The notes under the pieces are model-generated. The model saw only the letters and a list, made by a program, of their open reading frames with translations, was not told the DNA's origin and did not search any database. Both the position numbers and the translations under genes were made by a program. A DNA stretch of 64,000 nt from Pseudomonas viridiflava (GTDB lineage: Bacteria; Pseudomonadota; Gammaproteobacteria; Pseudomonadales; Pseudomonadaceae). The stretch covers positions 1-64,000 of the forward strand of contig NZ_UTHA01000016.1 in assembly GCF_900582195.1 (NCBI RefSeq), given 5' to 3'. How positions within the stretch are numbered: the stretch's first letter is position 1; the number at the start of each line of letters is the position of its first letter. Shown in pieces: positions 1-64,000 of this stretch.

Positions 1-1
1 C

Positions 2-3000
2 CCGGTTTACGCCGGCACTGCGCTCAATGTGCAAACCCAGGGCAACCTGACCAACCGCCAGACCCTCGCGGCCCGTGACAGCATCAGCCTCAGCGCCGGC
101 GGCCAACTGACCAACGCCGGCGCCATCGAAGCCGGCGTCAATGCCGACGGCAGCCGCAATGCCAACGGCGATCTGAGTATCACCGCGCAGAACCTCGACA
201 ACACCGGCAAAAGCCTCATCGCCAGCCGCAATCTGACGGTCAACACCGCGCAAACCTTGAACAACCAGGGCGGCACGCTCAGCGGGCAGAATATCGCCGT
301 CAGCGGCGGCATGCTCGATAACCGCAGCGGGGAGATTCTCGGTGACCTGGGTCTGAATATCGATCTCAGCGGTGTGCTGGACAACCGTGACGGCGTTCTC
401 GGTTCTGCACGCACAGTGTTTCTGAAGGCAGCCGGCCTGGATAACCGCGAGGCCGGTGCGCTGGTCAGCGATGGCAGCCTGACTGCACGCATCAGCGGCA
501 CGCTCGACAACCGCGACAAGGGTGCCATCTCGGCCAAAGGCGCGATTGATCTGCAGGCCGGCACGCTGCTGAACAGCGAAGGCAAAGTCATTGGCAACAG
601 CACGCTGGCCTTGCGCGGCGACATGGCCGACAACCGGGGCGGGGTGATTCAGGCCGACCAGCAGTTGATCCTGAATATCGCGCAACTGGATAACCGCGAA
701 AAAGGCGTGATCAGCGGCAAGGCAGGCCTGACTTACGTTGGCACCCGGCTGGATAACAGCGGTGGTCTGGTCAGTGCGGTCGGCCCGGTCAACCTGACCG
801 CTGCCGAAATTCAAAACGCTGCGGGACGGATTGCCAGTCAGGGCGACCTGCTGGCAACCATCGGCCTGCTGCAACAACAGGGCGGTGCGCTGGTTGCCCA
901 AGGCAATCTGAGCCTGACTGGCAAGACACTCGACAACCGCAACGGTGGCCTGGTCGGCACGACTAAAGCGCTGACACTCTCGGTAGACGACGTCGACAAT
1001 CGCCGTGGCGAAATCTCCAGTAGCTTGCTGATGAACGTCAAAGGCCTGCGTCTGGATAACGGTGACGGCGGCAAAATCCTCTCCGGCAGCAACATTGGGC
1101 TGAGCGTCGCCAAGCTGATCAACCAGAGCAAAGGTTTGATCGCCGCCACCCAAGGCGCGATAACAGTTACCGGCACCACGCTGGACAACAGCGGCGGTAA
1201 TCTCAGCAGCCTCAACGGCCTGGTGATTACCCTTGATGACGCGCTGACCAATTCGCTCGGCGCGATCAGCAGTGACGGCACACTGACCGTCAATGCTGCG
1301 CGCATCGACAACAGCAACGGCAGCCTCGGCAGTGCCGGCAACCTGAAACTGACCAGCACTGGCGCGTTGCTCAATCAGGCCGGCTCGATCAACACCGACA
1401 ACGCACTGACCCTCAACAGCGGCAGTCTTGATAACAGCCGCAAAGGCGTGATCTACGGCCAAGGCCTCAGCCTGGTCGAGACCGGCGGATTCGACAACAG
1501 CCAGGGTGGCAAACTCACCAGTGGCGCGGCGCTGGCGCTCAAGGCAGGACAGGTCAACAACGCCGCTGGACGCATCGCCAGCCAGCAAGCGCTGGACGTT
1601 TCGCTCACCGGGCTGGATCAGCAGGGCGGTGAGCTGTTCAGCAAGACTGATCTGACCCTCGATCTGAATCACGGCCAGTTGAACAACCAGAGCGGCTTGA
1701 TCAATGCGCCCGGCACGCTGCTGTTGAAAAACCTCAACGGCGTGAGCAACCAGGGCGGGGAAATCTCCAGCCAGCAAGCCTTCACGCTCGCCGCGCACGA
1801 CCTCGACAACAGCAACGGCAAACTGCTCAGCCAGCAGGGCCTGACGTTGCGCATTGCGGCGGCATTGAACAACCTCAAAGGCGTCATTTCCGGCGCCACG
1901 CTGGACAGCCACAGCGATAGTCTCGACAACCACGAAGGACTGATCAGCAGTCGTGGCGAGTTGTTGCTTACCACCGACAAGACGCTGGATAACCAGCTCG
2001 GTACTGTCATCGCCGATGGCCAACTGACCGTCAACGCTGATGGCTTGGACAATCGTGAAGGCAATATCACCGGCAAGGCCGATGCCAGCGTGCAGGCAAA
2101 AACCGTCAACAACCAGAAGGGTCAGTTGATCGCTATCGGTGTGCTCAAGATTGAGGGGGATCAACTCGATAACCGGCAGAACGGTCTGCTGGGGTCAAGC
2201 GAAGACATGACCCTGAGCGTCGCCGACCTGGACAACCGTGGCGGTGAGATCAGCAGCAAAGGCGATTTGCGCGTTACGGGTAACAAGCTCGATAACAGCG
2301 ACGGCGGAAAAATCTTCACTGGCAAGGCCCTGACGCTGACCGTCGACGAAGTGCTCAACCGCACTAAAGGTCTGCTCGATGCGGGCTCGCAGTTCAATCT
2401 GCAGGGGCGCTCGCTGGATAACAATGGCGGCCAGTTGCTCAGTCAGCAAGGCCTGCTGTTGAACCTCACCGGCGCCTTTGATAACACCTCGGGCAAGGTC
2501 AGCAGCGAAGGCATGCTGACGGTCAACAGCGCGCAATTGACCAACGTCAAAGGTAGCCTGTCCAGTGCTGCGGACCTGACGCTGGACAGCGAGACCAGCG
2601 TCGACAACCAGGGTGGCCAGATCGTCACCGACGGCGTGCTGGTACTGAACAGCGCCAGCCTCGACAACCGCCAGCAGGGCACGCTCAGTGGTAAGGGTGC
2701 AGTCACGGTCATCACCGGAGCCTTTGATAACAGCAATGGTCGACTGAGCAGCGCCGACACCCTCAACCTCACTGCCGGCCAGGTCATCAATGGTGGCGAC
2801 GGCAGTATCGGCAGTCAGAACGCGCTGACGGCTTCGGTCAGCGGGCTCGATCAACAGGGCGGCAAACTGTTCAGCAACACGCAACTGAGCCTGGACCTGA
2901 ACCACGGCCAGTTGAGCAACATCGGTGGATTGATCAACGCTCCAGGCACGCTGCTGCTCAAGCAACTGAATGGCGTCAACAACCAGGGCGGCACAATTTC

Positions 3001-6000
3001 CAGCGCCGAGGCGTTCACCCTGACGGCGCAAAGCCTCGACAACAGCAACGGCAAACTCCTGAGCAATCAGGGCCTGACCCTGCGCATCGCAGCCGCACTG
3101 GACAATGTCAAAGGCATGATCGGTGCAGCCGCCATCGACGCCCGCGCCGCGAGCCTGAACAACAGCAGCGGCAACCTGGTCAGCCGTGGCGATTTCGACC
3201 TGACTGTGGACGGTCTGCTGCGCAATGACACCAAAGGCTTGATCAGCGCGGCGCAATCTATGGATATCACCAGTGCCGAGTTGAACAACCGCGACAGCGG
3301 TTTGATCAACAGCCAAGGCAACCTGACGCTGACCGCCACCGGACTGGACTCCAGCGACGGCGGCGAAGTTTCCGCCAGCGGTGACATCGATCTGAAGCTG
3401 ACCTCCCTGACCCAGAACGGCGGACGCCTGGTGGGTGACAAAGGCGTCACCCTTGATCTGGCCAATGGTGATCTCGACAACCAGCGCGGCGTGCTCACGG
3501 CTCAGGGGCCATTGACACTCAAACGTCTGCGTGAGGTGAGCAACCAGAGCGGCGAGATTTCCAGCAACCTCGGTTTCGAGCTGTTTGCCCGAGCCGTGAA
3601 CAACAACTCCGGCAAAATCATCAGCGGTGAAAAGCTGCTGTTGCGTGGCACCGAGCTGGTCAACCAGAAAGGCCTGATCTCCGGTTGGCAAGGACTCACC
3701 GTCAACGCCGACAGCCTGGACAACCGCAACAGCGGCACGCTCTCCAGCAAGTTCGCCGATGTCTCGGTCGACCTCAAGGGCGCGCTGCTCAACAGCGACG
3801 CCGGGGCCGTCGTCGCCCAAGGCAACCTGAACGTCAAGGCGGGTAGCCTCGACAACCGCAACAAGGGCAATCTGAGCAGTGGCGCAGGGCAAATCCTGAC
3901 GCTGGGCGGCGCACTCGATAACAGCCAAGGCCTGATTTTCAGTGGTGCGGCTCTGGATATCGTCAGCACTGCTTTCAGCAACGCCGGTGGTTCAATCAAT
4001 GCCGAACAGGCCTTCACGGCCACGGCTACACGTCTGGACAACAACGGCGGCCAGATCGCCAGCAACGCCGCGCTTACCCTCAACCTGAGCGCAGACCTGA
4101 ACAACAACGCCGGCAAACTGGCGAGTAGCGGCGCGATGTTGATCAAGGGCGTCACTGATCTGCGCAACCAGAACGGCAAAATCGCCAGCCAGAACACGCT
4201 GCAAGTGCGCACCGGTACGCTGGACAACAGCAACAAGGGCACACTGGCAGCCAATGAACAGTTGCAGATCACGGCAACGGGCGCGGTAAACAATAGCGCG
4301 GACGGGCTGATCTTCAGCCAGAATGCCGGTGTGCAACTGACCGCCGCCAGCTTGCTCAACGGCAAAGGCTCGATCCAGAGTGAAGGCGCGTTGAGCCTCG
4401 AAGTCAGCGGTGACTTCGACAACCAGAGCGGCAAGGTCATCGCGCAAAGCGGCAATGTCGTGGTCAAAGCGGCCAACATCGATAACCGTGGCGGCACGCT
4501 TTCCAGCATCAAAGGTGCCCTGGAAGCGCGCACCGTCGGTGTGCTGCGCAACGGTTTCGACCTCAATAACAATCGCCAGGGCGGTATCATTCAGGCGCAG
4601 GGGCTGACCCTTACGGCACTGGCCGGCCTGAACAACAATGGCGGGCAGATTTCTGCACGAGCGGCAGATCTTGGCATTACCACGGCAGCGCTGGATAACA
4701 GCGCTGGCGTGGTTTATTCGAAAGGTCTGCTGGGCGTTACCGGCACAAGTCTGGAAAATGCTGGCGGGCAGATCGCTGCCAACCGTATCGACTTCGGTCT
4801 CAGTGGTGCGTTGCGCAACGGCACGGGTGTCATCGAGAGCGATACCCAACTGAGCGTAAAAGCTGCCAGTGTCGACAACCAGAACGGTCGCCTGCGTTCG
4901 CTGGGCAATACCGGCAAGACCCTGTTCCAGATCGGCGGTTTGCTCGACAACCGCAACGGCGTGCTGGAAACCGCCAACGTCGACATGACCCTGGCCGTCG
5001 GCGGTCTGCTCAATGCCGGCGGGCAACTCAACCACGTCGGGCGCGGCAAGTTCGACATCTCCACCGCCAATGTCATCGGCGCTGGCGGCAGCATCGTCAC
5101 CGGCGGGCTGCTGGAACTCAACGCCGACAGTTGGAGCAACTCCAACGTTATTCAGGCCGGGCGCCTGAACGTCAATGTCGGCCAATTCAGCCAGACCACC
5201 AGCGGCAAATTGCTGGCTTCCGATTCTCTGCAGATCCGTGGTGGCAACTGGACCAACGATGGCTTGATCGCCAGTGATGGCATCCTCGATATGCAAATCG
5301 GCGGAACCTACACCGGCAGCGGCCGCTTGACCAGTCAGCGCGGCGCTTACCTTTCCGTCGGGCAGATGAACGTCGCGGCGGGCGGCAGCTTCGCGGTGGG
5401 TGCCACGTCGACCGTCAATATCGGCGGGCAACTCACCAACGCCGGGCGCATGACCTCCAGCGAAGATCTGACGATCAACGCGGGCAGCGTTGCCAACTAC
5501 GGCACCCTGGGCGCGGCGCAAAACCTCTTCATCAACACGCCTTCGTTACTCAACGATCGCGGGTTGATTTTCAGCGGCAATAACATGACCCTCGGCGTCA
5601 GCACGCTGACCAACCAGCACGGTGATTTCTACGGTCTGGGCGATGTGGTGATGGGCGGGTATGGCAGCGCGGCACGGGCAGCGGGGGTGTACAACATTTC
5701 CGGCTCGATGGAGAGCGGGCGCGGGTTTACGCTGAATGCCGATGTGTTTGAAAACCGCACAGAAGGGCCGACGGCGTCGGTCGAACGCAAATTGGTCTCC
5801 GGGTTGATTGCAGCCAGCTGTGGCGACTGTGTTGGCGGCACCTTCAACAACTTCCTCGCCACTCGCGAGACCTACCAATTCTTCGACACCGATACCAGTG
5901 CCTCGGCGATGTTCAACGTCGGCAAGGATTTTACGTTCACCGGCGGCACGTTCCTCAACAGCAAAAGCACGGTAGCGGCGGGCGGCAACATCACCATCAC

Positions 6001-9000
6001 CGCCGATAGCCTGAAGAATATCGGTGCCAAGAGCGGGACCGTCGAAGTCACGCGCCAATACAACTTCGAGATGGGCACGGGCACCACGGCGCAATTCATG
6101 GCCAACGTGATCCTGCCGTACAACCAGCGCAACAACCCCGATTTCCCGTTCGTGTATTACGTCATCGCGCCGGAAGGCCTGATACGTAAAGCGATCGCCA
6201 AAACCGTGGGCAGTGGCATCGTTATCGTCGACGCCGAGACGGGCGAAAACGTCGGTAGTCGCAAATATGGCCGAGCCATGTCTGGGTATACCGCGGGCTT
6301 CGAAACCTCAACGCCATCGCTGTATGACCCGAATAACCTGATGGCCATACCGAGTGAACTGGCGCCGTTCGAAAAAGGCGTTGCTGTCGAGAAACCGGTC
6401 AACAGCACCGGTGCCGCCGATACCAACAACTCGCGCAACGCAGTGATTCAGGCAGGCGGCAACGTCTCGATCACCGCCACCCGGGAAGTTGAAAACAGCG
6501 TTATCCATCAGGACTACAGTTCAACCGGTGGCACCAACAAAGTTGCAAATACCTCGATCGGAAACAGCGGCACCGTCGTTGTGCGCATCAACAGCCAGTT
6601 GCCGCCGGACCTTGCGCAACAGCAAGTCAATCCGCTGAGCCTGCCTGGCTTCTCTCTACCGACGGGCGAGAACGGTTTGTTCCGTCTGAGCGGGCAGGGC
6701 AGCAGTGGCGTCACTGCCGGCAACGTTGGGCCAGCACCGACGTGGACGGTTGGCAGTGAGTCGGTGAATACTCAGGACCATATGGTCGCCGCCAGCAGCG
6801 GCGGGCCGCGCAACCTGTTCATCGATGCTCCTGCGCCAGTGTCCGACAGCACCCGTGCCGTCGATACATTCCACCGTACGCCAAGTATGGTTCAGGCAGT
6901 CGCCAGTACCGTCGATGCAAAAGTGCCGGAGAGCTCTGTCGGCACGGGCAAGCCCGGCCGCGGTAACGACATGAAGGAGTCGATCGACACCCGTCCGGTC
7001 ACGCGCGTCACTGGCCTGCCGGACACCACGGCACCCTCGAACCCGCACAAATACCTGATCGAAACCAACCCGGTACTCACCGACCTCAAGTCGTTCATGA
7101 GCTCGGATTACCTGCTGGAAAAACTCGGCTACAACTCCGACCAGAGCGCCAAACGCCTGGGCGACGGCCTCTATGAACAACGCCTGATCCAGCAAGCCGT
7201 CACCGCTCGCACCGGTCAGGCTTTCCTCGACGGCCAGACCTCCAACGAGGGCATGTTCAAGTACCTGATGAACAACGCCATCGCCAGCAAGGACGCGCTC
7301 AACCTGTCGGTCGGTGTGGGCCTCACTTCGCAGCAAGTCGCCGCGCTGACCCACGATATTGTCTGGCTCGAAGAGCACGAAGTGAATGGCGAGAAAGTGC
7401 TGGTGCCGGTGGTGTATCTGGCTCAGGCCCAAGGCCGCCTCGGCCCGACCGGGGCATTGATTGCCGGTAATGACGTGACGCTGATCGCCGGTGAAAACCT
7501 CGATAACGTCGGCACGCTGAAGGCTACCAACAACCTGTCCGCCACGGCGGGCAAGGACCTGGTCAACAGCGGTTCGATCGAGGCGGGCAACCGTCTGGAC
7601 TTGCTGGCCGCCAACAACATCGTCAACAAGGCCGGCGGCATCATTGCCGGCAAAGACGTCAGCCTGACCACCCGCACCGGCGATGTGATCAACGAACGAA
7701 CCATCACCTCGATGGACGACAAGTACGGCACCGTCACCCGGCATCAGGACTTTGCCGATAACGCAGCGCGGATTGAGGCGGCCAATGACCTGACCGTCGA
7801 CGCGGCCAAGGATATCAATGTCATCGGTGGCGTCCTGAAAAGCGGCCAGGACATGACGTTGAATGCCGGTCGCGACGTCAACGTGGCCTCCGTGCAGGTC
7901 AACGACAGCGCGTCGCTGGGCTGGAGAGGAGCTGTCAGCAGCGTCACGCAACTGGGCGCCGATATCGATGCCGGGCGTGATTTCAAGGCGGATGCCAAAC
8001 GTGACATCAGCGTTATTGCCAGTGAGATCGATGCCAAGCGTGATGTGACAATGTCGGCGACTGACAATGTGCTGATCAGCTCGGCGGCGGATGAAGAACA
8101 TTCGCGTTCTGCCAACAAGAGAATGTCGCGTCAGGATGATGAAGTCACTCAGGTGTCGTCGACCGTCAATGCCGGTGGCAACGTTACCCTCAAAGCGGGC
8201 AAGGACCTGGACCTGATTGCCAGCCGGGTGAGCGCCGGGAATGAAGCTTATCTCGCAGCTGGCGCAAATCTGGTGCTGCAATCAGCAGAGGACTCGGATT
8301 ACAGCTTCTATTCCAAGACCAAAAAATCTTCATCAAAGAAGACGTTCCAGCTTGATGAGACCAGTTCGGTTACCAACGTCGCCAGCTCCGTCACATCTGT
8401 AGGCAAGAACGTATTGAGCGCTGGCAATGATCTGACGATCAAGGGCAGCAATGTCGTCTCTGAAAAAGCAGGTGTCGGCTTGGAGGCCGGCAATGACGTG
8501 GAAATTCTGGCCGTCACAGACTCCAGTAGCGCGCGCCACGAACGTAGTCAAAGCAAAAGCAGTTGGGGCGGTTTGAAGTCGAGCAAAGTCCAGGATCAAC
8601 TGGCTGAAACTCAGACTACCGCTGTGGGCAGCCTGATCTCGGGCGACACAATTGCCGTTAATGCCAAGCGGGACGCCACCATCACTGGTTCTGCGCTGGT
8701 CAGTACCAATGACTTGTCCGTCCGTGCCGGTGGTGATTTGACCATTAATGCCGCGCAGAACACTTTCACTCGCACCGAATTGCACAAGGAGAAAAATCGT
8801 GATCTGACTGGCGTGTTGACGGCGAACAATCTTGGCATTGATGACATCACCGGCAACCAGCATCTGTCGATCAGTAATCAGAAACATAACGGCACGATGT
8901 CGCAAACGACCCTGACTGGCAGCACCATTGGTTCCAGTAAAGGCAATGTCAGCCTTATAGCGAATGGGGACCTTAATGTCGTAGCCAGCGACTTGATCAG

Positions 9001-12000
9001 CACCAAGGACATGAGTCTTCGCGGTTCCAACGTGACCATCGCTGCAGGTATGGAAACGTCGCAGCAAAGCACCATCGATAAATCCAATAGTCTTGCTGTA
9101 GGGCGTGTTATTGGCGGTGCAATTATCGACACCGTCAATTCTATTCGCTCTGCAGTAGAGGCTGCCCAAAACGCAGATGATCCTCGACTCAAGGCAGTGA
9201 AATTGGCGCAGGCGGCGTTGGCGGCCTACAACCTTGGCGGTATGGCGTCGGATGCGAATGATCAAAAAACCGGATTCGCCGACAAGCAGGGTGGTACGGG
9301 CAGCAACGGTTCTCTGATCAAGATCGGCACCGAACTCGCTAATACTCATAGTAAAAGTACCAGTGACTACGTCAGTCAGACTGCGAAGCAAAGCACCGTC
9401 AACGCTGGCGGTACACTTTCCATCATCGCCAATGGTAGTGCTGCACAAAATGATGGTGATCTTCACATCATCGGCAGTAGCCTCAAAGCGACAGCTACCT
9501 CGTTGATCGCCAATAACGACGTCATTGTGGAAAGCGCGCAGAACACTGCCGACTGGTCCAACCAAAACAGTAACAACAGAACTGCAATCGGCGCCAGCTT
9601 CAACATTGGTCAGCAAAACGGCTTCACCATCGACCTTGGTGCACAAGTGGCGAAGGGTACGGGGAGTGGCAGTTCTGTCACGCAGGTCAACAGTACGGTA
9701 GACACCGACTCGTTAGTGATTCATAGCGGCGGTGATACGACACTGGCAGGCGCACAGGTTCGCGCCGATACCATCAAAGCGCTGATCGACGGCAATCTCA
9801 ACATCATTTCCCGTCAGGACACCGAAACCCAGAAAAACAAGCAAGGCAGTGGCGGTTTCGGAGCCAGCATTTGCATTCCACCTATCTGCTACGGTGCACC
9901 TGTTACGGCTTCAGGTAACTTGGCCGCAGGCAATATGAACAGTGACTATAAGGCCGTTACCGATCAGACCGGTTTATTCGCGGGAGCGGGTGGTTACATG
10001 GTCGATGTCGGCAAAACCACAACGCTTGAAGGTGGGTTGATCGCCAGCGATGCCACGCCGGATAAAAACATCCTCATAACCGACCGGCTCATTACTCGCG
10101 ACATCAAGAACGTCAGTGAAATCGATGCTCAGTCCGCCGGCATCAGCTTCTCGGGCGGTTACGGTGGTGCTGGAGCATACGGGGCGGTGGGCGGACTGTA
10201 CGGCATCTCCCTCAACGAGTCGGATAAAAGCCACACCCGTAGCGCTGTCAGCGAAGGCACGATCATTGTTCGCAACCCTGAGGGCGCTCAAGACCTCGTC
10301 GGTCTGAACCGAGATACGGAAAATGCTAACGAGCGACTCGACAAGCCTGACGAAGATGGGATGAAAGAGCGCATCGAGCTGGTGAAAAGCTCGATTGAAT
10401 TGGTGAAAGGCATTGGCGACGCAATTGCCGCATCGAAGATGGAGGAGGCCGAGAATCCCGATAGTGAGGCCTACAAGGCGGCGCGCGACAAACTGAACAG
10501 TAGCGGAGTGGCCAACCCAACCCCTGAGGAAGTCAGCCAACAAGTTCAACGCGATTACGGTATAGGCAGCAGCTTCCAGAAAGCCAGCCAAGCGGTTGCG
10601 GGGATCGTCCAGGGCATCCTGAGTGGAAACATCGCTGCTGCCATTGGCGGAGGTGCAGCACCTTATCTGGCGCAAGCCGTTAAACAGCTGACGGAAGGAG
10701 ACGACGCAGCCAACCTGATGGCGCATGCCGTACTCGGAGCCGTTCTGGCGAAAGTACAAGGTGGTTCGGCGTTGGCCGGTGCTGCTGGAGCCAGTGCCGG
10801 TGAGGTGGTCGCGCGTCTGCTCTATCCGGATAAGTCTGCAGACCAACTGACCGAGTCGGAAAAGCAAATAGTCGCGGCTCTATCAACGCTGGCCGGCGGC
10901 ATGTCCGGCGCGCTTGCCGGGGGCAGCGCCTTTGACGCCGCGCTTGGAGCCGGGACAGCGAAAAATGCTGTCGAGAACAATCATCTAAGCGACATAGAAA
11001 GACTTTCCCTTAAGGAGTTGCAGAGAAAGTACGCGCAGTTGTGTTCAGGGGCTTCATCGAGTTATTGCGATGGGTTGTCCAGTGACATTTCGAAACTTAT
11101 CGCTAAGGGTTTCAGCGTTCTCAAAGAGGAGCAGCTTTCGGAGGATAACGATTTCACCCGGGCTTCCGTTGTCACTACCACCCCGGGAGATGTGATCGTC
11201 TGCGGCACTTCACCAAATGGCTACTGTGTGGCTACCGACAAAACGATTACGACGGATCAGGGAGAAGAGTGGGTTCTGCAGCCTGCTACTTTCATGCAGG
11301 CGATAGGATGGCAAGTTGAAAATGAGGTGGTTGAGGCTGCCGCGAAGGCTCGGCTTCTAGGCGTTTCCAATGAGCTTTACACGGCCGGTTGTGGTGGGTC
11401 AGGTGTGATTGGTATAGGGTGCCAAGCCTATACTGCTGCTGGCGGTGTGAACCTGGTTACGGAAGAAGCCCCTGCGACTACCGAGCGGGTCGTCTCCGGT
11501 ATAGAAGCTTTACTGAATGTATGGGGACTGGGCAGTTCGATTCTCGGTACAGGTGTAAAAGGCACAGCGGGAACTTTAGACCGTGCCAAAACGGGAATTG
11601 AGTGGGGTAAGGGGATTCAAGGGCAAGGCATGCCTTGGGAGAATTATCTGGCCTCTGAACTGCCTGCCGGTTCGCGGCTACCACCTAACTTCAAAACGTT
11701 CGATTTTTATGACCCGTCAACGGGTACAGCCATCAGCGCTAAAACGTTAGACACGACGACTGCGGCCAAGGTGGGGAATCCGTCTCAGGTGTACAGCTCA
11801 TTAAAAGGTAACATCGATTCGGTGGCCAGATTTGAAACGTACACCCTTAGTAATGTTCCTTTGGATAGCAGTATGATTACTGCTCGTGAGTTGCGTGTCG
11901 CTGTTCCTGGCGGTACGAATTCGGTGCAGTGGGTTCAAATAAATCGCGCGATAAAGTATGGTCAATCTCAAGGCGTAAAAGTAATCATAAGTTCGGTGAA

Positions 12001-12004
12001 GTAA
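2..12004 (+). CDS. cdiA: CdiA-type contact-dependent inhibition exoprotein, 5'-truncated by window edge
   Basis: Giant TpsA/filamentous-haemagglutinin-like surface protein. The frame is open from the first bases, so the true start, signal peptide and TPS domain lie upstream of the window. The first roughly 1,900 residues seen are imperfect repeats of about 20 residues with a recurrent LDN(R/S)xGG..SxG pattern, typical of the FHA beta-helix. A non-repetitive region and further haemagglutinin repeats follow. A hydrophobic pretoxin region runs into the VENN motif at bases 10970-10981. The roughly 340 residues after VENN form the toxin tip. Its last 130 residues contain GMPWENYLASELPAGSRLPP, FDFYD and ISAKTLD, with an E...D...(A)xK arrangement like PD-(D/E)XK nucleases; I recall similar tips in CdiA tRNases. 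The protein should be exported by a CdiB partner, not present here, and kill neighbours on contact. The tRNase assignment is by resemblance only. Confidence 0.9.
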   Translation, partial: PVYAGTALNVQTQGNLTNRQTLAARDSISLSAGGQLTNAGAIEAGVNADGSRNANGDLSITAQNLDNTGKSLIASRNLTVNTAQTLNNQGGTLSGQNIAVSGGMLDNRSGEILGDLGLNIDLSGVLDNRDGVLGSARTVFLKAAGLDNREAGALVSDGSLTARISGTLDNRDKGAISAKGAIDLQAGTLLNSEGKVIGNSTLALRGDMADNRGGVIQADQQLILNIAQLDNREKGVISGKAGLTYVGTRLDNSGGLVSAVGPVNLTAAEIQNAAGRIASQGDLLATIGLLQQQGGALVAQGNLSLTGKTLDNRNGGLVGTTKALTLSVDDVDNRRGEISSSLLMNVKGLRLDNGDGGKILSGSNIGLSVAKLINQSKGLIAATQGAITVTGTTLDNSGGNLSSLNGLVITLDDALTNSLGAISSDGTLTVNAARIDNSNGSLGSAGNLKLTSTGALLNQAGSINTDNALTLNSGSLDNSRKGVIYGQGLSLVETGGFDNSQGGKLTSGAALALKAGQVNNAAGRIASQQALDVSLTGLDQQGGELFSKTDLTLDLNHGQLNNQSGLINAPGTLLLKNLNGVSNQGGEISSQQAFTLAAHDLDNSNGKLLSQQGLTLRIAAALNNLKGVISGATLDSHSDSLDNHEGLISSRGELLLTTDKTLDNQLGTVIADGQLTVNADGLDNREGNITGKADASVQAKTVNNQKGQLIAIGVLKIEGDQLDNRQNGLLGSSEDMTLSVADLDNRGGEISSKGDLRVTGNKLDNSDGGKIFTGKALTLTVDEVLNRTKGLLDAGSQFNLQGRSLDNNGGQLLSQQGLLLNLTGAFDNTSGKVSSEGMLTVNSAQLTNVKGSLSSAADLTLDSETSVDNQGGQIVTDGVLVLNSASLDNRQQGTLSGKGAVTVITGAFDNSNGRLSSADTLNLTAGQVINGGDGSIGSQNALTASVSGLDQQGGKLFSNTQLSLDLNHGQLSNIGGLINAPGTLLLKQLNGVNNQGGTISSAEAFTLTAQSLDNSNGKLLSNQGLTLRIAAALDNVKGMIGAAAIDARAASLNNSSGNLVSRGDFDLTVDGLLRNDTKGLISAAQSMDITSAELNNRDSGLINSQGNLTLTATGLDSSDGGEVSASGDIDLKLTSLTQNGGRLVGDKGVTLDLANGDLDNQRGVLTAQGPLTLKRLREVSNQSGEISSNLGFELFARAVNNNSGKIISGEKLLLRGTELVNQKGLISGWQGLTVNADSLDNRNSGTLSSKFADVSVDLKGALLNSDAGAVVAQGNLNVKAGSLDNRNKGNLSSGAGQILTLGGALDNSQGLIFSGAALDIVSTAFSNAGGSINAEQAFTATATRLDNNGGQIASNAALTLNLSADLNNNAGKLASSGAMLIKGVTDLRNQNGKIASQNTLQVRTGTLDNSNKGTLAANEQLQITATGAVNNSADGLIFSQNAGVQLTAASLLNGKGSIQSEGALSLEVSGDFDNQSGKVIAQSGNVVVKAANIDNRGGTLSSIKGALEARTVGVLRNGFDLNNNRQGGIIQAQGLTLTALAGLNNNGGQISARAADLGITTAALDNSAGVVYSKGLLGVTGTSLENAGGQIAANRIDFGLSGALRNGTGVIESDTQLSVKAASVDNQNGRLRSLGNTGKTLFQIGGLLDNRNGVLETANVDMTLAVGGLLNAGGQLNHVGRGKFDISTANVIGAGGSIVTGGLLELNADSWSNSNVIQAGRLNVNVGQFSQTTSGKLLASDSLQIRGGNWTNDGLIASDGILDMQIGGTYTGSGRLTSQRGAYLSVGQMNVAAGGSFAVGATSTVNIGGQLTNAGRMTSSEDLTINAGSVANYGTLGAAQNLFINTPSLLNDRGLIFSGNNMTLGVSTLTNQHGDFYGLGDVVMGGYGSAARAAGVYNISGSMESGRGFTLNADVFENRTEGPTASVERKLVSGLIAASCGDCVGGTFNNFLATRETYQFFDTDTSASAMFNVGKDFTFTGGTFLNSKSTVAAGGNITITADSLKNIGAKSGTVEVTRQYNFEMGTGTTAQFMANVILPYNQRNNPDFPFVYYVIAPEGLIRKAIAKTVGSGIVIVDAETGENVGSRKYGRAMSGYTAGFETSTPSLYDPNNLMAIPSELAPFEKGVAVEKPVNSTGAADTNNSRNAVIQAGGNVSITATREVENSVIHQDYSSTGGTNKVANTSIGNSGTVVVRINSQLPPDLAQQQVNPLSLPGFSLPTGENGLFRLSGQGSSGVTAGNVGPAPTWTVGSESVNTQDHMVAASSGGPRNLFIDAPAPVSDSTRAVDTFHRTPSMVQAVASTVDAKVPESSVGTGKPGRGNDMKESIDTRPVTRVTGLPDTTAPSNPHKYLIETNPVLTDLKSFMSSDYLLEKLGYNSDQSAKRLGDGLYEQRLIQQAVTARTGQAFLDGQTSNEGMFKYLMNNAIASKDALNLSVGVGLTSQQVAALTHDIVWLEEHEVNGEKVLVPVVYLAQAQGRLGPTGALIAGNDVTLIAGENLDNVGTLKATNNLSATAGKDLVNSGSIEAGNRLDLLAANNIVNKAGGIIAGKDVSLTTRTGDVINERTITSMDDKYGTVTRHQDFADNAARIEAANDLTVDAAKDINVIGGVLKSGQDMTLNAGRDVNVASVQVNDSASLGWRGAVSSVTQLGADIDAGRDFKADAKRDISVIASEIDAKRDVTMSATDNVLISSAADEEHSRSANKRMSRQDDEVTQVSSTVNAGGNVTLKAGKDLDLIASRVSAGNEAYLAAGANLVLQSAEDSDYSFYSKTKKSSSKKTFQLDETSSVTNVASSVTSVGKNVLSAGNDLTIKGSNVVSEKAGVGLEAGNDVEILAVTDSSSARHERSQSKSSWGGLKSSKVQDQLAETQTTAVGSLISGDTIAVNAKRDATITGSALVSTNDLSVRAGGDLTINAAQNTFTRTELHKEKNRDLTGVLTANNLGIDDITGNQHLSISNQKHNGTMSQTTLTGSTIGSSKGNVSLIANGDLNVVASDLISTKDMSLRGSNVTIAAGMETSQQSTIDKSNSLAVGRVIGGAIIDTVNSIRSAVEAAQNADDPRLKAVKLAQAALAAYNLGGMASDANDQKTGFADKQGGTGSNGSLIKIGTELANTHSKSTSDYVSQTAKQSTVNAGGTLSIIANGSAAQNDGDLHIIGSSLKATATSLIANNDVIVESAQNTADWSNQNSNNRTAIGASFNIGQQNGFTIDLGAQVAKGTGSGSSVTQVNSTVDTDSLVIHSGGDTTLAGAQVRADTIKALIDGNLNIISRQDTETQKNKQGSGGFGASICIPPICYGAPVTASGNLAAGNMNSDYKAVTDQTGLFAGAGGYMVDVGKTTTLEGGLIASDATPDKNILITDRLITRDIKNVSEIDAQSAGISFSGGYGGAGAYGAVGGLYGISLNESDKSHTRSAVSEGTIIVRNPEGAQDLVGLNRDTENANERLDKPDEDGMKERIELVKSSIELVKGIGDAIAASKMEEAENPDSEAYKAARDKLNSSGVANPTPEEVSQQVQRDYGIGSSFQKASQAVAGIVQGILSGNIAAAIGGGAAPYLAQAVKQLTEGDDAANLMAHAVLGAVLAKVQGGSALAGAAGASAGEVVARLLYPDKSADQLTESEKQIVAALSTLAGGMSGALAGGSAFDAALGAGTAKNAVENNHLSDIERLSLKELQRKYAQLCSGASSSYCDGLSSDISKLIAKGFSVLKEEQLSEDNDFTRASVVTTTPGDVIVCGTSPNGYCVATDKTITTDQGEEWVLQPATFMQAIGWQVENEVVEAAAKARLLGVSNELYTAGCGGSGVIGIGCQAYTAAGGVNLVTEEAPATTERVVSGIEALLNVWGLGSSILGTGVKGTAGTLDRAKTGIEWGKGIQGQGMPWENYLASELPAGSRLPPNFKTFDFYDPSTGTAISAKTLDTTTAAKVGNPSQVYSSLKGNIDSVARFETYTLSNVPLDSSMITARELRVAVPGGTNSVQWVQINRAIKYGQSQGVKVIISSVK

Positions 12005-12502
12005 ATGAATCAGTTGAATAATAAGTCTTGGGCTTACGCTAAGTTTAATGAAGATTTTATTTTTATTGAGACCTACTCCGGCTATTTTAATTGTCTCCCG
12101 GATCCTGAAGGGAAGAGGTTTTTGCTGTCGCACACCGCTGAGAATAGCGAGTTGGGAGAGAGTGTTCTGGCGGCCTTGGCTGTTAGCCGGATGATTGATC
12201 CGAAGGAAAATCCAGAGTTTTTTGATATTAGAGGTCGCGTGGTCACTCAGTATAATGAGTGGGTAGCTAATCTAATGACAGAATTTGGTTATAAAACCAA
12301 GCGTGCACTGTTTAAGAATATGAAAAGCTGCTCAGTGGACGCCGTTAATGGGCTTGTAACGATACGCCCCAGTCATCATGAGAAGCTGGAGGCCTGGAGT
12401 GGAAAAGGAATAACTGAAAAAGATTGTGTCGTCGTGTCCTCTGATATTGCATTTGATGAAGTGGGCGCGGCACTTCGTTTGGCCTTTAGCCGTTGTACAT
12501 GA
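12005..12502 (+). CDS. cdiI: CdiI immunity protein for the adjacent CdiA toxin tip
   Basis: A 165-residue soluble acidic protein with no signal peptide or membrane segment. Its ATG follows the cdiA stop codon directly, with no spacer, the tight coupling expected for a cognate immunity gene. The gene is clearly AT-richer than the haemagglutinin repeats before it. That is common for CdiA-CT/CdiI pairs, which are swapped as a module. It resembles the CdiI family once called DUF1436 (small immunity proteins beside CdiA tRNases); this is from memory of the family. It is expected to bind the toxin tip in the cytoplasm and protect siblings. Confidence 0.8.
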   Translation: MNQLNNKSWAYAKFNEDFIFIETYSGYFNCLPDPEGKRFLLSHTAENSELGESVLAALAVSRMIDPKENPEFFDIRGRVVTQYNEWVANLMTEFGYKTKRALFKNMKSCSVDAVNGLVTIRPSHHEKLEAWSGKGITEKDCVVVSSDIAFDEVGAALRLAFSRCT

Positions 12503-12690
12503 GTCTGGAAGGATAAAAAATGCCCACAGCAGATCACCTCGGAGACGCGGCAAGACAAGCGTGATTGCGGGTGATGTTGCACTCTCGCTGGACGCTAGTG
12601 TTTACGCGTATCGTTCATAGGGTGCGCAAAATCGCACCGGAGTCGAAAAGCCGCCGTTCAGGGGTAACGTTCACTCGCCGACAAGCGCAA

Positions 12691-12729
12691 AAAAAGGGCG
12701 AATTCAAATCGATGAATTCGCCCCTTTTA
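12691..12729. terminator. Bidirectional rho-independent terminator
   Basis: Perfect 10-bp stem GGGCGAATTC / GAATTCGCCC (12696-12705 and 12714-12723) with an 8-nt loop, A-run on the left and T-run on the right. It lies between cdiI and the minus-strand oxidoreductase remnant and could end transcription from both sides. Confidence 0.75.
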
Positions 12730-12752
12730 TTGCCGCTCAATCAGCAGAAAAC

Positions 12753-13040
12753 TCACCGAAACCCCGGCACCACATGCTTGATAAACAACTCCAGCGACTT
12801 CTTCTCCTCATGCGGCAAGCTGTTGTCACACCAGAAACTGAACTCATCCACCCCCAATTCCTGGTAGTACTTGATCCGTGGAATGATCTCTTCCGGCGTA
12901 CCAATCATCGCCGTCTTGTGCAAACTATCCAGCTCAAACTCCGGACGCCCGACAAACTTCTCTTCCGGGCTCGGCGCGAGGAAACCGTTGACCGGCGTTT
13001 CCTTTTTGCCAAACCACGCATCGAACGTGCGATAGAGGTA
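12753..13040 (-). pseudogene. 3' remnant of an LLM-class flavin-dependent oxidoreductase
   Basis: Reading the minus strand from 13040 gives YLYRTFDAWFGKKETPVNGF, then PEEKFVGRPEFELD, then a conserved C-terminal end HVVPGFR and a TGA stop at 12753-12755. This matches the C-terminal quarter of bacterial-luciferase-like (LLM) flavin-dependent oxidoreductases. The upstream three quarters are missing: coding similarity ends exactly where a palindromic repeat (13041-13095) begins. I infer a truncated, non-functional gene whose 5' part was lost when the region was rearranged, possibly with the arrival of the CDI tip. The start coordinate is the limit of recognisable similarity, not a start codon. 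Confidence 0.7.
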
Positions 13041-13095
13041 AATGGGGGACAGACCACGTTTAGAAAGTGCTCCGAAAACGTAGTCTGTCCCCGTT
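13041..13095. repeat. Palindromic repeat, GGGGACAGAC type
   Basis: Inverted arms GGGGACAGACcACGTTT and AAACGTaGTCTGTCCCC separated by about 17 nt. It abuts the break point of the oxidoreductase remnant. This looks like a dispersed Pseudomonas palindrome of the REP/RAYT class; the assignment is from memory. Confidence 0.6.
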
Positions 13096-13123
13096 TTACT
13101 TCCCGCCCTTCCTCAATCAAAAT

Positions 13124-13197
13124 CAAAAAGATCGCAGCCTTCGGCAGCTCCTACAGGAGTTATGTGTAGGAGTTGCCGAAGGCTGCGATCTTTTGCT
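13124..13197. repeat. REP inverted pair (GTAGGAGCTGCCGAAGGCTGCGATC family)
   Basis: Two inverted copies of a 25-30-nt palindromic unit (13125-13154 and 13166-13196) with T-runs outside. They lie immediately after the batD stop codon and may serve as its transcription end. The same family recurs at 32040 and 41175. Confidence 0.8.
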
Positions 13198-13198
13198 T

Positions 13199-14836
13199 TT
13201 ACTTCGGATAAAGCGGCGGCAACCCGCTATCACCCACAGGATCCTGCACCCGTTCCGCCGCCGGAATCGTGCGGATCGCCCGCCACAAATCCTCACCCTG
13301 CCAATGCTGCCCCGTCTCGCTGTACAGCGCCCCATTCAGCCCGTCCAGCGCATCCGACAACGGCACAAACCGCGCCGCCATATCCGCCAATGTCTCCGGC
13401 TGCTGACGCGCCCAGGCATCCAGTGCCTGCCGCGTCGCTTGCGGGTCATTGGCCTGGCTCGCACGCTTGATGTCATCCATCAACGTGCGTGGGCTCGGGC
13501 CGGTTTGTGCGGCGCGATGCACCGCTGGTTGCCAGCGTGCGCGCCACCACAGGCCGAAGCCGAGCAGGGTGGTGCAGGCGAGGATCAGTGTGCTGAGTTT
13601 CCACCACCACAACACGTCGTTATCGACGGCGCTCACTTGCAGGTTGCCGGCCGGGGTGTCGACTTGCAGGCTCGGGTTGTTGGCCACTTGCAGGGTACGC
13701 GCGGGCAGGCTGCTGTGTTCCAGATGGTCTTCGAAGGTGTTCCACCAGACTACGTCTACCGTCGGCAATTCGATGGCGCCGCTGCGACTTGGCACCAGCG
13801 CTTCGCGTTCTTCACGGTTGCCGACAATGCCACGGTCGGTGCTCTGGTTGCTCAGCACCGGTTGGTCGGGGTAGCGACGCAGGCCGTTGACGTCGGTGGC
13901 GGGCAGCGCTGGCAGTTGCGAGGCGGCCAGGCCTTCGACTTTCAACGTCAGGCTGCGGGTCAGGGAGTCGCCGACCTGAGTGTGTTCCGGTTCCGGGTTC
14001 CAGCTTTCGCTGAGGCTCAGGCTGCGCGCGGGTAGCCATGGCGCGTCGACCGGGTAGGTCAGCGGTTTGGGTTTGACCGTCAGGGGGATTTCGGACGAAC
14101 TGACGCGCATCAGTTTGCCCGGTTTCGGCCCTTGCGCATTCGCGTCCTGAGACGGCTGCGTATCGACCAGTGTGGCGCTGAAGGTCTGCGGCGCAATGGT
14201 CAGCAAACCGCTGTGCTGCGGGTAGATCGCGTAGCGCATCTCGATCACGCCATGGCGCACACCGTTGAGGTCTTTTTCGTAGGTGCGCGTGTCGCCGAGT
14301 TGCTCGATGCGGGCATCGGCGATTTGCAGTGGGGTCAGGCTGCTGTCGTCGTACAGCGACACCGAATGGTAGATGCGCAAGGTCAGGATCGCCTGCGCCT
14401 GCACATAGACGCTGGACTGGTCGAGGCTGGCTTCGATGAACACCGGATCAAGGCTGTTCTTGTTCTCGCGAGTGTCGCTTTCGACCACTTGCACGGTGAT
14501 CGGCTGGCTCTGCGCGTCGCCCAGTTGCAGCGGCGGGATCACCACGCTGCCGTTCTCTTTCGGCAGCAGGGTGATGATCCAGCGCGTGGTCGCGCGGTTG
14601 TCGCCATTGAGGGTGTTGAGCTGGTTGACCTGCCGCGTGCCACGCACTTCGAACAACGCTTCCAGCGCGGTCAGGTCGGGTTTGCCGAACTGCGTGACAT
14701 CGCTGGTTTCGAGGGTGAGTTCGACCGTCTCGCCGGAGTTCAGGCGACTGCGATCCACACTGGCGGTCAGCTCGGCCGCCTGGGCGGTGGCCGTGCAGAG
14801 CAGCAGGGGCAGCAAGAGAGCGGTGAAGCGGGTCAT
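13199..14836 (-). CDS. batD: BatD-like protein (oxygen tolerance / aerotolerance family)
   Basis: A 545-residue protein. I start at the ATG at 14836 because it gives a clean signal peptide (MTRFTALLLPLLLCTATAQA) and overlaps the upstream stop by ATGA; an in-frame start further up would add an unlikely 31-residue tail. The periplasmic part has repeated beta-rich segments typical of BatD. One membrane helix near residue 420 (WWKLSTLILACTTLLGFGLW) precedes a cytoplasmic tail. It is the last gene of the moxR-bat cluster. Such proteins are thought to act with the VWA proteins BatA/BatB in envelope stress tolerance; the biochemical role is unsettled. Confidence 0.88.
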   Translation of the reverse strand: MTRFTALLLPLLLCTATAQAAELTASVDRSRLNSGETVELTLETSDVTQFGKPDLTALEALFEVRGTRQVNQLNTLNGDNRATTRWIITLLPKENGSVVIPPLQLGDAQSQPITVQVVESDTRENKNSLDPVFIEASLDQSSVYVQAQAILTLRIYHSVSLYDDSSLTPLQIADARIEQLGDTRTYEKDLNGVRHGVIEMRYAIYPQHSGLLTIAPQTFSATLVDTQPSQDANAQGPKPGKLMRVSSSEIPLTVKPKPLTYPVDAPWLPARSLSLSESWNPEPEHTQVGDSLTRSLTLKVEGLAASQLPALPATDVNGLRRYPDQPVLSNQSTDRGIVGNREEREALVPSRSGAIELPTVDVVWWNTFEDHLEHSSLPARTLQVANNPSLQVDTPAGNLQVSAVDNDVLWWWKLSTLILACTTLLGFGLWWRARWQPAVHRAAQTGPSPRTLMDDIKRASQANDPQATRQALDAWARQQPETLADMAARFVPLSDALDGLNGALYSETGQHWQGEDLWRAIRTIPAAERVQDPVGDSGLPPLYPK

Positions 14837-16572
14837 CGAGTGTTTTCCTGATCCTGATGTTGTTGCTGTTCGTACCAGAATTTGCGTCGCAGCAGTTCGC
14901 CCGGGTCGTCCGGGATCTTGCCCAGCCATTGTTCCAGTGCCTGACGTTGCTCGCCTTCGAGGTTGTTTTCGCTCGGGCGCAGCGTCGGCACGGTGTCCGT
15001 TTGTTCTTCCTCGTCGCTGCCCGGCACTTCGTTGGGGCCTGGTTGCGGCGGTGTAGTCGGTGGCGGTTCGCTGGCCGACTCGGCCGGTTGCGCCTCGCTC
15101 TGGGTTTCACTTTTTACTGCCGGCGGCGGTGCGGTCGCTGGCGGTGGTTCGTCGCCCGGCAGACTTTGCTGTTCGCTCGGTTGGGTGTCCGGCTCGGCGG
15201 GCGGCGGCGTGTTTTTCTGTTTGAGCAGATTTTCCACCAGCGCCTTGTTGGTCTGCGCCGGGCGCAAATCCGGTTGCCGTTCCAGGGCCTGCTCATAAGC
15301 GTCTATTGCCGCTTCCAGCTCACCGCTTTTCGCCAGCGCGTTGCCACGATTGTAGTGGGCACGGGCATCGCTGCCCTCGGCAAAGCGCTGGGCGGCGCCA
15401 CTGTAGTCGCCGGCTTCGTACAACGCCACCCCTTGCCACTGGTGATCGTCAAAATGCTGTGCGGCTTCGGCCGGGCGTTTTTGTTTGAGCAGGTGCAGGC
15501 CCTGTTGATCAGGGCGCAGCCACAAATCCTCAAAGTCAAAAGCGTAGCTCGGCTGTGGCAAGCAAAACAGCAACGGCAGGCAGAACAACCAGCCGCGTCG
15601 CCCGGCGCACGCCGCGAGCAGCAACAGCGGCAACAGCAGCCAGTAACCTTGATCGGCCCAGGTATCGAGGCGTACGGTCTGGCCGTCGTCGCGCAGACTG
15701 CGCGGGCCGTTGAGCAGGCCTAGCGCGTCAAGATCCGCTTCGTCGAGACGGGCAGGGTGGTATTCGCCGCCGACAATGTTGAGAAAAGCACTCAATGCCG
15801 GACTGTCGAGCTGCGGCACGCGGATCGCGCCTTGTTCGTCCTTGAGGAAACTGCCGTCCTCTTGAGCGATTGGCGCACCTTCGGCAGTGCCGACGCCGAG
15901 CATCAACAGCTGTGCCGATTGCCCACTGAGTGCGCGGCGAATGCCTTGGCGTTCCTGTTCATCAAGCGACGAGCCGATCAATAGAATCCGCCCCTGACCG
16001 AGCGCGCCTTGTTTGAGCAAGGCCAGCGCTTTGCTTACGGCGAGATCGGCGCGATGGCCGCTTTCCGGCATCAGCGAAGGCTTGAGCGCATCGAGCAGGT
16101 TGCGACTGGTCGCCAAGTCATCTGAAAGCGGTACCAGCGTGTGCGCGCTGCCGGCGTAGACGACGATTGCAGTCTGCGCATCGCTGCGTGCCTGCAACAG
16201 GTCGAAGAGCTTGCGCCGTGCCTGTTCCAGTCGCGTCGGTGGCGAGTCGGTGGCGAGCATTTCCGGAGTCAGTTCCAGCACCACCACCAACGGGTCGGCG
16301 GGCTTCTGGCTGGTCTGTTCGACGCGCTCCCAACTCGGCCCGAGCAGCGCCAGAACCGTCAGCAACCACGCCACGCCCAGGGCGATCCACGGCAATTTGC
16401 TGTCACGACCGTTACCGCCGCTAAGCAGGGCGGCATGAAACGCCGGCGGCAGAATCATCTGCCAGCGTCCGGCGCGTTTCTGCCGGTGCCAGAGTTGCCA
16501 GATCAGCCAGCCGAGCAGCGGCAATAGCAGCAGCCACCAAGGACGGAACCAGTGCGGCCAGAGCGCGATCAT
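14833..16572 (-). CDS. batB: BatB/BatC-type VWA and TPR membrane protein
   Basis: A 579-residue fusion. Two N-terminal membrane helices (residues 10-27 and about 62-80) precede a von Willebrand A domain (about 90-280), then another hydrophobic segment near 320-345, TPR repeats (YNRGNALAKSGELEAAIDAY is a canonical unit), and a Pro/Glu/Gln-rich tail. The VWA metal site appears degenerate: where DxSxS is expected the sequence is LVVVLELTPEMLATD. It probably works as a scaffold with BatA rather than through its own MIDAS. It overlaps batA and batD by four bases (ATGA) on each side, so it is translationally coupled in one operon. Confidence 0.88.
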   Translation of the reverse strand: MIALWPHWFRPWWLLLLPLLGWLIWQLWHRQKRAGRWQMILPPAFHAALLSGGNGRDSKLPWIALGVAWLLTVLALLGPSWERVEQTSQKPADPLVVVLELTPEMLATDSPPTRLEQARRKLFDLLQARSDAQTAIVVYAGSAHTLVPLSDDLATSRNLLDALKPSLMPESGHRADLAVSKALALLKQGALGQGRILLIGSSLDEQERQGIRRALSGQSAQLLMLGVGTAEGAPIAQEDGSFLKDEQGAIRVPQLDSPALSAFLNIVGGEYHPARLDEADLDALGLLNGPRSLRDDGQTVRLDTWADQGYWLLLPLLLLAACAGRRGWLFCLPLLFCLPQPSYAFDFEDLWLRPDQQGLHLLKQKRPAEAAQHFDDHQWQGVALYEAGDYSGAAQRFAEGSDARAHYNRGNALAKSGELEAAIDAYEQALERQPDLRPAQTNKALVENLLKQKNTPPPAEPDTQPSEQQSLPGDEPPPATAPPPAVKSETQSEAQPAESASEPPPTTPPQPGPNEVPGSDEEEQTDTVPTLRPSENNLEGEQRQALEQWLGKIPDDPGELLRRKFWYEQQQHQDQENTR

Positions 16573-17648
16573 CGGCGCCTCCGCAGACGCAGGCGTTTGA
16601 GGCGCTCGCGCCAGTCAGGCAGCGGACTTTGCAGATACAGCTCCTTGGTGAACAGGCGTTGCAACGGGTTGTCCGGCCACAATTCACGGGTGACCAGCAA
16701 CAGGCTCAACCACAGCGCCAACGCCAGTGGCCAGTGATACAAGGCTTGCGCGGGGCGGGCCTGGGTTGGTTGCTGGGTGACCGGTTCGAGTTGATCGAGA
16801 GTGTCCTTGATTGCTTGCAGTTCTTTGCCGTCGTGGGCACGGAAATACTGGCCGCCGGTGACTTCGGCGATGGCTTTGAGCGCCGGTTCGTCGAGGTCCA
16901 GACTCGGATTGACGCCGAGCAGGCCGGTTGAACCGCTGTCCTCGGGATTGGCGCCGATGCCGATCGGATAGATTTTTACGCCTTCGCTGGCGGCCAGTTT
17001 TGCCGCCGTCAGCGGATCGATTTCGCCGCCATTGTTGGCGCCGTCAGTGACCAGAATCAGCACACGGCTTTGCGCGGGACGCAGGCGCAGGCGTTTCAGC
17101 GCCAGACCGATAGCATCGCCAATCGCGGTGTTCTTCCCGGCAATGCCGATCCGTGCTTCGTCAAGCCAGACGCGCACGGTGTGGCGATCAAAGGTCAGCG
17201 GTGCTTGCAGATAGGCCTGACTGCCAAACAGGATCAGGCCGACACGGTCGCCATCGCGGCTTTCAAGGAAATCACCGAGCAGATGCTGCACCAGCGTCAG
17301 GCGACTGACTTCTTCGTCCTGCCACTGCATATCCGGGAAGTCCATCGAGCCGGAGACATCCACCGCCACCAATAGATCTCGCCCACTGGCAGCAATCGGC
17401 AACGGTTCGCCGAGCCATTGCGGGCGGGCGGCGGCGGTCAGCAGCAATAGCCACAACAGCATGAATGGCGCCTGTTGCCGCCACGCGGGCAGATTGGCGC
17501 GAGCGCGACGGCGGGCGAGGCCTTCCAGATCGGCGAGGAAACTCACTTTCAGGGCTGGCTCGCCGCTGTCCGCGACCGGCAGCACCAGACGCATCAGCCA
17601 CGGCAGCGGCACCAGCACAAAGATCCACGGCCAGGCGAACTCAAACAT
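16569..17648 (-). CDS. batA: BatA-like VWA domain membrane protein
   Basis: A 359-residue protein with N-terminal hydrophobic segments (residues 5-22 and about 60-75), a VWA domain (about 85-280) and a C-terminal membrane helix (WPLALALWLSLLLVTRELW). The MIDAS motif is intact: LLVAVDVSGSMDF supplies DxSxS, and LILVTDGANNGG supplies the later aspartate. It is the metal-binding VWA partner of the degenerate BatB encoded next. The start overlaps the DUF4381 gene by eight bases. The cluster order (MoxR ATPase, DUF58, DUF4381, BatA, BatB, BatD) is the standard proteobacterial one, in which MoxR is thought to act on VWA proteins. Confidence 0.9.
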   Translation of the reverse strand: MFEFAWPWIFVLVPLPWLMRLVLPVADSGEPALKVSFLADLEGLARRRARANLPAWRQQAPFMLLWLLLLTAAARPQWLGEPLPIAASGRDLLVAVDVSGSMDFPDMQWQDEEVSRLTLVQHLLGDFLESRDGDRVGLILFGSQAYLQAPLTFDRHTVRVWLDEARIGIAGKNTAIGDAIGLALKRLRLRPAQSRVLILVTDGANNGGEIDPLTAAKLAASEGVKIYPIGIGANPEDSGSTGLLGVNPSLDLDEPALKAIAEVTGGQYFRAHDGKELQAIKDTLDQLEPVTQQPTQARPAQALYHWPLALALWLSLLLVTRELWPDNPLQRLFTKELYLQSPLPDWRERLKRLRLRRRR

Positions 17649-18138
17649 GTTTGCGAATCCACGTGTCGACAGCCTGGGTCAGGCCGGCTATGGCTTTGTC
17701 ATCGAGTTTGCACTCCGGTTTATAGGCGCCTTCGACCAGCACCATCCAGCGCGTCAGGCCCGCCGCCGGGCAGCGGTTATCGAGGAACGCCAACCATTTT
17801 CGTCCGTTGAGGGTGTGGCTCTGGCTGTACGGATAATGGTTGCGGCACAGGCGTTTGAGCAGACCGTTGAGTTGCTGCAGCCAGGCCCCGGCCGGGGCGC
17901 CGTCGTAGGGTTTGGGCATTTGCGCCAGTTCGGCGAGCGCGGCGATGCGCACCGGATCGAGCGGCTGTTCGGCACGTACAACCGGGCGTTTCTTCATCGG
18001 GATGAAACGGCGCAGGCGCCACACGGCAAAACCCAGCAGCGGCAATAACAGAAGCAGCAGCCACCAACCCGGCGCCGGCGGCCAGAAGGCAATCGGTGGC
18101 GGCGAGATCAGCGGTTGCAATTGTTCGAGGCCGTTCAT
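17641..18138 (-). CDS. DUF4381 small membrane protein of the moxR-bat cluster
   Basis: A 165-residue protein with one N-terminal transmembrane helix (about 22-42, WWLLLLLLPLLGFAVWRL) and a basic, mainly helical cytoplasmic domain. It overlaps the DUF58 gene by four bases and batA by eight. This size, topology and position match DUF4381 proteins, which occur almost only in moxR/VWA clusters. No enzymatic motif is visible. It is probably an adaptor between the DUF58 protein and the membrane VWA proteins; that role is inference. Confidence 0.85.
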   Translation of the reverse strand: MNGLEQLQPLISPPPIAFWPPAPGWWLLLLLLPLLGFAVWRLRRFIPMKKRPVVRAEQPLDPVRIAALAELAQMPKPYDGAPAGAWLQQLNGLLKRLCRNHYPYSQSHTLNGRKWLAFLDNRCPAAGLTRWMVLVEGAYKPECKLDDKAIAGLTQAVDTWIRKHV

Positions 18139-19079
18139 CGACCTTTCCCCGGACGCTGCGGATTGAGGAATTCGCGCATTTGCTCGACCATTTCACTTTG
18201 CGTGCTCAGCGGCATCAGCAACACCCGCAGCTTTTGCGCGAGCAATTCCCAGCGAGCGATGCGCGCTTCGGCCTGGGCGCGATAGGTCTGGCGCAGCTCG
18301 AAATTCAGCGTGTCGAGTTCCAGTTGCGCACCGCGTTGCGCGAATCTGAGCAGGCCGGCAGCGGGGAGGGCGTGATCCAGCGGATCGGAAATCGGCAACA
18401 TCAACAGGTCGCAATGACGCGATAACAGGCTGAGCTGTTGTTCGGCGCTGTCGGACAGTGCACGTTCGTCGCAGATCACGATGGCCAGGCTGCCCGGACG
18501 CAACACTTCGCGGGCACGGCGCAACGCCACGCCGAACGCATCGCGATCCGGCTCACGCTCGCTGTGCAGCGATTGATTGACCTTGACCAGACGATTGAGC
18601 AGTTGCAGCAGGCTTTGTTTGCTGCGCCGTGGTTTGATTTCGTAGTGCTCGTTGTCGCCGAACACCAGCCCGCCAACGCGGTCGTTATGGCCGAGCGCGG
18701 CCCAACCAATCAAAGCCGCCACTTGCGCTGCCAGCACCGATTTGAACATCAGCCCGGAACCGAAAAACAGCCGCGTACTTTGCTCGACCATAATGAAAAT
18801 CGGTCGCTCGCGTTCTTCATGGAACAGCTTGGTGTGCGGCTCTTGCGTACGTGCGGTCACGCGCCAGTCGATGGTGCGCACGTCGTCGCCGGCCTGATAC
18901 ACGCGCACCTGATCGAAGTCGACGCCACGACCACGGAATTTCGAGTGATGCAGGCCGATCAGCGGGCTGCGCTGACTCGGCGTGGAGAACAATTGCACTT
19001 CGCGCACACGGTGACGCATCTCGATCAGCTCGGCGAGGCTGACGCGGATGCCCGGTTCGGACGGCAGGGGGGCGTTCAT
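18135..19079 (-). CDS. DUF58 domain protein of the moxR-bat cluster
   Basis: A 314-residue soluble protein with the DUF58 signature region GRGVDFDQVRVYQAGDDVRT followed by IDWRVTARTQ, and a VWA-like C-terminal half (IFIMVEQSTRLFFGS, LAIVICDERALSD). I prefer the ATG at 19079. A TTG at 19088 would overlap the moxR stop and add three residues. The family always sits beside MoxR ATPases and is thought to link them to VWA partners. Confidence 0.88.
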   Translation of the reverse strand: MNAPLPSEPGIRVSLAELIEMRHRVREVQLFSTPSQRSPLIGLHHSKFRGRGVDFDQVRVYQAGDDVRTIDWRVTARTQEPHTKLFHEERERPIFIMVEQSTRLFFGSGLMFKSVLAAQVAALIGWAALGHNDRVGGLVFGDNEHYEIKPRRSKQSLLQLLNRLVKVNQSLHSEREPDRDAFGVALRRAREVLRPGSLAIVICDERALSDSAEQQLSLLSRHCDLLMLPISDPLDHALPAAGLLRFAQRGAQLELDTLNFELRQTYRAQAEARIARWELLAQKLRVLLMPLSTQSEMVEQMREFLNPQRPGKGR

Positions 19080-19084
19080 GGGGG

Positions 19085-20044
19085 TCAAGCGACGGCTACG
19101 ACGTCGAGAATCCGCTGCACCACCCGATCCTGATCGATGCCGGCGGCTTCAGCTTCAAACGACAGAATGATGCGGTGACGCAACACGTCGAACAGCACCG
19201 CTTGAATGTCTTCCGGGCTGACGAAGTCGCGACCGGCCAGCCAGGCGTGGGCGCGGGCGCAGCGGTCGAGAGCAATCGAACCGCGCGGACTGGCGCCGTA
19301 AGCGATCCACTCGGCCATTTCCGGGTCGAACTTGGCCGGGTTGCGCGTTGCCATCACCAGTTGCACCAGGTATTCCTCTACGGCGTCGGCCATGTACAGA
19401 CCGAGGATTTCCTTGCGCGCGGCAAAGATCGCCTGCTGGCTGACGCGACGCTCGGGCTTGGTCTCGCCGTTCAGCGCTTCGCCACGGGCCTGCTGGAGGA
19501 TGCGGCGTTCGACGGCAGCGTCCGGGAAACCGATTTTCACGTGCATCAGGAAACGGTCGAGTTGGGCTTCCGGCAGCGGGTAAGTGCCTTCCTGCTCGAT
19601 CGGGTTCTGCGTGGCCATCACCAGAAACAGCGGCGACAGCTCATAAGTGCTGCGACCGACACTGACCTGACGTTCGGCCATGGCTTCGAGCAGCGCCGAT
19701 TGCACCTTGGCCGGGGCACGGTTGATTTCATCCGCGAGCACCAGGTTATGGAAGATCGGCCCTTGCTGGAACACGAAACTGCCGGTTTCCGGGCGATAGA
19801 TCTCGGTGCCGGTGATGTCGGCCGGCAGCAGGTCCGGAGTGAACTGAATGCGATGGAACTGGGCTTCGATGCCCTCGGCGAGTTCTTTGATCGCTTTGGT
19901 CTTGGCCAGACCCGGAGCGCCCTCGACCAGCATGTGGCCGTCGGCGAGCAGGGCGATGAGCAAACGCTCGATGAGTTTTTCCTGGCCGAGAATCTGCGTT
20001 GAAAGAAAGGTTCGCAGCGCCAGCAGCGCTTCACGATGTTCCAT
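19085..20044 (-). CDS. moxR: MoxR-family AAA+ ATPase
   Basis: A 319-residue AAA+ ATPase. Walker A is VEGAPGLAKTK, Walker B LVLADEINRAP, and sensor 1 lies in VMATQNPIEQEGTYPLPEAQ, a MoxR hallmark. The C-terminal lid (AAA_lid_2) ends at VVAVA. I chose the ATG at 20044 because AGGAA lies nine bases upstream; a GTG ten codons earlier lacks a site. It is the first gene of a six-gene minus-strand operon. MoxR ATPases act as chaperones that remodel VWA-containing complexes; here the partners would be BatA/BatB. Confidence 0.93.
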   Translation of the reverse strand: MEHREALLALRTFLSTQILGQEKLIERLLIALLADGHMLVEGAPGLAKTKAIKELAEGIEAQFHRIQFTPDLLPADITGTEIYRPETGSFVFQQGPIFHNLVLADEINRAPAKVQSALLEAMAERQVSVGRSTYELSPLFLVMATQNPIEQEGTYPLPEAQLDRFLMHVKIGFPDAAVERRILQQARGEALNGETKPERRVSQQAIFAARKEILGLYMADAVEEYLVQLVMATRNPAKFDPEMAEWIAYGASPRGSIALDRCARAHAWLAGRDFVSPEDIQAVLFDVLRHRIILSFEAEAAGIDQDRVVQRILDVVAVA

Positions 20045-20222
20045 CGGTGACTGTTCCTGGAAAGGGGTGGCCACAGGCGTTCGGATAACGCCGGGGCTGG
20101 GGGCGTTACTTTAATCCATCGCGGGGGGTGGCGACTAACGGCATTTTGCGCAAAGTGCGGGAAATGACTGGGGCAATTGTTGGATTTTTGTAGTACCGGG
20201 GAGGGGTAGTGTTCTTTCGGAC

Positions 20223-20300
20223 GCCTTCGCGAGCAGGCTCGCTCCCACATTGACGGTGTGCACGCAGTTCAAATGTGGGAGCGAGCTTGCTCGCGAAGAG
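20223..20300. repeat. REP inverted pair (CTTCGCGAGCAAGCTCGCTCCCACA family)
   Basis: Two inverted copies of a 27-nt palindromic unit 25 nt apart, in the intergenic space between moxR and the small conserved gene. This is the commonest repeat in the window; other pairs are at 28428, 29981 and 58297. Confidence 0.85.
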
Positions 20301-20316
20301 GCCTATTCAGACACCA

Positions 20317-20670
20317 TCAAACTTCGTTAATGAAAGTCCCCGTCCCGTCGAGGATATTCGTCAAGGTCTCAACAACCTCATCCATATCCACCATATCCGG
20401 GTTAAAGCTGATCTCCAGCACATCATCCCCGTTCAAAGCATCGGCATCCGCCGCACCAATCTCGATCTTCAACAGGTTCGAGGTCAGGGTGACTTTCACC
20501 CCGTCGAGCGTCGAAGGCTCGCCATCCAAAGTGATCTCCAGCTCATCCTCATCCGGGTAGCGGCTCATCAGGAACATGTCGCCCTTGTCGCTGTGGCAGC
20601 AGAGCATGGCCATGTTGTCTTCTTCGTCATCGCACGGGTTGACGATCAGTAGGGCGGTGGTCATTTGCAT
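20317..20670 (-). CDS. Small acidic conserved hypothetical protein
   Basis: A 117-residue, very acidic protein starting MQMTTALLIVNPCDDEEDNM with a good AGGAA site eight bases before the ATG. It has a cysteine pair (MLCC) and a beta-rich middle (DELEITLDGEPSTLDGVKVT). I do not recognise a family. It lies downstream of, and in the same frame as, the membrane protein reading frame at 20671-21402, with no stop codon between them. Its own ribosome-binding site, GC-rich composition and different character argue that it is an independent old gene of the moxR-gdhB neighbourhood. Confidence 0.65.
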   Translation of the reverse strand: MQMTTALLIVNPCDDEEDNMAMLCCHSDKGDMFLMSRYPDEDELEITLDGEPSTLDGVKVTLTSNLLKIEIGAADADALNGDDVLEISFNPDMVDMDEVVETLTNILDGTGTFINEV

Positions 20671-21402
20671 GGGGGGATTCCTGATTAGACGGGCGCGACG
20701 GATGCGCCAAAGAATTGATTTTGCCAGCCGAACGAATATTTTGCTGCCCTGGCTGCGGGATTTCTGTTTTTTGCTCCACCATTTTTTTACAAAACGGCAG
20801 GGAATATAGAGAAAGCAGCGATGCAGCATGAACGGAACCATGAAATATAGAAAAAACGACATGGCTGAATAATAAATAGAGAAGAAAATTGCATTGAGCC
20901 CGAAGAGTCTTCCGTATTTTCCCGTCGCTGTTGCCAAGTCTTGTGAAGTCAGATAAAAACCCCATACATAAAGTATGAAAAGAAGTGTGCCTCCAATGAG
21001 AGTGGCCAGGTATCGCTTGAGTGTCATTTTGTCAAATTGTGTGGGGTCGAACTCTGTTGTGAAGGCTTGATAGGTTGAGTGGATGGCTAACAATGGCCCG
21101 AATATAGCGACATAATTTGCGGCTGCCTTCGAGCTGAAGGGGAAAAAAGATGACCAGAACCCGATCATGCCAAATAGCTGATTATCTATGAATGCATTGA
21201 TGGCAATATCCAGTCTGGTTTGAGGGTGCGCGGGAAGTAAGAGACTTATGAGGAAAATTGGAGTACAAAAAATCCCGAATGCCGACAGGAATGAAGTTGG
21301 GTTGAATGCTTTTCCAGTCATAAAGGAATTCTGGTCCACCGCGGCTGTGACAAAATAGATAGCCAAGGTTGAGTCGGTGTGGACGACCCAACCGTGATGC
21401 AA
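20317..21402 (-). CDS. Putative immunity membrane protein, reading in frame through the small conserved gene
   Basis: An open frame of 361 codons. Residues 1-244 form an AT-rich polytopic membrane protein with four or five hydrophobic helices (for example SFLSAFGIFCTPIFLISLLL, YLATLIGGTLLFILYVWGFY, FFSIYYSAMSFFLYFMVPFM) and a basic tail (KKWWSKKQKSRSQGSK). Residues 245-361 equal the small acidic protein. It follows the colicin-like gene by nine bases on the same strand, the place of an immunity gene, and polytopic inner-membrane proteins are the norm for pore-former immunity. The start is uncertain: TTG at 21402 has AAGG upstream, and ATG at 21321 (MTGKAFNP) is an alternative. Either the two domains are truly fused or the immunity gene has lost its own stop. 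Confidence 0.6.
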   Translation of the reverse strand: MHHGWVVHTDSTLAIYFVTAAVDQNSFMTGKAFNPTSFLSAFGIFCTPIFLISLLLPAHPQTRLDIAINAFIDNQLFGMIGFWSSFFPFSSKAAANYVAIFGPLLAIHSTYQAFTTEFDPTQFDKMTLKRYLATLIGGTLLFILYVWGFYLTSQDLATATGKYGRLFGLNAIFFSIYYSAMSFFLYFMVPFMLHRCFLYIPCRFVKKWWSKKQKSRSQGSKIFVRLAKSILWRIRRARLIRNPPMQMTTALLIVNPCDDEEDNMAMLCCHSDKGDMFLMSRYPDEDELEITLDGEPSTLDGVKVTLTSNLLKIEIGAADADALNGDDVLEISFNPDMVDMDEVVETLTNILDGTGTFINEV

Positions 21403-21411
21403 TTTTTTTCG

Positions 21412-22605
21412 TTACCTTGGTAACGCGGTATCTATTTGTTCGAGGATAATAGCGTTGATTTTTTCCACGTTAGTGGAGTCCAGGAAAAATGCTGCCGCGG
21501 CAATCACCAAGCCAGCAGCTACGATGACAGGTGCGCTGGTGGCAGCAGCCACAGGGAGAGACGCGACAACGGTCGCCACAAGTGCACCTGCCCCTACGCC
21601 GGCAGCAATGCTTTCAAGCTCCAGCATCAAAGGCTTCCAGTCCCCATCTTGAAAACCGATGGCCGCTTTCGTGACGACTGAGTGTCCCTGAACGATTTTT
21701 CCGGTCACGCCAAACCCCTTGGCGAGCTTATTGACACTTTCCATATAGGTCGCTTTATCCAGCGCATTGAGCGCGTCCACAACCGCACGCGTATCCTGCG
21801 GACTGAGCCGCGCATTGGGATTGGTCCGCACTGTCTCGAAAGTCTGCATCGCCTCCGCATAGCTTCTGATCTTCTTCCCCGAAATATCCTTTTGAAGATC
21901 CATGACCACTTGGTGCAGATTGGCGCCATATTTCTCGAAGATGTATTTATTCGCGTCGGCGACGAAAGCCACCGCGCGCTTGTACTCATCAATGCGTTTG
22001 GCTTCTGCTTCGGCCGCAATTCGCTTTTTTTCGTCGTCCTGTCGTTGAGCTTCCGCCAGAGCGGCCAAATGAGCTTGTTCTGCCGCGTGTCTCTGAGCTT
22101 CTTCAGCCCGTCGCGCCGCTTCGGCAGCCTGTAGTTGCGCAAGCGCCTCGGCCTGTCGACGGGCTATCTCGGCATACAGTTGTGCTTGTCTTGATTGAAG
22201 GCTGGAAATTTGCTCATTCAACAGCATCGCATCATAAGTCGCTTGCAACTTTGCATGCTGTCGAGAGGTCTGCACGTCTCTCAGCTTTTGTTGCAGTGCC
22301 GTATTCTTCTGGAAGAGTAACTCGTTGACGGTGTTGGTTGCTCTGTCGAGCCATGCTTGCGGGGTTGCATCAATCAATGGCGGCTGTCGGCTGTCTGCCA
22401 GGTTGAGTTCTATTTGCAAGTTGTGCTCAAGGTTTTGTTGTTGCGCGAGATAGTCGCTTTCGATGGCCAGTGTAAATCCATGCATCGGATTACCAAGCGG
22501 ATAATTCTTTAGAATGTCACCGCGAATGGAGCCTGGGTTCAGATTGATTATTTCCCATGTGCCGTCGCCATAAAATACAGTTGTCGGAAGTTCCAGTTGT
22601 CTCAT
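21412..22605 (-). CDS. Pore-forming colicin-like bacteriocin
   Basis: A 397-residue protein without signal peptide. Residues 1-110 are a poorly conserved N-terminal part. About 110-215 form a long charged, Ala/Glu/Gln-rich coiled coil (ARRAEEAQRHAAEQAHLAAL). About 215-397 resemble the colicin pore-forming domain: NKYIFEKYGANLHQVVMDL, an amphipathic helical bundle, then the hydrophobic hairpin (GAGALVATVVASLPVAAATS ... IVAAGLVIAAAAFFLD) and a charged end. It is short for the group (colicins Ia/E1 exceed 500 residues), so the receptor domain is reduced or unusual. The Shine-Dalgarno AAGGAG is strong. Phased CAAC motifs upstream recall pyocin P-boxes. It should depolarise the inner membrane of related bacteria. 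Confidence 0.82.
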   Translation of the reverse strand: MRQLELPTTVFYGDGTWEIINLNPGSIRGDILKNYPLGNPMHGFTLAIESDYLAQQQNLEHNLQIELNLADSRQPPLIDATPQAWLDRATNTVNELLFQKNTALQQKLRDVQTSRQHAKLQATYDAMLLNEQISSLQSRQAQLYAEIARRQAEALAQLQAAEAARRAEEAQRHAAEQAHLAALAEAQRQDDEKKRIAAEAEAKRIDEYKRAVAFVADANKYIFEKYGANLHQVVMDLQKDISGKKIRSYAEAMQTFETVRTNPNARLSPQDTRAVVDALNALDKATYMESVNKLAKGFGVTGKIVQGHSVVTKAAIGFQDGDWKPLMLELESIAAGVGAGALVATVVASLPVAAATSAPVIVAAGLVIAAAAFFLDSTNVEKINAIILEQIDTALPR

Positions 22606-23449
22606 GTGTTGACTCCTTTTCCTGATAAAGAACCTGTTCCGTGGTTCGGTCTCATATTAATAGCGCGGCTGGCAGAAATACTCTGTAGGGGGTGGTCTTT
22701 TAATTGTGTGAGACGATTCCTGCCGGGTTGTAAGTTTGTGTGAGTTGCTCTTGTTGGTCGTTGTGTTTTCTGTTTTGTTGTCGTTTAAGGAACTAGGGTA
22801 GGAGAGTTCCTGCGTTATTTTCTTATTGTTGGAAGTGAAATATCTGACGCAGTTATAGGATTTTATCCAGCAACGTCGACGCCGACTGGACAAAATGACC
22901 CTGAAAACGATGTGTTGCGATTGCGCCACCGTCAGCCGATTCAAGGCATACGAAGAGTTGCCCGACTGATCCGCGTCAACCGCTCGCGCTGAACCCGATG
23001 CCACGCTCAAGGTCGATAGAACGGCCTTGGGCGTTTTCGTTTCTGGATATGTAAGGGCAAAAGGTCTGCATCTGGTACGGATGTCCCGTAAATACGGGCA
23101 TGTAACCCGGCGTTTTCCGCCACGACTGCTAGTGTTTACCGGTGCCAAACCCTCGGTTTACGTGCCAATGACCGAATATGTCGCAGCACCGCAAGCAGAC
23201 ACATTGTCGCACCCTTTAAGCTGCGCAACGGATGAGCACCCGTAAAGGCATTGTCGGCACTGTCGGCAGTCGCTTTTGCAGATGCTCATTCTATGGAAGG
23301 TGAATGTGACCTCAGTGTCCCGTCCAGCTTCACCCACCTGTCACCCTGTTTCCTCTGCCCGAGAATCAGGAACAGGGCGACACAAGCCCCGAAAGGGGTG
23401 TTACACGCGACGCTTTCCATCAATAACAAGCTTAAGCGGAGTACCACAG
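22606..23449. other. Intergenic stretch between the bacteriocin and gdhB, with a possible decayed gene
   Basis: No convincing gene. The first 200 bases are AT-rich and hold the bacteriocin promoter region with repeated CAAC motifs on the minus strand (22725-22787). Around 22900-23030 the minus strand reads SVASGSARAVDADQSGNSSY, which looks like the end of a signal peptide and the start of a secreted protein, but the frame has no support further on, so it may be a decayed gene. The last 200 bases, just before gdhB, carry its leader. Confidence 0.4.
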
Positions 23450-26400
23450 ATGGCGTTCTTCACCGCAGCCAGCAAAGCCGACTTCCAGCACCAACTGCAA
23501 GCGGCACTGGCGCAGCACATCAGTGAACAGGCACTGCCACAAGTGGCGCTGTTCGCTGAACAATTCTTCGGCATCATTTCCCTGGACGAGCTGACTCAAC
23601 GTCGCCTCTCCGACCTCGCTGGCTGTACTCTTTCTGCGTGGCGCTTGCTTGAGCGCTTCGATCACGCGCAACCGCAAGTGCGCGTCTACAACCCTGATTA
23701 CGAGCGTCATGGCTGGCAGTCGACCCACACCGCGGTCGAAGTCCTGCACCACGATCTGCCATTCCTCGTCGACTCGGTCCGCACCGAGCTGAACCGTCGC
23801 GGCTACAGCATCCACACCCTGCAAACCACCGTGCTCAGCGTGCGTCGTGGCAGCAAGGGCGAGTTGCTGGAAATCCTGCCGAAGGGCAGCACCGGCGAAG
23901 GCGTGCTGCACGAATCGCTGATGTACCTGGAAATCGACCGCTGCGCTAACGCGGCCGAACTGAATGTGCTGAGCAAAGAGCTGGAACAGGTTCTCGGTGA
24001 AGTCCGCGTCGCGGTCGCCGATTTCGAGCCGATGAAAGCCAAGGTGCAGGAAATCCTCGCCAAACTCGACAACAGCGCATTCGCCATCGATGCCGACGAG
24101 AAGAACGAAGTCAAAAGCTTCCTGGAATGGCTGGTGGGCAACCACTTCACCTTCCTCGGCTACGAAGAATTCGTGGTTACCGATCAGGCCGACGGCGGCC
24201 ACATCGAGTACGACCAGAACTCCTTCCTCGGCCTGACCAAATTGCTGCGCACCGGCCTGACCTACGAAGACCTGCGCATCGAAGACTACGCCGTTGCCTA
24301 CCTGCGCGAACCGACCCTGCTGTCGTTCGCCAAGGCTGCGCATCCAAGCCGTGTACACCGTCCGGCGTACCCGGACTACGTGTCGATCCGTGAAATCGAC
24401 GCTGACGGCAGAGTCATCAAGGAACACCGCTTCATGGGCCTGTACACCTCCTCGGTGTATGGCGAGAGCGTGCGGGTCATCCCGTTCATCCGCCGCAAGG
24501 TCGAAGAAATCGAGCGTCGTTCCGGCTTCCAGTCCAAGGCTCACCTGGGCAAGGAACTGGCGCAGGTCCTCGAAGTATTGCCACGTGATGACCTGTTCCA
24601 GACCCCGGTCGACGAACTGTTCACTACCGTGATGTCGATCGTGCAGATCCAGGAACGCAACAAGATCCGCGTGTTCCTGCGCAAAGACCCGTACGGTCGC
24701 TTCTGCTACTGCCTGGCCTACGTGCCGCGCGACATCTATTCCACCGAAGTTCGCCAGAAGATCCAGCAAGTGCTGATGGAGCGCCTGAAGGCGTCCGATT
24801 GCGAATTCTGGACGTTCTTCTCCGAGTCGGTACTGGCGCGCGTGCAGTTGATCCTGCGTGTCGACCCGAAAAACCGTCTCGACATCGACCCGGTGCTGCT
24901 GGAAAAAGAAGTCGTGCAAGCGTGCCGCAGCTGGCAGGACGACTACGCCGCACTGACCGTCGAAAGCTTCGGCGAAGCCCACGGCACCAACGTGCTGGCC
25001 GACTTCCCGAAAGGCTTCCCGGCCGGTTACCGCGAGCGCTTCGCTGCGCATTCGGCTGTGGTCGACATGCAGCACCTGCTGAGCCTCAACGAAAAAAATC
25101 CGCTGGTGATGAGCTTCTATCAGCCGCTCGGTCAGGTTTCCGGCCAGCGCGAGCTGCATTGCAAGCTGTACCACGCCGACACCCCGCTGGCGCTGTCCGA
25201 CGTCTTGCCTATTCTGGAAAACCTCGGCCTGCGCGTACTGGGTGAATTCCCGTACCGTCTGCGTCACACCAATGGCCGCGAGTTCTGGATTCACGACTTC
25301 GCGTTCACTGCCGCTGAAGGCCTGGACCTCGACATCCAGCAACTCAACGACACCCTGCAGGACGCCTTCGTCCACATCGTTCGCGGCGACGCCGAAAACG
25401 ATGCGTTCAACCGTCTGGTATTGACCGCCGGCCTGCCGTGGCGCGACGTCGCGCTGCTGCGTGCTTACGCGCGTTACCTGAAGCAGATTCGTCTGGGCTT
25501 CGATCTGGGTTACATCGCCAGCACCCTGAACAACCACACCGACATCGCTCGCGAGCTGACCCGGTTGTTCAAGACCCGCTTCTATCTGGCGCGCAAACTC
25601 GGCAGCGACGATCTGGAAGACAAGCAACTGCGTCTGGAACAAGCGATTCTGACCGCACTGGACGACGTCCAGGTGCTCAACGAAGACCGCATCCTGCGTC
25701 GTTACCTCGACCTGATCAAAGCGACTCTGCGGACCAACTTCTACCAGACTGACGCCAACGGCCAGAACAAGTCGTACTTCAGCTTCAAGTTCAACCCGCA
25801 CGCGATCCCTGAACTGCCGAAGCCAGTGCCGAAGTTCGAAATCTTCGTTTACTCGCCACGCGTTGAAGGCGTGCACCTGCGCTTCGGTAACGTCGCTCGT
25901 GGTGGTCTGCGCTGGTCCGACCGTGAAGAAGACTTCCGTACCGAAGTCCTCGGCCTGGTAAAAGCCCAGCAAGTGAAGAACTCGGTTATCGTGCCGGTGG
26001 GCGCGAAGGGCGGCTTCCTGCCGCGTCGCCTGCCACTGGGCGGCAGCCGTGACGAGATCGCGGCCGAGGGCATCGCCTGCTACCGCATCTTCATTTCCGG
26101 TCTGTTGGACATCACCGACAACCTGAAAGACGGCGCGCTGGTGCCGCCATTGAACGTGGTTCGCCACGACGATGACGACCCGTACCTGGTAGTAGCGGCG
26201 GACAAGGGCACTGCGACCTTCTCCGACATCGCCAACGGCATCGCCATCGACTACGGCTTCTGGCTGGGTGACGCGTTTGCGTCCGGTGGTTCGGCCGGTT
26301 ACGACCACAAGAAAATGGGCATTACCGCCAAAGGCGCGTGGGTTGGCGTACAGCGTCACTTCCGCGAGCGCGGCATCAATGTTCAGGAAGACAGCATCAC

Positions 26401-28345
26401 TGTTGTCGGCGTCGGCGACATGGCCGGTGACGTGTTCGGTAACGGTCTGCTGATGTCCGACAAGCTGCAACTGGTTGCCGCGTTCAACCACATGCACATC
26501 TTCATCGACCCGAACCCGAACCCGGCGACCAGCTTCGTCGAGCGTCAGCGCATGTTCGATCTGCCGCGTTCGGCCTGGACCGACTACGACACCAGCATCA
26601 TGTCCGAAGGTGGCGGTATCTTCTCGCGCAGCGCGAAGAGCATCGCGATCTCCCCGCAGATGCAGGAACGCTTCGACATCAAGGCCGACAAACTGACCCC
26701 GACCGAACTGCTGAACGCCTTACTCAAGGCGCCAGTGGATCTGCTGTGGAACGGCGGTATCGGTACCTACGTCAAGGCCAGCACTGAAAGCCACGCCGAC
26801 GTCGGCGACAAGGCCAACGATGCACTGCGCGTCAACGGTAACGAGCTGCGCTGCAAAGTCGTGGGCGAGGGCGGTAACCTCGGCATGACCCAATTGGGTC
26901 GTGTGGAATTCGGTCTGAATGGCGGCGGTTCCAACACCGACTTCATCGACAACGCCGGTGGCGTGGACTGCTCCGACCACGAAGTGAACATCAAGATCCT
27001 GCTGAACGAAGTGGTTCAGGCCGGTGACATGACCGACAAGCAACGCAACCAGTTGCTGGCGAGCATGACCGACGAAGTCGGCAATCTGGTGCTGGGCAAC
27101 AACTACAAGCAGACTCAGGCCCTGTCCCTGGCGGCGCGTCGTGCGTATGCGCGCATCGCTGAGTACAAGCGTCTGATGGGCGATCTGGAAGGCCGTGGCA
27201 AGCTGGACCGCGCCATCGAGTTCTTGCCGACCGAAGAGCAACTGGCCGAGCGTATTGCCGAAGGCCACGGTCTGACCCGTCCTGAGCTGTCGGTGCTGAT
27301 CTCCTACAGCAAAATCGACCTGAAAGAGCAGCTGTTGGGCTCCCTGGTGCCGGACGACGATTACCTGACCCGCGACATGGAAACGGCGTTCCCGCCGTCT
27401 CTGGTCAGCAAGTTCTCCGAAGCCATGCGTCGTCACCGTCTGAAGCGCGAGATCGTCAGCACCCAGATCGCCAACGACCTGGTCAACCACATGGGCATCA
27501 CCTTCGTTCAACGACTCAAAGAGTCGACCGGCATGAGCCCGGCGAACGTCGCTGGCGCTTACGTGATCGTGCGCGACATCTTCCACCTCCCGCACTGGTT
27601 CCGTCAGATCGAAGCGCTCGACTACCAGGTCAGCGCTGATGTGCAGCTGGAGCTGATGGACGAGCTGATGCGTCTGGGCCGTCGCGCTACGCGCTGGTTC
27701 CTGCGTGCCCGTCGCAACGAGCAGAACGCTGCCCGTGATACCGCGCACTTCGGTCCACACCTGAAAGAGCTGGGTCTGAAGCTCGACGAACTGCTGAGCG
27801 GCGAAATCCGTGAAAACTGGCAGGCGCGTTATCAGGCGTACGTCGAAGCCGGTGTACCGGAATTGCTGGCGCGTATGGTTGCGGGCACCTCGCATCTGTA
27901 CACACTGCTGCCGATCATCGAAGCCTCCGACGTGACTGGTCAGAACCCGGCCGAAGTGGCCAAGGCCTACTTCGCCGTGGGCAGTGCGCTGGACATCACC
28001 TGGTACCTGCAACAGATCAGTGCGCTGCCGGTTGAAAACAACTGGCAAGCCCTGGCCCGTGAAGCGTTCCGTGATGACGTCGACTGGCAGCAACGTGCGA
28101 TCACCATCTCCGTCCTGCAACAGGGCGACGGCACGCTGGACGTCGAAGCACGTCTGGCGCTGTGGATGGAACAGCACGAAAGCATGATCTCGCGCTGGCG
28201 CGCCATGCTGGTGGAAATCCGCGCGGCAAGCGGCACGGACTACGCCATGTATGCGGTGGCCAACCGTGAGTTGCTGGATCTGGCGTTGAGTGGGCAGGCG
28301 GTAGTGCCTGCGGTGACTGCGAATGCCGAGCTTGAATTGGCGTAA
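23450..28345 (+). CDS. gdhB: NAD-specific glutamate dehydrogenase, 180-kDa class
   Basis: A 1,631-residue enzyme that oxidises glutamate to 2-oxoglutarate and ammonia with NAD. I start at the ATG at 23450 (MAFFTAASKADFQ) with GCGGAG about ten bases upstream; the frame runs 58 codons further up through non-coding-like sequence. The N-terminal half holds ACT-like regulatory segments. The catalytic core is recognisable from GNVARGGLRWSDREEDFRTE through KNSVIVPVGAKGGF (glutamate-binding lysine region) to the NAD-binding domain around VVGVGDMAGDVFGNG. The length agrees with the large class described in Streptomyces and Pseudomonas. It is a single gene closed by a strong terminator. Confidence 0.96.
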   Translation: MAFFTAASKADFQHQLQAALAQHISEQALPQVALFAEQFFGIISLDELTQRRLSDLAGCTLSAWRLLERFDHAQPQVRVYNPDYERHGWQSTHTAVEVLHHDLPFLVDSVRTELNRRGYSIHTLQTTVLSVRRGSKGELLEILPKGSTGEGVLHESLMYLEIDRCANAAELNVLSKELEQVLGEVRVAVADFEPMKAKVQEILAKLDNSAFAIDADEKNEVKSFLEWLVGNHFTFLGYEEFVVTDQADGGHIEYDQNSFLGLTKLLRTGLTYEDLRIEDYAVAYLREPTLLSFAKAAHPSRVHRPAYPDYVSIREIDADGRVIKEHRFMGLYTSSVYGESVRVIPFIRRKVEEIERRSGFQSKAHLGKELAQVLEVLPRDDLFQTPVDELFTTVMSIVQIQERNKIRVFLRKDPYGRFCYCLAYVPRDIYSTEVRQKIQQVLMERLKASDCEFWTFFSESVLARVQLILRVDPKNRLDIDPVLLEKEVVQACRSWQDDYAALTVESFGEAHGTNVLADFPKGFPAGYRERFAAHSAVVDMQHLLSLNEKNPLVMSFYQPLGQVSGQRELHCKLYHADTPLALSDVLPILENLGLRVLGEFPYRLRHTNGREFWIHDFAFTAAEGLDLDIQQLNDTLQDAFVHIVRGDAENDAFNRLVLTAGLPWRDVALLRAYARYLKQIRLGFDLGYIASTLNNHTDIARELTRLFKTRFYLARKLGSDDLEDKQLRLEQAILTALDDVQVLNEDRILRRYLDLIKATLRTNFYQTDANGQNKSYFSFKFNPHAIPELPKPVPKFEIFVYSPRVEGVHLRFGNVARGGLRWSDREEDFRTEVLGLVKAQQVKNSVIVPVGAKGGFLPRRLPLGGSRDEIAAEGIACYRIFISGLLDITDNLKDGALVPPLNVVRHDDDDPYLVVAADKGTATFSDIANGIAIDYGFWLGDAFASGGSAGYDHKKMGITAKGAWVGVQRHFRERGINVQEDSITVVGVGDMAGDVFGNGLLMSDKLQLVAAFNHMHIFIDPNPNPATSFVERQRMFDLPRSAWTDYDTSIMSEGGGIFSRSAKSIAISPQMQERFDIKADKLTPTELLNALLKAPVDLLWNGGIGTYVKASTESHADVGDKANDALRVNGNELRCKVVGEGGNLGMTQLGRVEFGLNGGGSNTDFIDNAGGVDCSDHEVNIKILLNEVVQAGDMTDKQRNQLLASMTDEVGNLVLGNNYKQTQALSLAARRAYARIAEYKRLMGDLEGRGKLDRAIEFLPTEEQLAERIAEGHGLTRPELSVLISYSKIDLKEQLLGSLVPDDDYLTRDMETAFPPSLVSKFSEAMRRHRLKREIVSTQIANDLVNHMGITFVQRLKESTGMSPANVAGAYVIVRDIFHLPHWFRQIEALDYQVSADVQLELMDELMRLGRRATRWFLRARRNEQNAARDTAHFGPHLKELGLKLDELLSGEIRENWQARYQAYVEAGVPELLARMVAGTSHLYTLLPIIEASDVTGQNPAEVAKAYFAVGSALDITWYLQQISALPVENNWQALAREAFRDDVDWQQRAITISVLQQGDGTLDVEARLALWMEQHESMISRWRAMLVEIRAASGTDYAMYAVANRELLDLALSGQAVVPAVTANAELELA

Positions 28346-28360
28346 GTAGTGGCTGAATGA

Positions 28361-28396
28361 AAAAGCCCCGGTGTCGTGAGATACCGGGGCTTTTTT
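28361..28396 (+). terminator. Rho-independent terminator of gdhB
   Basis: AAAAGCCCCGGTGTC / GATACCGGGGCTTTTTT: a GC-rich stem with a short loop and T-run, 15 bases after the gdhB stop codon. Confidence 0.9.
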
Positions 28397-28427
28397 ATGT
28401 CTGAGAGGTTTGTAGTGTTAGGTCTGG

Positions 28428-28500
28428 CCCCTTCGCGAGCAAGCTCGCTCCCACATTTGGAATGCGTTCCCCTGTGGGAGCGAGCTTGCTCGCGAAGGGG
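28428..28500. repeat. REP inverted pair (CTTCGCGAGCAAGCTCGCTCCCACA family)
   Basis: Two nearly perfect inverted copies 19 nt apart, between the gdhB terminator and the convergent lipoprotein gene. Confidence 0.85.
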
Positions 28501-28509
28501 CCCTTGATA

Positions 28510-29223
28510 TCAATACAACTTAGATGACTGTTTACTATCGAGCATTGACACTTTATCCGCAGGCCGCGCGACTAAATTGTTGAGCGACTGGTCAAACTTC
28601 TGCAACGCCCGAACTTGCACATCCTGCTGCTGATTAATATCCGCCACTATCTCTTCCGAGCGCTTGAAGTCCGCCCACACCGGCGTCAGTTCCCGCGCCT
28701 CCGAACCCTTCGCCGTACCGATATAGTTCAACTGCGCATCATAAAAATCGGCACTGACATCGGCTTTGATATCCGAGCTACGTGAGGTGATCAACTGGCT
28801 ATGAGTGTCGACAATCGCCACCACATCCGGTTTAGCCGCACGCAGGCTTTGCATGTCCGGATACACCGTTACCGAGCCGAACTGGCGTTGCAGCGAGGCG
28901 TTGACCCATTCCACGGCCATGTCCGGTTTGGAGCTGGCGACGTAGGCGTCGTGAATCGGCTGCACCAGCAGGCTCTGGCCAAAACCGGTGCCGGCGTTGG
29001 CCTGATAGTCGCGCAGGTATTCGCGATTGGTCTGGGTGCTGGGGCTGTAGACCACACCGAGCGACACACCGGGACCGCTTTTCACCTGAGTGGCGCTGCT
29101 GCGGCCGGTGGGATGGGGGAGTAGGGTGTCCAGTGAGGAAACGGCTTGAGGCGCGGTGGGTACCGAACAGGCTGACAAAGCTAAAACCGATATCGCCAGC
29201 ACACTGGTGAACGCAAGTTTCAT
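28510..29223 (-). CDS. Conserved lipoprotein of unknown function
   Basis: A 237-residue lipoprotein. The ATG at 29223 has GGGAG upstream and gives the signal MKLAFTSVLAISVLALSAC with the lipobox cysteine at residue 19. The mature part is a globular domain with beta/alpha alternation (VEWVNASLQRQFGSVTVYPD, PDVVAIVDTHSQL) and a helical C-terminus. The residue after the cysteine is serine, which predicts outer-membrane sorting. I cannot assign a function. It is a single gene, convergent with gdhB. Confidence 0.8.
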   Translation of the reverse strand: MKLAFTSVLAISVLALSACSVPTAPQAVSSLDTLLPHPTGRSSATQVKSGPGVSLGVVYSPSTQTNREYLRDYQANAGTGFGQSLLVQPIHDAYVASSKPDMAVEWVNASLQRQFGSVTVYPDMQSLRAAKPDVVAIVDTHSQLITSRSSDIKADVSADFYDAQLNYIGTAKGSEARELTPVWADFKRSEEIVADINQQQDVQVRALQKFDQSLNNLVARPADKVSMLDSKQSSKLY

Positions 29224-29380
29224 GGTGTTTCTCCCGTGAAACAACATCAGTCGGAAAGTTTGAAATGCCGTCGGCGACGACAGTTAATTCAGACTAAACC
29301 CGCCAAGCTGACAATTTGCTGTAATAAAAGCCGAATAATAGTTTTATTCGCTTTAACCGGTTATCGCTAATTGCCCCGAG

Positions 29381-29420
29381 AAATAAAAAGGCGCCAATCG
29401 TCGATTTGCGCCCGTTTATT
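29381..29420 (-). terminator. Rho-independent terminator of the cupin gene
   Basis: On the minus strand, GGGCGCAAATCG ACGATTGGCGCC followed by TTTTTATTT, about 20 bases beyond the cupin stop codon. Confidence 0.75.
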
Positions 29421-29440
29421 TATGGCTGGTTAAACAGCCA

Positions 29441-29845
29441 TCAGTTTTTCAGCGGGATCAGCACTTGCTCATCCGGGGCCAGCACCATGAACACCAGCAA
29501 CTTCGCCGGTTTGCTTTGGCTGGCATTTTTCGACACCAGATGTTCGGAGCCGGCCGGTTCGTACCAGAACTGGCCCTTCTTGTAGGTGATCGGTTGTTCA
29601 CCTTTGACCTGGGAAATCACTTCGCCTTCGAGCACGTAAGCCATGGCGGTGCCGTCGTGTTTGTGGGCAATGGAAGACTGGCCGGGTTTGTAGTCCACCT
29701 CAATCATCATGGCTTTTTTGCCGGGGGCGTTTTTTAGCATCTGGTCTTGCAGCACGGTGATTTTTTCCGAGGGATCGTGAGCGAGGGCGGCCGAGGTGCA
29801 AAGGCTCAGGGCGAGGGCGGCGGCGAAGAAGTGCAGGGCTTTCAT
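29441..29845 (-). CDS. Periplasmic cupin-domain protein
   Basis: A 134-residue protein with a cleavable signal peptide (cleavage after ...SAALA) and a single small cupin barrel. The motif IAHKHDGTAMAYVLEGE gives cupin motif 1 with two histidines and a glutamate, and FWYEPAGSEHLVSKN gives motif 2 with the later histidine, so metal binding is likely. The substrate is unknown. It is a single gene with its own terminator. Confidence 0.85.
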   Translation of the reverse strand: MKALHFFAAALALSLCTSAALAHDPSEKITVLQDQMLKNAPGKKAMMIEVDYKPGQSSIAHKHDGTAMAYVLEGEVISQVKGEQPITYKKGQFWYEPAGSEHLVSKNASQSKPAKLLVFMVLAPDEQVLIPLKN

Positions 29846-29980
29846 GGCGGGTTACCTGTGATGATTGGGGTGTTGCTGATCACAGTAGTCCGCAGGGCTA
29901 AGCATTCAAACGGCCAATATTCGGGAAGATCAGGTGACCAATTGGCGGTGTTTCAGAAAGGTTGTAGGTGTGGCGGAATA

Positions 29981-30079
29981 CGCCTTCGCGAGCAAGCTCG
30001 CTCCCACAGGGTTCAGCGTCGTTCGATAATTAATGTACGACACAAAAACCTGTGGGAGCGAGCCTGCTCGCGAAGGGGC
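29981..30079. repeat. REP inverted pair (CTTCGCGAGCAAGCTCGCTCCCACA family)
   Basis: Inverted copies at 29982-30009 and 30051-30077. The right arm abuts the stop codon of the next minus-strand gene and may stabilise or end its transcript. Confidence 0.85.
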
Positions 30080-30083
30080 CGGG

Positions 30084-30377
30084 TCAGACGATAGGAAAAC
30101 TATTGAAATCTACGCTATTGGCCAACCGGCTATCGATCAAGTCAATAAACCCCTGCGCCTCGGGCCGGTTGAAATGTGCCTGCATCGCCGCTTCCGACTG
30201 CCAGCGGGCACTGACCGTCCAGCGGTGGCTGTCCTCGGGGCAGCGGTCGACCAGATAGGAATCGCAGCCCGGCGTTTCGCGCAGGGTTTCGACGATCTTC
30301 TGCAGTTGCCTGCCCAGTTCATCCGAGCGGCCGGCGGCAGCCTGCACCTGGACCGTATTGATCACTTCGTTGGACAT
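30084..30377 (-). CDS. Antibiotic biosynthesis monooxygenase (ABM) domain protein
   Basis: A 97-residue protein with the dimeric alpha/beta-barrel ABM fold: INTVQVQAAAGRSDELGRQL, a central CDSYLVDRCPEDSHRW strand, and WQSEAAMQAHFNRPEAQGF. Members of this YgiN-like family act as small quinol or haem monooxygenases, often without a metal. The real substrate here is unknown. It lies 123 bases downstream of the MocR regulator gene on the same strand and could be cotranscribed. Confidence 0.85.
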   Translation of the reverse strand: MSNEVINTVQVQAAAGRSDELGRQLQKIVETLRETPGCDSYLVDRCPEDSHRWTVSARWQSEAAMQAHFNRPEAQGFIDLIDSRLANSVDFNSFPIV

Positions 30378-30500
30378 TGCTCACACTCCTGAATCAGGCC
30401 GGACGAATCCTGCTCATTGAGGGATAACGCCTGTGCAGGATAGGCCTGCACCCCCGGAACACCAATAACCAATCGGCGGTTAAATCTTTAGGCCAATCGC

Positions 30501-31934
30501 TCAGGCGACCTGCTGGAGAATGTCGCGCAGGCGATCCAGAGCGATATCGATGTCGAGGGTTTCGATGGCGCCGAAGCCGAAGTACAGGCCGTTTTTCGGC
30601 GTTTGCTGGTAATAGAAACCGTTGATCGCATAGAGGCCGACTTCGACCTTTTTCGCCAGTTCGATCACCAGCGGCAGGTCGATCGGCACCTTGCAGAACA
30701 CCGCCATGTGGAAACCGGCACTCGGCGGTACCGCTTGCAGCCACGGCGAAAGATCGTCGGCCATGCGCGCCAGAATCCGTTCGCGGCGCTGCGAGTAGAT
30801 TGCATGACAACGGCGGATATGCTTGAGCAGGCAACCCTCGGCGATAAACTTGGCCAGCGCCCATTGCGGCAGGGTCGAGGCGTGCAGATCGGTCAGTTGC
30901 TTGGCGCGAATCACCGCTTCGAGGATCGCCGGCGGCAGGATCGCATAACCCAGGCGCAACTCCGGCAGCAGGGTTTTCGAGAACGTCCCGACGTAGGCGA
31001 CGATGCCGCGCTGGTCGAGGCTGAACAGCGAATCGGTCGGCCGACCTTCGTAGCGAAACTCACTGTCATAGTCGTCCTCGATGATGATCGCACCCAGCTC
31101 ATGAGCGCGGGCCAGCAAGGCTTCGCGGCGCGCCTGACTCATCGGCATGCCCAGCGGGAACTGGTGCGATGGCGTGACATAGATAAGGCGCGTGCCGTCG
31201 GGAATGTGCTCGACCTGAATGCCCTCGGCATCTACCGGAATTCCGACCACCTCGGCGCCATGGGTGGCGAACAGCAGGCGCGCTGGCGGATAACCGGGAT
31301 CTTCCATCGCCACCAGACTGCCGGGGCTGATCAATACGCGGGTGATCAGGTCCAGCGCCTGCTGCGCGCCGTTGCACACGACGATGTCTTCGTCCTGGCA
31401 ATTGATCCCCCGGGAAAACGCGATGTGCCGGGCAATCGCATTGCGCAGCGCCGGCAGGCCTTCGGGCAGGCTGTAGAAACCTTTGGACTGCGCCATCTGC
31501 CGCATCGCGTGGGACACGCAGCGGCGCCAGTCATCCTGCGGGAACTGACCCTTGCTGGTGGCGCCGCCGATAAAGTCGTAGCGCAGCGAGCCTTCCAGTG
31601 TCGGGTGGCGTAGAAACACCGGCAGATTGCGCCAACTCTCGATCACATCGGCGCCGGCCAGTTCAGTGTGGCTTTGCTTGCGCTGGATCTGCGCCGGGCG
31701 CGCGTTGACGTAAGTGCCTTTGCCGATCACCCCGGTGAGGAAGTTTTCGTAGGTCAGCTGTGCGTAGGTGTCGGAAATGGTCTTGCGTGAAATGCCCAGT
31801 TGCTCGGCGAGCAGACGGCTGGGCGGCAGTTGCGTGCCAGCGGCCAGACGCCCGGATTCAATGGCCCCGCGCAGTTGCTGGTACAACTGACCGGCAAGAT
31901 CCTTGCGGCCGTTGATCACGACGTGAAGTTCCAT
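30501..31934 (-). CDS. MocR-family transcriptional regulator (GntR HTH plus aminotransferase domain)
   Basis: A 477-residue protein. Residues 1-75 are a GntR winged helix (LPPSRLLAEQLGISRKTISD). Residues 110-477 are a fold-type I aminotransferase domain with the PLP lysine in YVGTFSKTLLPELRLGY and the upstream aspartate in IIIEDDYDSEFRYEG. Such regulators sense PLP or amino compounds (PdxR, GabR). It is divergent from the AhpD-like gene at 32284, its likeliest target by position. The effector cannot be told from sequence. Confidence 0.9.
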   Translation of the reverse strand: MELHVVINGRKDLAGQLYQQLRGAIESGRLAAGTQLPPSRLLAEQLGISRKTISDTYAQLTYENFLTGVIGKGTYVNARPAQIQRKQSHTELAGADVIESWRNLPVFLRHPTLEGSLRYDFIGGATSKGQFPQDDWRRCVSHAMRQMAQSKGFYSLPEGLPALRNAIARHIAFSRGINCQDEDIVVCNGAQQALDLITRVLISPGSLVAMEDPGYPPARLLFATHGAEVVGIPVDAEGIQVEHIPDGTRLIYVTPSHQFPLGMPMSQARREALLARAHELGAIIIEDDYDSEFRYEGRPTDSLFSLDQRGIVAYVGTFSKTLLPELRLGYAILPPAILEAVIRAKQLTDLHASTLPQWALAKFIAEGCLLKHIRRCHAIYSQRRERILARMADDLSPWLQAVPPSAGFHMAVFCKVPIDLPLVIELAKKVEVGLYAINGFYYQQTPKNGLYFGFGAIETLDIDIALDRLRDILQQVA

Positions 31935-32283
31935 ACCGACGAGGCTCCCGAGGCTAATTGGCGTGCGCGCCAGATTACCGTTGTTACGTGATCGGCAATA
32001 GTTGCCTACCCGAAAAACCCAAAATTGGCCTAGATCCCTGTAGGAACTGCCGAAGGCTGCGATCTTTGATCGTTCCCACGCTCTGCGTGGTAACGCATCC
32101 CGTGACGCTCTGCGTCACAGTGGACGCGGAGCGTCCATGGCTGCATTCCCACGCGGAGCGTGGGAACGATCAGCGCGTAAAGGCAGGGGGTAGTGGTGTA
32201 GCGGTTTTCCGTGCAATTGGGGCTGTCATGCATCGCTGTCGGCGTTTACGGTGAACTCATTATTCCGTCTACCGAGAACCGCC
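31935..32283. repeat. Divergent promoter region filled with composite palindromic repeats
   Basis: Between the MocR regulator and the AhpD-like gene. 32040-32066 holds one unit of the GCCGAAGGCTGCGATC family. 32067-32172 holds a second family, GATCGTTCCCACGCTCTGCGTGG ... CCCACGCGGAGCGTGGGAACGATC, a 105-nt imperfect inverted repeat with internal GACGCTCTGCGTC stems. The two promoters must lie in the remaining flanks. No further gene is seen. Confidence 0.7.
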
Positions 32284-32724
32284 ATGTCCCCGCGCCTGGA
32301 TTACTACAACGCTTCGCCCAAAGCGATGAAAGCGATGATTGCCATGGAGGCGCTGACCGCCAACCTCAGTATCGAGCAGCCGTTGCTGCAACTGATCAGG
32401 ATCCGTGCCTCACAACTCAACGGCTGCGCGTTCTGCACCGACATGCATTCGGTGGACGCGCGGCGGGCCGGGGAGAGTGATCGACGGTTGTATGCGATCG
32501 CAGTGTGGCGCGACAGCAACTTCTTCAACCCGCGTGAGCGCGCGGCGCTGGCCTGGGCGGAGGCGGTGACATTGTTGGCGGAGAGCCGGGTGCCTGATGA
32601 CGTTTATGAGCAGGCGCGCGAGCAATTCAGCGAAGGCGAACTGGTCGACCTGACCATGGCGGTGACCACCATCAACAGCTGGAATCGTCTGGCTGTCAGC
32701 TTCCGCCAAACCCCTAGCGATTGA
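32284..32724 (+). CDS. AhpD-like carboxymuconolactone decarboxylase family protein
   Basis: A 146-residue all-helical protein. The catalytic-type motif is LNGCAFCTDMHSVDARRAGE: a CxxC pair with a histidine four residues later, as in AhpD alkylhydroperoxidases. ALAWAEAVTLLAESRVPDDV is the usual second helix pair. It probably has peroxidase or disulfide-reductase activity. I start at the ATG at 32284 (MSPRLDYY), although the frame opens eleven codons earlier. It is divergent from the MocR-type gene, which likely regulates it. Confidence 0.88.
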   Translation: MSPRLDYYNASPKAMKAMIAMEALTANLSIEQPLLQLIRIRASQLNGCAFCTDMHSVDARRAGESDRRLYAIAVWRDSNFFNPRERAALAWAEAVTLLAESRVPDDVYEQAREQFSEGELVDLTMAVTTINSWNRLAVSFRQTPSD

Positions 32725-32732
32725 GCCCGCCC

Positions 32733-32846
32733 TGATCGTTCCCACGCTCTGCGTGGGAATGCCTCAACGGACGCTCTGCGTTCGGCTCTGGATGGGACGC
32801 GGAGCGTCCCGGGCTGCATTCCTTTGCTGCGCGTGGGAACGATCAA
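32733..32846. repeat. Imperfect long inverted repeat (GATCGTTCCCACGCTCTGCGTGGGAA family)
   Basis: A second copy of the element at 32067-32172: outer arms GATCGTTCCCACGCTCTGCG and CGCGTGGGAACGATC, with inner GGACGCTCTGCG / GACGCGGAGCGTCC arms. It fills the space between two convergent genes. Confidence 0.8.
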
Positions 32847-32854
32847 GATCAAAA

Positions 32855-33169
32855 TCATTGCGGTGGGCGTTGCGGTTTCACTGAGGTGCCAAAGGTATTG
32901 CCCATCCGCGTGCTGGTTGCGGCTGGGGTCGCGAGGCCAACCTGATTCGGCGGCCGCTTGTTCACCGGCACATTCAGCGCCTCTTGATTCTTCTGCGCCG
33001 CCGCAGCGCCTTCAGGGTTGTTGCCCATCTGCTGGCTCAAACAGTCGTAATTCGGCGCCTTGTAGCCGCCGACCGTCACCTCGACGCAGCCCAACGGCTG
33101 CTCGGCATAAGCGCTCGACAGCGCCATCAACCACAGCCCGCCAAGGGTGAATCGCCACAGTCTTTTCAT
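32855..33169 (-). CDS. Small secreted conserved hypothetical protein
   Basis: A 104-residue protein with a signal peptide (MKRLWRFTLGGLWLMALSSAYA). The mature part begins EQPLGCVEVTVGGYKAPNYD with two cysteines that could pair, then is low-complexity and rich in Asn, Pro and Gln (disordered). No family is recognised. It is divergent from vreA. Confidence 0.7.
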   Translation of the reverse strand: MKRLWRFTLGGLWLMALSSAYAEQPLGCVEVTVGGYKAPNYDCLSQQMGNNPEGAAAAQKNQEALNVPVNKRPPNQVGLATPAATSTRMGNTFGTSVKPQRPPQ

Positions 33170-33292
33170 GCTCGCCTCCTGGCCGGCCCAAAGGGGCCGC
33201 GCTATGGCTTGAGTCTAGTGCAAGCCGTGCGCAATTCCCGTGATGGTTTTTTTGCACCGCCCGTCACACCAGATTCATAAACAGCCCTCAGG

Positions 33293-34042
33293 ATGACGAT
33301 TTCCAAGGATTCGTCAGCCGTGCAGCGAGGCAATTCCACGGACGGTTTTCAGCGTTCAACGAGGCTTGTGCGCCGGATGTGTCTGGGGTGGCTGCTTGGC
33401 TGCGCGGCGGGCCACGCCATGGCCGATGCGGTGCCGGCGGACATGCGCATGACGCTACACATTCCAGCACAGGATCTGGCCCGCGCGCTGGATCAGTACA
33501 GCCACGCCACGGGCGTCGCGGTGCTGGTCGACAGCCAGTTGAGTCGCGGCCGTCGCTCGCTCGCGGTGAACGGTGAATACACCGCCGCCGATGCCCTGCG
33601 TCGATTGCTCGGCGGCAGTGGTTTGATGGCGCGCTATGCCCGCGACGATGCGTTTACGTTGCAAGTGGCGCAGGTCGAAGACGTACCGGCGCCGCCACAA
33701 AAACAGACGCCGGAAAGTGTCGCTGTCAACCGCAGTTACGCCACGGCGGTGCAAGCGGCGATCGAGCGCAACCTGTGCCGCTCGCCGCTGACCCGGCCGG
33801 GCAGTTATCGCGCGGTGTTGCAGGTCTGGGTTGGCCGCGACGGCGTGGTGCAGCACAACCGGTTGGTCACTTCGACCGGAGATGTACGGCGCGACAACGC
33901 GCTGGTGGAAAGCTTTCGCAATCTCAGGATCGACCGGCCGACGCCCAGCGCCTTGCGTCAGCCGGTCACGTTGCTGTTGTTACCGGAGTCGTCAGGGAAA
34001 CGCATGGAATGCACCAAATGGGAAGGAGTTTCCGGGGGATGA
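33293..34042 (+). CDS. vreA: VreA-like PUMA3 signalling protein (STN plus TonB-like C-terminal domain)
   Basis: Up to 249 residues. After a signal peptide ending near GHAMA comes an STN domain (MTLHIPAQDLARALDQYSHA, VNGEYTAADALRRLLGGSGL). About residues 145-235 resemble a TonB C-terminal domain (RAVLQVWVGRDGVVQHNRLV). There is no beta-barrel receptor. This unusual architecture, followed by an ECF sigma and a FecR gene and then hxc genes, matches P. aeruginosa VreA of the PUMA3 system. The first 25-28 residues before VRRMCLGWLLG look non-signal-like; translation may start at GTG 33368 or ATG 33377 instead. The last bases overlap vreI (ATGA). Confidence 0.85.
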   Translation: MTISKDSSAVQRGNSTDGFQRSTRLVRRMCLGWLLGCAAGHAMADAVPADMRMTLHIPAQDLARALDQYSHATGVAVLVDSQLSRGRRSLAVNGEYTAADALRRLLGGSGLMARYARDDAFTLQVAQVEDVPAPPQKQTPESVAVNRSYATAVQAAIERNLCRSPLTRPGSYRAVLQVWVGRDGVVQHNRLVTSTGDVRRDNALVESFRNLRIDRPTPSALRQPVTLLLLPESSGKRMECTKWEGVSGG

Positions 34043-34590
34043 AAGACACCGGACAAGGTTCGATGGTCCAACTGTTCCTGACGTCCTACGAGGACTTTCG
34101 GGTGCGCCTGCGCCGGCGTCTCGGTTCGGAAGATCTGGCCAACGACGTGCTGCACGAAACCTACCTGCGCGTCGACCGCATGGAGACGCCGCCGAACGTT
34201 CTGCGGCCCAACGCCTACCTCTATCGCATGGCCCTGAACATCGCCGCCGACCGCCGTCAGGCTGATGCGCGCCTGCTCACTGGCGAGGAAGTCGAAGAGC
34301 TGCTGCAAATTGGCGACGAAGCCCTGGACCCGGCGCGGGTGGTCGGTGGGCAAAAGGAAATCCAGTCACTGCTCAGTGCGTTGTACGAGCTGCCCGCACG
34401 GCGCCGGAAGATCTTCATCGCGGCGCGTCTGGAAGAGGCGCCGCACCTGGAAATTTCTCAGCGTTTCGGCATTTCCACGCGCATGGTCGAGAAGGAAATC
34501 AAAGCCGCATTGGGCTTCTGCGCTGCGAAACTGGAAAGAAAAGTGTTTCAGCGGTTCGGTCGCGGGGCCGGAAAACCGTCTTCTGAATAG
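34039..34590 (+). CDS. vreI: VreI-like ECF sigma factor
   Basis: A 183-residue FecI-class sigma factor. Region 2 runs through RLRRRLGSEDLANDVLHETY and PNAYLYRMALNIAADRRQAD. Region 4 is PARRRKIFIAARLEEAPHLE followed by the helix-turn-helix ISQRFGISTRMVEKEIKAAL. The ATG overlaps the vreA stop by ATGA, so the genes are translationally coupled. By analogy with PUMA3 it should direct transcription of hxc, pdtA and neighbouring genes in response to phosphate limitation plus a surface signal; this regulation is inference from P. aeruginosa. Confidence 0.92.
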   Translation: MKDTGQGSMVQLFLTSYEDFRVRLRRRLGSEDLANDVLHETYLRVDRMETPPNVLRPNAYLYRMALNIAADRRQADARLLTGEEVEELLQIGDEALDPARVVGGQKEIQSLLSALYELPARRRKIFIAARLEEAPHLEISQRFGISTRMVEKEIKAALGFCAAKLERKVFQRFGRGAGKPSSE

Positions 34591-34621
34591 TGCCCGATCA
34601 ATTCGTTGAGAATCTGCGCGT

Positions 34622-35560
34622 TTGAACATCTTTCGACTGACACCTGCCGAGCCATCGGCGGCCGACCCTCTGCACAGCGAAGCCCGCGACTGGCTGGTCC
34701 TGCTGACCTCCGGCCGCGCCACCGTGGCCGACGCCCGCGCCCTGCGCGAATGGTGCGCGCAGAGTGCCGAGCATGCCCGCGCGTTCGAAGAGGCCAAGCG
34801 GTTGTGGCAGCAGCTGCAACCGGCCGTGGAGCAAATGCAGGCGCCACGCGGGTTTGGTAGACGTGCTTTTCTCGGTGGTGCGATTGCTGCGTCGGCGGCG
34901 TTTTTGCTGGTACGTGGGACGATTCCTGGTGGTTTTGAAGGGCTGGGCGCGGACTACATCACTGAGGTTGGCCAGCAGCGTCGTTTCGAACCTGTGCAGG
35001 GTGTGAGCCTGGAGCTGAATACTCAGACGCGGATCAATCAGCGCTCAATCGATAACGGTGTGCAAGGCTTTGAACTGGTCAGCGGCGAAGTCGAAGTGCA
35101 GACCGCGCGGTTGCCGCTGGCGATGCAGGCTGGGGGAGGGTGGTTGCGCGCGAGTCAGGGGCGTTTCAATTTGCGTAATACCGATCAGCAAGTCTGCGTG
35201 ACCTGCCTCGACGGCGCCGTTGAAGTCGACGTCGAAGGTCGCAGCCTGCGCCTCGAACCGGGGCAGCAGGTGACCTATGATGCGCGGCAAGTCGGCAGTG
35301 TGCAGAGTGTCGACACAGCCGCCGTGATGAACTGGCGCCAACAAGTGCTGGTGTTCAACGGTGCTACGCTGAGCCAGATGATCGATGAGATCAATCGGTA
35401 TCGGCCGGGGATGTTGCTGTTGCTTAATCGTGAGCTTGGGCAGCGACGGGTGCAGGCGCGCTTCAGCCTTGATCAACTTGCTGGCGTTGCATTGCTGATT
35501 CGGGATGCCTATGGCGTCAAGTGCACCGAGTTGCCGGGCGGTGTCGTTGTTTTGAGCTAG
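34622..35560 (+). CDS. vreR: VreR-like FecR-family anti-sigma regulator
   Basis: A 312-residue single-pass inner-membrane protein. Residues 15-70 are the cytoplasmic sigma-binding domain (ARDWLVLLTSGRATVADARA, RALREWCAQSAEHARAF). A helix at about 82-98 (FLGGAIAASAAFLLV) precedes the periplasmic FecR domain (VSLELNTQTRINQRSIDNGV, CLDGAVEVDVEGRSLRLEPG) and a C-terminal STN-like part. The start is TTG at 34622: an in-frame stop lies five codons upstream and no ATG or GTG is available near it. It follows vreI by 31 bases, and STN-containing VreA would be its periplasmic partner. Confidence 0.9.
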   Translation: MNIFRLTPAEPSAADPLHSEARDWLVLLTSGRATVADARALREWCAQSAEHARAFEEAKRLWQQLQPAVEQMQAPRGFGRRAFLGGAIAASAAFLLVRGTIPGGFEGLGADYITEVGQQRRFEPVQGVSLELNTQTRINQRSIDNGVQGFELVSGEVEVQTARLPLAMQAGGGWLRASQGRFNLRNTDQQVCVTCLDGAVEVDVEGRSLRLEPGQQVTYDARQVGSVQSVDTAAVMNWRQQVLVFNGATLSQMIDEINRYRPGMLLLLNRELGQRRVQARFSLDQLAGVALLIRDAYGVKCTELPGGVVVLS

Positions 35561-36175
35561 TGGGTTTGACTGGGTACATATCCGTTGCTGCGGTAACGGC
35601 CGCTTAGGGTTCCGCCCTGACGGCGGGTCACCTTTTCCAAACGCCGAAAAGGTAACCCAATGGCTTGCTCCTACGTACGGCCCGCTCGCTAAAGCTTGGG
35701 GTTCCTTCGCTCCGGGATCCATCCGGGCGCATCGCCTACGGCTTGCTTCGCTGCACCTCCTCTCGATGCATTTGGCTGCGCCAAACGGTCGCTGCGCTCC
35801 CACCCCCGGATGAATCCCTCCACTCAGCCTTCCGACGTCGCCCGTGGATCAAGATCAAGAGCTGCAGCCGAGCTTGCGCTCATCCGGTTGAGTGGGGCGG
35901 CTTTGCCCCTTGGGTTGTACGCACATTAAAACGGTGGGAGCGAGCCTGCTCGCGAAGACGGCCTGCCAGCCAACCAACCCCCAACTGACCTCACCCAATC
36001 CCACTGTGCCCAGCCTTGCTGACGATAGTCGTCCACCAGGCATTAATTGAGCTAACTGACACCTCGCCATCGCTAGCAGGCTCAATACCCCGATTTTTTC
36101 ATACGCAATAACTATGTACCGCACCTGACTTCCGCTTGATCGACACGCTGTGCCCTACAGACAAGGAGTGACTGT
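35561..36175. repeat. Repeat-filled intergenic region before the pyocin module
   Basis: No gene. 35600-35880 is a long GC-rich dispersed-repeat-like block (GGCGGGTCACCTTTTCCAAA ... CCGGATGAATCCCTCCACTC) with several internal palindromes. 35934-35960 is a single REP unit. 35968-36007 is the left copy of a 40-bp direct repeat found again at 41138. The last 150 bases are AT-richer and carry the pyocin promoter region and the Shine-Dalgarno AAGGAG at 36163-36168. Confidence 0.65.
35968..36007 (+). repeat. Left copy of 40-bp direct repeat flanking the pyocin module
   Basis: AGCCAACCAACCCCCAACTG followed by ACC-T-CACCCAATCCCA-C-TGT. It matches 41138-41177 at 38 of 40 positions, in the same orientation. 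The interval between the copies contains exactly the pyocin, its immunity genes and the fusion protein gene. Confidence 0.75.
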
Positions 36176-38740
36176 ATGGCACAAAACACGTTCAACGATG
36201 GATCGTCAGGTAGCGTCGTCATCAGATCCGGGCCACCTGCTTCGGGGGGTGGGTCGGGTAGCGGCATTGGTGGTGGCGGCGGTGTTTCCGGCGGGTTCGG
36301 TGGCACCAGCAAGAAAAAGCAGAAAGCTCGAAAACGCGCGTTGGCGGCTCATCGTCAGGCCCAGGCAAATCAGCAGGCCGAGGCGCTTGCCAGAGCACAG
36401 GCCGAAGCCGCGCAAGCACAGGCAGCTGCAGCGCAGGCTCAAGAGCAGGCGCGGCATCAGGCGCAGGTGCAATTCCTGGCAGGCTTGGCGCAGCGTCATG
36501 ACGCGATCAGAGCCGAAGCCGATCGACGTTTCGCGCAAAAAACCGAACAACTCGGCTCAGCGCTGGAACAGGAAATTCTTGCCGCGAGAAGACCACCTCA
36601 AGCCACCCAGACTGAGCGCTGGCAGCTCTACACCATCACCAAGGAAAAAAGCGAAACAGACGGACTGCTCGCTCGCAAATCCGCAGAGCTCAACGCAAAA
36701 AATGCACTGGCCCGGTCCTTCGATGGCCACGATCCGCCGACCCGCACCTCCAATGATTACCTGACGCGACTGGGCCAGTTCGGCCAAGCGCTCAATGACG
36801 GTCATCAGATCTGGGAGAACGCCTACAACGCGGCTCATGAAGCGCGTTTATTAGACACGCAAATCAATGCCCTACGCGATAGATCAGCGGCGCTGGCCCG
36901 CCATCACGCAGAGCAAACGGTGGTCTGGCGCGAAAGGGAAGCCAGTTGGGCAGCCCAGCGCAAGTTCGTTGAACAGCGTGAAGCTCGAGTCCGGTTCAAG
37001 CAGCAGGTGGATGAAGATGCCCGCGCAACCCGGCTCAAGCAGGTCAACACACTCAGTGTCCCGCTGGCGGCGGGTGCGACGTTTTTGACGCAAGCCGGTT
37101 CATTGGTGGCCGAAGGAGCGGCCAAGCTTATTGAAACCGCTGTGCAAAAAGCGGTCAGTCAGCTTTCCCTTTCGTTGCTTGTACCTCAACCATCGACGGT
37201 CTTGATCTTCGCTGCTGTGTACTCGCCAACACTGGGCAATGGTGAACTGACGCCAGAGCAGAGACGGCGATTGTTCCAGTCTGTCGCCGTTCCCGTTCAG
37301 ACACTGGGCCTTTCTGATGAACAAACGCTTCGATCGATCGCCGATTCCGGCGGTTCGGTCGAGATGCCCTGCCGCCTCAAAACCGAGCGGGTAGCCGACG
37401 GCACCGCAGTAATTGTGGTCGCCACAGGCAATGAGATCGGCGCCCAAGTGCCGGTCATCAAAGCGGTATTTGATCCTGAGACTGGGAGCTACACCGCACA
37501 AGTGGCCGGTGCTCCGACCAGGCATTTGCAGTTCACGGCGGACACGCCCGTTACGCAAACCGCCTCAAGCCAAGCCCGTGTTGCAGTATTCCCGCCGCTG
37601 ACGCAGAACCTGCCAACGGGCGCAGATCTGCGCATTCAGGATTGCATTGTCTGTCTGCCCGGTTCGGCACCGTTGTACCTGTCCTTCAGCCCGCCACCCA
37701 TGGGGTCGGGCATTGTCACCGGTACTGGCCAGGCCGCCTCCGCCGATTGGTGGAAGCATTCGAATGGCGCGACAGGCGCCGCCATACCCAGCCAGATGGG
37801 TGATCAACTTCGCGGTCGGGAAATCACTTCCTTCCGTGCTTTTGACGAAGCATTGTGGCGAACCCTTGGCGAGCAACCGGCACTCACCGAGCAGTTCGAT
37901 GAGGTCAACAAAAAACGCGTCGAAAAAGGCTTCGCGCCTTACGCCCCGAAAAGCACTTGGGTTGGAGAGCGGCGTGAATTCGAACTGCGTTTTCAGGAGA
38001 GCGTAGAGGCGGGTGCCAACCCGTTCAACCTCGACAGGATCAGCATCGCCTCACCACAAAGCGCCAACGGTCGCCGCGGTGTATTGCCAAGCATTCAGCC
38101 TTGGCCAGTGCCTCCCGTCGGAATCGGCACCTGGACGCCACTTGTCCCTCCGGGAACGGAGCAGCTTGGATCTACGACCACACCGATTATTCCGTCGACG
38201 CCCGTGGTTTATCCCGGCCAGCCTGTCATCCCGATCCTACCGGCAAACGAGACGTTTCCGGCTGTCGATAAAGGGCAGGTTGGTGCGAGTATTCCCGGGT
38301 TCCCGGCGGATATGGAATTGCCTGCGCCGGATCTGTTGTTTCTGGATCGGCGGGATGATCCGGGGGTGGCGACGGGAGTCGGGCAGGACGTGATGGGGAT
38401 CTGGTTGGGGGAGGCGGCGCGTACGAGCGGAGCGCCGATCCCGACACAGATTGCAGATCAACTGAGGGGCAAGGAATTCGCCAATTTTCAACGGTTCAGG
38501 GAGGCGTTTTGGAGGGCTGTGGCTACAGATCACAACCTAAGGAAGCAGTTCAGCAACGTTAACTTGAAAGAAATGACAAAAGGATCTGCACCCTACTCGA
38601 TCCCATTTGATCAAGTTGGGGGTAGGAAAAAATTCGAAATTCATCATCAGCATGAAGTCGCGAATGGCGGCGCTGTTTACGATATGGGAAATTTACTGAT
38701 TATGACTGCGAAGCGGCATATCGAAAAGCATAAGGGATAA
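36176..38740 (+). CDS. S-type pyocin, HNH DNase bacteriocin with an extra degenerate DNase-like domain
   Basis: An 854-residue bacteriocin, no signal peptide. Residues 1-45 are Gly/Ser-rich (GGGSGSGIGGGGGVSGGFGG). 45-300 form a charged coiled coil. About 330-505 are the Pyocin_S translocation domain ending CIVCLPGSAPLYLSFS. 510-630 resemble the DNase fold (QLRGREITSFRAFDEALW) but lack its catalytic histidines. A Pro-rich linker (640-725) leads to the active-looking DNase at 728-854 (QLRGKEFANFQRFREAFW). Its HNH motif has H823, H824, H848 and H852 in KFEIHHQHEVANGGAVYDMG ... KRHIEKH. One change from the colicin E9 type is VYDMGN for VYDMDN. It degrades target-cell DNA. The immunity gene starts two bases after the stop. 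Shine-Dalgarno AAGGAG is present. Confidence 0.93.
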   Translation: MAQNTFNDGSSGSVVIRSGPPASGGGSGSGIGGGGGVSGGFGGTSKKKQKARKRALAAHRQAQANQQAEALARAQAEAAQAQAAAAQAQEQARHQAQVQFLAGLAQRHDAIRAEADRRFAQKTEQLGSALEQEILAARRPPQATQTERWQLYTITKEKSETDGLLARKSAELNAKNALARSFDGHDPPTRTSNDYLTRLGQFGQALNDGHQIWENAYNAAHEARLLDTQINALRDRSAALARHHAEQTVVWREREASWAAQRKFVEQREARVRFKQQVDEDARATRLKQVNTLSVPLAAGATFLTQAGSLVAEGAAKLIETAVQKAVSQLSLSLLVPQPSTVLIFAAVYSPTLGNGELTPEQRRRLFQSVAVPVQTLGLSDEQTLRSIADSGGSVEMPCRLKTERVADGTAVIVVATGNEIGAQVPVIKAVFDPETGSYTAQVAGAPTRHLQFTADTPVTQTASSQARVAVFPPLTQNLPTGADLRIQDCIVCLPGSAPLYLSFSPPPMGSGIVTGTGQAASADWWKHSNGATGAAIPSQMGDQLRGREITSFRAFDEALWRTLGEQPALTEQFDEVNKKRVEKGFAPYAPKSTWVGERREFELRFQESVEAGANPFNLDRISIASPQSANGRRGVLPSIQPWPVPPVGIGTWTPLVPPGTEQLGSTTTPIIPSTPVVYPGQPVIPILPANETFPAVDKGQVGASIPGFPADMELPAPDLLFLDRRDDPGVATGVGQDVMGIWLGEAARTSGAPIPTQIADQLRGKEFANFQRFREAFWRAVATDHNLRKQFSNVNLKEMTKGSAPYSIPFDQVGGRKKFEIHHQHEVANGGAVYDMGNLLIMTAKRHIEKHKG

Positions 38741-38744
38741 ATCA

Positions 38745-39023
38745 ATGATTCTCTTCAAGAATAGGCTTCAAGACTATACGGAAGCCGAGTTTTTACTATT
38801 TATTCGTGAGTTTTTCGATTACTCAAACCCTCTGGAAGGCGACGCATTGGGCCAATACACCGACAAACTGGTGGAGCACTTCGAGAAAATTACCGAACAC
38901 CCCGATCGCTCTGGCGTAATTTTCTATCCCAAGGAGGGACAAGAGGATAGCCCGGAGGGAGTTTTGAAAGAAGTTAAAGAATGGCGTGCACGTAATAACA
39001 AGCCAGGTTTCAAGACGGAGTAG
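38745..39023 (+). CDS. Colicin/pyocin DNase immunity protein (Im9-like), cognate
   Basis: A 92-residue acidic four-helix protein of the Colicin_Pyocin immunity family. It opens with LQDYTEAEFLLFIREFF. The DNase-contact helix reads TEHPDRSGVIFYP; the family usually has SD(L/V)I(Y/F)YP, so a Gly replaces the Asp here. It ends SPEGVLKEVKEWRARNNKPG. Its AAGGG ribosome site lies inside the end of the pyocin gene, which guarantees coupled expression. It binds and blocks the C-terminal DNase domain in the producer. Confidence 0.93.
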   Translation: MILFKNRLQDYTEAEFLLFIREFFDYSNPLEGDALGQYTDKLVEHFEKITEHPDRSGVIFYPKEGQEDSPEGVLKEVKEWRARNNKPGFKTE

Positions 39024-39107
39024 AGAGAAGCTTGTAGATGGTCAAACAATCCGCGTTACACAGGTGTTACTTGTTAACTTGATTTGGTCTTCTCGCTCCT
39101 TCCGACT

Positions 39108-39230
39108 ACGAGACGTTTCCGGCTGTCGATGAAGGGCAGGTCGGTGCGAGTATTCCCGGGTTCCCGGGGGATATGGAATTGCCTTCGCCGGAAATGTTGT
39201 TTCTGGATCGGCGTAGCGACGCCATATCCG
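39108..39230 (+). pseudogene. Remnant of a second S-type pyocin gene
   Basis: The stretch encodes ETFPAVDEGQVGASIPGFPG then DMELPSPEMLFLDRR, nearly identical to the linker of the intact pyocin (bases about 38248-38352). It has no upstream start and no downstream DNase domain; the frame runs on into the next immunity gene and stops. It is the scar of a duplicated pyocin whose toxic domain was deleted while its immunity gene was kept. Confidence 0.8.
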
Positions 39231-39254
39231 CGTGCATAAAAAAGGTAATCAACG

Positions 39255-39530
39255 ATGAAAGACAAATCGAATCTTGAGGACTACACAGAAGCTGAATTTC
39301 TCGCTTTTCTTCGAGAGCTTTTTGAAGGGAGAGATAATTTGGCACCCGATGATTTTGAAAAATGCACGCTAAAGCTTGTTGAACACTTTGAACTGGTAAC
39401 CGAACACCCAAATGGTTCAGACGTCATTTTTTACCCAGAGGCAGGTCGGGAAGACAGTCCTGAGGGGATTCTGGAAGAGGTCAAAGAGTGGAGGGCACGT
39501 AATAAGAAACCGGGCTTCAAAACTGAGTAA
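39255..39530 (+). CDS. Second (orphan) DNase immunity protein
   Basis: A 91-residue Im9-like protein, clearly related to the first immunity protein but distinct. It has LEDYTEAEFLAFLRELFEGR, the full contact motif TEHPNGSDVIFYPEAG, and SPEGILEEVKEWRARNKKPG. It sits directly behind a pyocin scar, so its cognate toxin has been lost. It may protect against relatives that still make that pyocin. AAAAAAGG lies upstream as a weak ribosome site. Confidence 0.92.
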   Translation: MKDKSNLEDYTEAEFLAFLRELFEGRDNLAPDDFEKCTLKLVEHFELVTEHPNGSDVIFYPEAGREDSPEGILEEVKEWRARNKKPGFKTE

Positions 39531-39607
39531 GCGCATTTCGAATCTACTCGACCACTGAGCGAGTGCCGTCGCTGAACGCTGCACTAATAAACAAGGAAGT
39601 TTAGATC

Positions 39608-41128
39608 ATGCAATTGAAACCAACCCTCAACGACTACACCGAACCTGAGTTCCAGGCCTTGGTGGATAGAATCTGGGCTGTCGATTTACCAAAGGCCGAT
39701 CATGATCGGTTGATCAATCATTTTGACCAGATAGCAGGTCATCCGAAGGGCGCCGATTTGCTGTTCTACCACCCTGATGAAGACCCTAATCCAAACTCAG
39801 CGGGCTCTGTCGTCTACTACGTCAAGGACTGGCACCGTCAACAGGGTCGCGTGGCATTCAAAGGACAGGCCTCGCTTGCTGCGCCTGCACCACCGGCCAT
39901 ACCAGCACCGATGAATTGGGCGCAAATAACCCAACAGCGCATTGCCCAGCAATTGCTTGATAGTCAAAAAACCAGTGCCGATCTGGCTACCTCACAGCGA
40001 GCAGCAGAAGCGGCACTCACTGTTCTCGAACAAAGAATTGGCGACCTTCGCAGACATTCGAATGCTCAAATATCTGCTTCGGAGCTTGAAAAGGATTTAC
40101 GCAGTGTAGAAATCGCCGAGTTCGATGCCCGTTTAGCTGTTCACGGTTACAAGTTGTGGAAAATGCGCGTTCAGTTCAAGAGAGACAATGCGCTACGTGA
40201 GGTGAATTACGCGCAAGCCGAGCGGGGGCAGTGGCAAAGCATTGCTCAGCAATTTGGCGCTACCTACGACCGGTATGTGGCGAGCCTGAATGCCATTAAC
40301 CAGCAACTCAAGCGGCTTCAAGAGGAGGCCGAGACACTGTTGACTACAGCCCAGACTCAACTTGTAGAGCTGCGCGATCGACAGGACGCAGGACCGACCC
40401 GGGCGCCTGTGCAGCTGTTTGCTCCGCTTGCTTGCGTCAATGCACGCCCGGCTGTATTGATCGATGGCGAACTGTCGCGCACTTTGGAGTCCTATCGCGT
40501 GGATCTGCAAAAATCCATTCGCTCGGCCGTCGCGGAGTTCACGTGGCAAATCACCTCCAGCGTGCAGAAGGACCAAGTTCAATATGCCGCGGTATTGCGT
40601 TTCGAGTTTCGCAGTCGCGCGGAGGTGGGTCGTTACGGAGTTTGCGTACCCTTGTCCGAGTTTCTGGTGGTCGAAGGGCTGGATTGGCAATACCTTGCCG
40701 CGACGAAGGCGAACATCGATGTCCCTTTCAGAATGAGCAGCGGCAGCTATGCCGTGCCGAGCGGCACTCTGTTTCAAGGCATCAGGGAAATCAAAAGCCT
40801 GCACCAAGTGGCAATAACGCCAGTCAGCGCCACAGAACTGGAACCTGGTGTCAGAGTGCGTCCCGCAACGTGGAACGAGTCCTCGCAAAACTACAGTTTC
40901 ACGGCTGATGGCAACGCCCCGTTCACGGTCATCTGGCGTCTTCCAGAAACAATGGAGACTTCCTCTCCACTGACGTCCATTGCCGATTATCGAATGAGCA
41001 GTCTCCAGTCGCCGCACACACCTTTGATAGAGTCATTTCCTGGAGCGGCCAACGTTACTTTTGATGACTATGTTGTGGTATTTCCAGATTCAGATTTGGA
41101 GCCTGTGTATGTGATGTTCGAGGGTTAA
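39608..41128 (+). CDS. Chimeric protein: immunity-like domain, coiled coil and Pyocin_S translocation domain without a killing domain
   Basis: A 506-residue protein with AAGGAAG before the ATG. Residues 1-88 resemble DNase immunity proteins: LNDYTEPEFQALVDRIW, the contact helix AGHPKGADLLFYHP and VVYYVKDWHRQQGRVAFKG. A Pro/Ala linker (90-102) and a charged coiled coil (105-270) follow. Residues 275-506 resemble the Pyocin_S domain (GVCVPLSEFLVVEGL, VRVRPATWNESSQNYSFTAD), and the protein ends exactly at that domain's last motif, FDDYVVVFPDSDLEPVYVMF. No nuclease, pore or other toxic domain is present. It may be a decoy or extracellular immunity carrier, a receptor blocker, or a relic of recombination with intact frame. 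Function unknown. Confidence 0.85.
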   Translation: MQLKPTLNDYTEPEFQALVDRIWAVDLPKADHDRLINHFDQIAGHPKGADLLFYHPDEDPNPNSAGSVVYYVKDWHRQQGRVAFKGQASLAAPAPPAIPAPMNWAQITQQRIAQQLLDSQKTSADLATSQRAAEAALTVLEQRIGDLRRHSNAQISASELEKDLRSVEIAEFDARLAVHGYKLWKMRVQFKRDNALREVNYAQAERGQWQSIAQQFGATYDRYVASLNAINQQLKRLQEEAETLLTTAQTQLVELRDRQDAGPTRAPVQLFAPLACVNARPAVLIDGELSRTLESYRVDLQKSIRSAVAEFTWQITSSVQKDQVQYAAVLRFEFRSRAEVGRYGVCVPLSEFLVVEGLDWQYLAATKANIDVPFRMSSGSYAVPSGTLFQGIREIKSLHQVAITPVSATELEPGVRVRPATWNESSQNYSFTADGNAPFTVIWRLPETMETSSPLTSIADYRMSSLQSPHTPLIESFPGAANVTFDDYVVVFPDSDLEPVYVMFEG

Positions 41129-41137
41129 GTAAGCGGG

Positions 41138-41177
41138 AGCCAACCAACCCCCAACTGACCGCACCCAATCCCAATGT
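41138..41177 (+). repeat. Right copy of 40-bp direct repeat flanking the pyocin module
   Basis: Same orientation as 35968-36007, differing at two of 40 positions. It starts ten bases after the stop codon of the chimeric gene and overlaps the start of a REP pair. Confidence 0.75.
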
Positions 41178-41254
41178 AGGAGCTGCCGAAGGCTGCGATC
41201 TTTTGATCTTGAAAACCAAAGTCAAAAGATCGCAGCCTCCGGCAGCTCCTACAC
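41175..41254. repeat. REP inverted pair (GTAGGAGCTGCCGAAGGCTGCGATC family)
   Basis: Inverted arms at about 41175-41205 and 41222-41253, separated by 16 nt. Located between the convergent chimeric pyocin gene and hxcW; probably acts as a shared transcript end. Confidence 0.85.
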
Positions 41255-41272
41255 AGATCGAGTGAAGCAGCC

Positions 41273-41881
41273 TCACTCCAACGGCCCAATCACCTGCCGA
41301 TACTTCTCCACCCCCTGCGCCGTCCCCCGACTCAACCGAATCTCCAACCCCAACGGATCCTCCCGCCGATTCCCACTCAACTGCCGCCACCCCTTATCCA
41401 CCTCCCAAACCCGCACCTGCACATCGCTGACATCACTCAAAACAGCCACCCCATTCCCAGGCGCCGGCAACGGATACCGACTCCGCGCCTCAGCCACCGC
41501 CCGATACAACGTGTCGCCCTTGACCCACCACCGCACCCGCTGCAAAGCCCCCGGCTGATCCGCCGCCGTACGAATAATGTCCAGCCGAAACCCCTTACTG
41601 TCGCTACTGCGCACAGTCAGAGCGGGCGGGGCGCTCGGCGGTTCATCATCCACGCCAACCTTCTTCGGCTCCGTCAACTCAACTCCCGCCCGCATCTCCA
41701 CATCCCGCTGCAACTGATTCAGCGCCCGCAACAAACCGTCACTCTGCTCACTGCTCGCCTGCAAATGACTGTCCGCCCGCGTCACACTGTCCAGCCCCCG
41801 CCAGGCAATCAGACTCACCACCGCCATCAACAGAATCGCGACCATCACCTCAATCAACGTAAACCCTTGCTGGCGCTTCAT
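41273..41881 (-). CDS. hxcW: Type II secretion minor pseudopilin GspJ (HxcW)
   Basis: A 202-residue prepilin-like protein. MKRQQGFTLIEVMVAILLMA is a type IV prepilin leader with cleavage after Gly6 and glutamate at +5. The rest matches GspJ, including a conserved WRGLDSVTRAD segment. It overlaps hxcU by four bases. In P. aeruginosa this order corresponds to hxcW-hxcU, divergent from hxcP. It forms part of the pseudopilus tip. Confidence 0.9.
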   Translation of the reverse strand: MKRQQGFTLIEVMVAILLMAVVSLIAWRGLDSVTRADSHLQASSEQSDGLLRALNQLQRDVEMRAGVELTEPKKVGVDDEPPSAPPALTVRSSDSKGFRLDIIRTAADQPGALQRVRWWVKGDTLYRAVAEARSRYPLPAPGNGVAVLSDVSDVQVRVWEVDKGWRQLSGNRREDPLGLEIRLSRGTAQGVEKYRQVIGPLE

Positions 41882-42324
41882 TGCAGGCTGATCCTGCCGC
41901 TGCCATCACGCAGCACACTCAAGCGATTCAACCCATCCGACAACGTCAATTGCAGCGGCGGATTGATCCACTCAGCGTTCAGCACAACCCTCTGTTTCGG
42001 CTCCACCCGCACCTCCATCTTCGGACTCTGCCAGACACGCGGCCGCAACTGCGGATCCTGCGCGAAATGATCAAACCCCTTGCCACTGTCACTGCGCCGA
42101 CTAAACCGAAACCCCTTGGCATCACTCACCCACACAATCGGCCGGCCATCGGCGCGGGCCTCCGCCTGCGCCACCTGCAGCAACTGCGCCACACGCTCGG
42201 CATCCTTGCGCAGCAACTGCAACGGATCCGGCTTGATACTCAGGCTGATCGCCGCACTGGCGATGCCGATGATCACCAGCACCACCATCAACTCGATCAG
42301 CGTAAAACCCTGTTGCCTGTTCAT
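41878..42324 (-). CDS. hxcU: Type II secretion minor pseudopilin GspH (HxcU)
   Basis: A 148-residue pseudopilin: MNRQQGFTLIELMVVLVIIG is the prepilin leader and hydrophobic helix, followed by a GspH/FimT-like domain (VAQAEARADGRPIVWVSDAK). I start at the ATG at 42324, which places the prepilin leader at the N-terminus; the frame extends 15 codons further without support. It is the first gene of the short hxcU-hxcW operon, divergent from hxcP with 118 bases between them. Confidence 0.9.
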   Translation of the reverse strand: MNRQQGFTLIELMVVLVIIGIASAAISLSIKPDPLQLLRKDAERVAQLLQVAQAEARADGRPIVWVSDAKGFRFSRRSDSGKGFDHFAQDPQLRPRVWQSPKMEVRVEPKQRVVLNAEWINPPLQLTLSDGLNRLSVLRDGSGRISLQ

Positions 42325-42442
42325 CGCGCGCGCTCCTTTGCGTCCTGCGCCATCGTGCACGGCCAACATGTAAGGCGTGTGAAATAAAACGGAGAGAATT
42401 GCCGCGTAGGCTGGCAGCAGGGATAAAAAGGAGATTCAACCC

Positions 42443-42874
42443 ATGACCTTCACCGCACGCGTTTCCCCACCCCAAATGGTCCAGGCCCTCGCGCTGCTCG
42501 CCGCGCTGGTCGGCGTGGCGACATGGTCGTCGCTGCTGCTGACCTCCGCCGAATCACACACCCCGGCAGCGGCCCCACAATTGCTGGCCGCGCGCAGTGA
42601 TAGCCCGGCGTTGCAGTGGTTTTCCAATCAAACGGCGCCGATGGATATCAAGGTGAGCGGGGTGATGGCGGGGAGTCGGGGGGCGGTGGCGATACTGAGC
42701 CTGAACGATGGGCCGCCGAGAAGTTTTTTGCAGGGGGAGAAGGTTGGGCCTGGGGTGAAGTTGGTGGCGGTGGAGGGGGATGGGGTGGTGATTGAGCAGG
42801 GTGGGGAGAGGGTGAGGTTGGGGGTGGAGAGGTTGGTGGAGGGGGTGGTGTTGCCTAGGTTGGTGAGGCCGTGA
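42443..42874 (+). CDS. hxcP: Type II secretion inner-membrane protein GspC (HxcP), short form
   Basis: A 143-residue protein with one N-terminal membrane helix (about 12-34) and a periplasmic homology region (DIKVSGVMAGSRGAVAILSL, GEKVGPGVKLVAVEGDGVVI) typical of GspC. It ends soon after that domain and lacks a PDZ or coiled-coil extension, so it is shorter than XcpP. It should link the HxcQ secretin to the inner-membrane platform. The next hxc gene on the plus strand is more than 7 kb away because an island intervenes. Confidence 0.85.
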   Translation: MTFTARVSPPQMVQALALLAALVGVATWSSLLLTSAESHTPAAAPQLLAARSDSPALQWFSNQTAPMDIKVSGVMAGSRGAVAILSLNDGPPRSFLQGEKVGPGVKLVAVEGDGVVIEQGGERVRLGVERLVEGVVLPRLVRP

Positions 42875-43356
42875 TTTGAAGGCATTTATTTTTGCCTTTT
42901 TTTGATGTCAGTACAGGTGCTTTGCAAAAGAAGTAAGCGGAGAGCAAAGGGTATTCGTTTTTACATTCGGTCGAGTCTGTGTGAATACGTTGTTGGGCGC
43001 GATAGATACTTAAAACCAAACTGAAATTAGCGCTTCTACACGAAAGCCACATTCTGACTTGCCGATGAATTTCAGAATTAACGTAGGCGCGCGAACTTCA
43101 ATTTTGGCGAAGCATTTTACACTCTTTGTGCCAGAAACAGCCACTATGTAGGTTAGCGGCAAGTAGTGGTTGCCGGCCTGCTAAGCTGTAGCTTTACGAC
43201 AGTTGGAATTGCTGTTGCCCGTGACGCGTTCTCCTTAGTTTGAGTCGCGCTTGGAGCGACGATCTTCAAGCTAGACAAGGGTTTACGGCGAAGAGCGTTA
43301 TACGATACGCCATAGCGACAGGGCTCCTCGTCAAATTAATAGTTAGGGGAAATCAC
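42875..43356. other. Left edge of the accessory island, no gene recognised
   Basis: AT-richer than the hxc genes. It contains GGTTAGCGGCAA at 43151-43162, repeated exactly at 43827-43838, and a GTTAGGG motif at 43342-43348 just before the next gene. No reading frame here resembles a known protein. Confidence 0.4.
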
Positions 43357-43734
43357 ATGGACACGACCGCGCTTGCAAACGACATCGCTGCAAAGGTTGT
43401 CGCCGATTCATCGTTCTGGGTTGCCCTCATCGGGCTCGTCGGTGTCGTGGCCGGCGCACTCATTACCGTCGTCGGCAGCTTTGCTCTTCATTGGATTCAA
43501 GACCTGCCACTCAGGAGACTCAATCTAGGCAGAAAGAATCTACTCGAGAAAATGCTTCGTGATCCAAGGTTCAAAGACAAATGGCGCAAGGTTGAAACAC
43601 TCTCGCGTGTTATCGGCACCGATGAGGAAACAACTAAACGGTTGCTCATCGAAGTCGGCGCCCGTGGGTCGGAGAAAGACGACGGCTTTTGGGGTTTAAT
43701 TGAAAATCATCCTCTTGAGCAAATTGCGCAATAG
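43357..43734 (+). CDS. Unknown small membrane-anchored protein of the island
   Basis: 125 residues from the ATG at 43357, which has AGGGGA upstream; the frame opens 39 codons earlier in non-coding-like sequence. One strong transmembrane helix near 22-47 (WVALIGLVGVVAGALITVVG) precedes a basic cytoplasmic domain (KNLLEKMLRDPRFKDKWRKV, VIGTDEETTKRLLIEVGARG). I do not recognise the family. It lies upstream of a second small gene and the OLD-like gene. The composition differs from the hxc genes, which suggests transfer. Confidence 0.65.
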   Translation: MDTTALANDIAAKVVADSSFWVALIGLVGVVAGALITVVGSFALHWIQDLPLRRLNLGRKNLLEKMLRDPRFKDKWRKVETLSRVIGTDEETTKRLLIEVGARGSEKDDGFWGLIENHPLEQIAQ

Positions 43735-43810
43735 CCTATTGGCAAAAAGAACTTACCGCGTTGGGGTATAAATCAGCATCGGTACTCATGGCACCCTCTA
43801 AAGCCTTCGC

Positions 43811-43884
43811 GCCTAACGTAGAGAAAGGTTAGCGGCAAATGGGGTGATTGGAAGCACCATTTTTATGTTTATCACTAGTTAGAT
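43811..43884 (+). other. Possible integron attC-like site between the two small genes
   Basis: GCCTAAC (43811-43817) and GTTAGAT (43878-43884) bound a 74-nt segment with partial internal complementarity (GTGAT / ATCAC). The second motif stands 17 bases before the start codon of the next gene, as in gene cassettes. The inner boxes are poor and no integrase is seen, so this is tentative. Confidence 0.25.
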
Positions 43885-43900
43885 TTTTAAGGAGATGCAC

Positions 43901-44158
43901 ATGGGTCAGAAAATATCTCGCGGACCAAGCGGTGCCATTGAGCTAAAGTATCTTTGGACTGAAACCAGTAGCACACATCTGGAGACGGAAAGCTCAGCGT
44001 CGCTAACAGTTCTTGATCCTGAAGAACTCGTTCTAACTCAGAAATACGAAAAGACAAATTTTTATAAAAGTCACGCATCTGAGGTTCGCAGCGAAAAATA
44101 TAAGATATCTGTAGAGATGTTAATCGAGCTGATTGTAAAGCACGGAACACAAGTCTAA
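43901..44158 (+). CDS. Unknown small soluble protein of the island
   Basis: 85 residues from the ATG at 43901 with AAGGAG nine bases upstream, a strong ribosome site. It has no membrane segment. It is rich in Ser, Thr and Glu at the N-terminus (TETSSTHLETESSASLTVLD) and ends with a helix (ISVEMLIELIVKHGTQV). Base composition is AT-rich like the neighbouring OLD-like gene. No family is recognised. Confidence 0.55.
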   Translation: MGQKISRGPSGAIELKYLWTETSSTHLETESSASLTVLDPEELVLTQKYEKTNFYKSHASEVRSEKYKISVEMLIELIVKHGTQV

Positions 44159-44277
44159 AAATATGCGCATCGAAAGCAGATGGTTGTTGATTGATTTGAT
44201 TGATAGTGTTGTGTCAAATGATTTTCGACGTATTTGTTAGAGTGCTCGCAACAATTTGGAGGATGAGATGTTTACTA

Positions 44278-44309
44278 GCCCCAGCCGGATTTAAGGCCCC
44301 GACTGGGGC
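44278..44309. other. Hairpin just beyond the OLD-like gene
   Basis: GCCCCAG ... CTGGGGC inverted arms with an 18-nt interior. There is no T-run on either strand, so it is not a classical terminator, but it stands nine bases past the stop codon of the minus-strand ATPase gene. Confidence 0.4.
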
Positions 44310-44318
44310 AGATGAGAC

Positions 44319-46334
44319 TCATTTTAGCGAGTTATTAATTTCTTTGAACAGCCCTGTAAATCGCTTTATGGTAGTTTCAGACAGGTTTTCAGGCGTGCTA
44401 GTGGCAAATGCGGCAGCGACGGCATAGTGGTTGTATCCGCCAGATGGTCGAATTTTTATGCTATTGTTTGAAAGGTATTTTTCGATACGCTGAACAATGC
44501 GATCCCCTGTCGGAAGACTCGTATCGTCAATTATTATGCCATTCAACTCTTTTTTGTATACGTCGCAGAAAAGTTTCAAGTAAACATCTGGGTCTATCAG
44601 GTCTTCGACATCTGTAGGAATTCCATCCTCTCCCATCTTAGATATGTCGCGAAACTGAGAAAAATTAAATACTGACTTTTTTTTCAGTAATTTTTGTTGG
44701 ATTAGCGATTCCAGTTTTTGATCAGGTTTTCCGTTGTAGTCATGTAATACGGTGAGGTTGAGGCCATTCGCACCCAAGAGCGAGACGAAAGTCGCGACGT
44801 TGCTCAGTCCACCTACCGGAACAATAGTGGCGTTATTAAGTAGCCCTGCACTACCTTTGGATTCCACGATTTTTGACATGACTTGTAATATTGAAAGCTC
44901 TGATATTCCTTCGACCAGCAAATTATATTTTGTGACAAAAAGGTTTTGGGCCAAATTCCATCCCAGAGCAGCTTGGAGAGGAAAGATTGTGCGCGGATCA
45001 GATCCAGATAAATTGTCTGAGATAACCGTGCCCAGTTTGATCTTGTCTTCCACAACTCTAACTTGATGCAGTCTGTCTGAATGCACCATGAAGGGTGAGT
45101 GCGTTGTATATATAACTTGGTGGTCTTTCGAAAGATGGTCGATGTATTTAAGGAAGTCAGTTTGGGCAAGAGCGTGCAACGCAAGTGCTGGTTCATCTAG
45201 TAATAAAATCAGGCTTTTTCCCGAGTCCCGTCCGCTCGGATCAATTTGGTGTTGAACACTGTCGAACCATACCAAGAAACTGAAGAACCAAATGAAGCCT
45301 CGGCTGCGTTGGTCAAATGGTGTAGATACTCCGCGGTGACGCCGATTTTTAATGCGGAGATAAATATTCGGTCCATTGTTAAAAGGGCTGGCATCTGAAG
45401 GGTCCGCACGGATATCTATCTCAACCTCTAGGTCTTCATTTTGTTTCCAAAACTCAAGAATCTGATCGGTCAAACTTATCGATACCGCTTCAATTTGAGA
45501 TTTAAGCTCCTCGTATGATGTGCCGTTATCAAAATCCTCTAGGTCGACTTCTGCCATGCGAAGCAGTGCGAGCACAGCCTGATGCTTTGGCTCGATCTGC
45601 TTATGTGCATTTGCAGGGTCTGAAGTTGCAGCTTTTACTCGCTGTTTTAAGTCACTCAGATTGAGCTTTCCGGGCAGTAAGTCATAGTCACTGAAATACA
45701 AAAATTTAGGTATCAGAGCTTTGAAATGCATGTAAGCTTCGTAAGCGCAAATCTGATCCCAGCCTGAAGACTTGTCTGCAACTGCTACTCTTTTCGTCAA
45801 TGATTCGATTAAGGTTTTATCAGCTTCATCGCTGGCGTTTATGGCCAGCAAGTTCGTTAGAGCCCCACGGATTCCAGTTGCTGTCCTTAGTGCTTCCCTT
45901 GCTTCGTTGCTCAGGTTTGCATTGGCCGCTAATTTCTTTAACGCAGGGCCATCCGATACGGTTATATAAATCACGCCGCCATTTTTATAATTGCTTGTGG
46001 TGCTGAATGTAAAGCCTTTTTGAATTTCTGTCCCTAAAGTGATGTTGGCTTTGATTATTTCTGCATCAGTTGGTGCGTAAGTTAGTTTGACGGCTGTATC
46101 AGGGGTGTCTTCATGGTGACGCTTGTAACCGGTCAAATCTTTCCTTGGATAATCATCAGTAACATTAAATTTTTCCTTGCCTAAAGCATCGTTCGATTTG
46201 TGTAAGGCTTTCAAGAAAACAGTTTTGCCAGCTTCATTCATTCCTACGAATACAGTTACTTCCGGGTCAATTGACACTTCTTGAGGTTCATTAATGGAGC
46301 GAAAGGGGCCTACATTTGCGGTCACAAGCTTCAT
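44319..46334 (-). CDS. OLD-family ATP-dependent nuclease (AAA ATPase plus TOPRIM), putative phage defence
   Basis: A 671-residue protein from the ATG at 46334; the frame opens 31 codons earlier without a ribosome site. An ABC/SMC-like ATPase half has Walker A VGMNEAGKTVFLKAL (residues 31-38), signature-like RSRGFIWFFSFL, Walker B LILLLDEPALALHA (about 380) and the switch histidine in YTTHSPFMV. The C-terminal TOPRIM half has glutamate in LLVEGISELSIL (about 475), IVPVGGLSNVATF and LHDYNGK (about 532), where the usual DxD reads D-Y-N. It fits single-gene (class 1) OLD nucleases; no UvrD-like GajB partner is adjacent. AT-rich and isolated within the island. Antiphage defence is inferred. Confidence 0.85.
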   Translation of the reverse strand: MKLVTANVGPFRSINEPQEVSIDPEVTVFVGMNEAGKTVFLKALHKSNDALGKEKFNVTDDYPRKDLTGYKRHHEDTPDTAVKLTYAPTDAEIIKANITLGTEIQKGFTFSTTSNYKNGGVIYITVSDGPALKKLAANANLSNEAREALRTATGIRGALTNLLAINASDEADKTLIESLTKRVAVADKSSGWDQICAYEAYMHFKALIPKFLYFSDYDLLPGKLNLSDLKQRVKAATSDPANAHKQIEPKHQAVLALLRMAEVDLEDFDNGTSYEELKSQIEAVSISLTDQILEFWKQNEDLEVEIDIRADPSDASPFNNGPNIYLRIKNRRHRGVSTPFDQRSRGFIWFFSFLVWFDSVQHQIDPSGRDSGKSLILLLDEPALALHALAQTDFLKYIDHLSKDHQVIYTTHSPFMVHSDRLHQVRVVEDKIKLGTVISDNLSGSDPRTIFPLQAALGWNLAQNLFVTKYNLLVEGISELSILQVMSKIVESKGSAGLLNNATIVPVGGLSNVATFVSLLGANGLNLTVLHDYNGKPDQKLESLIQQKLLKKKSVFNFSQFRDISKMGEDGIPTDVEDLIDPDVYLKLFCDVYKKELNGIIIDDTSLPTGDRIVQRIEKYLSNNSIKIRPSGGYNHYAVAAAFATSTPENLSETTIKRFTGLFKEINNSLK

Positions 46335-47019
46335 GCCTTCATTTCCTTGATAACAATAAAGACCGATTCTGCTGTGCAGAAACGGAGGCCAAGTGGCTTT
46401 TCTGAGGATAGTCAGGTGACTCATCATAGTCTAGGCAGATGTGGCACTGGTTTCGCGCATACCCGAAATGCATTAACTCTGGTTTGCTTGGGCTGCGCTT
46501 GGCGCACCACTCGTGGTTCGGTTGGAGATCTGCTTTGCACTCAAACGCATCAGTAACGCAACTCCCCAACGTCAATGTCTGCTGAACGTGAGTTAGCCTG
46601 AAATAGGGTTTGTCCGACCAATCAATATTGGGTTTGATCGTTCTTGTTTTTTGACGCTGAGGACGGCTTTTGGCCGTTACCAGCCTCTGGAAATGATCGA
46701 ACGTCCGAAAGGCAATCATCGTTATGCCATTGCGCAATGATGGCCGCATTCAAGGCGGGCTCGTCCTGTAAATCATTGGTGGGGATGGAGTGTAGTTGGT
46801 GGATTACGACTGAACCGCGATCGCAATACACCTGACAAGCATAAGCAAACATAAGAGGACGGATCTATTTATGGGCAGTAACGGAGCCTCGATAAACATA
46901 AACGTTTAAAAAGACATCTCCAAACACTCTCCTAAGCTACACATCCTTGCGCCTTTGCCTACAGCTACGCCAGAATCCGCCGGCTTGTGCGCTTTTGGGT
47001 CGGGTTCTATCGTGGTCCG
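46335..47019. other. Gene-poor stretch, possible gene remnants
   Basis: No confident gene. A minus-strand frame at 46622-46852 encodes RGSVVIHQLHSIPTNDLQDE then PALNAAIIAQWHNDDCLSDV, which looks protein-like, but it has no ribosome site and ends in low-complexity sequence. I treat it as a possible decayed gene. The rest shows nothing recognisable. Confidence 0.35.
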
Positions 47020-47206
47020 GTCGCTGACGAATCAGCGATCGGGTTTGGTAGCCCGGTTTTGACTTGGCGCATAGCGTCACCCGATGCAGGTCCTTTTGGG
47101 GCTGTGTATTTATGGTGGCCATGCGCAGGGCGTCTTCGGGCGCGCCGGTTCTCCAAGTCGCCGGTCTACCAACCTTCGTATGGCCACCACCCCTTCGTTT
47201 GGTAGC
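47020..47206 (+). ncRNA. Candidate structured leader RNA upstream of the DUF6124 gene
   Basis: A dense set of complementary segments ends about 40 bases before the start codon. A local hairpin is TCGCTGA (47021-47027) / TCAGCGA (47032-47038). Segment A (TTGGTAG 47045-47051 and GACTTGG 47061-47067) complements A' (CCAAGTC 47153-47159 and CTACCAA 47166-47172). Segment B (TGGTGGCCAT 47113-47122) complements B' (ATGGCCACCA 47180-47189). The order A-B-A'-B' means a pseudoknot or two exclusive folds. TTGGTAG recurs at 47199-47205 and can compete for A'. This may be a regulatory leader; no known riboswitch class is recognised. Confidence 0.45.
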
Positions 47207-47247
47207 GAAAGATGATGGCTCCTTTTCTATGATTTGGAGATTCACTC

Positions 47248-47607
47248 ATGATCAAACCAACACCCAACCCGCCCGAAACCTCCTCGGTTTCCCCCTACGA
47301 ATCCATCGACTCCAAAAAACTCCACGAAGCCGCCGACCGCGCGCTCGACCATTACCTCTGTCCGCCCGGTTCCACGCCGCCCCCACGTAAAAACCGTGGG
47401 ATGTACGCCGTGACGGCGGACAACAAAACCGAAGAACTGCTGGTCGATGCCAGTGCAACACTCGCTTCGGCCAAAATCATCGCCCAGAACGTCTCCAGCC
47501 TGTTGCCGGCATCGCAGCGCCAGGCGCTGGCGGGGATTGCGCAGTTGATCATGCTCGGGGAGCTGGCGGTGAATCGGGCGTTGGATAATTTGCAATTGCC
47601 GGGTTGA
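47248..47607 (+). CDS. DUF6124 family protein
   Basis: 119 residues, starting with the ATG at 47248 after GGAG. The N-terminus is Pro/Thr-rich and probably disordered. The rest is helical (SKKLHEAADRALDHYLCPPG, KIIAQNVSSLLPASQRQALA). It matches the small Pseudomonas family DUF6124 (earlier DUF3077), whose function is unknown. It has a long, highly structured 5' region. A fragment of a second copy is found at 49283. Confidence 0.85.
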   Translation: MIKPTPNPPETSSVSPYESIDSKKLHEAADRALDHYLCPPGSTPPPRKNRGMYAVTADNKTEELLVDASATLASAKIIAQNVSSLLPASQRQALAGIAQLIMLGELAVNRALDNLQLPG

Positions 47608-47652
47608 TGCGGGTGCCGGGTTCACCTGGTGATTGATCGGGTGTTCATTCTG

Positions 47653-47706
47653 GCGCCTTCGCGAGCAGGCTCGCTCCCACCTTTGAGTGTGTTCCAAGGT
47701 GGGAGT
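47653..47706. repeat. REP unit with a truncated partner
   Basis: CTTCGCGAGCAGGCTCGCTCCCACCTT followed after about 10 nt by AAGGTGGGAGTGTG. The right arm is incomplete. It lies after the DUF6124 gene, convergent with the reductase gene. Confidence 0.75.
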
Positions 47707-47784
47707 GTGCTGGTTCTTCAGCCGCGATAAATGTTGAGACGATGTGCGCGTATCTGTACCTGCGAGTGGGGGGCTTTCTTTGCG

Positions 47785-48726
47785 TCAATTGACTGCCAGG
47801 TTGTCCCGAGCCCACTGTTCAGCCGTTGTGACCTGAATCGACTGCTGTTCGTTGAAAGTCCCCGCTTTAGGCCATGACACGCCTCTGCCTTGAGCAAATA
47901 CGGCGCGGTATTTTTTGATGTGGTGAGTGGGGTCTTTTTCCAGTTCCTGCATCAGGTACGGAACCGTCCAGACGTTACGCTTGAACGGACGCCCCAGCAC
48001 ACGTTCAAGCAGGCTCGCCACCTGCCCATACGTCACCGTGTCGCCAGACAGGTAGACGATCTCATTGCGAAAGCGCGGTTCGAAGAAAACGATGTCCGCT
48101 GTCAGCTTGCCGATGTCCTCCGGTGTCGTGAGTGTCACGCTGGTTTCCAGGCTGCCCAAGGCGTTGACGATGTCGTTGTCAAAATCGACGACCTCAAATA
48201 CTGGCTCGAACAGAAAACTGGTGAACATGCCGGTCGAGATGATCACCCATTCGGTTTTATCCTGAGCGCGGAGCAACTCGCGCACGTCGAGTTGCGCATC
48301 GAACAAGTCCTGCGGGCTGCCCCGGCCAATCACTTCGAAATCGACGCCAAACTGCCAAGGGAAATAGCGCTTCACGCCGGATCTGAGTGCCGCTGTTGCC
48401 AGTTTCATCGGTGTTTCGCGGCCGGCGACCATGCCGGCGCAGCCTATGACGGTGTCGAATGCTGCGAACACTTCGGCCAGTTGATCGATGGAATCGTTAA
48501 CCAAGTCTGCAGCGACTAGCTGAATGCCCAGACTGCGAAGTTCATCGATTTCCCGCTTTTTCTCGGGGGCTTGCGTGTTGATGGTCGAATCCCTGAGCAG
48601 GACGCTGATGGTGCTGCCGGGCGAGCGCTCGGCTACCCGCGCAAGATTGCGCAGCACCGGCAGGCCGAGTTCGCCGGCGCCGAGTACGAGAATGGATTGT
48701 GGGGAAGGGTGGGTCGCTGCGGTCAT
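47785..48726 (-). CDS. NmrA-like NAD(P)-binding protein / aromatic alcohol reductase family
   Basis: A 313-residue Rossmann-fold protein. SILVLGAGELGLPVLRNLAR supplies the GxGxxG-type dinucleotide motif, and QLVAADLVNDSIDQLAEVFA and FDTVIGCAGMVAGRE follow the NmrA/isoflavone-reductase pattern. FPWQFGVDFEVIGRG is near the substrate region. These proteins act as atypical SDR reductases or redox sensors. It is divergent from the HxlR regulator, which very probably controls it; the substrate is unknown. Confidence 0.85.
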   Translation of the reverse strand: MTAATHPSPQSILVLGAGELGLPVLRNLARVAERSPGSTISVLLRDSTINTQAPEKKREIDELRSLGIQLVAADLVNDSIDQLAEVFAAFDTVIGCAGMVAGRETPMKLATAALRSGVKRYFPWQFGVDFEVIGRGSPQDLFDAQLDVRELLRAQDKTEWVIISTGMFTSFLFEPVFEVVDFDNDIVNALGSLETSVTLTTPEDIGKLTADIVFFEPRFRNEIVYLSGDTVTYGQVASLLERVLGRPFKRNVWTVPYLMQELEKDPTHHIKKYRAVFAQGRGVSWPKAGTFNEQQSIQVTTAEQWARDNLAVN

Positions 48727-48822
48727 GATGTCTCCTGAGATCCGTCGTCTGTATGATTTGGCGATGCTGGCACGATTGCGCAGCGCTCAGAAGAAGGCAC
48801 ACGCGTGATACCAGGGGGACAT

Positions 48823-49281
48823 ATGACCGATGAGGAAACCCTTAGCCAGGCAGAAGCGATCTGCCAGACGCTAAGACGAGACGATGATGGCGTGCGGCGC
48901 GAAGTCCTGGCGCACGCCGGCAGCCGCTGGTCACTGGGTATCCTGCATGCCCTGGGTGTGTACGGCACGATGCGTCATGCCGAGATCAAACGGCAAATGA
49001 CGGGCGTGACTCAGCGCATGTTGACCAAGACGCTGCGGGCGCTGGAACGCGATGGTCTGCTGATACGGCGGGAGTTGGATCAAGTGCCGCCCCATGTTGA
49101 GTACGAGTTGACGGCGTTGGGGATGGAGCTGTTGGTTCGCATGTCGCCGATTTGGACTTGGGTTGTGGAGCACGTCGATGATTTTCGCGAGGCGCGTCGG
49201 GCGTTTGATGGTCAGAGTGGGAAAAAGCCTTCGTGGCAGGTTCCGGTGGTGGGGTTGGTTGATTTGGATAGGGCTGATTGA
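48823..49281 (+). CDS. HxlR-family transcriptional regulator
   Basis: A 152-residue winged-helix regulator from the ATG at 48823, seven bases after CAGGGGG. The HxlR core is RWSLGILHALGVYGTMRHAE, then IKRQMTGVTQRMLTKTLRAL and the wing RDGLLIRRELDQVPPHVEYE. It lacks the cysteine typical of redox-sensing members in the N-terminal region, although one Cys (AICQTL) is present near residue 15. It is divergent from the NmrA-like reductase gene, its likely target. Confidence 0.88.
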   Translation: MTDEETLSQAEAICQTLRRDDDGVRREVLAHAGSRWSLGILHALGVYGTMRHAEIKRQMTGVTQRMLTKTLRALERDGLLIRRELDQVPPHVEYELTALGMELLVRMSPIWTWVVEHVDDFREARRAFDGQSGKKPSWQVPVVGLVDLDRAD

Positions 49282-49282
49282 T

Positions 49283-49360
49283 TGGTTGCTTTGGTTCAGG
49301 CCATTGCGCAGAACGTGGCGAGTCTGTTGCCGGGTTTGGGGCTTGCGATTAGAAGCGGCC
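49283..49360 (+). pseudogene. Fragment of a second DUF6124 gene
   Basis: The plus strand encodes VQAIAQNVASLLPG, matching KIIAQNVSSLLPA of the intact gene at 47248. Only about 15-20 residues are recognisable before the sequence runs into a repeat element. Confidence 0.55.
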
Positions 49361-49632
49361 CTCACCCCAGCCCTCTCCCGGAGGGAGAGGGGGCCGACCG
49401 AGTTGTCTTGCGGGGTACGTCGACCTGAAAGATTTTGGTGATTATGGGTTTGGTGAAAGGCCTTGGCGATTATGGCTTGGGTGAAGGATCTTCGATTTGG
49501 CTCTGTGAGCTTGGCAATTGTGGATTCAATGAAAGACGTTCAAGTCGGTGTAGCTCTCGAATACTCCCGAATCGGTCCCCTCTACCTCTGGGCGGTCCGA
49601 CGTTTCGGGAGGGCTAGGGTGAGGGGCTCTCG
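49361..49632. repeat. MITE-like element with inverted CCCTCACCC termini
   Basis: The left end is GCCCTCACCCCAGCCCTCTC (then CCGGAGGG) and the right end CGGGAGGGCTAGGGTGAGGGG, in inverted orientation, about 270 bp overall. The interior codes for nothing recognised. The right end runs into the 3' end of hxcV and supplies its last codons. It marks the right border of the accessory island. Confidence 0.6.
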
Positions 49633-50000
49633 TTTCGGGACAACAAAGTCTCAAGCCTGGCCAACGGCGGAGCATCCTGATTACGGTCAAATACCTGAAT
49701 ACCAATCTTGAGTAAGCGGCCATTTTCGGCTGCGCTGATCAACTGTTCACACCGCAACAACAACCGCCCCTGATCGCAATCCTGCGCTTTCATACCCATC
49801 GGCAACTTGCCTTCCAGGCGCAGCTCGGCCATGCGGCTTTGCGCCGCCAACATTGCAACCGACCGATCCCTTAAAACCCCACTACTCTGCGTCATCAACC
49901 CCGCCACCCGCACAGCCGCCGACATCGCCACGGCAATAATCGCCAGCGCCACCAGCACCTCAATCAACGTGAAACCCTCTTCCCGCGAACGCGCACGCAT
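49614..50000 (-). CDS. hxcV: Type II secretion minor pseudopilin GspI (HxcV)
   Basis: A 128-residue pseudopilin with prepilin leader MRARSREEGFTLIEVLVALA, cleaved after Gly9, and a GspI-type body (AAQSRMAELRLEGKLPMGMK). The last residues, SRNESPSP, are encoded within the CCCTCACCC-type repeat end, so the native C-terminus may have been replaced. It is on the minus strand, divergent from hxcT, and separated from hxcW/hxcU by the island. Confidence 0.88.
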   Translation of the reverse strand: MRARSREEGFTLIEVLVALAIIAVAMSAAVRVAGLMTQSSGVLRDRSVAMLAAQSRMAELRLEGKLPMGMKAQDCDQGRLLLRCEQLISAAENGRLLKIGIQVFDRNQDAPPLARLETLLSRNESPSP

Positions 50001-50147
50001 AAACCGCCCAAAACCAAAACCCAGCCCTCGACGCTAACCCGCGTCCTTGACGGCTTGACGACGAAAACACCCGAGGATTTTCAACATCCCTGACATATCT
50101 TCTTGCAACACTGCGCGTCGAATTGAATCAAGCCAGGGTATGTCGAG

Positions 50148-50606
50148 ATGGATATCGCACCTTTCAAATCGCTTCAGCAACCGATGCGCACGCCGCGTGG
50201 TCAGCGGGGTTTTACCCTGATCGAGATCATGGTGGTCGTGGTGATTCTGGGGATTTTGGCGGCGATGGTGGTGCCCAAGGTGCTCGATCGGCCGGATCAG
50301 GCGCGGGCGACGGCGGCGAAGCAGGATATTGGTGGGTTGATGCAGGCGTTGAAGTTGTATCGCCTCGATCACGGCACTTATCCGAGCATGAACCAGGGGC
50401 TGAAGGTGTTGGTGGAGCGGCCGGCGGATGCGAAGAACAGCAATTGGCGCTCGTACCTGGAGCGTTTGCCGAACGATCCGTGGGGGCGTCCTTATCAGTA
50501 CCTCAACCCTGGCGCGAATGGCGAGATCGACATCTTTTCCCTCGGTGCCGACGGTCAGCCTGACGGCGACGGCGTGAATGCCGATATCGGTTCCTGGCAG
50601 CTGTAA
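50148..50606 (+). CDS. hxcT: Type II secretion major pseudopilin GspG (HxcT)
   Basis: 152 residues. The prepilin signal is long: cleavage is expected in RGQRGFTLIEIMVVVVILGI, with glutamate at +5. The body has the GspG signature (DIGGLMQALKLYRLDHGTYP, LPNDPWGRPYQYLNPG, DIFSLGADGQPDG) including the calcium-site region. The start is either ATG 50148 or the in-frame ATG 50184, both upstream of the leader. First gene of the hxcT-X-Y-Z-Q-R-S operon. Confidence 0.93.
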   Translation: MDIAPFKSLQQPMRTPRGQRGFTLIEIMVVVVILGILAAMVVPKVLDRPDQARATAAKQDIGGLMQALKLYRLDHGTYPSMNQGLKVLVERPADAKNSNWRSYLERLPNDPWGRPYQYLNPGANGEIDIFSLGADGQPDGDGVNADIGSWQL

Positions 50607-50614
50607 GGCCGGCC

Positions 50615-51574
50615 ATGAACAGCCGCTCGCCTGAGGGGGCGAAGCAACAGGGCATGGCGATTATCAGCGCGTTGTTGATTGCGGCCGTGGTGGCGGTGAT
50701 TGCGGCGGGCATGTTGACGCGCCAGAGCGTGTCGACCCGTGCGCTGGAGGCGGATCAGCAGCGTGTGCAGGGGCGTTGGCTGGTGCAGGGCGGGTTGGAG
50801 ATCAGCCGTCAGTTGCTCTGGGACGCACGTCAGCGCGACCCGTTGACCCGGCTCGATCAGCCGTGGGCGCAACGTCTCTCCGCGCAAGGTTTTGAAGGTC
50901 GACTTGAGGATGAGCAGGGCAAGTTCAACCTGCGCAATCTGGTGGCCAACGAGCGGGTGGATGAGGCGCAGGTCGCGGCGTTTCAGCGCTTGTGCGAGTT
51001 GATCGGGGTCAGCGCCGGGTTGAGTCAGCGCATCAGTCAGCGGGTGATTGCTTCGTACCCGCGACTGCTGAATGCACAGATGGCCGAGGCGCCGAAAAGT
51101 GGTTTCGACAGTGGTCGCGCGACCTCGCCCAACGCGTCACACAAACCGCAGAATCCGACAATGCCGATGCTGCGCAGCCTTGATGATTTGCGCAGTGTAG
51201 ACGGCGTGAATGAGGCGGTGATCGGCAAATTGGCGCCGTACCTGACGGTGATCCCCGCGACGACTTGGCTCAATGGCAACACCGCCACCGCGCCGGTCTT
51301 GGCTGCTTATGTGCCGGGGCTGTCGCTGGAGCGCGCGAATGCGTTGATCGCCGAGCGTGATGCCGGACGATGGTTTATCAATCGTGGCGATTTCGTTAAC
51401 CGTTTGCGCATGCCGCAACTGGAGCTGACCAGCGTCAAGGTCGGCATCACCAGTGACTGGTTTCGCCTGCGCGGTGAGGCGCGGCGCGATCAGCGGCGGG
51501 TCAGTCTTGAGGCGTTGCTGCATCGCAGCCAGGACCGCTTGCCGCAGGTGATCTGGTCGCGGGTGGGCGTATGA
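50615..51574 (+). CDS. hxcX: Type II secretion pseudopilin GspK (HxcX)
   Basis: 319 residues. The N-terminus (KQQGMAIISALLIAAVVAVI) is a prepilin-like helix that lacks Glu at +5, as is characteristic of GspK. The body includes LEDEQGKFNLRNLVANERVD and two helix-hairpin-helix-like segments (SVDGVNEAVIGKLAPYLTVI, YVPGLSLERANALIAERDAG). It caps the pseudopilus. It starts eight bases after hxcT and overlaps hxcY by four. Confidence 0.92.
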   Translation: MNSRSPEGAKQQGMAIISALLIAAVVAVIAAGMLTRQSVSTRALEADQQRVQGRWLVQGGLEISRQLLWDARQRDPLTRLDQPWAQRLSAQGFEGRLEDEQGKFNLRNLVANERVDEAQVAAFQRLCELIGVSAGLSQRISQRVIASYPRLLNAQMAEAPKSGFDSGRATSPNASHKPQNPTMPMLRSLDDLRSVDGVNEAVIGKLAPYLTVIPATTWLNGNTATAPVLAAYVPGLSLERANALIAERDAGRWFINRGDFVNRLRMPQLELTSVKVGITSDWFRLRGEARRDQRRVSLEALLHRSQDRLPQVIWSRVGV

Positions 51575-52749
51575 GCCAGTTGAAAGTGGCGTTGCCGCCC
51601 TTGGCGGAGCTGGATCGGCACAGTCAATTGCACTGCGCCTGGCTGGATCGTCAGGGCCAGGTCACGCGGGAAGAGCGCCACAGTCTGAGCCAGTTGAGTC
51701 AGCAGTCGAAACTGCCGCCGCTGGTGTGTTTTCTGCACCCGGCTGACAGCCTGTTGGCGAGTCTCGATTTGCCGCCGTTGCCTGCGAACAAGATTGTCGC
51801 GGCGGTGCAGTGTGCGGCGCAGGCGTTGATGCTGGGCGACAGCAGCGAGATGCACATCGCGCACAGCTCGCGGGACGAGGCCGGGCAGGTGCAGATCGCG
51901 TGGGCGCCTCGGCAGCACCTGTTGCGCTTTGGCCAGTTGCTGAAAAGTGCTGGGCTGAATCTGCGTGGTCTCTATCCGGCGCCCTACAGTTTGCCGGTGC
52001 TGCCCGGCACCGTCGCGTGCGTGCAGGACGGGCATTTATTGCTGCGCGACAGCGTGCAAGTGGCGCGGGTGCAGCCGTTGTTCGATGACGGTTTTGACGG
52101 TGTGGTGTGGGAACCGGGCGTCACTTTGCATTGGATCGGTGAGCAACCGCCGCCGGGTGCTGAGCTGCCGATGACCGATGCGCAGCGCTGGACTGGGCCG
52201 TTGCCCGGTTGGGGTCTGCATGGCGCGGTGCAAACGCAAAACACCGAGCATCGCGGCTGGGGCAGGGCGATCGCTCTGTCGGCGTTGGCCGTGGCGGTGT
52301 GGGTGATCGGTTTGAATCTGTATGCCGCTCGCGAGGCCGGGCAGGGCCAGCAGTTGAAAACCCAGATGAACCTGCGGGTAAAGCAGGCCTTTCCCGAGTT
52401 GCCGGTGATCCTCAACCCGTTGCAACAGGCGCGTCAGCAATTGGCGGCGCGGCAGAAAGGTGCGGCGGATGATCCGGCGCAGACGTTCAATCGGCTGGTG
52501 TTGCAGGCCGGCAGCGGCATGCCGTCGATGGCCGGCAGTGTCGAGCGGCTGGCGTTTGTCGACGGCGTCTTGCAACTGAGTCTGCTGAGTGAAGCCCGTC
52601 GCGGCGGCAATGATCAGGAGTGGCAAAGCATTTTGGCGCAGGCCGGCATCAGTGTCACCGCCGATGACGAAGGATGGACCTTGCGTCCGTCCACTGAGGC
52701 TACCCCAAGCGACAGCGATGACAGCGGCGGAGCAGAAGAAGATGAATAA
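51571..52749 (+). CDS. hxcY: Type II secretion inner-membrane protein GspL (HxcY)
   Basis: 392 residues. A cytoplasmic actin-like domain (about 1-220) recruits the ATPase. A membrane helix is at about 230-250 (AIALSALAVAVWVIGLNLYA), followed by a periplasmic ferredoxin-like domain. The acidic tail reads SDSDDSGGAEEDE. It overlaps hxcX by four bases and hxcZ by eight, consistent with one operon. Confidence 0.9.
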   Translation: MSQLKVALPPLAELDRHSQLHCAWLDRQGQVTREERHSLSQLSQQSKLPPLVCFLHPADSLLASLDLPPLPANKIVAAVQCAAQALMLGDSSEMHIAHSSRDEAGQVQIAWAPRQHLLRFGQLLKSAGLNLRGLYPAPYSLPVLPGTVACVQDGHLLLRDSVQVARVQPLFDDGFDGVVWEPGVTLHWIGEQPPPGAELPMTDAQRWTGPLPGWGLHGAVQTQNTEHRGWGRAIALSALAVAVWVIGLNLYAAREAGQGQQLKTQMNLRVKQAFPELPVILNPLQQARQQLAARQKGAADDPAQTFNRLVLQAGSGMPSMAGSVERLAFVDGVLQLSLLSEARRGGNDQEWQSILAQAGISVTADDEGWTLRPSTEATPSDSDDSGGAEEDE

Positions 52750-53290
52750 GGCCTCGCTCGCGGTTTATCGCGCCAAGTGGCAGCGCTTGAACGCTCAGGT
52801 GCAGGCGCGTTGGCAGCCGTTGGCCCTGCGCGAAAAACGCATGGTCGCTGGCATGGCCGTTGCGCTGATCGGCCTGCTGTTGTGGGTCGCGCTGATCCAG
52901 CCGCCGCTGAAGAAAATCACCTATTGGCAAACCGAAACGCCAAAGTTGCGTGCACAAACCGAAGCGCTGGAAGTGCTGCTGCGCGAAGTCAGCGTGCGCC
53001 CGGACGGGCAAAGCGTGGCGCAGTCGCTGGAGCAGACCCTGCAGGCCAGCGGCCTCGGCGGGCACTATCAATTGCAATCCGGGGAGGCGGGTTCTTGGCA
53101 GTTGACCTTCGACGCGGCGCCGGCCGACGCGGTGCTCGACTGGCTGTTGAGCAACCCGGCACAACTTTCTCTGCAAGTGGTCGAGGCCCGTTTGCAACGC
53201 GCAGACAACCCCTCGACCGAAGTCACCGCCGGCACTTTGTCAGGCACCGTTCGCATGGATCAGGCGCTGGGCGCTAAGGAAGCTTCATGA
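52742..53290 (+). CDS. hxcZ: Type II secretion inner-membrane protein GspM (HxcZ)
   Basis: 182 residues from the ATG at 52742 (MNKASLAVYRAKWQRLNAQ), chosen because it lies at the end of hxcY and has GAAGAAG upstream; a frame opening at 52589 would lie wholly inside hxcY. One membrane helix (about 35-55, MVAGMAVALIGLLLWVALIQ) and a periplasmic domain typical of GspM, the partner of GspL. Confidence 0.88.
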   Translation: MNKASLAVYRAKWQRLNAQVQARWQPLALREKRMVAGMAVALIGLLLWVALIQPPLKKITYWQTETPKLRAQTEALEVLLREVSVRPDGQSVAQSLEQTLQASGLGGHYQLQSGEAGSWQLTFDAAPADAVLDWLLSNPAQLSLQVVEARLQRADNPSTEVTAGTLSGTVRMDQALGAKEAS

Positions 53291-55656
53291 AGGGGTCAGG
53301 ATCCAAACCGGCACGTCTGGCGTTGCCGATGTTGCTGATGGCGTTGAGCGCGTGCAGCAACACCAGCACACCGCAAAACCAGCCGCCGTTGCTGGTCGAC
53401 AGTGAACTCGGGCGGCCGCTGGCCAACACCCAGCGCAGCGGCGACGCGGTACTCGACCGCGAGCGCGCACAGGCGCAGGCGCGACCTGTGCCGAAGCAAT
53501 TGCACAACATCTCCAAGAGTGCGCGCAGTGGTGCGGCGCCATCGGGCATTGCGTTGCCGAGCAATCCTTTGGGTGATCAACCGGTGACGCTGAATTTTGT
53601 CGATGCGGATATTCAAGCGGTGGTGCGCGCGTTGTCGCGGTCGACCGGGCAGCAGTTTCTGGTCGACCCTCGGGTGAAGGGCACGCTGACGCTGGTCTCG
53701 GAAGGTCAGGTGCCGGCGCGGCAGGCGTACGACATGTTGTTGGCGGCGTTGCGCATGCAGGGTTTCAGCGTGGTGGATGTTGGCGGTGTCGCGCAGGTGG
53801 TGCCGGAGGCGGATGCAAAACTGCTTGGCGGGCCGATTTACAGCGCCGATAAGCCGGCCGGCAACGGCATGCTCACCCGCACGTTTCGTCTGCAATACGA
53901 GAACGCGGTGAACCTGATTCCGGTGTTGCGGCCGATCGTTTCGCCGAACAATCCGATCAACGCTTATCCGGGCAACAACACCATCGTCATCACCGATTAC
54001 GCCGAGAACCTGACCCGTGTTGCGCAGTTAATTGCGAGCATTGATTCGCCGAGTGCGATCGACACCGATGTGGTGCAGATCCAGAACGGCATTGCCGCTG
54101 ATATCGCGCCGATGGTGGCGGATCTGCTGGATGCGCCGGGCAATGATCCGACGCAGAAAATCGCGGTGATTGGTGATCCGCGTTCCAACACCATCATCAT
54201 TCGTGCTGGCAGTCCGGAGCGTACCGAGCTGGCGCGCAACCTGATCTACAAACTCGACAACGCGCAGAGCAATCCGAGCAATCTGCATGTGGTTTATCTG
54301 CGTAACGCGCAAGCGGCGAAACTGGCGCAGGCATTGCGCGGTTTGCTCACCGGTGAGAGCGACAGTGGCACCAGTGACAATGCGCGTTCGGTGCTCAGTG
54401 CCATGGGTGCAAGCACTGGCGGTAGCGCGGGGCAGAACGGCCAGAGCGGTACGCAAACCAGCAGCACAACATCGACTAACAGCAGCGGCAGCACGGGCGG
54501 CAGTTACGCCCAGGGCAGCAGTGGCGGCACAACCGGTAGCGGCGGTACGCAGAACAGCGAACAGAACGTCGCCTTCAGCGCCGGCGGAGTGACCATTCAG
54601 GCCGACGCCACCACTAACACCTTGCTGATTTCCGCGCCGGAGCCGCTGTATCGCAACTTGCGCGAGGTGATCGATCTGCTCGACCAGCGTCGCGCGCAAG
54701 TGGTGATCGAAAGCCTGATCGTCGAAGTCGGTGAGGACGATGCCAGTGAGTTCGGTGTGCAATGGCAGACCGGCAATCTCGGTGGTAATGGCGTGATCGG
54801 TGGGGCGAATCTGGGTGGTTCGGGGATAAACACCAACGGCAAGACCAGCATCGACGTACTGCCGCAGGGTTTGAACCTGGGCTACGTCAACGGCACCGTC
54901 GACATCCCCGGTATCGGCAAGATCCTTGACCTGAAAGTGCTGGCCCGAGCCTTGAAAAGCAAGGGCGGCACCAACGTGCTGTCGACGCCGAACCTGCTGA
55001 CCCTCGATAACGAAGCGGCAAGTATTTTCGTTGGCCAGACCATTCCGTTTGTCAGCGGCAGTTACGTGACTGGCGGTGGCGGCACCAGCAACAACCCGTT
55101 CCAGACCGTGACCCGGGAAGAGGTTGGCCTGAAGCTCAACGTGCGCCCGCAGATTTCCGAGGGCGGCACGGTGAAGCTCGATATCTATCAGGAAGTCAGC
55201 AGCATTGATGAGCGGGCTTCGGCCAGTTCGACGTCGGCGGGAATCGTGACCAACAAACGTGCGATCGACACCAGCATCCTGCTCGATGACGGGCAGATCA
55301 TGGTGCTCGGCGGGTTGCTGCAGGACGGCTACAGCCAGAGCAACGACGCGGTGCCGTGGCTGGGCACTCTGCCGGGCATTGGCGCACTGTTTCGCAACGA
55401 GCGCCGGGCGATCACCAAGACCAACCTGATGGTGTTCCTGCGCCCGTACATCATTCGCGACAGCGAAGCGGGGCGCAGCATCACCCTCAACCGTTACGAC
55501 TTCATGCGCCGCGCCCAGGGCGGTTTGCAGCCGGAACGCAGCTGGGCGATGCCGGACATGCAGGCGCCGCAGTTGCCGACGGCGGCGCAAGGGGTGCCGG
55601 CGGTGTTACCGAGCTCCGGCCCACGCGCAACCATCAAAGCGGTGCCCATCCAATGA
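53287..55656 (+). CDS. hxcQ: Type II secretion secretin GspD (HxcQ), lipidated
   Basis: 789 residues. The signal [23 protein letters not shown] has a lipobox with Cys23, so this is a liposecretin, as HxcQ is in P. aeruginosa; that explains the lack of a separate pilotin gene. N0 and N1-N3 domains ([40 protein letters not shown]) are followed by a long Ser/Thr/Gly-rich insert (about 375-430). The secretin core includes [18 protein letters not shown] and [20 protein letters not shown]. It forms the outer-membrane channel and overlaps both neighbours. Confidence 0.95.
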
Positions 55657-57059
55657 GTGCGTTGCCTTACGCCTGGGCCAAGGCGCAGCGCATTCTGTTG
55701 TGCGACGGCGTGTTGACGGTGTGCCCGTCGACGCCGGGCTGGTCGATCAGCGAGGCGCGGCGGCAGTTTGGTGCAACCACGATTCAGCGGGTGCGCGATG
55801 ATGAACTCGATGGCTTGCTCGCCAGCGCGTACGCCGACACCGGCAGCGCGGCGGCGGTGGTCGGCGCCGCTGAAAACGAAGTCGACCTCGACCGGCTGAT
55901 GCAGGACATGCCGGAAATCACCGACCTGCTCGACACCCAGGACGGCGCCCCGGTGATTCGCATGATCAACGCACTGCTGACCCAAGCCGCGCGCGACGAG
56001 GCCAGCGACATCCACATCGAACCATTCGAAACCCATTCCGTGGTGCGCTATCGCGTCGACGGCACGCTGCGTGATGTGGTCTCACCGCGCAAGGCGTTGC
56101 ATGGCGCGTTGGTGTCGCGGATCAAGATCATGGCGCAACTCGACATCGCCGAGAAACGCCTCCCGCAGGATGGTCGCATTGCATTGCGCGTGGCCGGGCG
56201 GCCGATCGATATTCGTGTTTCAACCGTGCCCACCGGGCATGGCGAAAGGGTGGTGATGCGTCTGCTCGACAAACAGGCCGGGCGTCTGCACCTGGAAACC
56301 CTTGGCATGGACGCGCAGGTGTTGGCCAAGCTCGATCACCTGATCCGCCAGCCCCACGGTATCGTTTTGGTCACCGGGCCCACCGGCAGCGGCAAAACCA
56401 CCAGCCTCTACGCGGCACTGGCGCGGCTCGACGCGAGTACCAGCAACATCCTTACTGTTGAAGACCCGGTGGAGTACGACCTGCCGGGCATCAGTCAGAT
56501 TCAGGTCAACGCCAAGATCGACATGACCTTCGCCCTCGCACTGCGGGCAATTCTGCGCCAGGACCCGGACATCATCATGATCGGCGAGATCCGCGATCTC
56601 GAAACCGCGCAAATCGCCGTGCAGGCTTCGTTGACCGGGCATTTGGTGTTGGCAACCTTGCACACCAACGACGCGGTATCGGCGGTCAACCGCTTGATCG
56701 ACATGGGCGTTGAGCCGTTTCTGCTGGCCTCGTCGATGCTTGGCGTGCTCGCGCAACGTTTGGTGCGGCGCCTGTGCAATCAGTGCAAACAGGAAGACCC
56801 TGCGGCGCCGGGAACGTGGCGCCCGGTCGGTTGTCCGGCGTGCAATCAAACCGGCTATAGCGGCCGCACCGGTATTCACGAATTGTTCTGCATCGACGAC
56901 GACATCCGCACGCTGATCCATCAAGGGGCAGGTGAGCAGGCCTTGCGCGCATCGGCCGCCAAGGCCGGGATGTTCAGCCTGCGTGAGGACGGTGAGCGCT
57001 GGATCCGCAGCGGCGCCACCGCGCCGGAAGAAATCCTCCGTGTGACACGGGACGCCTGA
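55653..57059 (+). CDS. hxcR: Type II secretion ATPase GspE (HxcR)
   Basis: 468 residues from the ATG at 55653, overlapping the hxcQ stop by ATGA. Walker A is [20 protein letters not shown], Walker [21 protein letters not shown], and the His box is in [21 protein letters not shown] zinc site is formed by CNQC ... CPAC near residues 395-430. It powers pseudopilus assembly from the cytoplasmic side, bound by HxcY. Confidence 0.96.
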
Positions 57060-58270
57060 TGAATCGCTATCGTTTTGAAGCTGCCGACGCGACCGGCAAG
57101 ATCGAATCCGGGCATCTGGAAGCGGACAGCCAGGGCGCCGCGTTCAGCGTTTTACGCGGGCGTGGATTGACCGCGTTGTCGGTGCACAAGGAAAGCAACG
57201 TCGCCCAGCACGGCGGCGGTGGTCTGTTCAGCGCCAAGCTCTCGGACAACGATCTGGCCTGGGCCACGCGGCAATTGGCGAGTTTGCTTGGCGCGAGCCT
57301 GCCGTTGGAGGCCGCCCTTAGCGCGACGGTAGAGCAGGCCGAGAAAAAGCACATCGCCCATACGCTCAGTGCCGTTCGTGCGGATGTGCGCAGTGGCATG
57401 CGTCTGGCGGAATCGCTGGCGGCGCGGCCACGGGATTTCCCCGAGATCTATCGTGCGCTGATTGCGGCGGGGGAAGAGTCCGGCGATCTGGCGCAGGTCA
57501 TGGAACGGCTGGCGGATTACATTGAGGAGCGCAACAACCTGCGCGGCAAGATTCTCACCGCGTTTATCTATCCGGGTGTGGTTGGACTGGTGTCGATCGG
57601 CATCGTGATTTTCCTGCTCAGTTATGTGGTGCCGCAGGTGGTCAGCGCGTTTTCTCAGGCGCGGCAGGATTTGCCGGGGCTGACGTTGGCGATGCTCAAT
57701 GCCAGCGATTTCATCCGCAGTTGGGGTTGGCTGTGCGCAGGAATCATGGCCGGGGCGTTTTGGAGCTGGCGCCTGTACCTGCGCAATCCGGCGGCGCGTT
57801 TGAGTTGGCATCATCGGGTGCTGAAGTTGCCGTTGTTCGGGCGTTTCATCTTGGGTCTGAACACTGCACGTTTCGCTTCGACGCTGGCGATTCTCGGCGG
57901 CGCCGGGGTGCCGTTGTTGCGCGCGCTGGAAGCGGCGCGGCAGACCTTGTCCAACGATCGCTTGAGTTTGAGCGTCACTGAGGCCACGGCCAAGGTACGC
58001 GAGGGCGTGAACCTGGCGGCGGCGTTGCGCGTGGAGAATGTATTCCCGCCGGTGCTGATTCATCTGATCGCCAGCGGCGAGAAAACCGGATCGCTACCAC
58101 CGATGCTCGAACGCGCAGCGCAAACCCTGTCACGCGATATCGAGCGGCGGGCAATGGGCATGACCGCGCTGCTGGAGCCGCTGATGATTGTGGTGATGGG
58201 CGGGGTGGTGCTGGTGATTGTGATGGCGGTGTTGTTGCCGATTATTGAGATCAATCAACTGGTCCAGTAG
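57059..58270 (+). CDS. hxcS: Type II secretion platform protein GspF (HxcS)
   Basis: 403 residues. It has two repeated T2SSF domains, each a cytoplasmic helical bundle (LAWATRQLASLLGASLPLEA; FASTLAILGGAGVPLLRALE), with three membrane helices (FIYPGVVGLVSIGIVIFLLS; about 220-240; IVVMGGVVLVIVMAVLLPII). The ATG overlaps the hxcR stop by one base. It is the last gene of the operon and is followed by a REP pair. Confidence 0.95.
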   Translation: MNRYRFEAADATGKIESGHLEADSQGAAFSVLRGRGLTALSVHKESNVAQHGGGGLFSAKLSDNDLAWATRQLASLLGASLPLEAALSATVEQAEKKHIAHTLSAVRADVRSGMRLAESLAARPRDFPEIYRALIAAGEESGDLAQVMERLADYIEERNNLRGKILTAFIYPGVVGLVSIGIVIFLLSYVVPQVVSAFSQARQDLPGLTLAMLNASDFIRSWGWLCAGIMAGAFWSWRLYLRNPAARLSWHHRVLKLPLFGRFILGLNTARFASTLAILGGAGVPLLRALEAARQTLSNDRLSLSVTEATAKVREGVNLAAALRVENVFPPVLIHLIASGEKTGSLPPMLERAAQTLSRDIERRAMGMTALLEPLMIVVMGGVVLVIVMAVLLPIIEINQLVQ

Positions 58271-58758
58271 CCGGTTTTGATGGTGTTTGATATGGCCTCT
58301 TCGCGAGCAAGCTCGCTCCCACAGGGTTCTGTGGTGTGAAGTAAATTGCATTAACAACATCAATCCCTGTGGGAGCGAGCTTGCTCGCGAAGAGGTCGGT
58401 AGCGGCAACAAATTACCCAAACTATTTTCAGAGACCTCAGCATCACCCGACCCTCAAAAGAACCATCCTCGGGTTCTCCTTTCTGTCATCTGCAACCACC
58501 CGCCAACGCCTCCAGCCCGATTCTGCCAAACCCCTGATCCAGACCCTCCGCCAGCCCCCGCAAACACCCGAGAAAATCCCTTCGGAAACACCGCGCAGCT
58601 CCCGAGGTTTTTTCCTTTATCTGTCACCGGAAACTGCGAATTTCTCAGTGCGACTTAACCAAGGCCAACGCTAGCGAGGGCCCCGGTGAGTCCTCCCAGT
58701 GTCATGCAAGTCACCCGAAAACCTGTGTTCCCAAACCTAGTTGAAAAGGAGATTCTTC
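58271..58758. repeat. Intergenic region with a REP pair, then the lapA promoter region
   Basis: 58297-58395 holds an inverted pair of CTTCGCGAGCAAGCTCGCTCCCACA units that likely ends the hxc transcript. The remainder, rich in C and A, has no gene. CTGTCAT at 58483-58489 and CTGTCAC near 58620 match a PHO-box half-site but lack a properly spaced second half, so I do not call a PHO box. The Shine-Dalgarno AAGGAG at 58746 precedes lapA. Confidence 0.6.
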
Positions 58759-59871
58759 ATGTTCAAGCGCACTCTGATCGCAGCATCCCTGACCGTCGCC
58801 GCTCTGGCTTCCGCTCAAGCCATGGCCGTTACCGGTGGTGGTGCAACTCTGCCTGCCGCTCTGTACAAAGGTTCTGCCGACAGCATCCTGCCAGCCAACT
58901 TCTCCTACGCCGCCATCGGTAGCGGCGGTGGCAAAACCGCTTTCCTGACCAACAACCCGGCTGGTTTCAGCACCACTGGCACTGTGCACTTCGCCGGTAG
59001 CGACTCGATCCTCAGCGCTTCGGAACTCAAGACCTACAAAGACACCTACAATGCTTCGTTCGGTCCGCTGATCCAGCTGCCTTCGGTAGCCACTTCGGTT
59101 GCCATCCCTTACAAAAAGGCCGGTCAGACCGCTCTGAACCTGACCAGCGCTCAGCTGTGCGATGCCTTCTCCGGCGCTAAAACCACTTGGGGCGCTCTGC
59201 TCGGCACTGCTGACACCACCCCGATCCGCGTGGTTTATCGCAACGTTTCCAGCGGCACTTCGGAAATCCTCAGCCGTCACTTGAACTCGGTCTGCCCGAC
59301 CCAGTTCGCCACCAGCTCCACCTTCACCAACGCTCGTCTGCCAGCCGGTTCGGCGCTGCCTTCGAACTGGGTCGGCGTTGCCAACACTTCCGATGTTGCC
59401 ACTACCGTGAATGCGGTTGACGGTTCCATCGGTTATGTCGGTCCGGACGGTGTTGACGCTACCAGCAACGCTGTTGTTGCCCGCGTCAACGGTGTTCAGC
59501 CGACTTCGCTCAACGTGACGCTGGCGCTGTCGTCGGTGACCCCTCCATCGTCTGCTGTCGATGCTGCCGATCCATCCAAGTGGTCGCCAGTGGTCGCTAA
59601 CCCGACTTCGGGTTACAAACTGGCTGCCTACACCAACTTCATCTTCGGTCAGTGCTACAAGGATGCAGCCGTGGCCGCGGACGTCAAAGCCTTCCTGACC
59701 ACTCACTACAGCAACCCGGGCAACAACACTGCGACTCAGGCTCACAAGTTTGTCGCCGTGCCTAACGCCTGGAAAACCGCTGTAACCGCCAACTTCATCA
59801 CCAACACCTCGGGCAACAACCTGGACATCAACAACGCCAGCGTCTGCAACGCTATCGGTCGTCCTTTGTAA
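58759..59871 (+). CDS. lapA: DING/PstS-like secreted phosphate-binding protein or phosphatase (LapA-like)
   Basis: 370 residues from the ATG at 58759, eight bases after AAGGAG; a TTG six codons earlier is in frame. The signal peptide ends at AQAMA, and the mature protein begins VTGGGATLPAALYKGSADSI, close to the DINGGG(A/S)TLP start of DING proteins. Phosphate-site segments are GSGGGKTAF, GSDSIL and RNVSSGTSEIL (R-x-x-S-G-T). Four cysteines could form disulfides. Its place after hxcS and before a PdtA-like gene matches P. aeruginosa LapA, an Hxc substrate with phosphatase activity. Enzyme activity here is inferred. Confidence 0.88.
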   Translation: MFKRTLIAASLTVAALASAQAMAVTGGGATLPAALYKGSADSILPANFSYAAIGSGGGKTAFLTNNPAGFSTTGTVHFAGSDSILSASELKTYKDTYNASFGPLIQLPSVATSVAIPYKKAGQTALNLTSAQLCDAFSGAKTTWGALLGTADTTPIRVVYRNVSSGTSEILSRHLNSVCPTQFATSSTFTNARLPAGSALPSNWVGVANTSDVATTVNAVDGSIGYVGPDGVDATSNAVVARVNGVQPTSLNVTLALSSVTPPSSAVDAADPSKWSPVVANPTSGYKLAAYTNFIFGQCYKDAAVAADVKAFLTTHYSNPGNNTATQAHKFVAVPNAWKTAVTANFITNTSGNNLDINNASVCNAIGRPL

Positions 59872-59896
59872 GTCGGTTGATTCAGTCTGATGTGTA

Positions 59897-59928
59897 GATG
59901 GCGGCCCTTCGGGGCTGCCATTTTTTTT
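59897..59928 (+). terminator. Rho-independent terminator after lapA
   Basis: ATGGCGGCCC TTC GGGGCTGCCAT followed by eight T residues, 25 bases after the stop codon. Confidence 0.9.
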
Positions 59929-59967
59929 GGCTCCCGTTTGCGGGGGCGTTCGATAAGGAGATTGAGC

Positions 59968-61071
59968 ATGTTCAAACGTATTGAAAGGGTTTTGATGTCG
60001 GCTGCTGTGGCGCTGACCTCGGCTCATGCGATGGCCGTGACCGGGGGCGGTTCGACATTGCCTGCGGCGCTGTACACAGGTTCGGCCAACAGTATTCTGC
60101 CCGCCAACTTCAGCTATGCATCCGTCGGTAGCGGCGCCGGCAAGACGGCGTTCCTGACCAACAATGCCGCCGGCTTCTACACCACTGGCACGGTGCACTT
60201 CGCCGCGAGCGATTCGATCCTCAGCGCTGCGGAACTCAGCACCTACAACAACAGCTTCGGTGTTTTGTTCGGCCCGCTGATCCAGGTGCCTTCGGTGGCC
60301 ACTTCGGTTGCCATTCCCTACAAAAAAGCCGGTCAGACGGCACTGAACCTGACCAGTGCCCAGTTGTGCGATGTGTTCGCGGGCAGCAAAACCACATGGG
60401 GCGCTTTATTGGGCAGCACTGACACCACACCGATCCGTGTTGTTTATCGCAACATTTCCAGTGGTACGACGGAAATTCTGGCCCGTCACCTGAATTCGGT
60501 CTGCCCGAGTCAGTTCATGATCAATACGAACTTCACCAATGCTCGCCTGCCATCCGGTTCGGCTCTGCCTTCGAATTGGGTGGGTGTGGCCAGCAACTTT
60601 GATGTTGTCATGGCGGTGAACGCGGTTGACGGTTCCGTCGGTTATTCCGGCCCCGACGGCCTCACCTTGACGAACAATGCTGTGATCGCCCGGGTTAACG
60701 GGGTGTTGCCAACGTTGGCCAATGTCTTCCTCGCGCTGTCATCAGTAGCGTTGCCGACCACGCCTTACAACCCTGCGCAATGGGCACCGGTGGTGCCTAA
60801 TCCGGCGGCGGGTTACAAACTGGCGGGCTATACCAACTTGATCTTCGGCCAGTGCTACAAGGATGCGAGTGTCGCGAGCGATGTTCGTGCCTTCTTGACC
60901 AAGCATTACAGTGTGCCCGGCAACATCGTCGCCGGTGTGGCGCACGGTTTTGGCCCACTGCCCACGAACTGGAGAAACGCGGTAACCGCCAACTTCCTCA
61001 CCAACACCACTGGCAACAACCTCGACATCAACAACCCTTACGTCTGCAACGGCATCGGCCGTCCGCTTTGA
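59968..61071 (+). CDS. lapB: Second DING/PstS-like secreted protein, tandem paralogue (LapB-like)
   Basis: 367 residues from the ATG at 59968 with AAGGAG upstream. The signal ends SAHAMA; the mature start is VTGGGSTLPAALYTGSANSI. It is closely similar to LapA over its whole length and keeps the same ligand segments (GSGAGKTAF, ASDSIL, RNISSGTTEIL). Notable changes are near 200-240, where the loop reads ASNFDVVMAVNAVDG, and a shorter loop near 265-270. It arose by tandem duplication but has its own terminator and ribosome site. It probably also leaves through Hxc. Confidence 0.87.
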   Translation: MFKRIERVLMSAAVALTSAHAMAVTGGGSTLPAALYTGSANSILPANFSYASVGSGAGKTAFLTNNAAGFYTTGTVHFAASDSILSAAELSTYNNSFGVLFGPLIQVPSVATSVAIPYKKAGQTALNLTSAQLCDVFAGSKTTWGALLGSTDTTPIRVVYRNISSGTTEILARHLNSVCPSQFMINTNFTNARLPSGSALPSNWVGVASNFDVVMAVNAVDGSVGYSGPDGLTLTNNAVIARVNGVLPTLANVFLALSSVALPTTPYNPAQWAPVVPNPAAGYKLAGYTNLIFGQCYKDASVASDVRAFLTKHYSVPGNIVAGVAHGFGPLPTNWRNAVTANFLTNTTGNNLDINNPYVCNGIGRPL

Positions 61072-61092
61072 ACAGATGCGCCTTTGATTCAC

Positions 61093-61121
61093 AGCAGCCC
61101 TTTGCGGGCTGCCTTTCTTTT
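61093..61121 (+). terminator. Rho-independent terminator after lapB
   Basis: GCAGCCC TTTGC GGGCTGC followed by CTTTCTTTT, about 20 bases beyond the lapB stop codon. Confidence 0.85.
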
Positions 61122-61275
61122 CAGCGCTCGGCGCTCCAGGTCCGCGAATACTCCCCCAACATGAAGTTTGTGTGACATCCGTTCGGTCGTGCCCCTCGCC
61201 AACCGCCTATGACGTAACAGCAGGTTTTTGCTTGCCTGCGGCCATGTGTGGCAATCAAAAAAGGATCTCGTAGTG

Positions 61276-64000
61276 ATGCTCGCTCGCCCATCCCGTCGTA
61301 CCAGCGTTCAGCCCTTCAAGCGTGAAGCCGTGGAGCCGGCGCTGTGGCTGCTAAAACCGTTGGCGCAGGCCGTGGCGTTGTGCCTGGTGGCGGGCAGCGC
61401 TCAGGCGCAGACAGCGTTCAGTTCGAGCTGGTTTGCCGCCAAGGGCGCCGCGCAGCAGGCGGCAGCAGCACGGCCGAGTGTGGGTGGGTTGCCAGGGATG
61501 ACGCCGCCATTGGCCCAGCAGCAAAAGGCCAATGCGCAATTGCAGCGTTCGATCCAGACCCTGAACAACACCGTTGCCGCGATTGCCGCACAACAAGCGG
61601 CGCAGGCGGCCGGCCGCGCCGCTGCGCTGGGCACGGTGCAGGTTGTGCCGGACGGGCTGGGCGAGGGCGGTTTGAAAGTCGATAACAGCCTCGCCCAGGG
61701 TTGGCAGAACGCCAAAGGCCCGCAACAGACCCAGGCCGACGGCAAGACCACCGTGAAGATCGAGCAGACCGCCGACAAGGCAATCCTCAACTGGGAAACC
61801 TTTAACGTCGGGCGCAACACCACGGTCGAATTCGCCCAGCAGTCGAACTGGGCAGTGCTCAATCGGGTCAACGACCCGAGCGCGCGGGCCAGTCAGATTC
61901 AGGGGCAGATCAAGGGTGACGGCACGGTGATGCTGATCAACCGCAACGGCATCGTCTTCAGCGGCAGCAGTCAGGTCAACGTGCGCAACCTGGTGGCAGC
62001 GGCGGCCAACATCACCGACATCCAGTTCCGCGATCGTGGCCTGTATTTCGACAGCACCGGCACGCAGCCGACCTTCACCGATGCCGCCGGCAAGGTGTTG
62101 GTGGAGCGCGGTGCTGCCATCGCAACCCGCCAGCCGGCCTCGTCTACCGCTGCCGGTGGTTATGCTTTGCTGCTCGGCAACGAAGTGCAGAACGACGGCA
62201 GCATCAGCACCGCCAAAGGCCAGACCGTGCTGGCCGCCGGTGACCGTTTCTACATTCGCAAAGGTTCGGGCACCGAGGGCAATGCGCTGTCCACCACCTT
62301 CGGCAACGAAGTCATCCCCGGCTTCAAGGCCGGCGCGGTGACAGGTAACGTCACCAACAACGGCATGATCCAGTCTGCCACCGGCGACATCACCCTGACC
62401 GGTCATGATGTGGTGCAGAACGGTGTGTTGCTCGCGAGTACGTCAGTGGCCACGCGCGGCACGATTCACCTGACCAATCCGAGCACCGATAACAATGGCA
62501 GCGTCACGCTGGGGCAGGGCAGCGCCACGGCCATCATGCTCGACAGCAGTGATCTCAGCGCCCTCGACAGCCAGCGCGACGCGAGCCTGAGCAATGTCAG
62601 CGCGAACAACCGGATCCGTGGCGACCAGTCACGCATCGAGCTGCAGAGCGGTGGTACGGTCGAGTTCCAGAGCGGTTCGATCACCCTGGCCACTGGCGGC
62701 CAGGTCGCGGTCAGTGCACAACGCCGCAGCCTGGTGCGTGACGGCGCGATGATCGATGTGTCCGGGGCGCTCGGCGTCAAGGTCGCGATGGAAAACAACA
62801 GCATCAAGATCAACGTGCAGGGCAACGAGCAGCGCGATGCGTCGGTCAACCGCGAGAAAGGCGCGCTCAACAGCAACGATATCTGGGTCGATGTACGCGA
62901 GCTGGTGTATGTGCCGGCCGGCACCAACGACTACGCCACGGATCGCTGGTACACCGCCGGTGGCCTGTTGGAAGTCGGTGGTTATCTCGGCACCCAAGGA
63001 CACAGCGTCGGCGAGTGGATGGCCCAAGGTGGCATGGTGAGTTTCGCCGGCAACGACGTGGTCACCGAAAAGGGCTCGTTGATCAACCTGTCCGGCGGCA
63101 CCCTGGATGTGCAGAGCGGGCAGATCCGCCAGAGCTGGTTGCGTGGCGCCGATGGTCGATTGTATGAAGTCTCCCGTGCACCGGGGGATCTGCTCTACAC
63201 CGGGCTGTACAAAGGTTATGAAGACAACAGCGAACGCTGGGGCCAGACCAGTTATTTCTACAACCCGCTGATCGCCCCGCGTTCACGTTTCGAATCGGGT
63301 TACACCGTGGGTCGCGATGCCGGGCAATTGGTGATTTCTACAGCCAACGCCGTGCTTAACGGGCAGATGATCGGCGATGTGTACCAGGGTGAGCGGCAGA
63401 ATCAGGCGCCGAAACCGGTGCTCGATGGCTATCAGCAGAGCCAGACCGCACTGGCCCGGCGTGCGCAATTGATCGTCGGCAGTTACGACCCGACCTTCGT
63501 CGCGGCATCGAATGGGCTGCTCTATACCCTCAATCCACTGCTCGATCAGGTACAGATCGGTGGCACGCGTCCGGTCGCCGGCAATGATCTTGATTTGATC
63601 GGCGCGGTGTCCGATACCCGCAAGGGCAAGCTGTATCTCGACAACGACCAGCTCAACGGATTCCGCCTCGGTGCGCTCAAGGTTTCTGCCAAGGATCAGA
63701 TCGCCGTTGACGGTGCGCTCATGGTCGACAGCGGCGGCGACATCACCCTCTACGGCCCGGATGTACAGGTCGGTGCCGACCTGACCGCTCGCGGCGGCAG
63801 TCTGCGTCTGGGCAACGTGCTCAATCAGTTCAATGGCGGTACAAACACCGACACTCGCCTGGCGGCCAAAACCGACAAAACGACGCAAACCCGCATTGCC
63901 GAGGGCGTGCTTCTCGATACCCGAGGTTTGTGGAGCAACCTGCGCACCAACCCGGACGATAGCGCCAGCCTGGCGTATCTGAACGGTGGCCTGATTTCGA
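61276..64000 (+). CDS. pdtA: PdtA-like two-partner-secretion exoprotein (filamentous haemagglutinin family), 3'-truncated by window edge
   Basis: Open from the ATG at 61276 (GTG just before; AAAAAAGGATCTCG upstream) to the window end, at least 908 residues. A long, basic N-terminal extension (about 30 residues) precedes the hydrophobic signal core (PLAQAVALCLVAGSAQA), as in many TpsA proteins. After an Ala/Gln-rich segment comes the TPS secretion domain: NWETFNVGRNTTVEFAQQSN, VLNRVNDPSARASQIQGQIK and INRNGIVFSGSSQVNVRNL. Beta-helical repeats follow. Its place after lapA/lapB matches P. aeruginosa PdtA (phosphate-depletion TpsA). A PdtB-type transporter should lie beyond the window. Confidence 0.88.
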   Translation, partial: MLARPSRRTSVQPFKREAVEPALWLLKPLAQAVALCLVAGSAQAQTAFSSSWFAAKGAAQQAAAARPSVGGLPGMTPPLAQQQKANAQLQRSIQTLNNTVAAIAAQQAAQAAGRAAALGTVQVVPDGLGEGGLKVDNSLAQGWQNAKGPQQTQADGKTTVKIEQTADKAILNWETFNVGRNTTVEFAQQSNWAVLNRVNDPSARASQIQGQIKGDGTVMLINRNGIVFSGSSQVNVRNLVAAAANITDIQFRDRGLYFDSTGTQPTFTDAAGKVLVERGAAIATRQPASSTAAGGYALLLGNEVQNDGSISTAKGQTVLAAGDRFYIRKGSGTEGNALSTTFGNEVIPGFKAGAVTGNVTNNGMIQSATGDITLTGHDVVQNGVLLASTSVATRGTIHLTNPSTDNNGSVTLGQGSATAIMLDSSDLSALDSQRDASLSNVSANNRIRGDQSRIELQSGGTVEFQSGSITLATGGQVAVSAQRRSLVRDGAMIDVSGALGVKVAMENNSIKINVQGNEQRDASVNREKGALNSNDIWVDVRELVYVPAGTNDYATDRWYTAGGLLEVGGYLGTQGHSVGEWMAQGGMVSFAGNDVVTEKGSLINLSGGTLDVQSGQIRQSWLRGADGRLYEVSRAPGDLLYTGLYKGYEDNSERWGQTSYFYNPLIAPRSRFESGYTVGRDAGQLVISTANAVLNGQMIGDVYQGERQNQAPKPVLDGYQQSQTALARRAQLIVGSYDPTFVAASNGLLYTLNPLLDQVQIGGTRPVAGNDLDLIGAVSDTRKGKLYLDNDQLNGFRLGALKVSAKDQIAVDGALMVDSGGDITLYGPDVQVGADLTARGGSLRLGNVLNQFNGGTNTDTRLAAKTDKTTQTRIAEGVLLDTRGLWSNLRTNPDDSASLAYLNGGLIS

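What the first reader, a model, noticed from the sequence alone, without database searches (positions are those of the whole stretch)
39608..41128. Immunity domain fused to a pyocin translocation module without any killing domain
The protein joins an Im9-like immunity domain (residues 1-88, contact helix GHPKGADLLFYHP kept) to a coiled coil and a Pyocin_S domain, and ends exactly at that domain's last motif (DDYVVVFPDSDLEPVYV). Ordinary immunity proteins are about 90 residues and cytoplasmic; ordinary pyocins end in a toxin. The inversion suggests a new role: carrying immunity outside or into other cells, titrating incoming pyocins, or blocking the receptor/translocon. The frame is intact over 506 codons with a good ribosome site, which argues against simple debris.
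Basis: partly seen in the sequence, partly recalled or inferred. Interest (0 to 1): 0.8.

Follow-up and report, generated by a model that had tools for sequence, protein, structure and literature searches.

The report
Bacteriocin partner docked through dead toxin
In many Pseudomonas genomes a bacterial toxin carries a second, dead copy of its DNA-cutting domain, and a neighbouring gene fuses a matching antidote domain to another delivery module, so a former toxin-antidote pair seems to have become a plug and socket that joins two proteins into one weapon.

Summary
The fusion is real: residues 1-88 are an Im-type immunity domain, 104-258 a helical hairpin, 263-506 a colicin/pyocin translocation domain, with no toxin. 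It is not debris: 40 of 398 genomes of the genus carry the fusion (38 without internal stops), and dN/dS against six relatives is 0.13-0.24. The adjacent pyocin A (36176-38740) holds, before its complete DNase, a second DNase domain without the HNH active site. Orthologues of that dead domain occur in 36 of the 40 fusion genomes and in one other of the 398, where it has stops. In 35 of 35 loci with both genes, A lies 268-2091 bp upstream on the same strand. The dead domain keeps, nearly frozen, the surface by which DNases bind Im proteins; complete DNases vary there. The conserved DNase-Arg/Im-Glu salt bridge is charge-swapped: acidic in 29 of 35 dead domains, basic in 35 of 40 fused Im domains. 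In 17 of 35 loci A ends in another domain, yet the pair persists. Best reading: a two-component bacteriocin joined by a repurposed toxin-immunity pair. Binding and function are inferred. The dead extra DNase was noted in 2017; I found no mention of its partner.

The parts
39608..41128 (+). Protein B: Im domain - helical hairpin - translocation (Pyocin_S) domain, 506 aa, no toxin
39608..39871 (+). B residues 1-88: Im-type immunity domain, proposed plug
   Evidence: PF01320 2.8e-15; Z 14.0 to Im7, 13.4 to Im9; dN/dS 0.04-0.09 against the four relatives with finite dS
39692..39694 (+). B Lys29, at the place of the helix II acidic residue of ordinary Im proteins
   Evidence: Lys/Arg in 35 of 40 B; Glu/Asp in 24 of 26 free Im
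39917..40381 (+). B residues 104-258: long helical hairpin
   Evidence: model helices 104-151, 157-182, 184-201, 206-258
40394..41125 (+). B residues 263-506: colicin/pyocin translocation domain containing Pyocin_S
   Evidence: Z 12.5 to colicin E9 97-290; PF06958 4.4e-18
36176..38740 (+). Protein A: DNase pyocin, 854 aa, proposed partner
37328..37681 (+). A residues 385-502: short, diverged Pyocin_S domain
   Evidence: 59.6 bits against 150.5 for one ordinary pyocin
37721..38095 (+). A residues 516-640: DNase domain without HNH residues, proposed socket
   Evidence: homologous to pyocin AP41 DNase (5.4e-21) and colicin E9 DNase; HNH residues lost
37892..37978 (+). A residues 573-601 (E9 positions 70-98): immunity-binding exosite of the dead DNase
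   Evidence: entropy 0.37 bits against 1.25 in complete DNases of the same 19 loci
37844..37846 (+). A Asp557, at the place of colicin E9 Arg54
   Evidence: Asp/Glu in 29 of 35 dead domains, Arg in 20 of 20 complete DNases
38336..38737 (+). A residues 721-854: complete HNH DNase toxin, exchanged for another domain at other loci
   Evidence: PF21431 match 730-853, protein E-value 4.2e-80
38745..39023 (+). Im1: free immunity protein, presumed cognate to the A DNase
   Evidence: PF01320 1.9e-34
39108..39213 (+). 106-nt copy (94%) of the toxin-junction sequence 38247-38352, probable remnant of an earlier toxin cassette
39255..39530 (+). Im2: second free immunity protein, no toxin of its own seen here
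   Evidence: PF01320 1.4e-32

Best explanation
A and B form one two-component bacteriocin. B binds, through its N-terminal Im domain, the catalytically dead DNase domain in the middle of pyocin A. This dead DNase-Im pair descends from an ordinary toxin-immunity pair but now works as a fixed plug and socket. A brings the glycine-rich N-terminal arm, a coiled coil, its own Pyocin_S domain and an exchangeable C-terminal toxin. B brings a second hairpin and a second, more canonical translocation domain; having no N-terminal arm of its own it must ride into the target on A. There it most likely helps move the toxin across the inner membrane. The small Im genes between A and B protect the producer; B does not. 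Shown here by sequence: architecture, gene order, co-occurrence, loss of catalytic residues, frozen exosite, charge swap, purifying selection. Inferred: binding, co-release, and the step that B assists.
For: Co-occurrence in 398 genomes of the genus, the window's own included: both 36 (one, G112, with a partial dead domain), B only 4, dead domain only 1 (two stops), neither 357; Fisher p 1.6e-45. In the four B-only genomes A is internally deleted, truncated or largely deleted. Order: A upstream of B on the same strand in 35 of 35, gap 268-2091 bp. Dead domain, by alignment: His102, Asn118, His127 and His131 lost in 35 of 35, His103 in 26 of 35; all five kept in 20 of 20 complete DNases. Exosite entropy 0.37 against 1.25 bits in the same 19 loci, while the flanks are alike (0.83/0.85, 0.78/0.82). 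[quoted passage not shown] N, G and P of the motif are kept in 35 of 35 and the bridge is charge-swapped: basic in B with acidic in A in 27 of 35 loci. Fused-Im helix II is conserved, free-Im helix II is not. The pair survives toxin exchange: 17 of 35 A proteins end in another domain, including L033, whose B is 96% identical. dN/dS against six relatives: B 0.13-0.24, exosite 0-0.06. Partial correlation of dead-domain and fused-Im distances 0.57 given four other domains, permutation p 0.0002.
Against: No binding or killing data. No complex could be modelled. Inside the 25-member clade the partial correlation is only 0.23 (p 0.027); a control pair (fused Im with A N-terminus) reaches 0.30 (p 0.009) and the two Pyocin_S domains 0.18 (p 0.026). 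8 of 35 loci do not show basic+acidic at the swapped bridge: five have Lys/Arg with Gly, His or Asn, three have Gln with Glu or Gly. The exosite residue 86 is Tyr in 24 of 35 dead domains but Ile/Val/Leu in 11. A has its own conserved Pyocin_S domain (several residues 32 of 32), so why a second one is needed is unclear. B is open in three genomes where A has lost most or all of the dead domain (L061, L062, L067). His103 is kept in 9 of 35 dead domains, and no nuclease assay backs the word dead. The AlphaFold model of A is poor overall (mean pLDDT 57.6).
Confidence: 0.72

Rival explanations
1. B is a resistance or decoy protein: its Im domain neutralises or captures DNase pyocins of rivals, inside or outside the cell.
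For: The Im fold and most of the helix III hotspot are kept; the locus also holds ordinary free Im genes, one without a toxin of its own in view.
Against: Helix II is nearly fixed, not diversified, and carries Lys/Arg in 35 of 40 where Im proteins carry the Arg-binding acid. Kept in 17 of 35 loci without an HNH DNase at the end of A. Found without the dead domain next door in 4 of 40 genomes only, all with damaged A. Decoy immunity gives no clear reason for the fused translocation domain.
Confidence: 0.1
2. B binds the dead DNase of A, but only as a chaperone, solubility or release factor inside the producer, and does not enter the target.
For: Same docking evidence as the best explanation; in ordinary nuclease bacteriocins the Im protein is released with the toxin and shed during entry (PMC5536347, passage).
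Against: B carries a complete translocation domain under purifying selection with a canonical motif region, which a chaperone would not need.
Confidence: 0.2
3. B is what is left of a second toxin-bearing pyocin that travelled with A; loss of its toxin made it a passenger now drifting to loss.
For: 3 of 38 B proteins keep a C-terminal Col-Pyo_DNase match, degenerate and cut before the last metal-binding histidines; in L067 a DNase-like frame follows B. L057 (G112) has an altered C-terminal end.
Against: The toxin-less form is the common one; dN/dS of its three segments against six relatives stays at 0.40 or below; 38 of 40 frames have no internal stop.
Confidence: 0.08

Closest known systems
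Colicin E9/pyocin AP41 DNase with cognate Im protein
   Same: Same two folds and exosite loop; [quoted passage not shown]
   Different: The DNase lacks its HNH residues, sits in mid-protein, and its Im is fused to a translocation domain; salt bridge charge-swapped; surface frozen instead of diversifying
Pseudomonas nuclease bacteriocins with tandem Pyocin_S and an extra DNase (Ghequire and De Mot 2014, as cited in Sharp et al. 2017, PMC5536347)
   Same: Probably the A protein: Sharp et al. [quoted passage not shown]
   Different: Section 8 and the passages I saw name no Im-fused second protein and propose no docking role
Pyocin G inner-membrane translocation domain (PMC9040868)
   Same: B 263-506 looks like the same kind of domain, needed there for import, which also requires FtsH and TonB1 (passages); not compared directly here
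   Different: In B it lies on a protein without receptor arm or toxin
Orphan toxin/immunity cassettes of polymorphic toxins (recalled)
   Same: Remnant toxin junction and Im2 between A and B
   Different: B itself is a lasting element of the locus, not a cassette relic

Membership tests
Colicin/pyocin immunity proteins (PF01320) | Im four-helix fold and profile match | tested here: met
   2.8e-15, Z 14.0 to Im7; 38 of 38 homologues match the profile
Colicin/pyocin immunity proteins (PF01320) | Free protein of about 90 residues | tested here: not met
   506 aa; fused in all 38 homologues aligned
Colicin/pyocin immunity proteins (PF01320) | Acidic residue of helix II that bridges to the DNase Arg | tested here: not met
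   Lys/Arg 35, Gln 4, Glu 1 of 40
Colicin/pyocin immunity proteins (PF01320) | Protects against a cognate nuclease | not testable with these tools
   needs an assay
S-type pyocins (protein B) | Pyocin_S translocation domain | tested here: met
S-type pyocins (protein B) | C-terminal toxin domain | tested here: not met
   no toxin domain by Pfam at E <= 1; 3 of 38 homologues match Col-Pyo_DNase
S-type pyocins (protein B) | N-terminal receptor-binding/TonB arm | tested here: not met
   B begins with the Im domain, first five blocks of ten residues at pLDDT 84-91
Colicin/pyocin HNH DNases (A residues 516-640) | DNase profile and sequence relatives | tested here: met
   5.4e-21 to AP41 DNase; two Col-Pyo_DNase stretches in A
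Colicin/pyocin HNH DNases (A residues 516-640) | HNH and metal-binding residues | tested here: not met
   His102, Asn118, His127, His131 lost in 35 of 35, His103 in 26 of 35

The most novel reading that the evidence does not exclude
A class of binary bacteriocins in which a toxin-immunity pair has been turned into a permanent, orthogonal protein coupler: the toxin half lost catalysis, the immunity half was fused to a second delivery module, the interface charges were reversed so that it no longer cross-reacts with working DNases and their Im proteins, and the coupled scaffold accepts interchangeable toxins.
Probability: 0.55. Interest if true: 0.85.

Novelty: new variant of a known kind. Interest (0 to 1): 0.74.

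Why it matters
Colicin-type bacteriocins are known as single polypeptides carrying a detachable Im protein. Here an ultra-high-affinity protein pair appears to have been exapted as structural glue, giving a delivery machine of two subunits. It makes a testable case of how an interaction specificity is rewired and then frozen, and offers a natural, perhaps orthogonal, binding pair. It also gives a reason for the extra DNase domain without HNH motif that an earlier survey noted without explanation in the text I saw.

Tried and rejected
Debris or chance fusion: rejected by 40 of 398 genomes with the fusion and low dN/dS. Immunity to the A DNase: disfavoured because the fusion is kept in 17 of 35 loci where A ends in another domain. 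Idea that the Pyocin_S domain of A is degenerate and B replaces it: not supported as such; the A domain is short and scores low but is a strongly conserved variant (32 of 32 for several residues). SOS box: CTGT-N8-ACAG has no match in the window. Promoter and terminator scans: nothing above shuffles. Other genera: of 390 genomes sampled from the order 3 matched, all of the same genus, and one of these (G188) matches only positions 146-516 and looks like an ordinary pyocin, not a fusion. In named genomes the pattern scan gave 50 loci, 41 of which span the whole query in one stretch by my count; 49 are labelled Pseudomonas, one Pantoea sp. Ap-967. Plasmids: none of 269 matching records covers 80% of B; the best hit is an ordinary pyocin with its Im gene. 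A Foldseek search with the poor A model listed DNases only and adds little. G367, the one genome with a dead domain but no B match, has Im-like pieces elsewhere and a Pyocin_S-like piece overlapping the same place, but no intact B. Literature: nine searches of the PMC library; in the listings shown (20 of 139 papers, 20 of 108, all in the others) no title or abstract start names an Im-Pyocin_S fusion. Terms written with an underscore were searched as 'pyocins', so those searches were blunt. I saw section 8 and passages of PMC5536347, and passages only of PMC4548480, PMC9040868, PMC5909648, PMC3390384 and PMC9598984 (the last names both Pfam families only in a table of ordinary pyocins). The Ghequire and De Mot 2014 review is not held.

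Rows dropped: from the 42 genomes, G159 (Im piece only) and G128 (Pyocin_S piece only) were left out of the 40. Of 41 loci examined (40 fetched and the window), A with its dead domain was found in 35; L057, L061, L062, L067, L070 and L072 lack it. L048 and L070 (internal stops) were left out of alignment A1; L040, L048 and L064 (A frames cut or shifted) out of A2. Of 12 comparator loci, my script found a Pyocin_S motif frame in 6, plus L126. The dead-domain orthologue cut (118.8 bits and above, next match 94.1) was set by me on seeing the gap. Colicin E9 numbering comes from the alignments; position 54 is confirmed by entry 2vlp (titled R54A). The catalytic roles of residues 96-131 are recalled.

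Full report
WHAT IS THERE. The ORF at 39608-41128 encodes 506 residues with an Im-type domain (PF01320, residues 4-85) and a Pyocin_S domain (PF06958, 361-503). Its AlphaFold2 model (mean pLDDT 84.6) shows an Im fold (Z 14.0 to Im7, 13.4 to Im9), a long helical hairpin (104-258), and a colicin-type translocation domain at 263-506 (Z 12.5 to colicin E9). There is no toxin. I call it B and the pyocin at 36176-38740 A.

IT IS CONSERVED. Of 398 genomes of the genus, the window's own included, 42 match B at E <= 1e-20; 40 carry the fusion, 39 of them over essentially the full length, the relatives at 96 to 30% identity. Two of the 40 have an internal stop (G208, G215), and one (G112) has an altered C-terminal end. 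All 38 proteins aligned match both Pfam domains; 3 also match Col-Pyo_DNase. dN/dS of the window B against six relatives is 0.13-0.24; the Im domain is the most constrained part, 0.04-0.09 against the four relatives for which dS was finite. Eight other pairs of loci, compared over whole genes, gave 0.15-0.41 for B. Outside the genus none was seen: of 390 genomes sampled from the order 3 matched, all of the same genus, one of them apparently an ordinary pyocin. A pattern scan of named genomes gave 50 loci, 49 labelled Pseudomonas and one Pantoea.

THE PARTNER. A has two Col-Pyo_DNase stretches. The C-terminal one is a complete HNH DNase. The inner one (516-640) is clearly of the same family (5.4e-21 to pyocin AP41), but by the alignment it has lost His102, Asn118, His127 and His131 (E9 numbering) in 35 of 35 loci, and His103 in 26 of 35; 20 of 20 complete DNases from these loci keep all five. 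The alignment past position 118 is loose in the dead domains. In the A model, which is poor overall, the inner domain repeats the secondary structure of the complete one except for the last helix, but that stretch is of low confidence.

THEY GO TOGETHER. Searching the same 398 genomes with the inner domain gave 148 with any match, most of them weaker matches of the strength of ordinary DNases. Orthologues, separated by a gap from 118.8 to 94.1 bits, are in 37 genomes: 36 of the 40 with B (in G112 only part of the domain) and one more (G367), where the frame has two stops and no intact B was found. Both 36, B only 4, dead domain only 1, neither 357; Fisher p 1.6e-45. In the four B-only genomes A is internally deleted (G245, G155), truncated (G311) or largely deleted (G215, where B is broken too). 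Where both genes were found with their marker domains, A lies upstream of B on the same strand in 35 of 35, 268-2091 bp away. Genomes are not independent, so the p-value overstates the evidence; the spread over 30-96% identity does not.

THE BINDING SURFACE IS KEPT WHILE THE ACTIVE SITE IS LOST. PMC4548480 (passages) describes the immunity exosite of these DNases: normally hypervariable, built on Nxxx(phi)xxGxAP, followed by a residue that contacts the aromatic residues of Im helix III. In the 19 loci holding both domains, mean entropy over positions 70-98 is 0.37 bits in dead domains and 1.25 in complete ones; outside it the two are alike (0.83/0.85 and 0.78/0.82). dN/dS of about this stretch (residues 573-606) against six relatives is 0-0.06, in one case with infinite dS. 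Asn75, Gly82 and Pro85 are invariant in 35 of 35; residue 84 is Ala in 27 of 35; residue 86 is Tyr in 24 and aliphatic in 11. In the fused Im domains helix II is nearly fixed, in free Im proteins of the same loci it is variable.

A CHARGE SWAP. The same paper says that a helix II Glu of Im forms a salt bridge with a DNase Arg in all DNase-Im structures. That Arg, which I identify as E9 Arg54, is Arg in 20 of 20 complete DNases but Asp 20, Glu 9, Gly 4, His 1, Asn 1 in dead domains. The Im position is Glu/Asp in 24 of 26 free Im proteins (Ser and Gly, one each, in the others), but Lys 32, Arg 3, Gln 4, Glu 1 in 40 fused ones. Basic with acidic: 27 of 35 loci. The remaining 8 pair Lys/Arg with Gly/His/Asn (5) or Gln with Glu/Gly (3). 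As a rough control, read by eye, the degenerate DNases at or after the C-terminus of B in L055, L056, L058 and L067 have Lys, Lys, Arg and Thr there, so loss of catalysis alone does not make the site acidic.

NOT THE COMPLETE TOXIN. In 17 of 35 loci A ends in another domain, presumably a toxin (a stretch around DIDHI or DVDHI; in 16 in the frame of A, in L064 in another frame by tblastn). It has no Pfam match in the members scanned. Among these is L033, whose B is 96% identical to the window's. The dead domain and B stay when the toxin changes. The window shows traces of such exchange: a 106-nt copy (94%) of the toxin-junction sequence and the second Im gene.

CO-EVOLUTION BEYOND LINKAGE. Distances between dead domains correlate with those between fused Im domains after four other domains of A and B are accounted for (partial r 0.57, permutation p 0.0002). 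The four other cross-protein partials tried on all 35 range from -0.15 to 0.19, the highest (A N-terminus with B hairpin) with p 0.009. Inside the 25-member clade the value falls to 0.23 (p 0.027), and two control pairs reach 0.30 (p 0.009) and 0.18 (p 0.026). I count this as weak support.

HOW IT PROBABLY WORKS. B has an inner-membrane translocation type of domain but no N-terminal arm, and pyocin G needs both (passages of PMC9040868). B alone should therefore not enter cells. Docked on A it would be carried to the target and add a second translocation domain. In B the DPY region reads as canonical: if the alignment has no gap near its end, Asp486 and Tyr501 correspond to E9 Asp270 and Tyr285; they are Asp in 35 and Tyr in 37 of 38. 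The A domain is short and divergent (59.6 bits against 150.5 for one ordinary pyocin), although strongly conserved in its own way; B itself scores only 66.6 bits. Whether B works at the inner membrane, the outer membrane or only during release is open.

WHAT IS KNOWN. Sharp et al. 2017 (PMC5536347; section 8 and passages) report that Ghequire and De Mot described ten isolates with tandem Pyocin_S domains followed by a DNase, and note that the additional DNase lacks a functional HNH motif. That is probably A. I saw no mention of B. The 2014 review is not held, so earlier notice of B cannot be excluded.

VERDICT.

Noticed in passing
window 35968-36007 and 41138-41177: A 40-nt direct repeat (95%) brackets the A-Im-Im-B locus; a 30-base core pattern occurs twice in the whole genome, at these two places. 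L033 has similar copies (38 and 36 of 40). Possible insertion boundary.
   Followed up: partly
window 41175-41253: Inverted repeat with 37-nt arms, 92% complementary, just after B; terminator or intergenic repeat element.
   Followed up: no
window 39108-39530: Toxin-junction copy and a second Im gene: probable remains of an earlier toxin-immunity cassette.
   Followed up: partly
A C-termini in L033, L034, L035, L048, L052, L054, L056, L058, L059, L060, L063, L064, L065, L066, L068, L069, L071: Another C-terminal domain, with DIDHI or DVDHI and in most a GGRN stretch, without a Pfam match in the members scanned, replaces the HNH DNase in A.
   Followed up: partly
L055, L056, L058, L067: B proteins with, or followed by, a degenerate C-terminal DNase that is not the dead domain of A: perhaps the ancestral state of B.
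   Followed up: partly
window 37328-37681 and homologues: The Pyocin_S domain of A carries Asp-Cys-Ile and a second Cys in 32 of 32, where B mostly has Asp-Tyr-Ile/Val.
   Followed up: partly
window 33293-35560: By eye, an STN/TonB-type protein, an extracytoplasmic sigma factor and a FecR-like regulator lie upstream of A; the DNA is also present beside A in L033.
   Followed up: no
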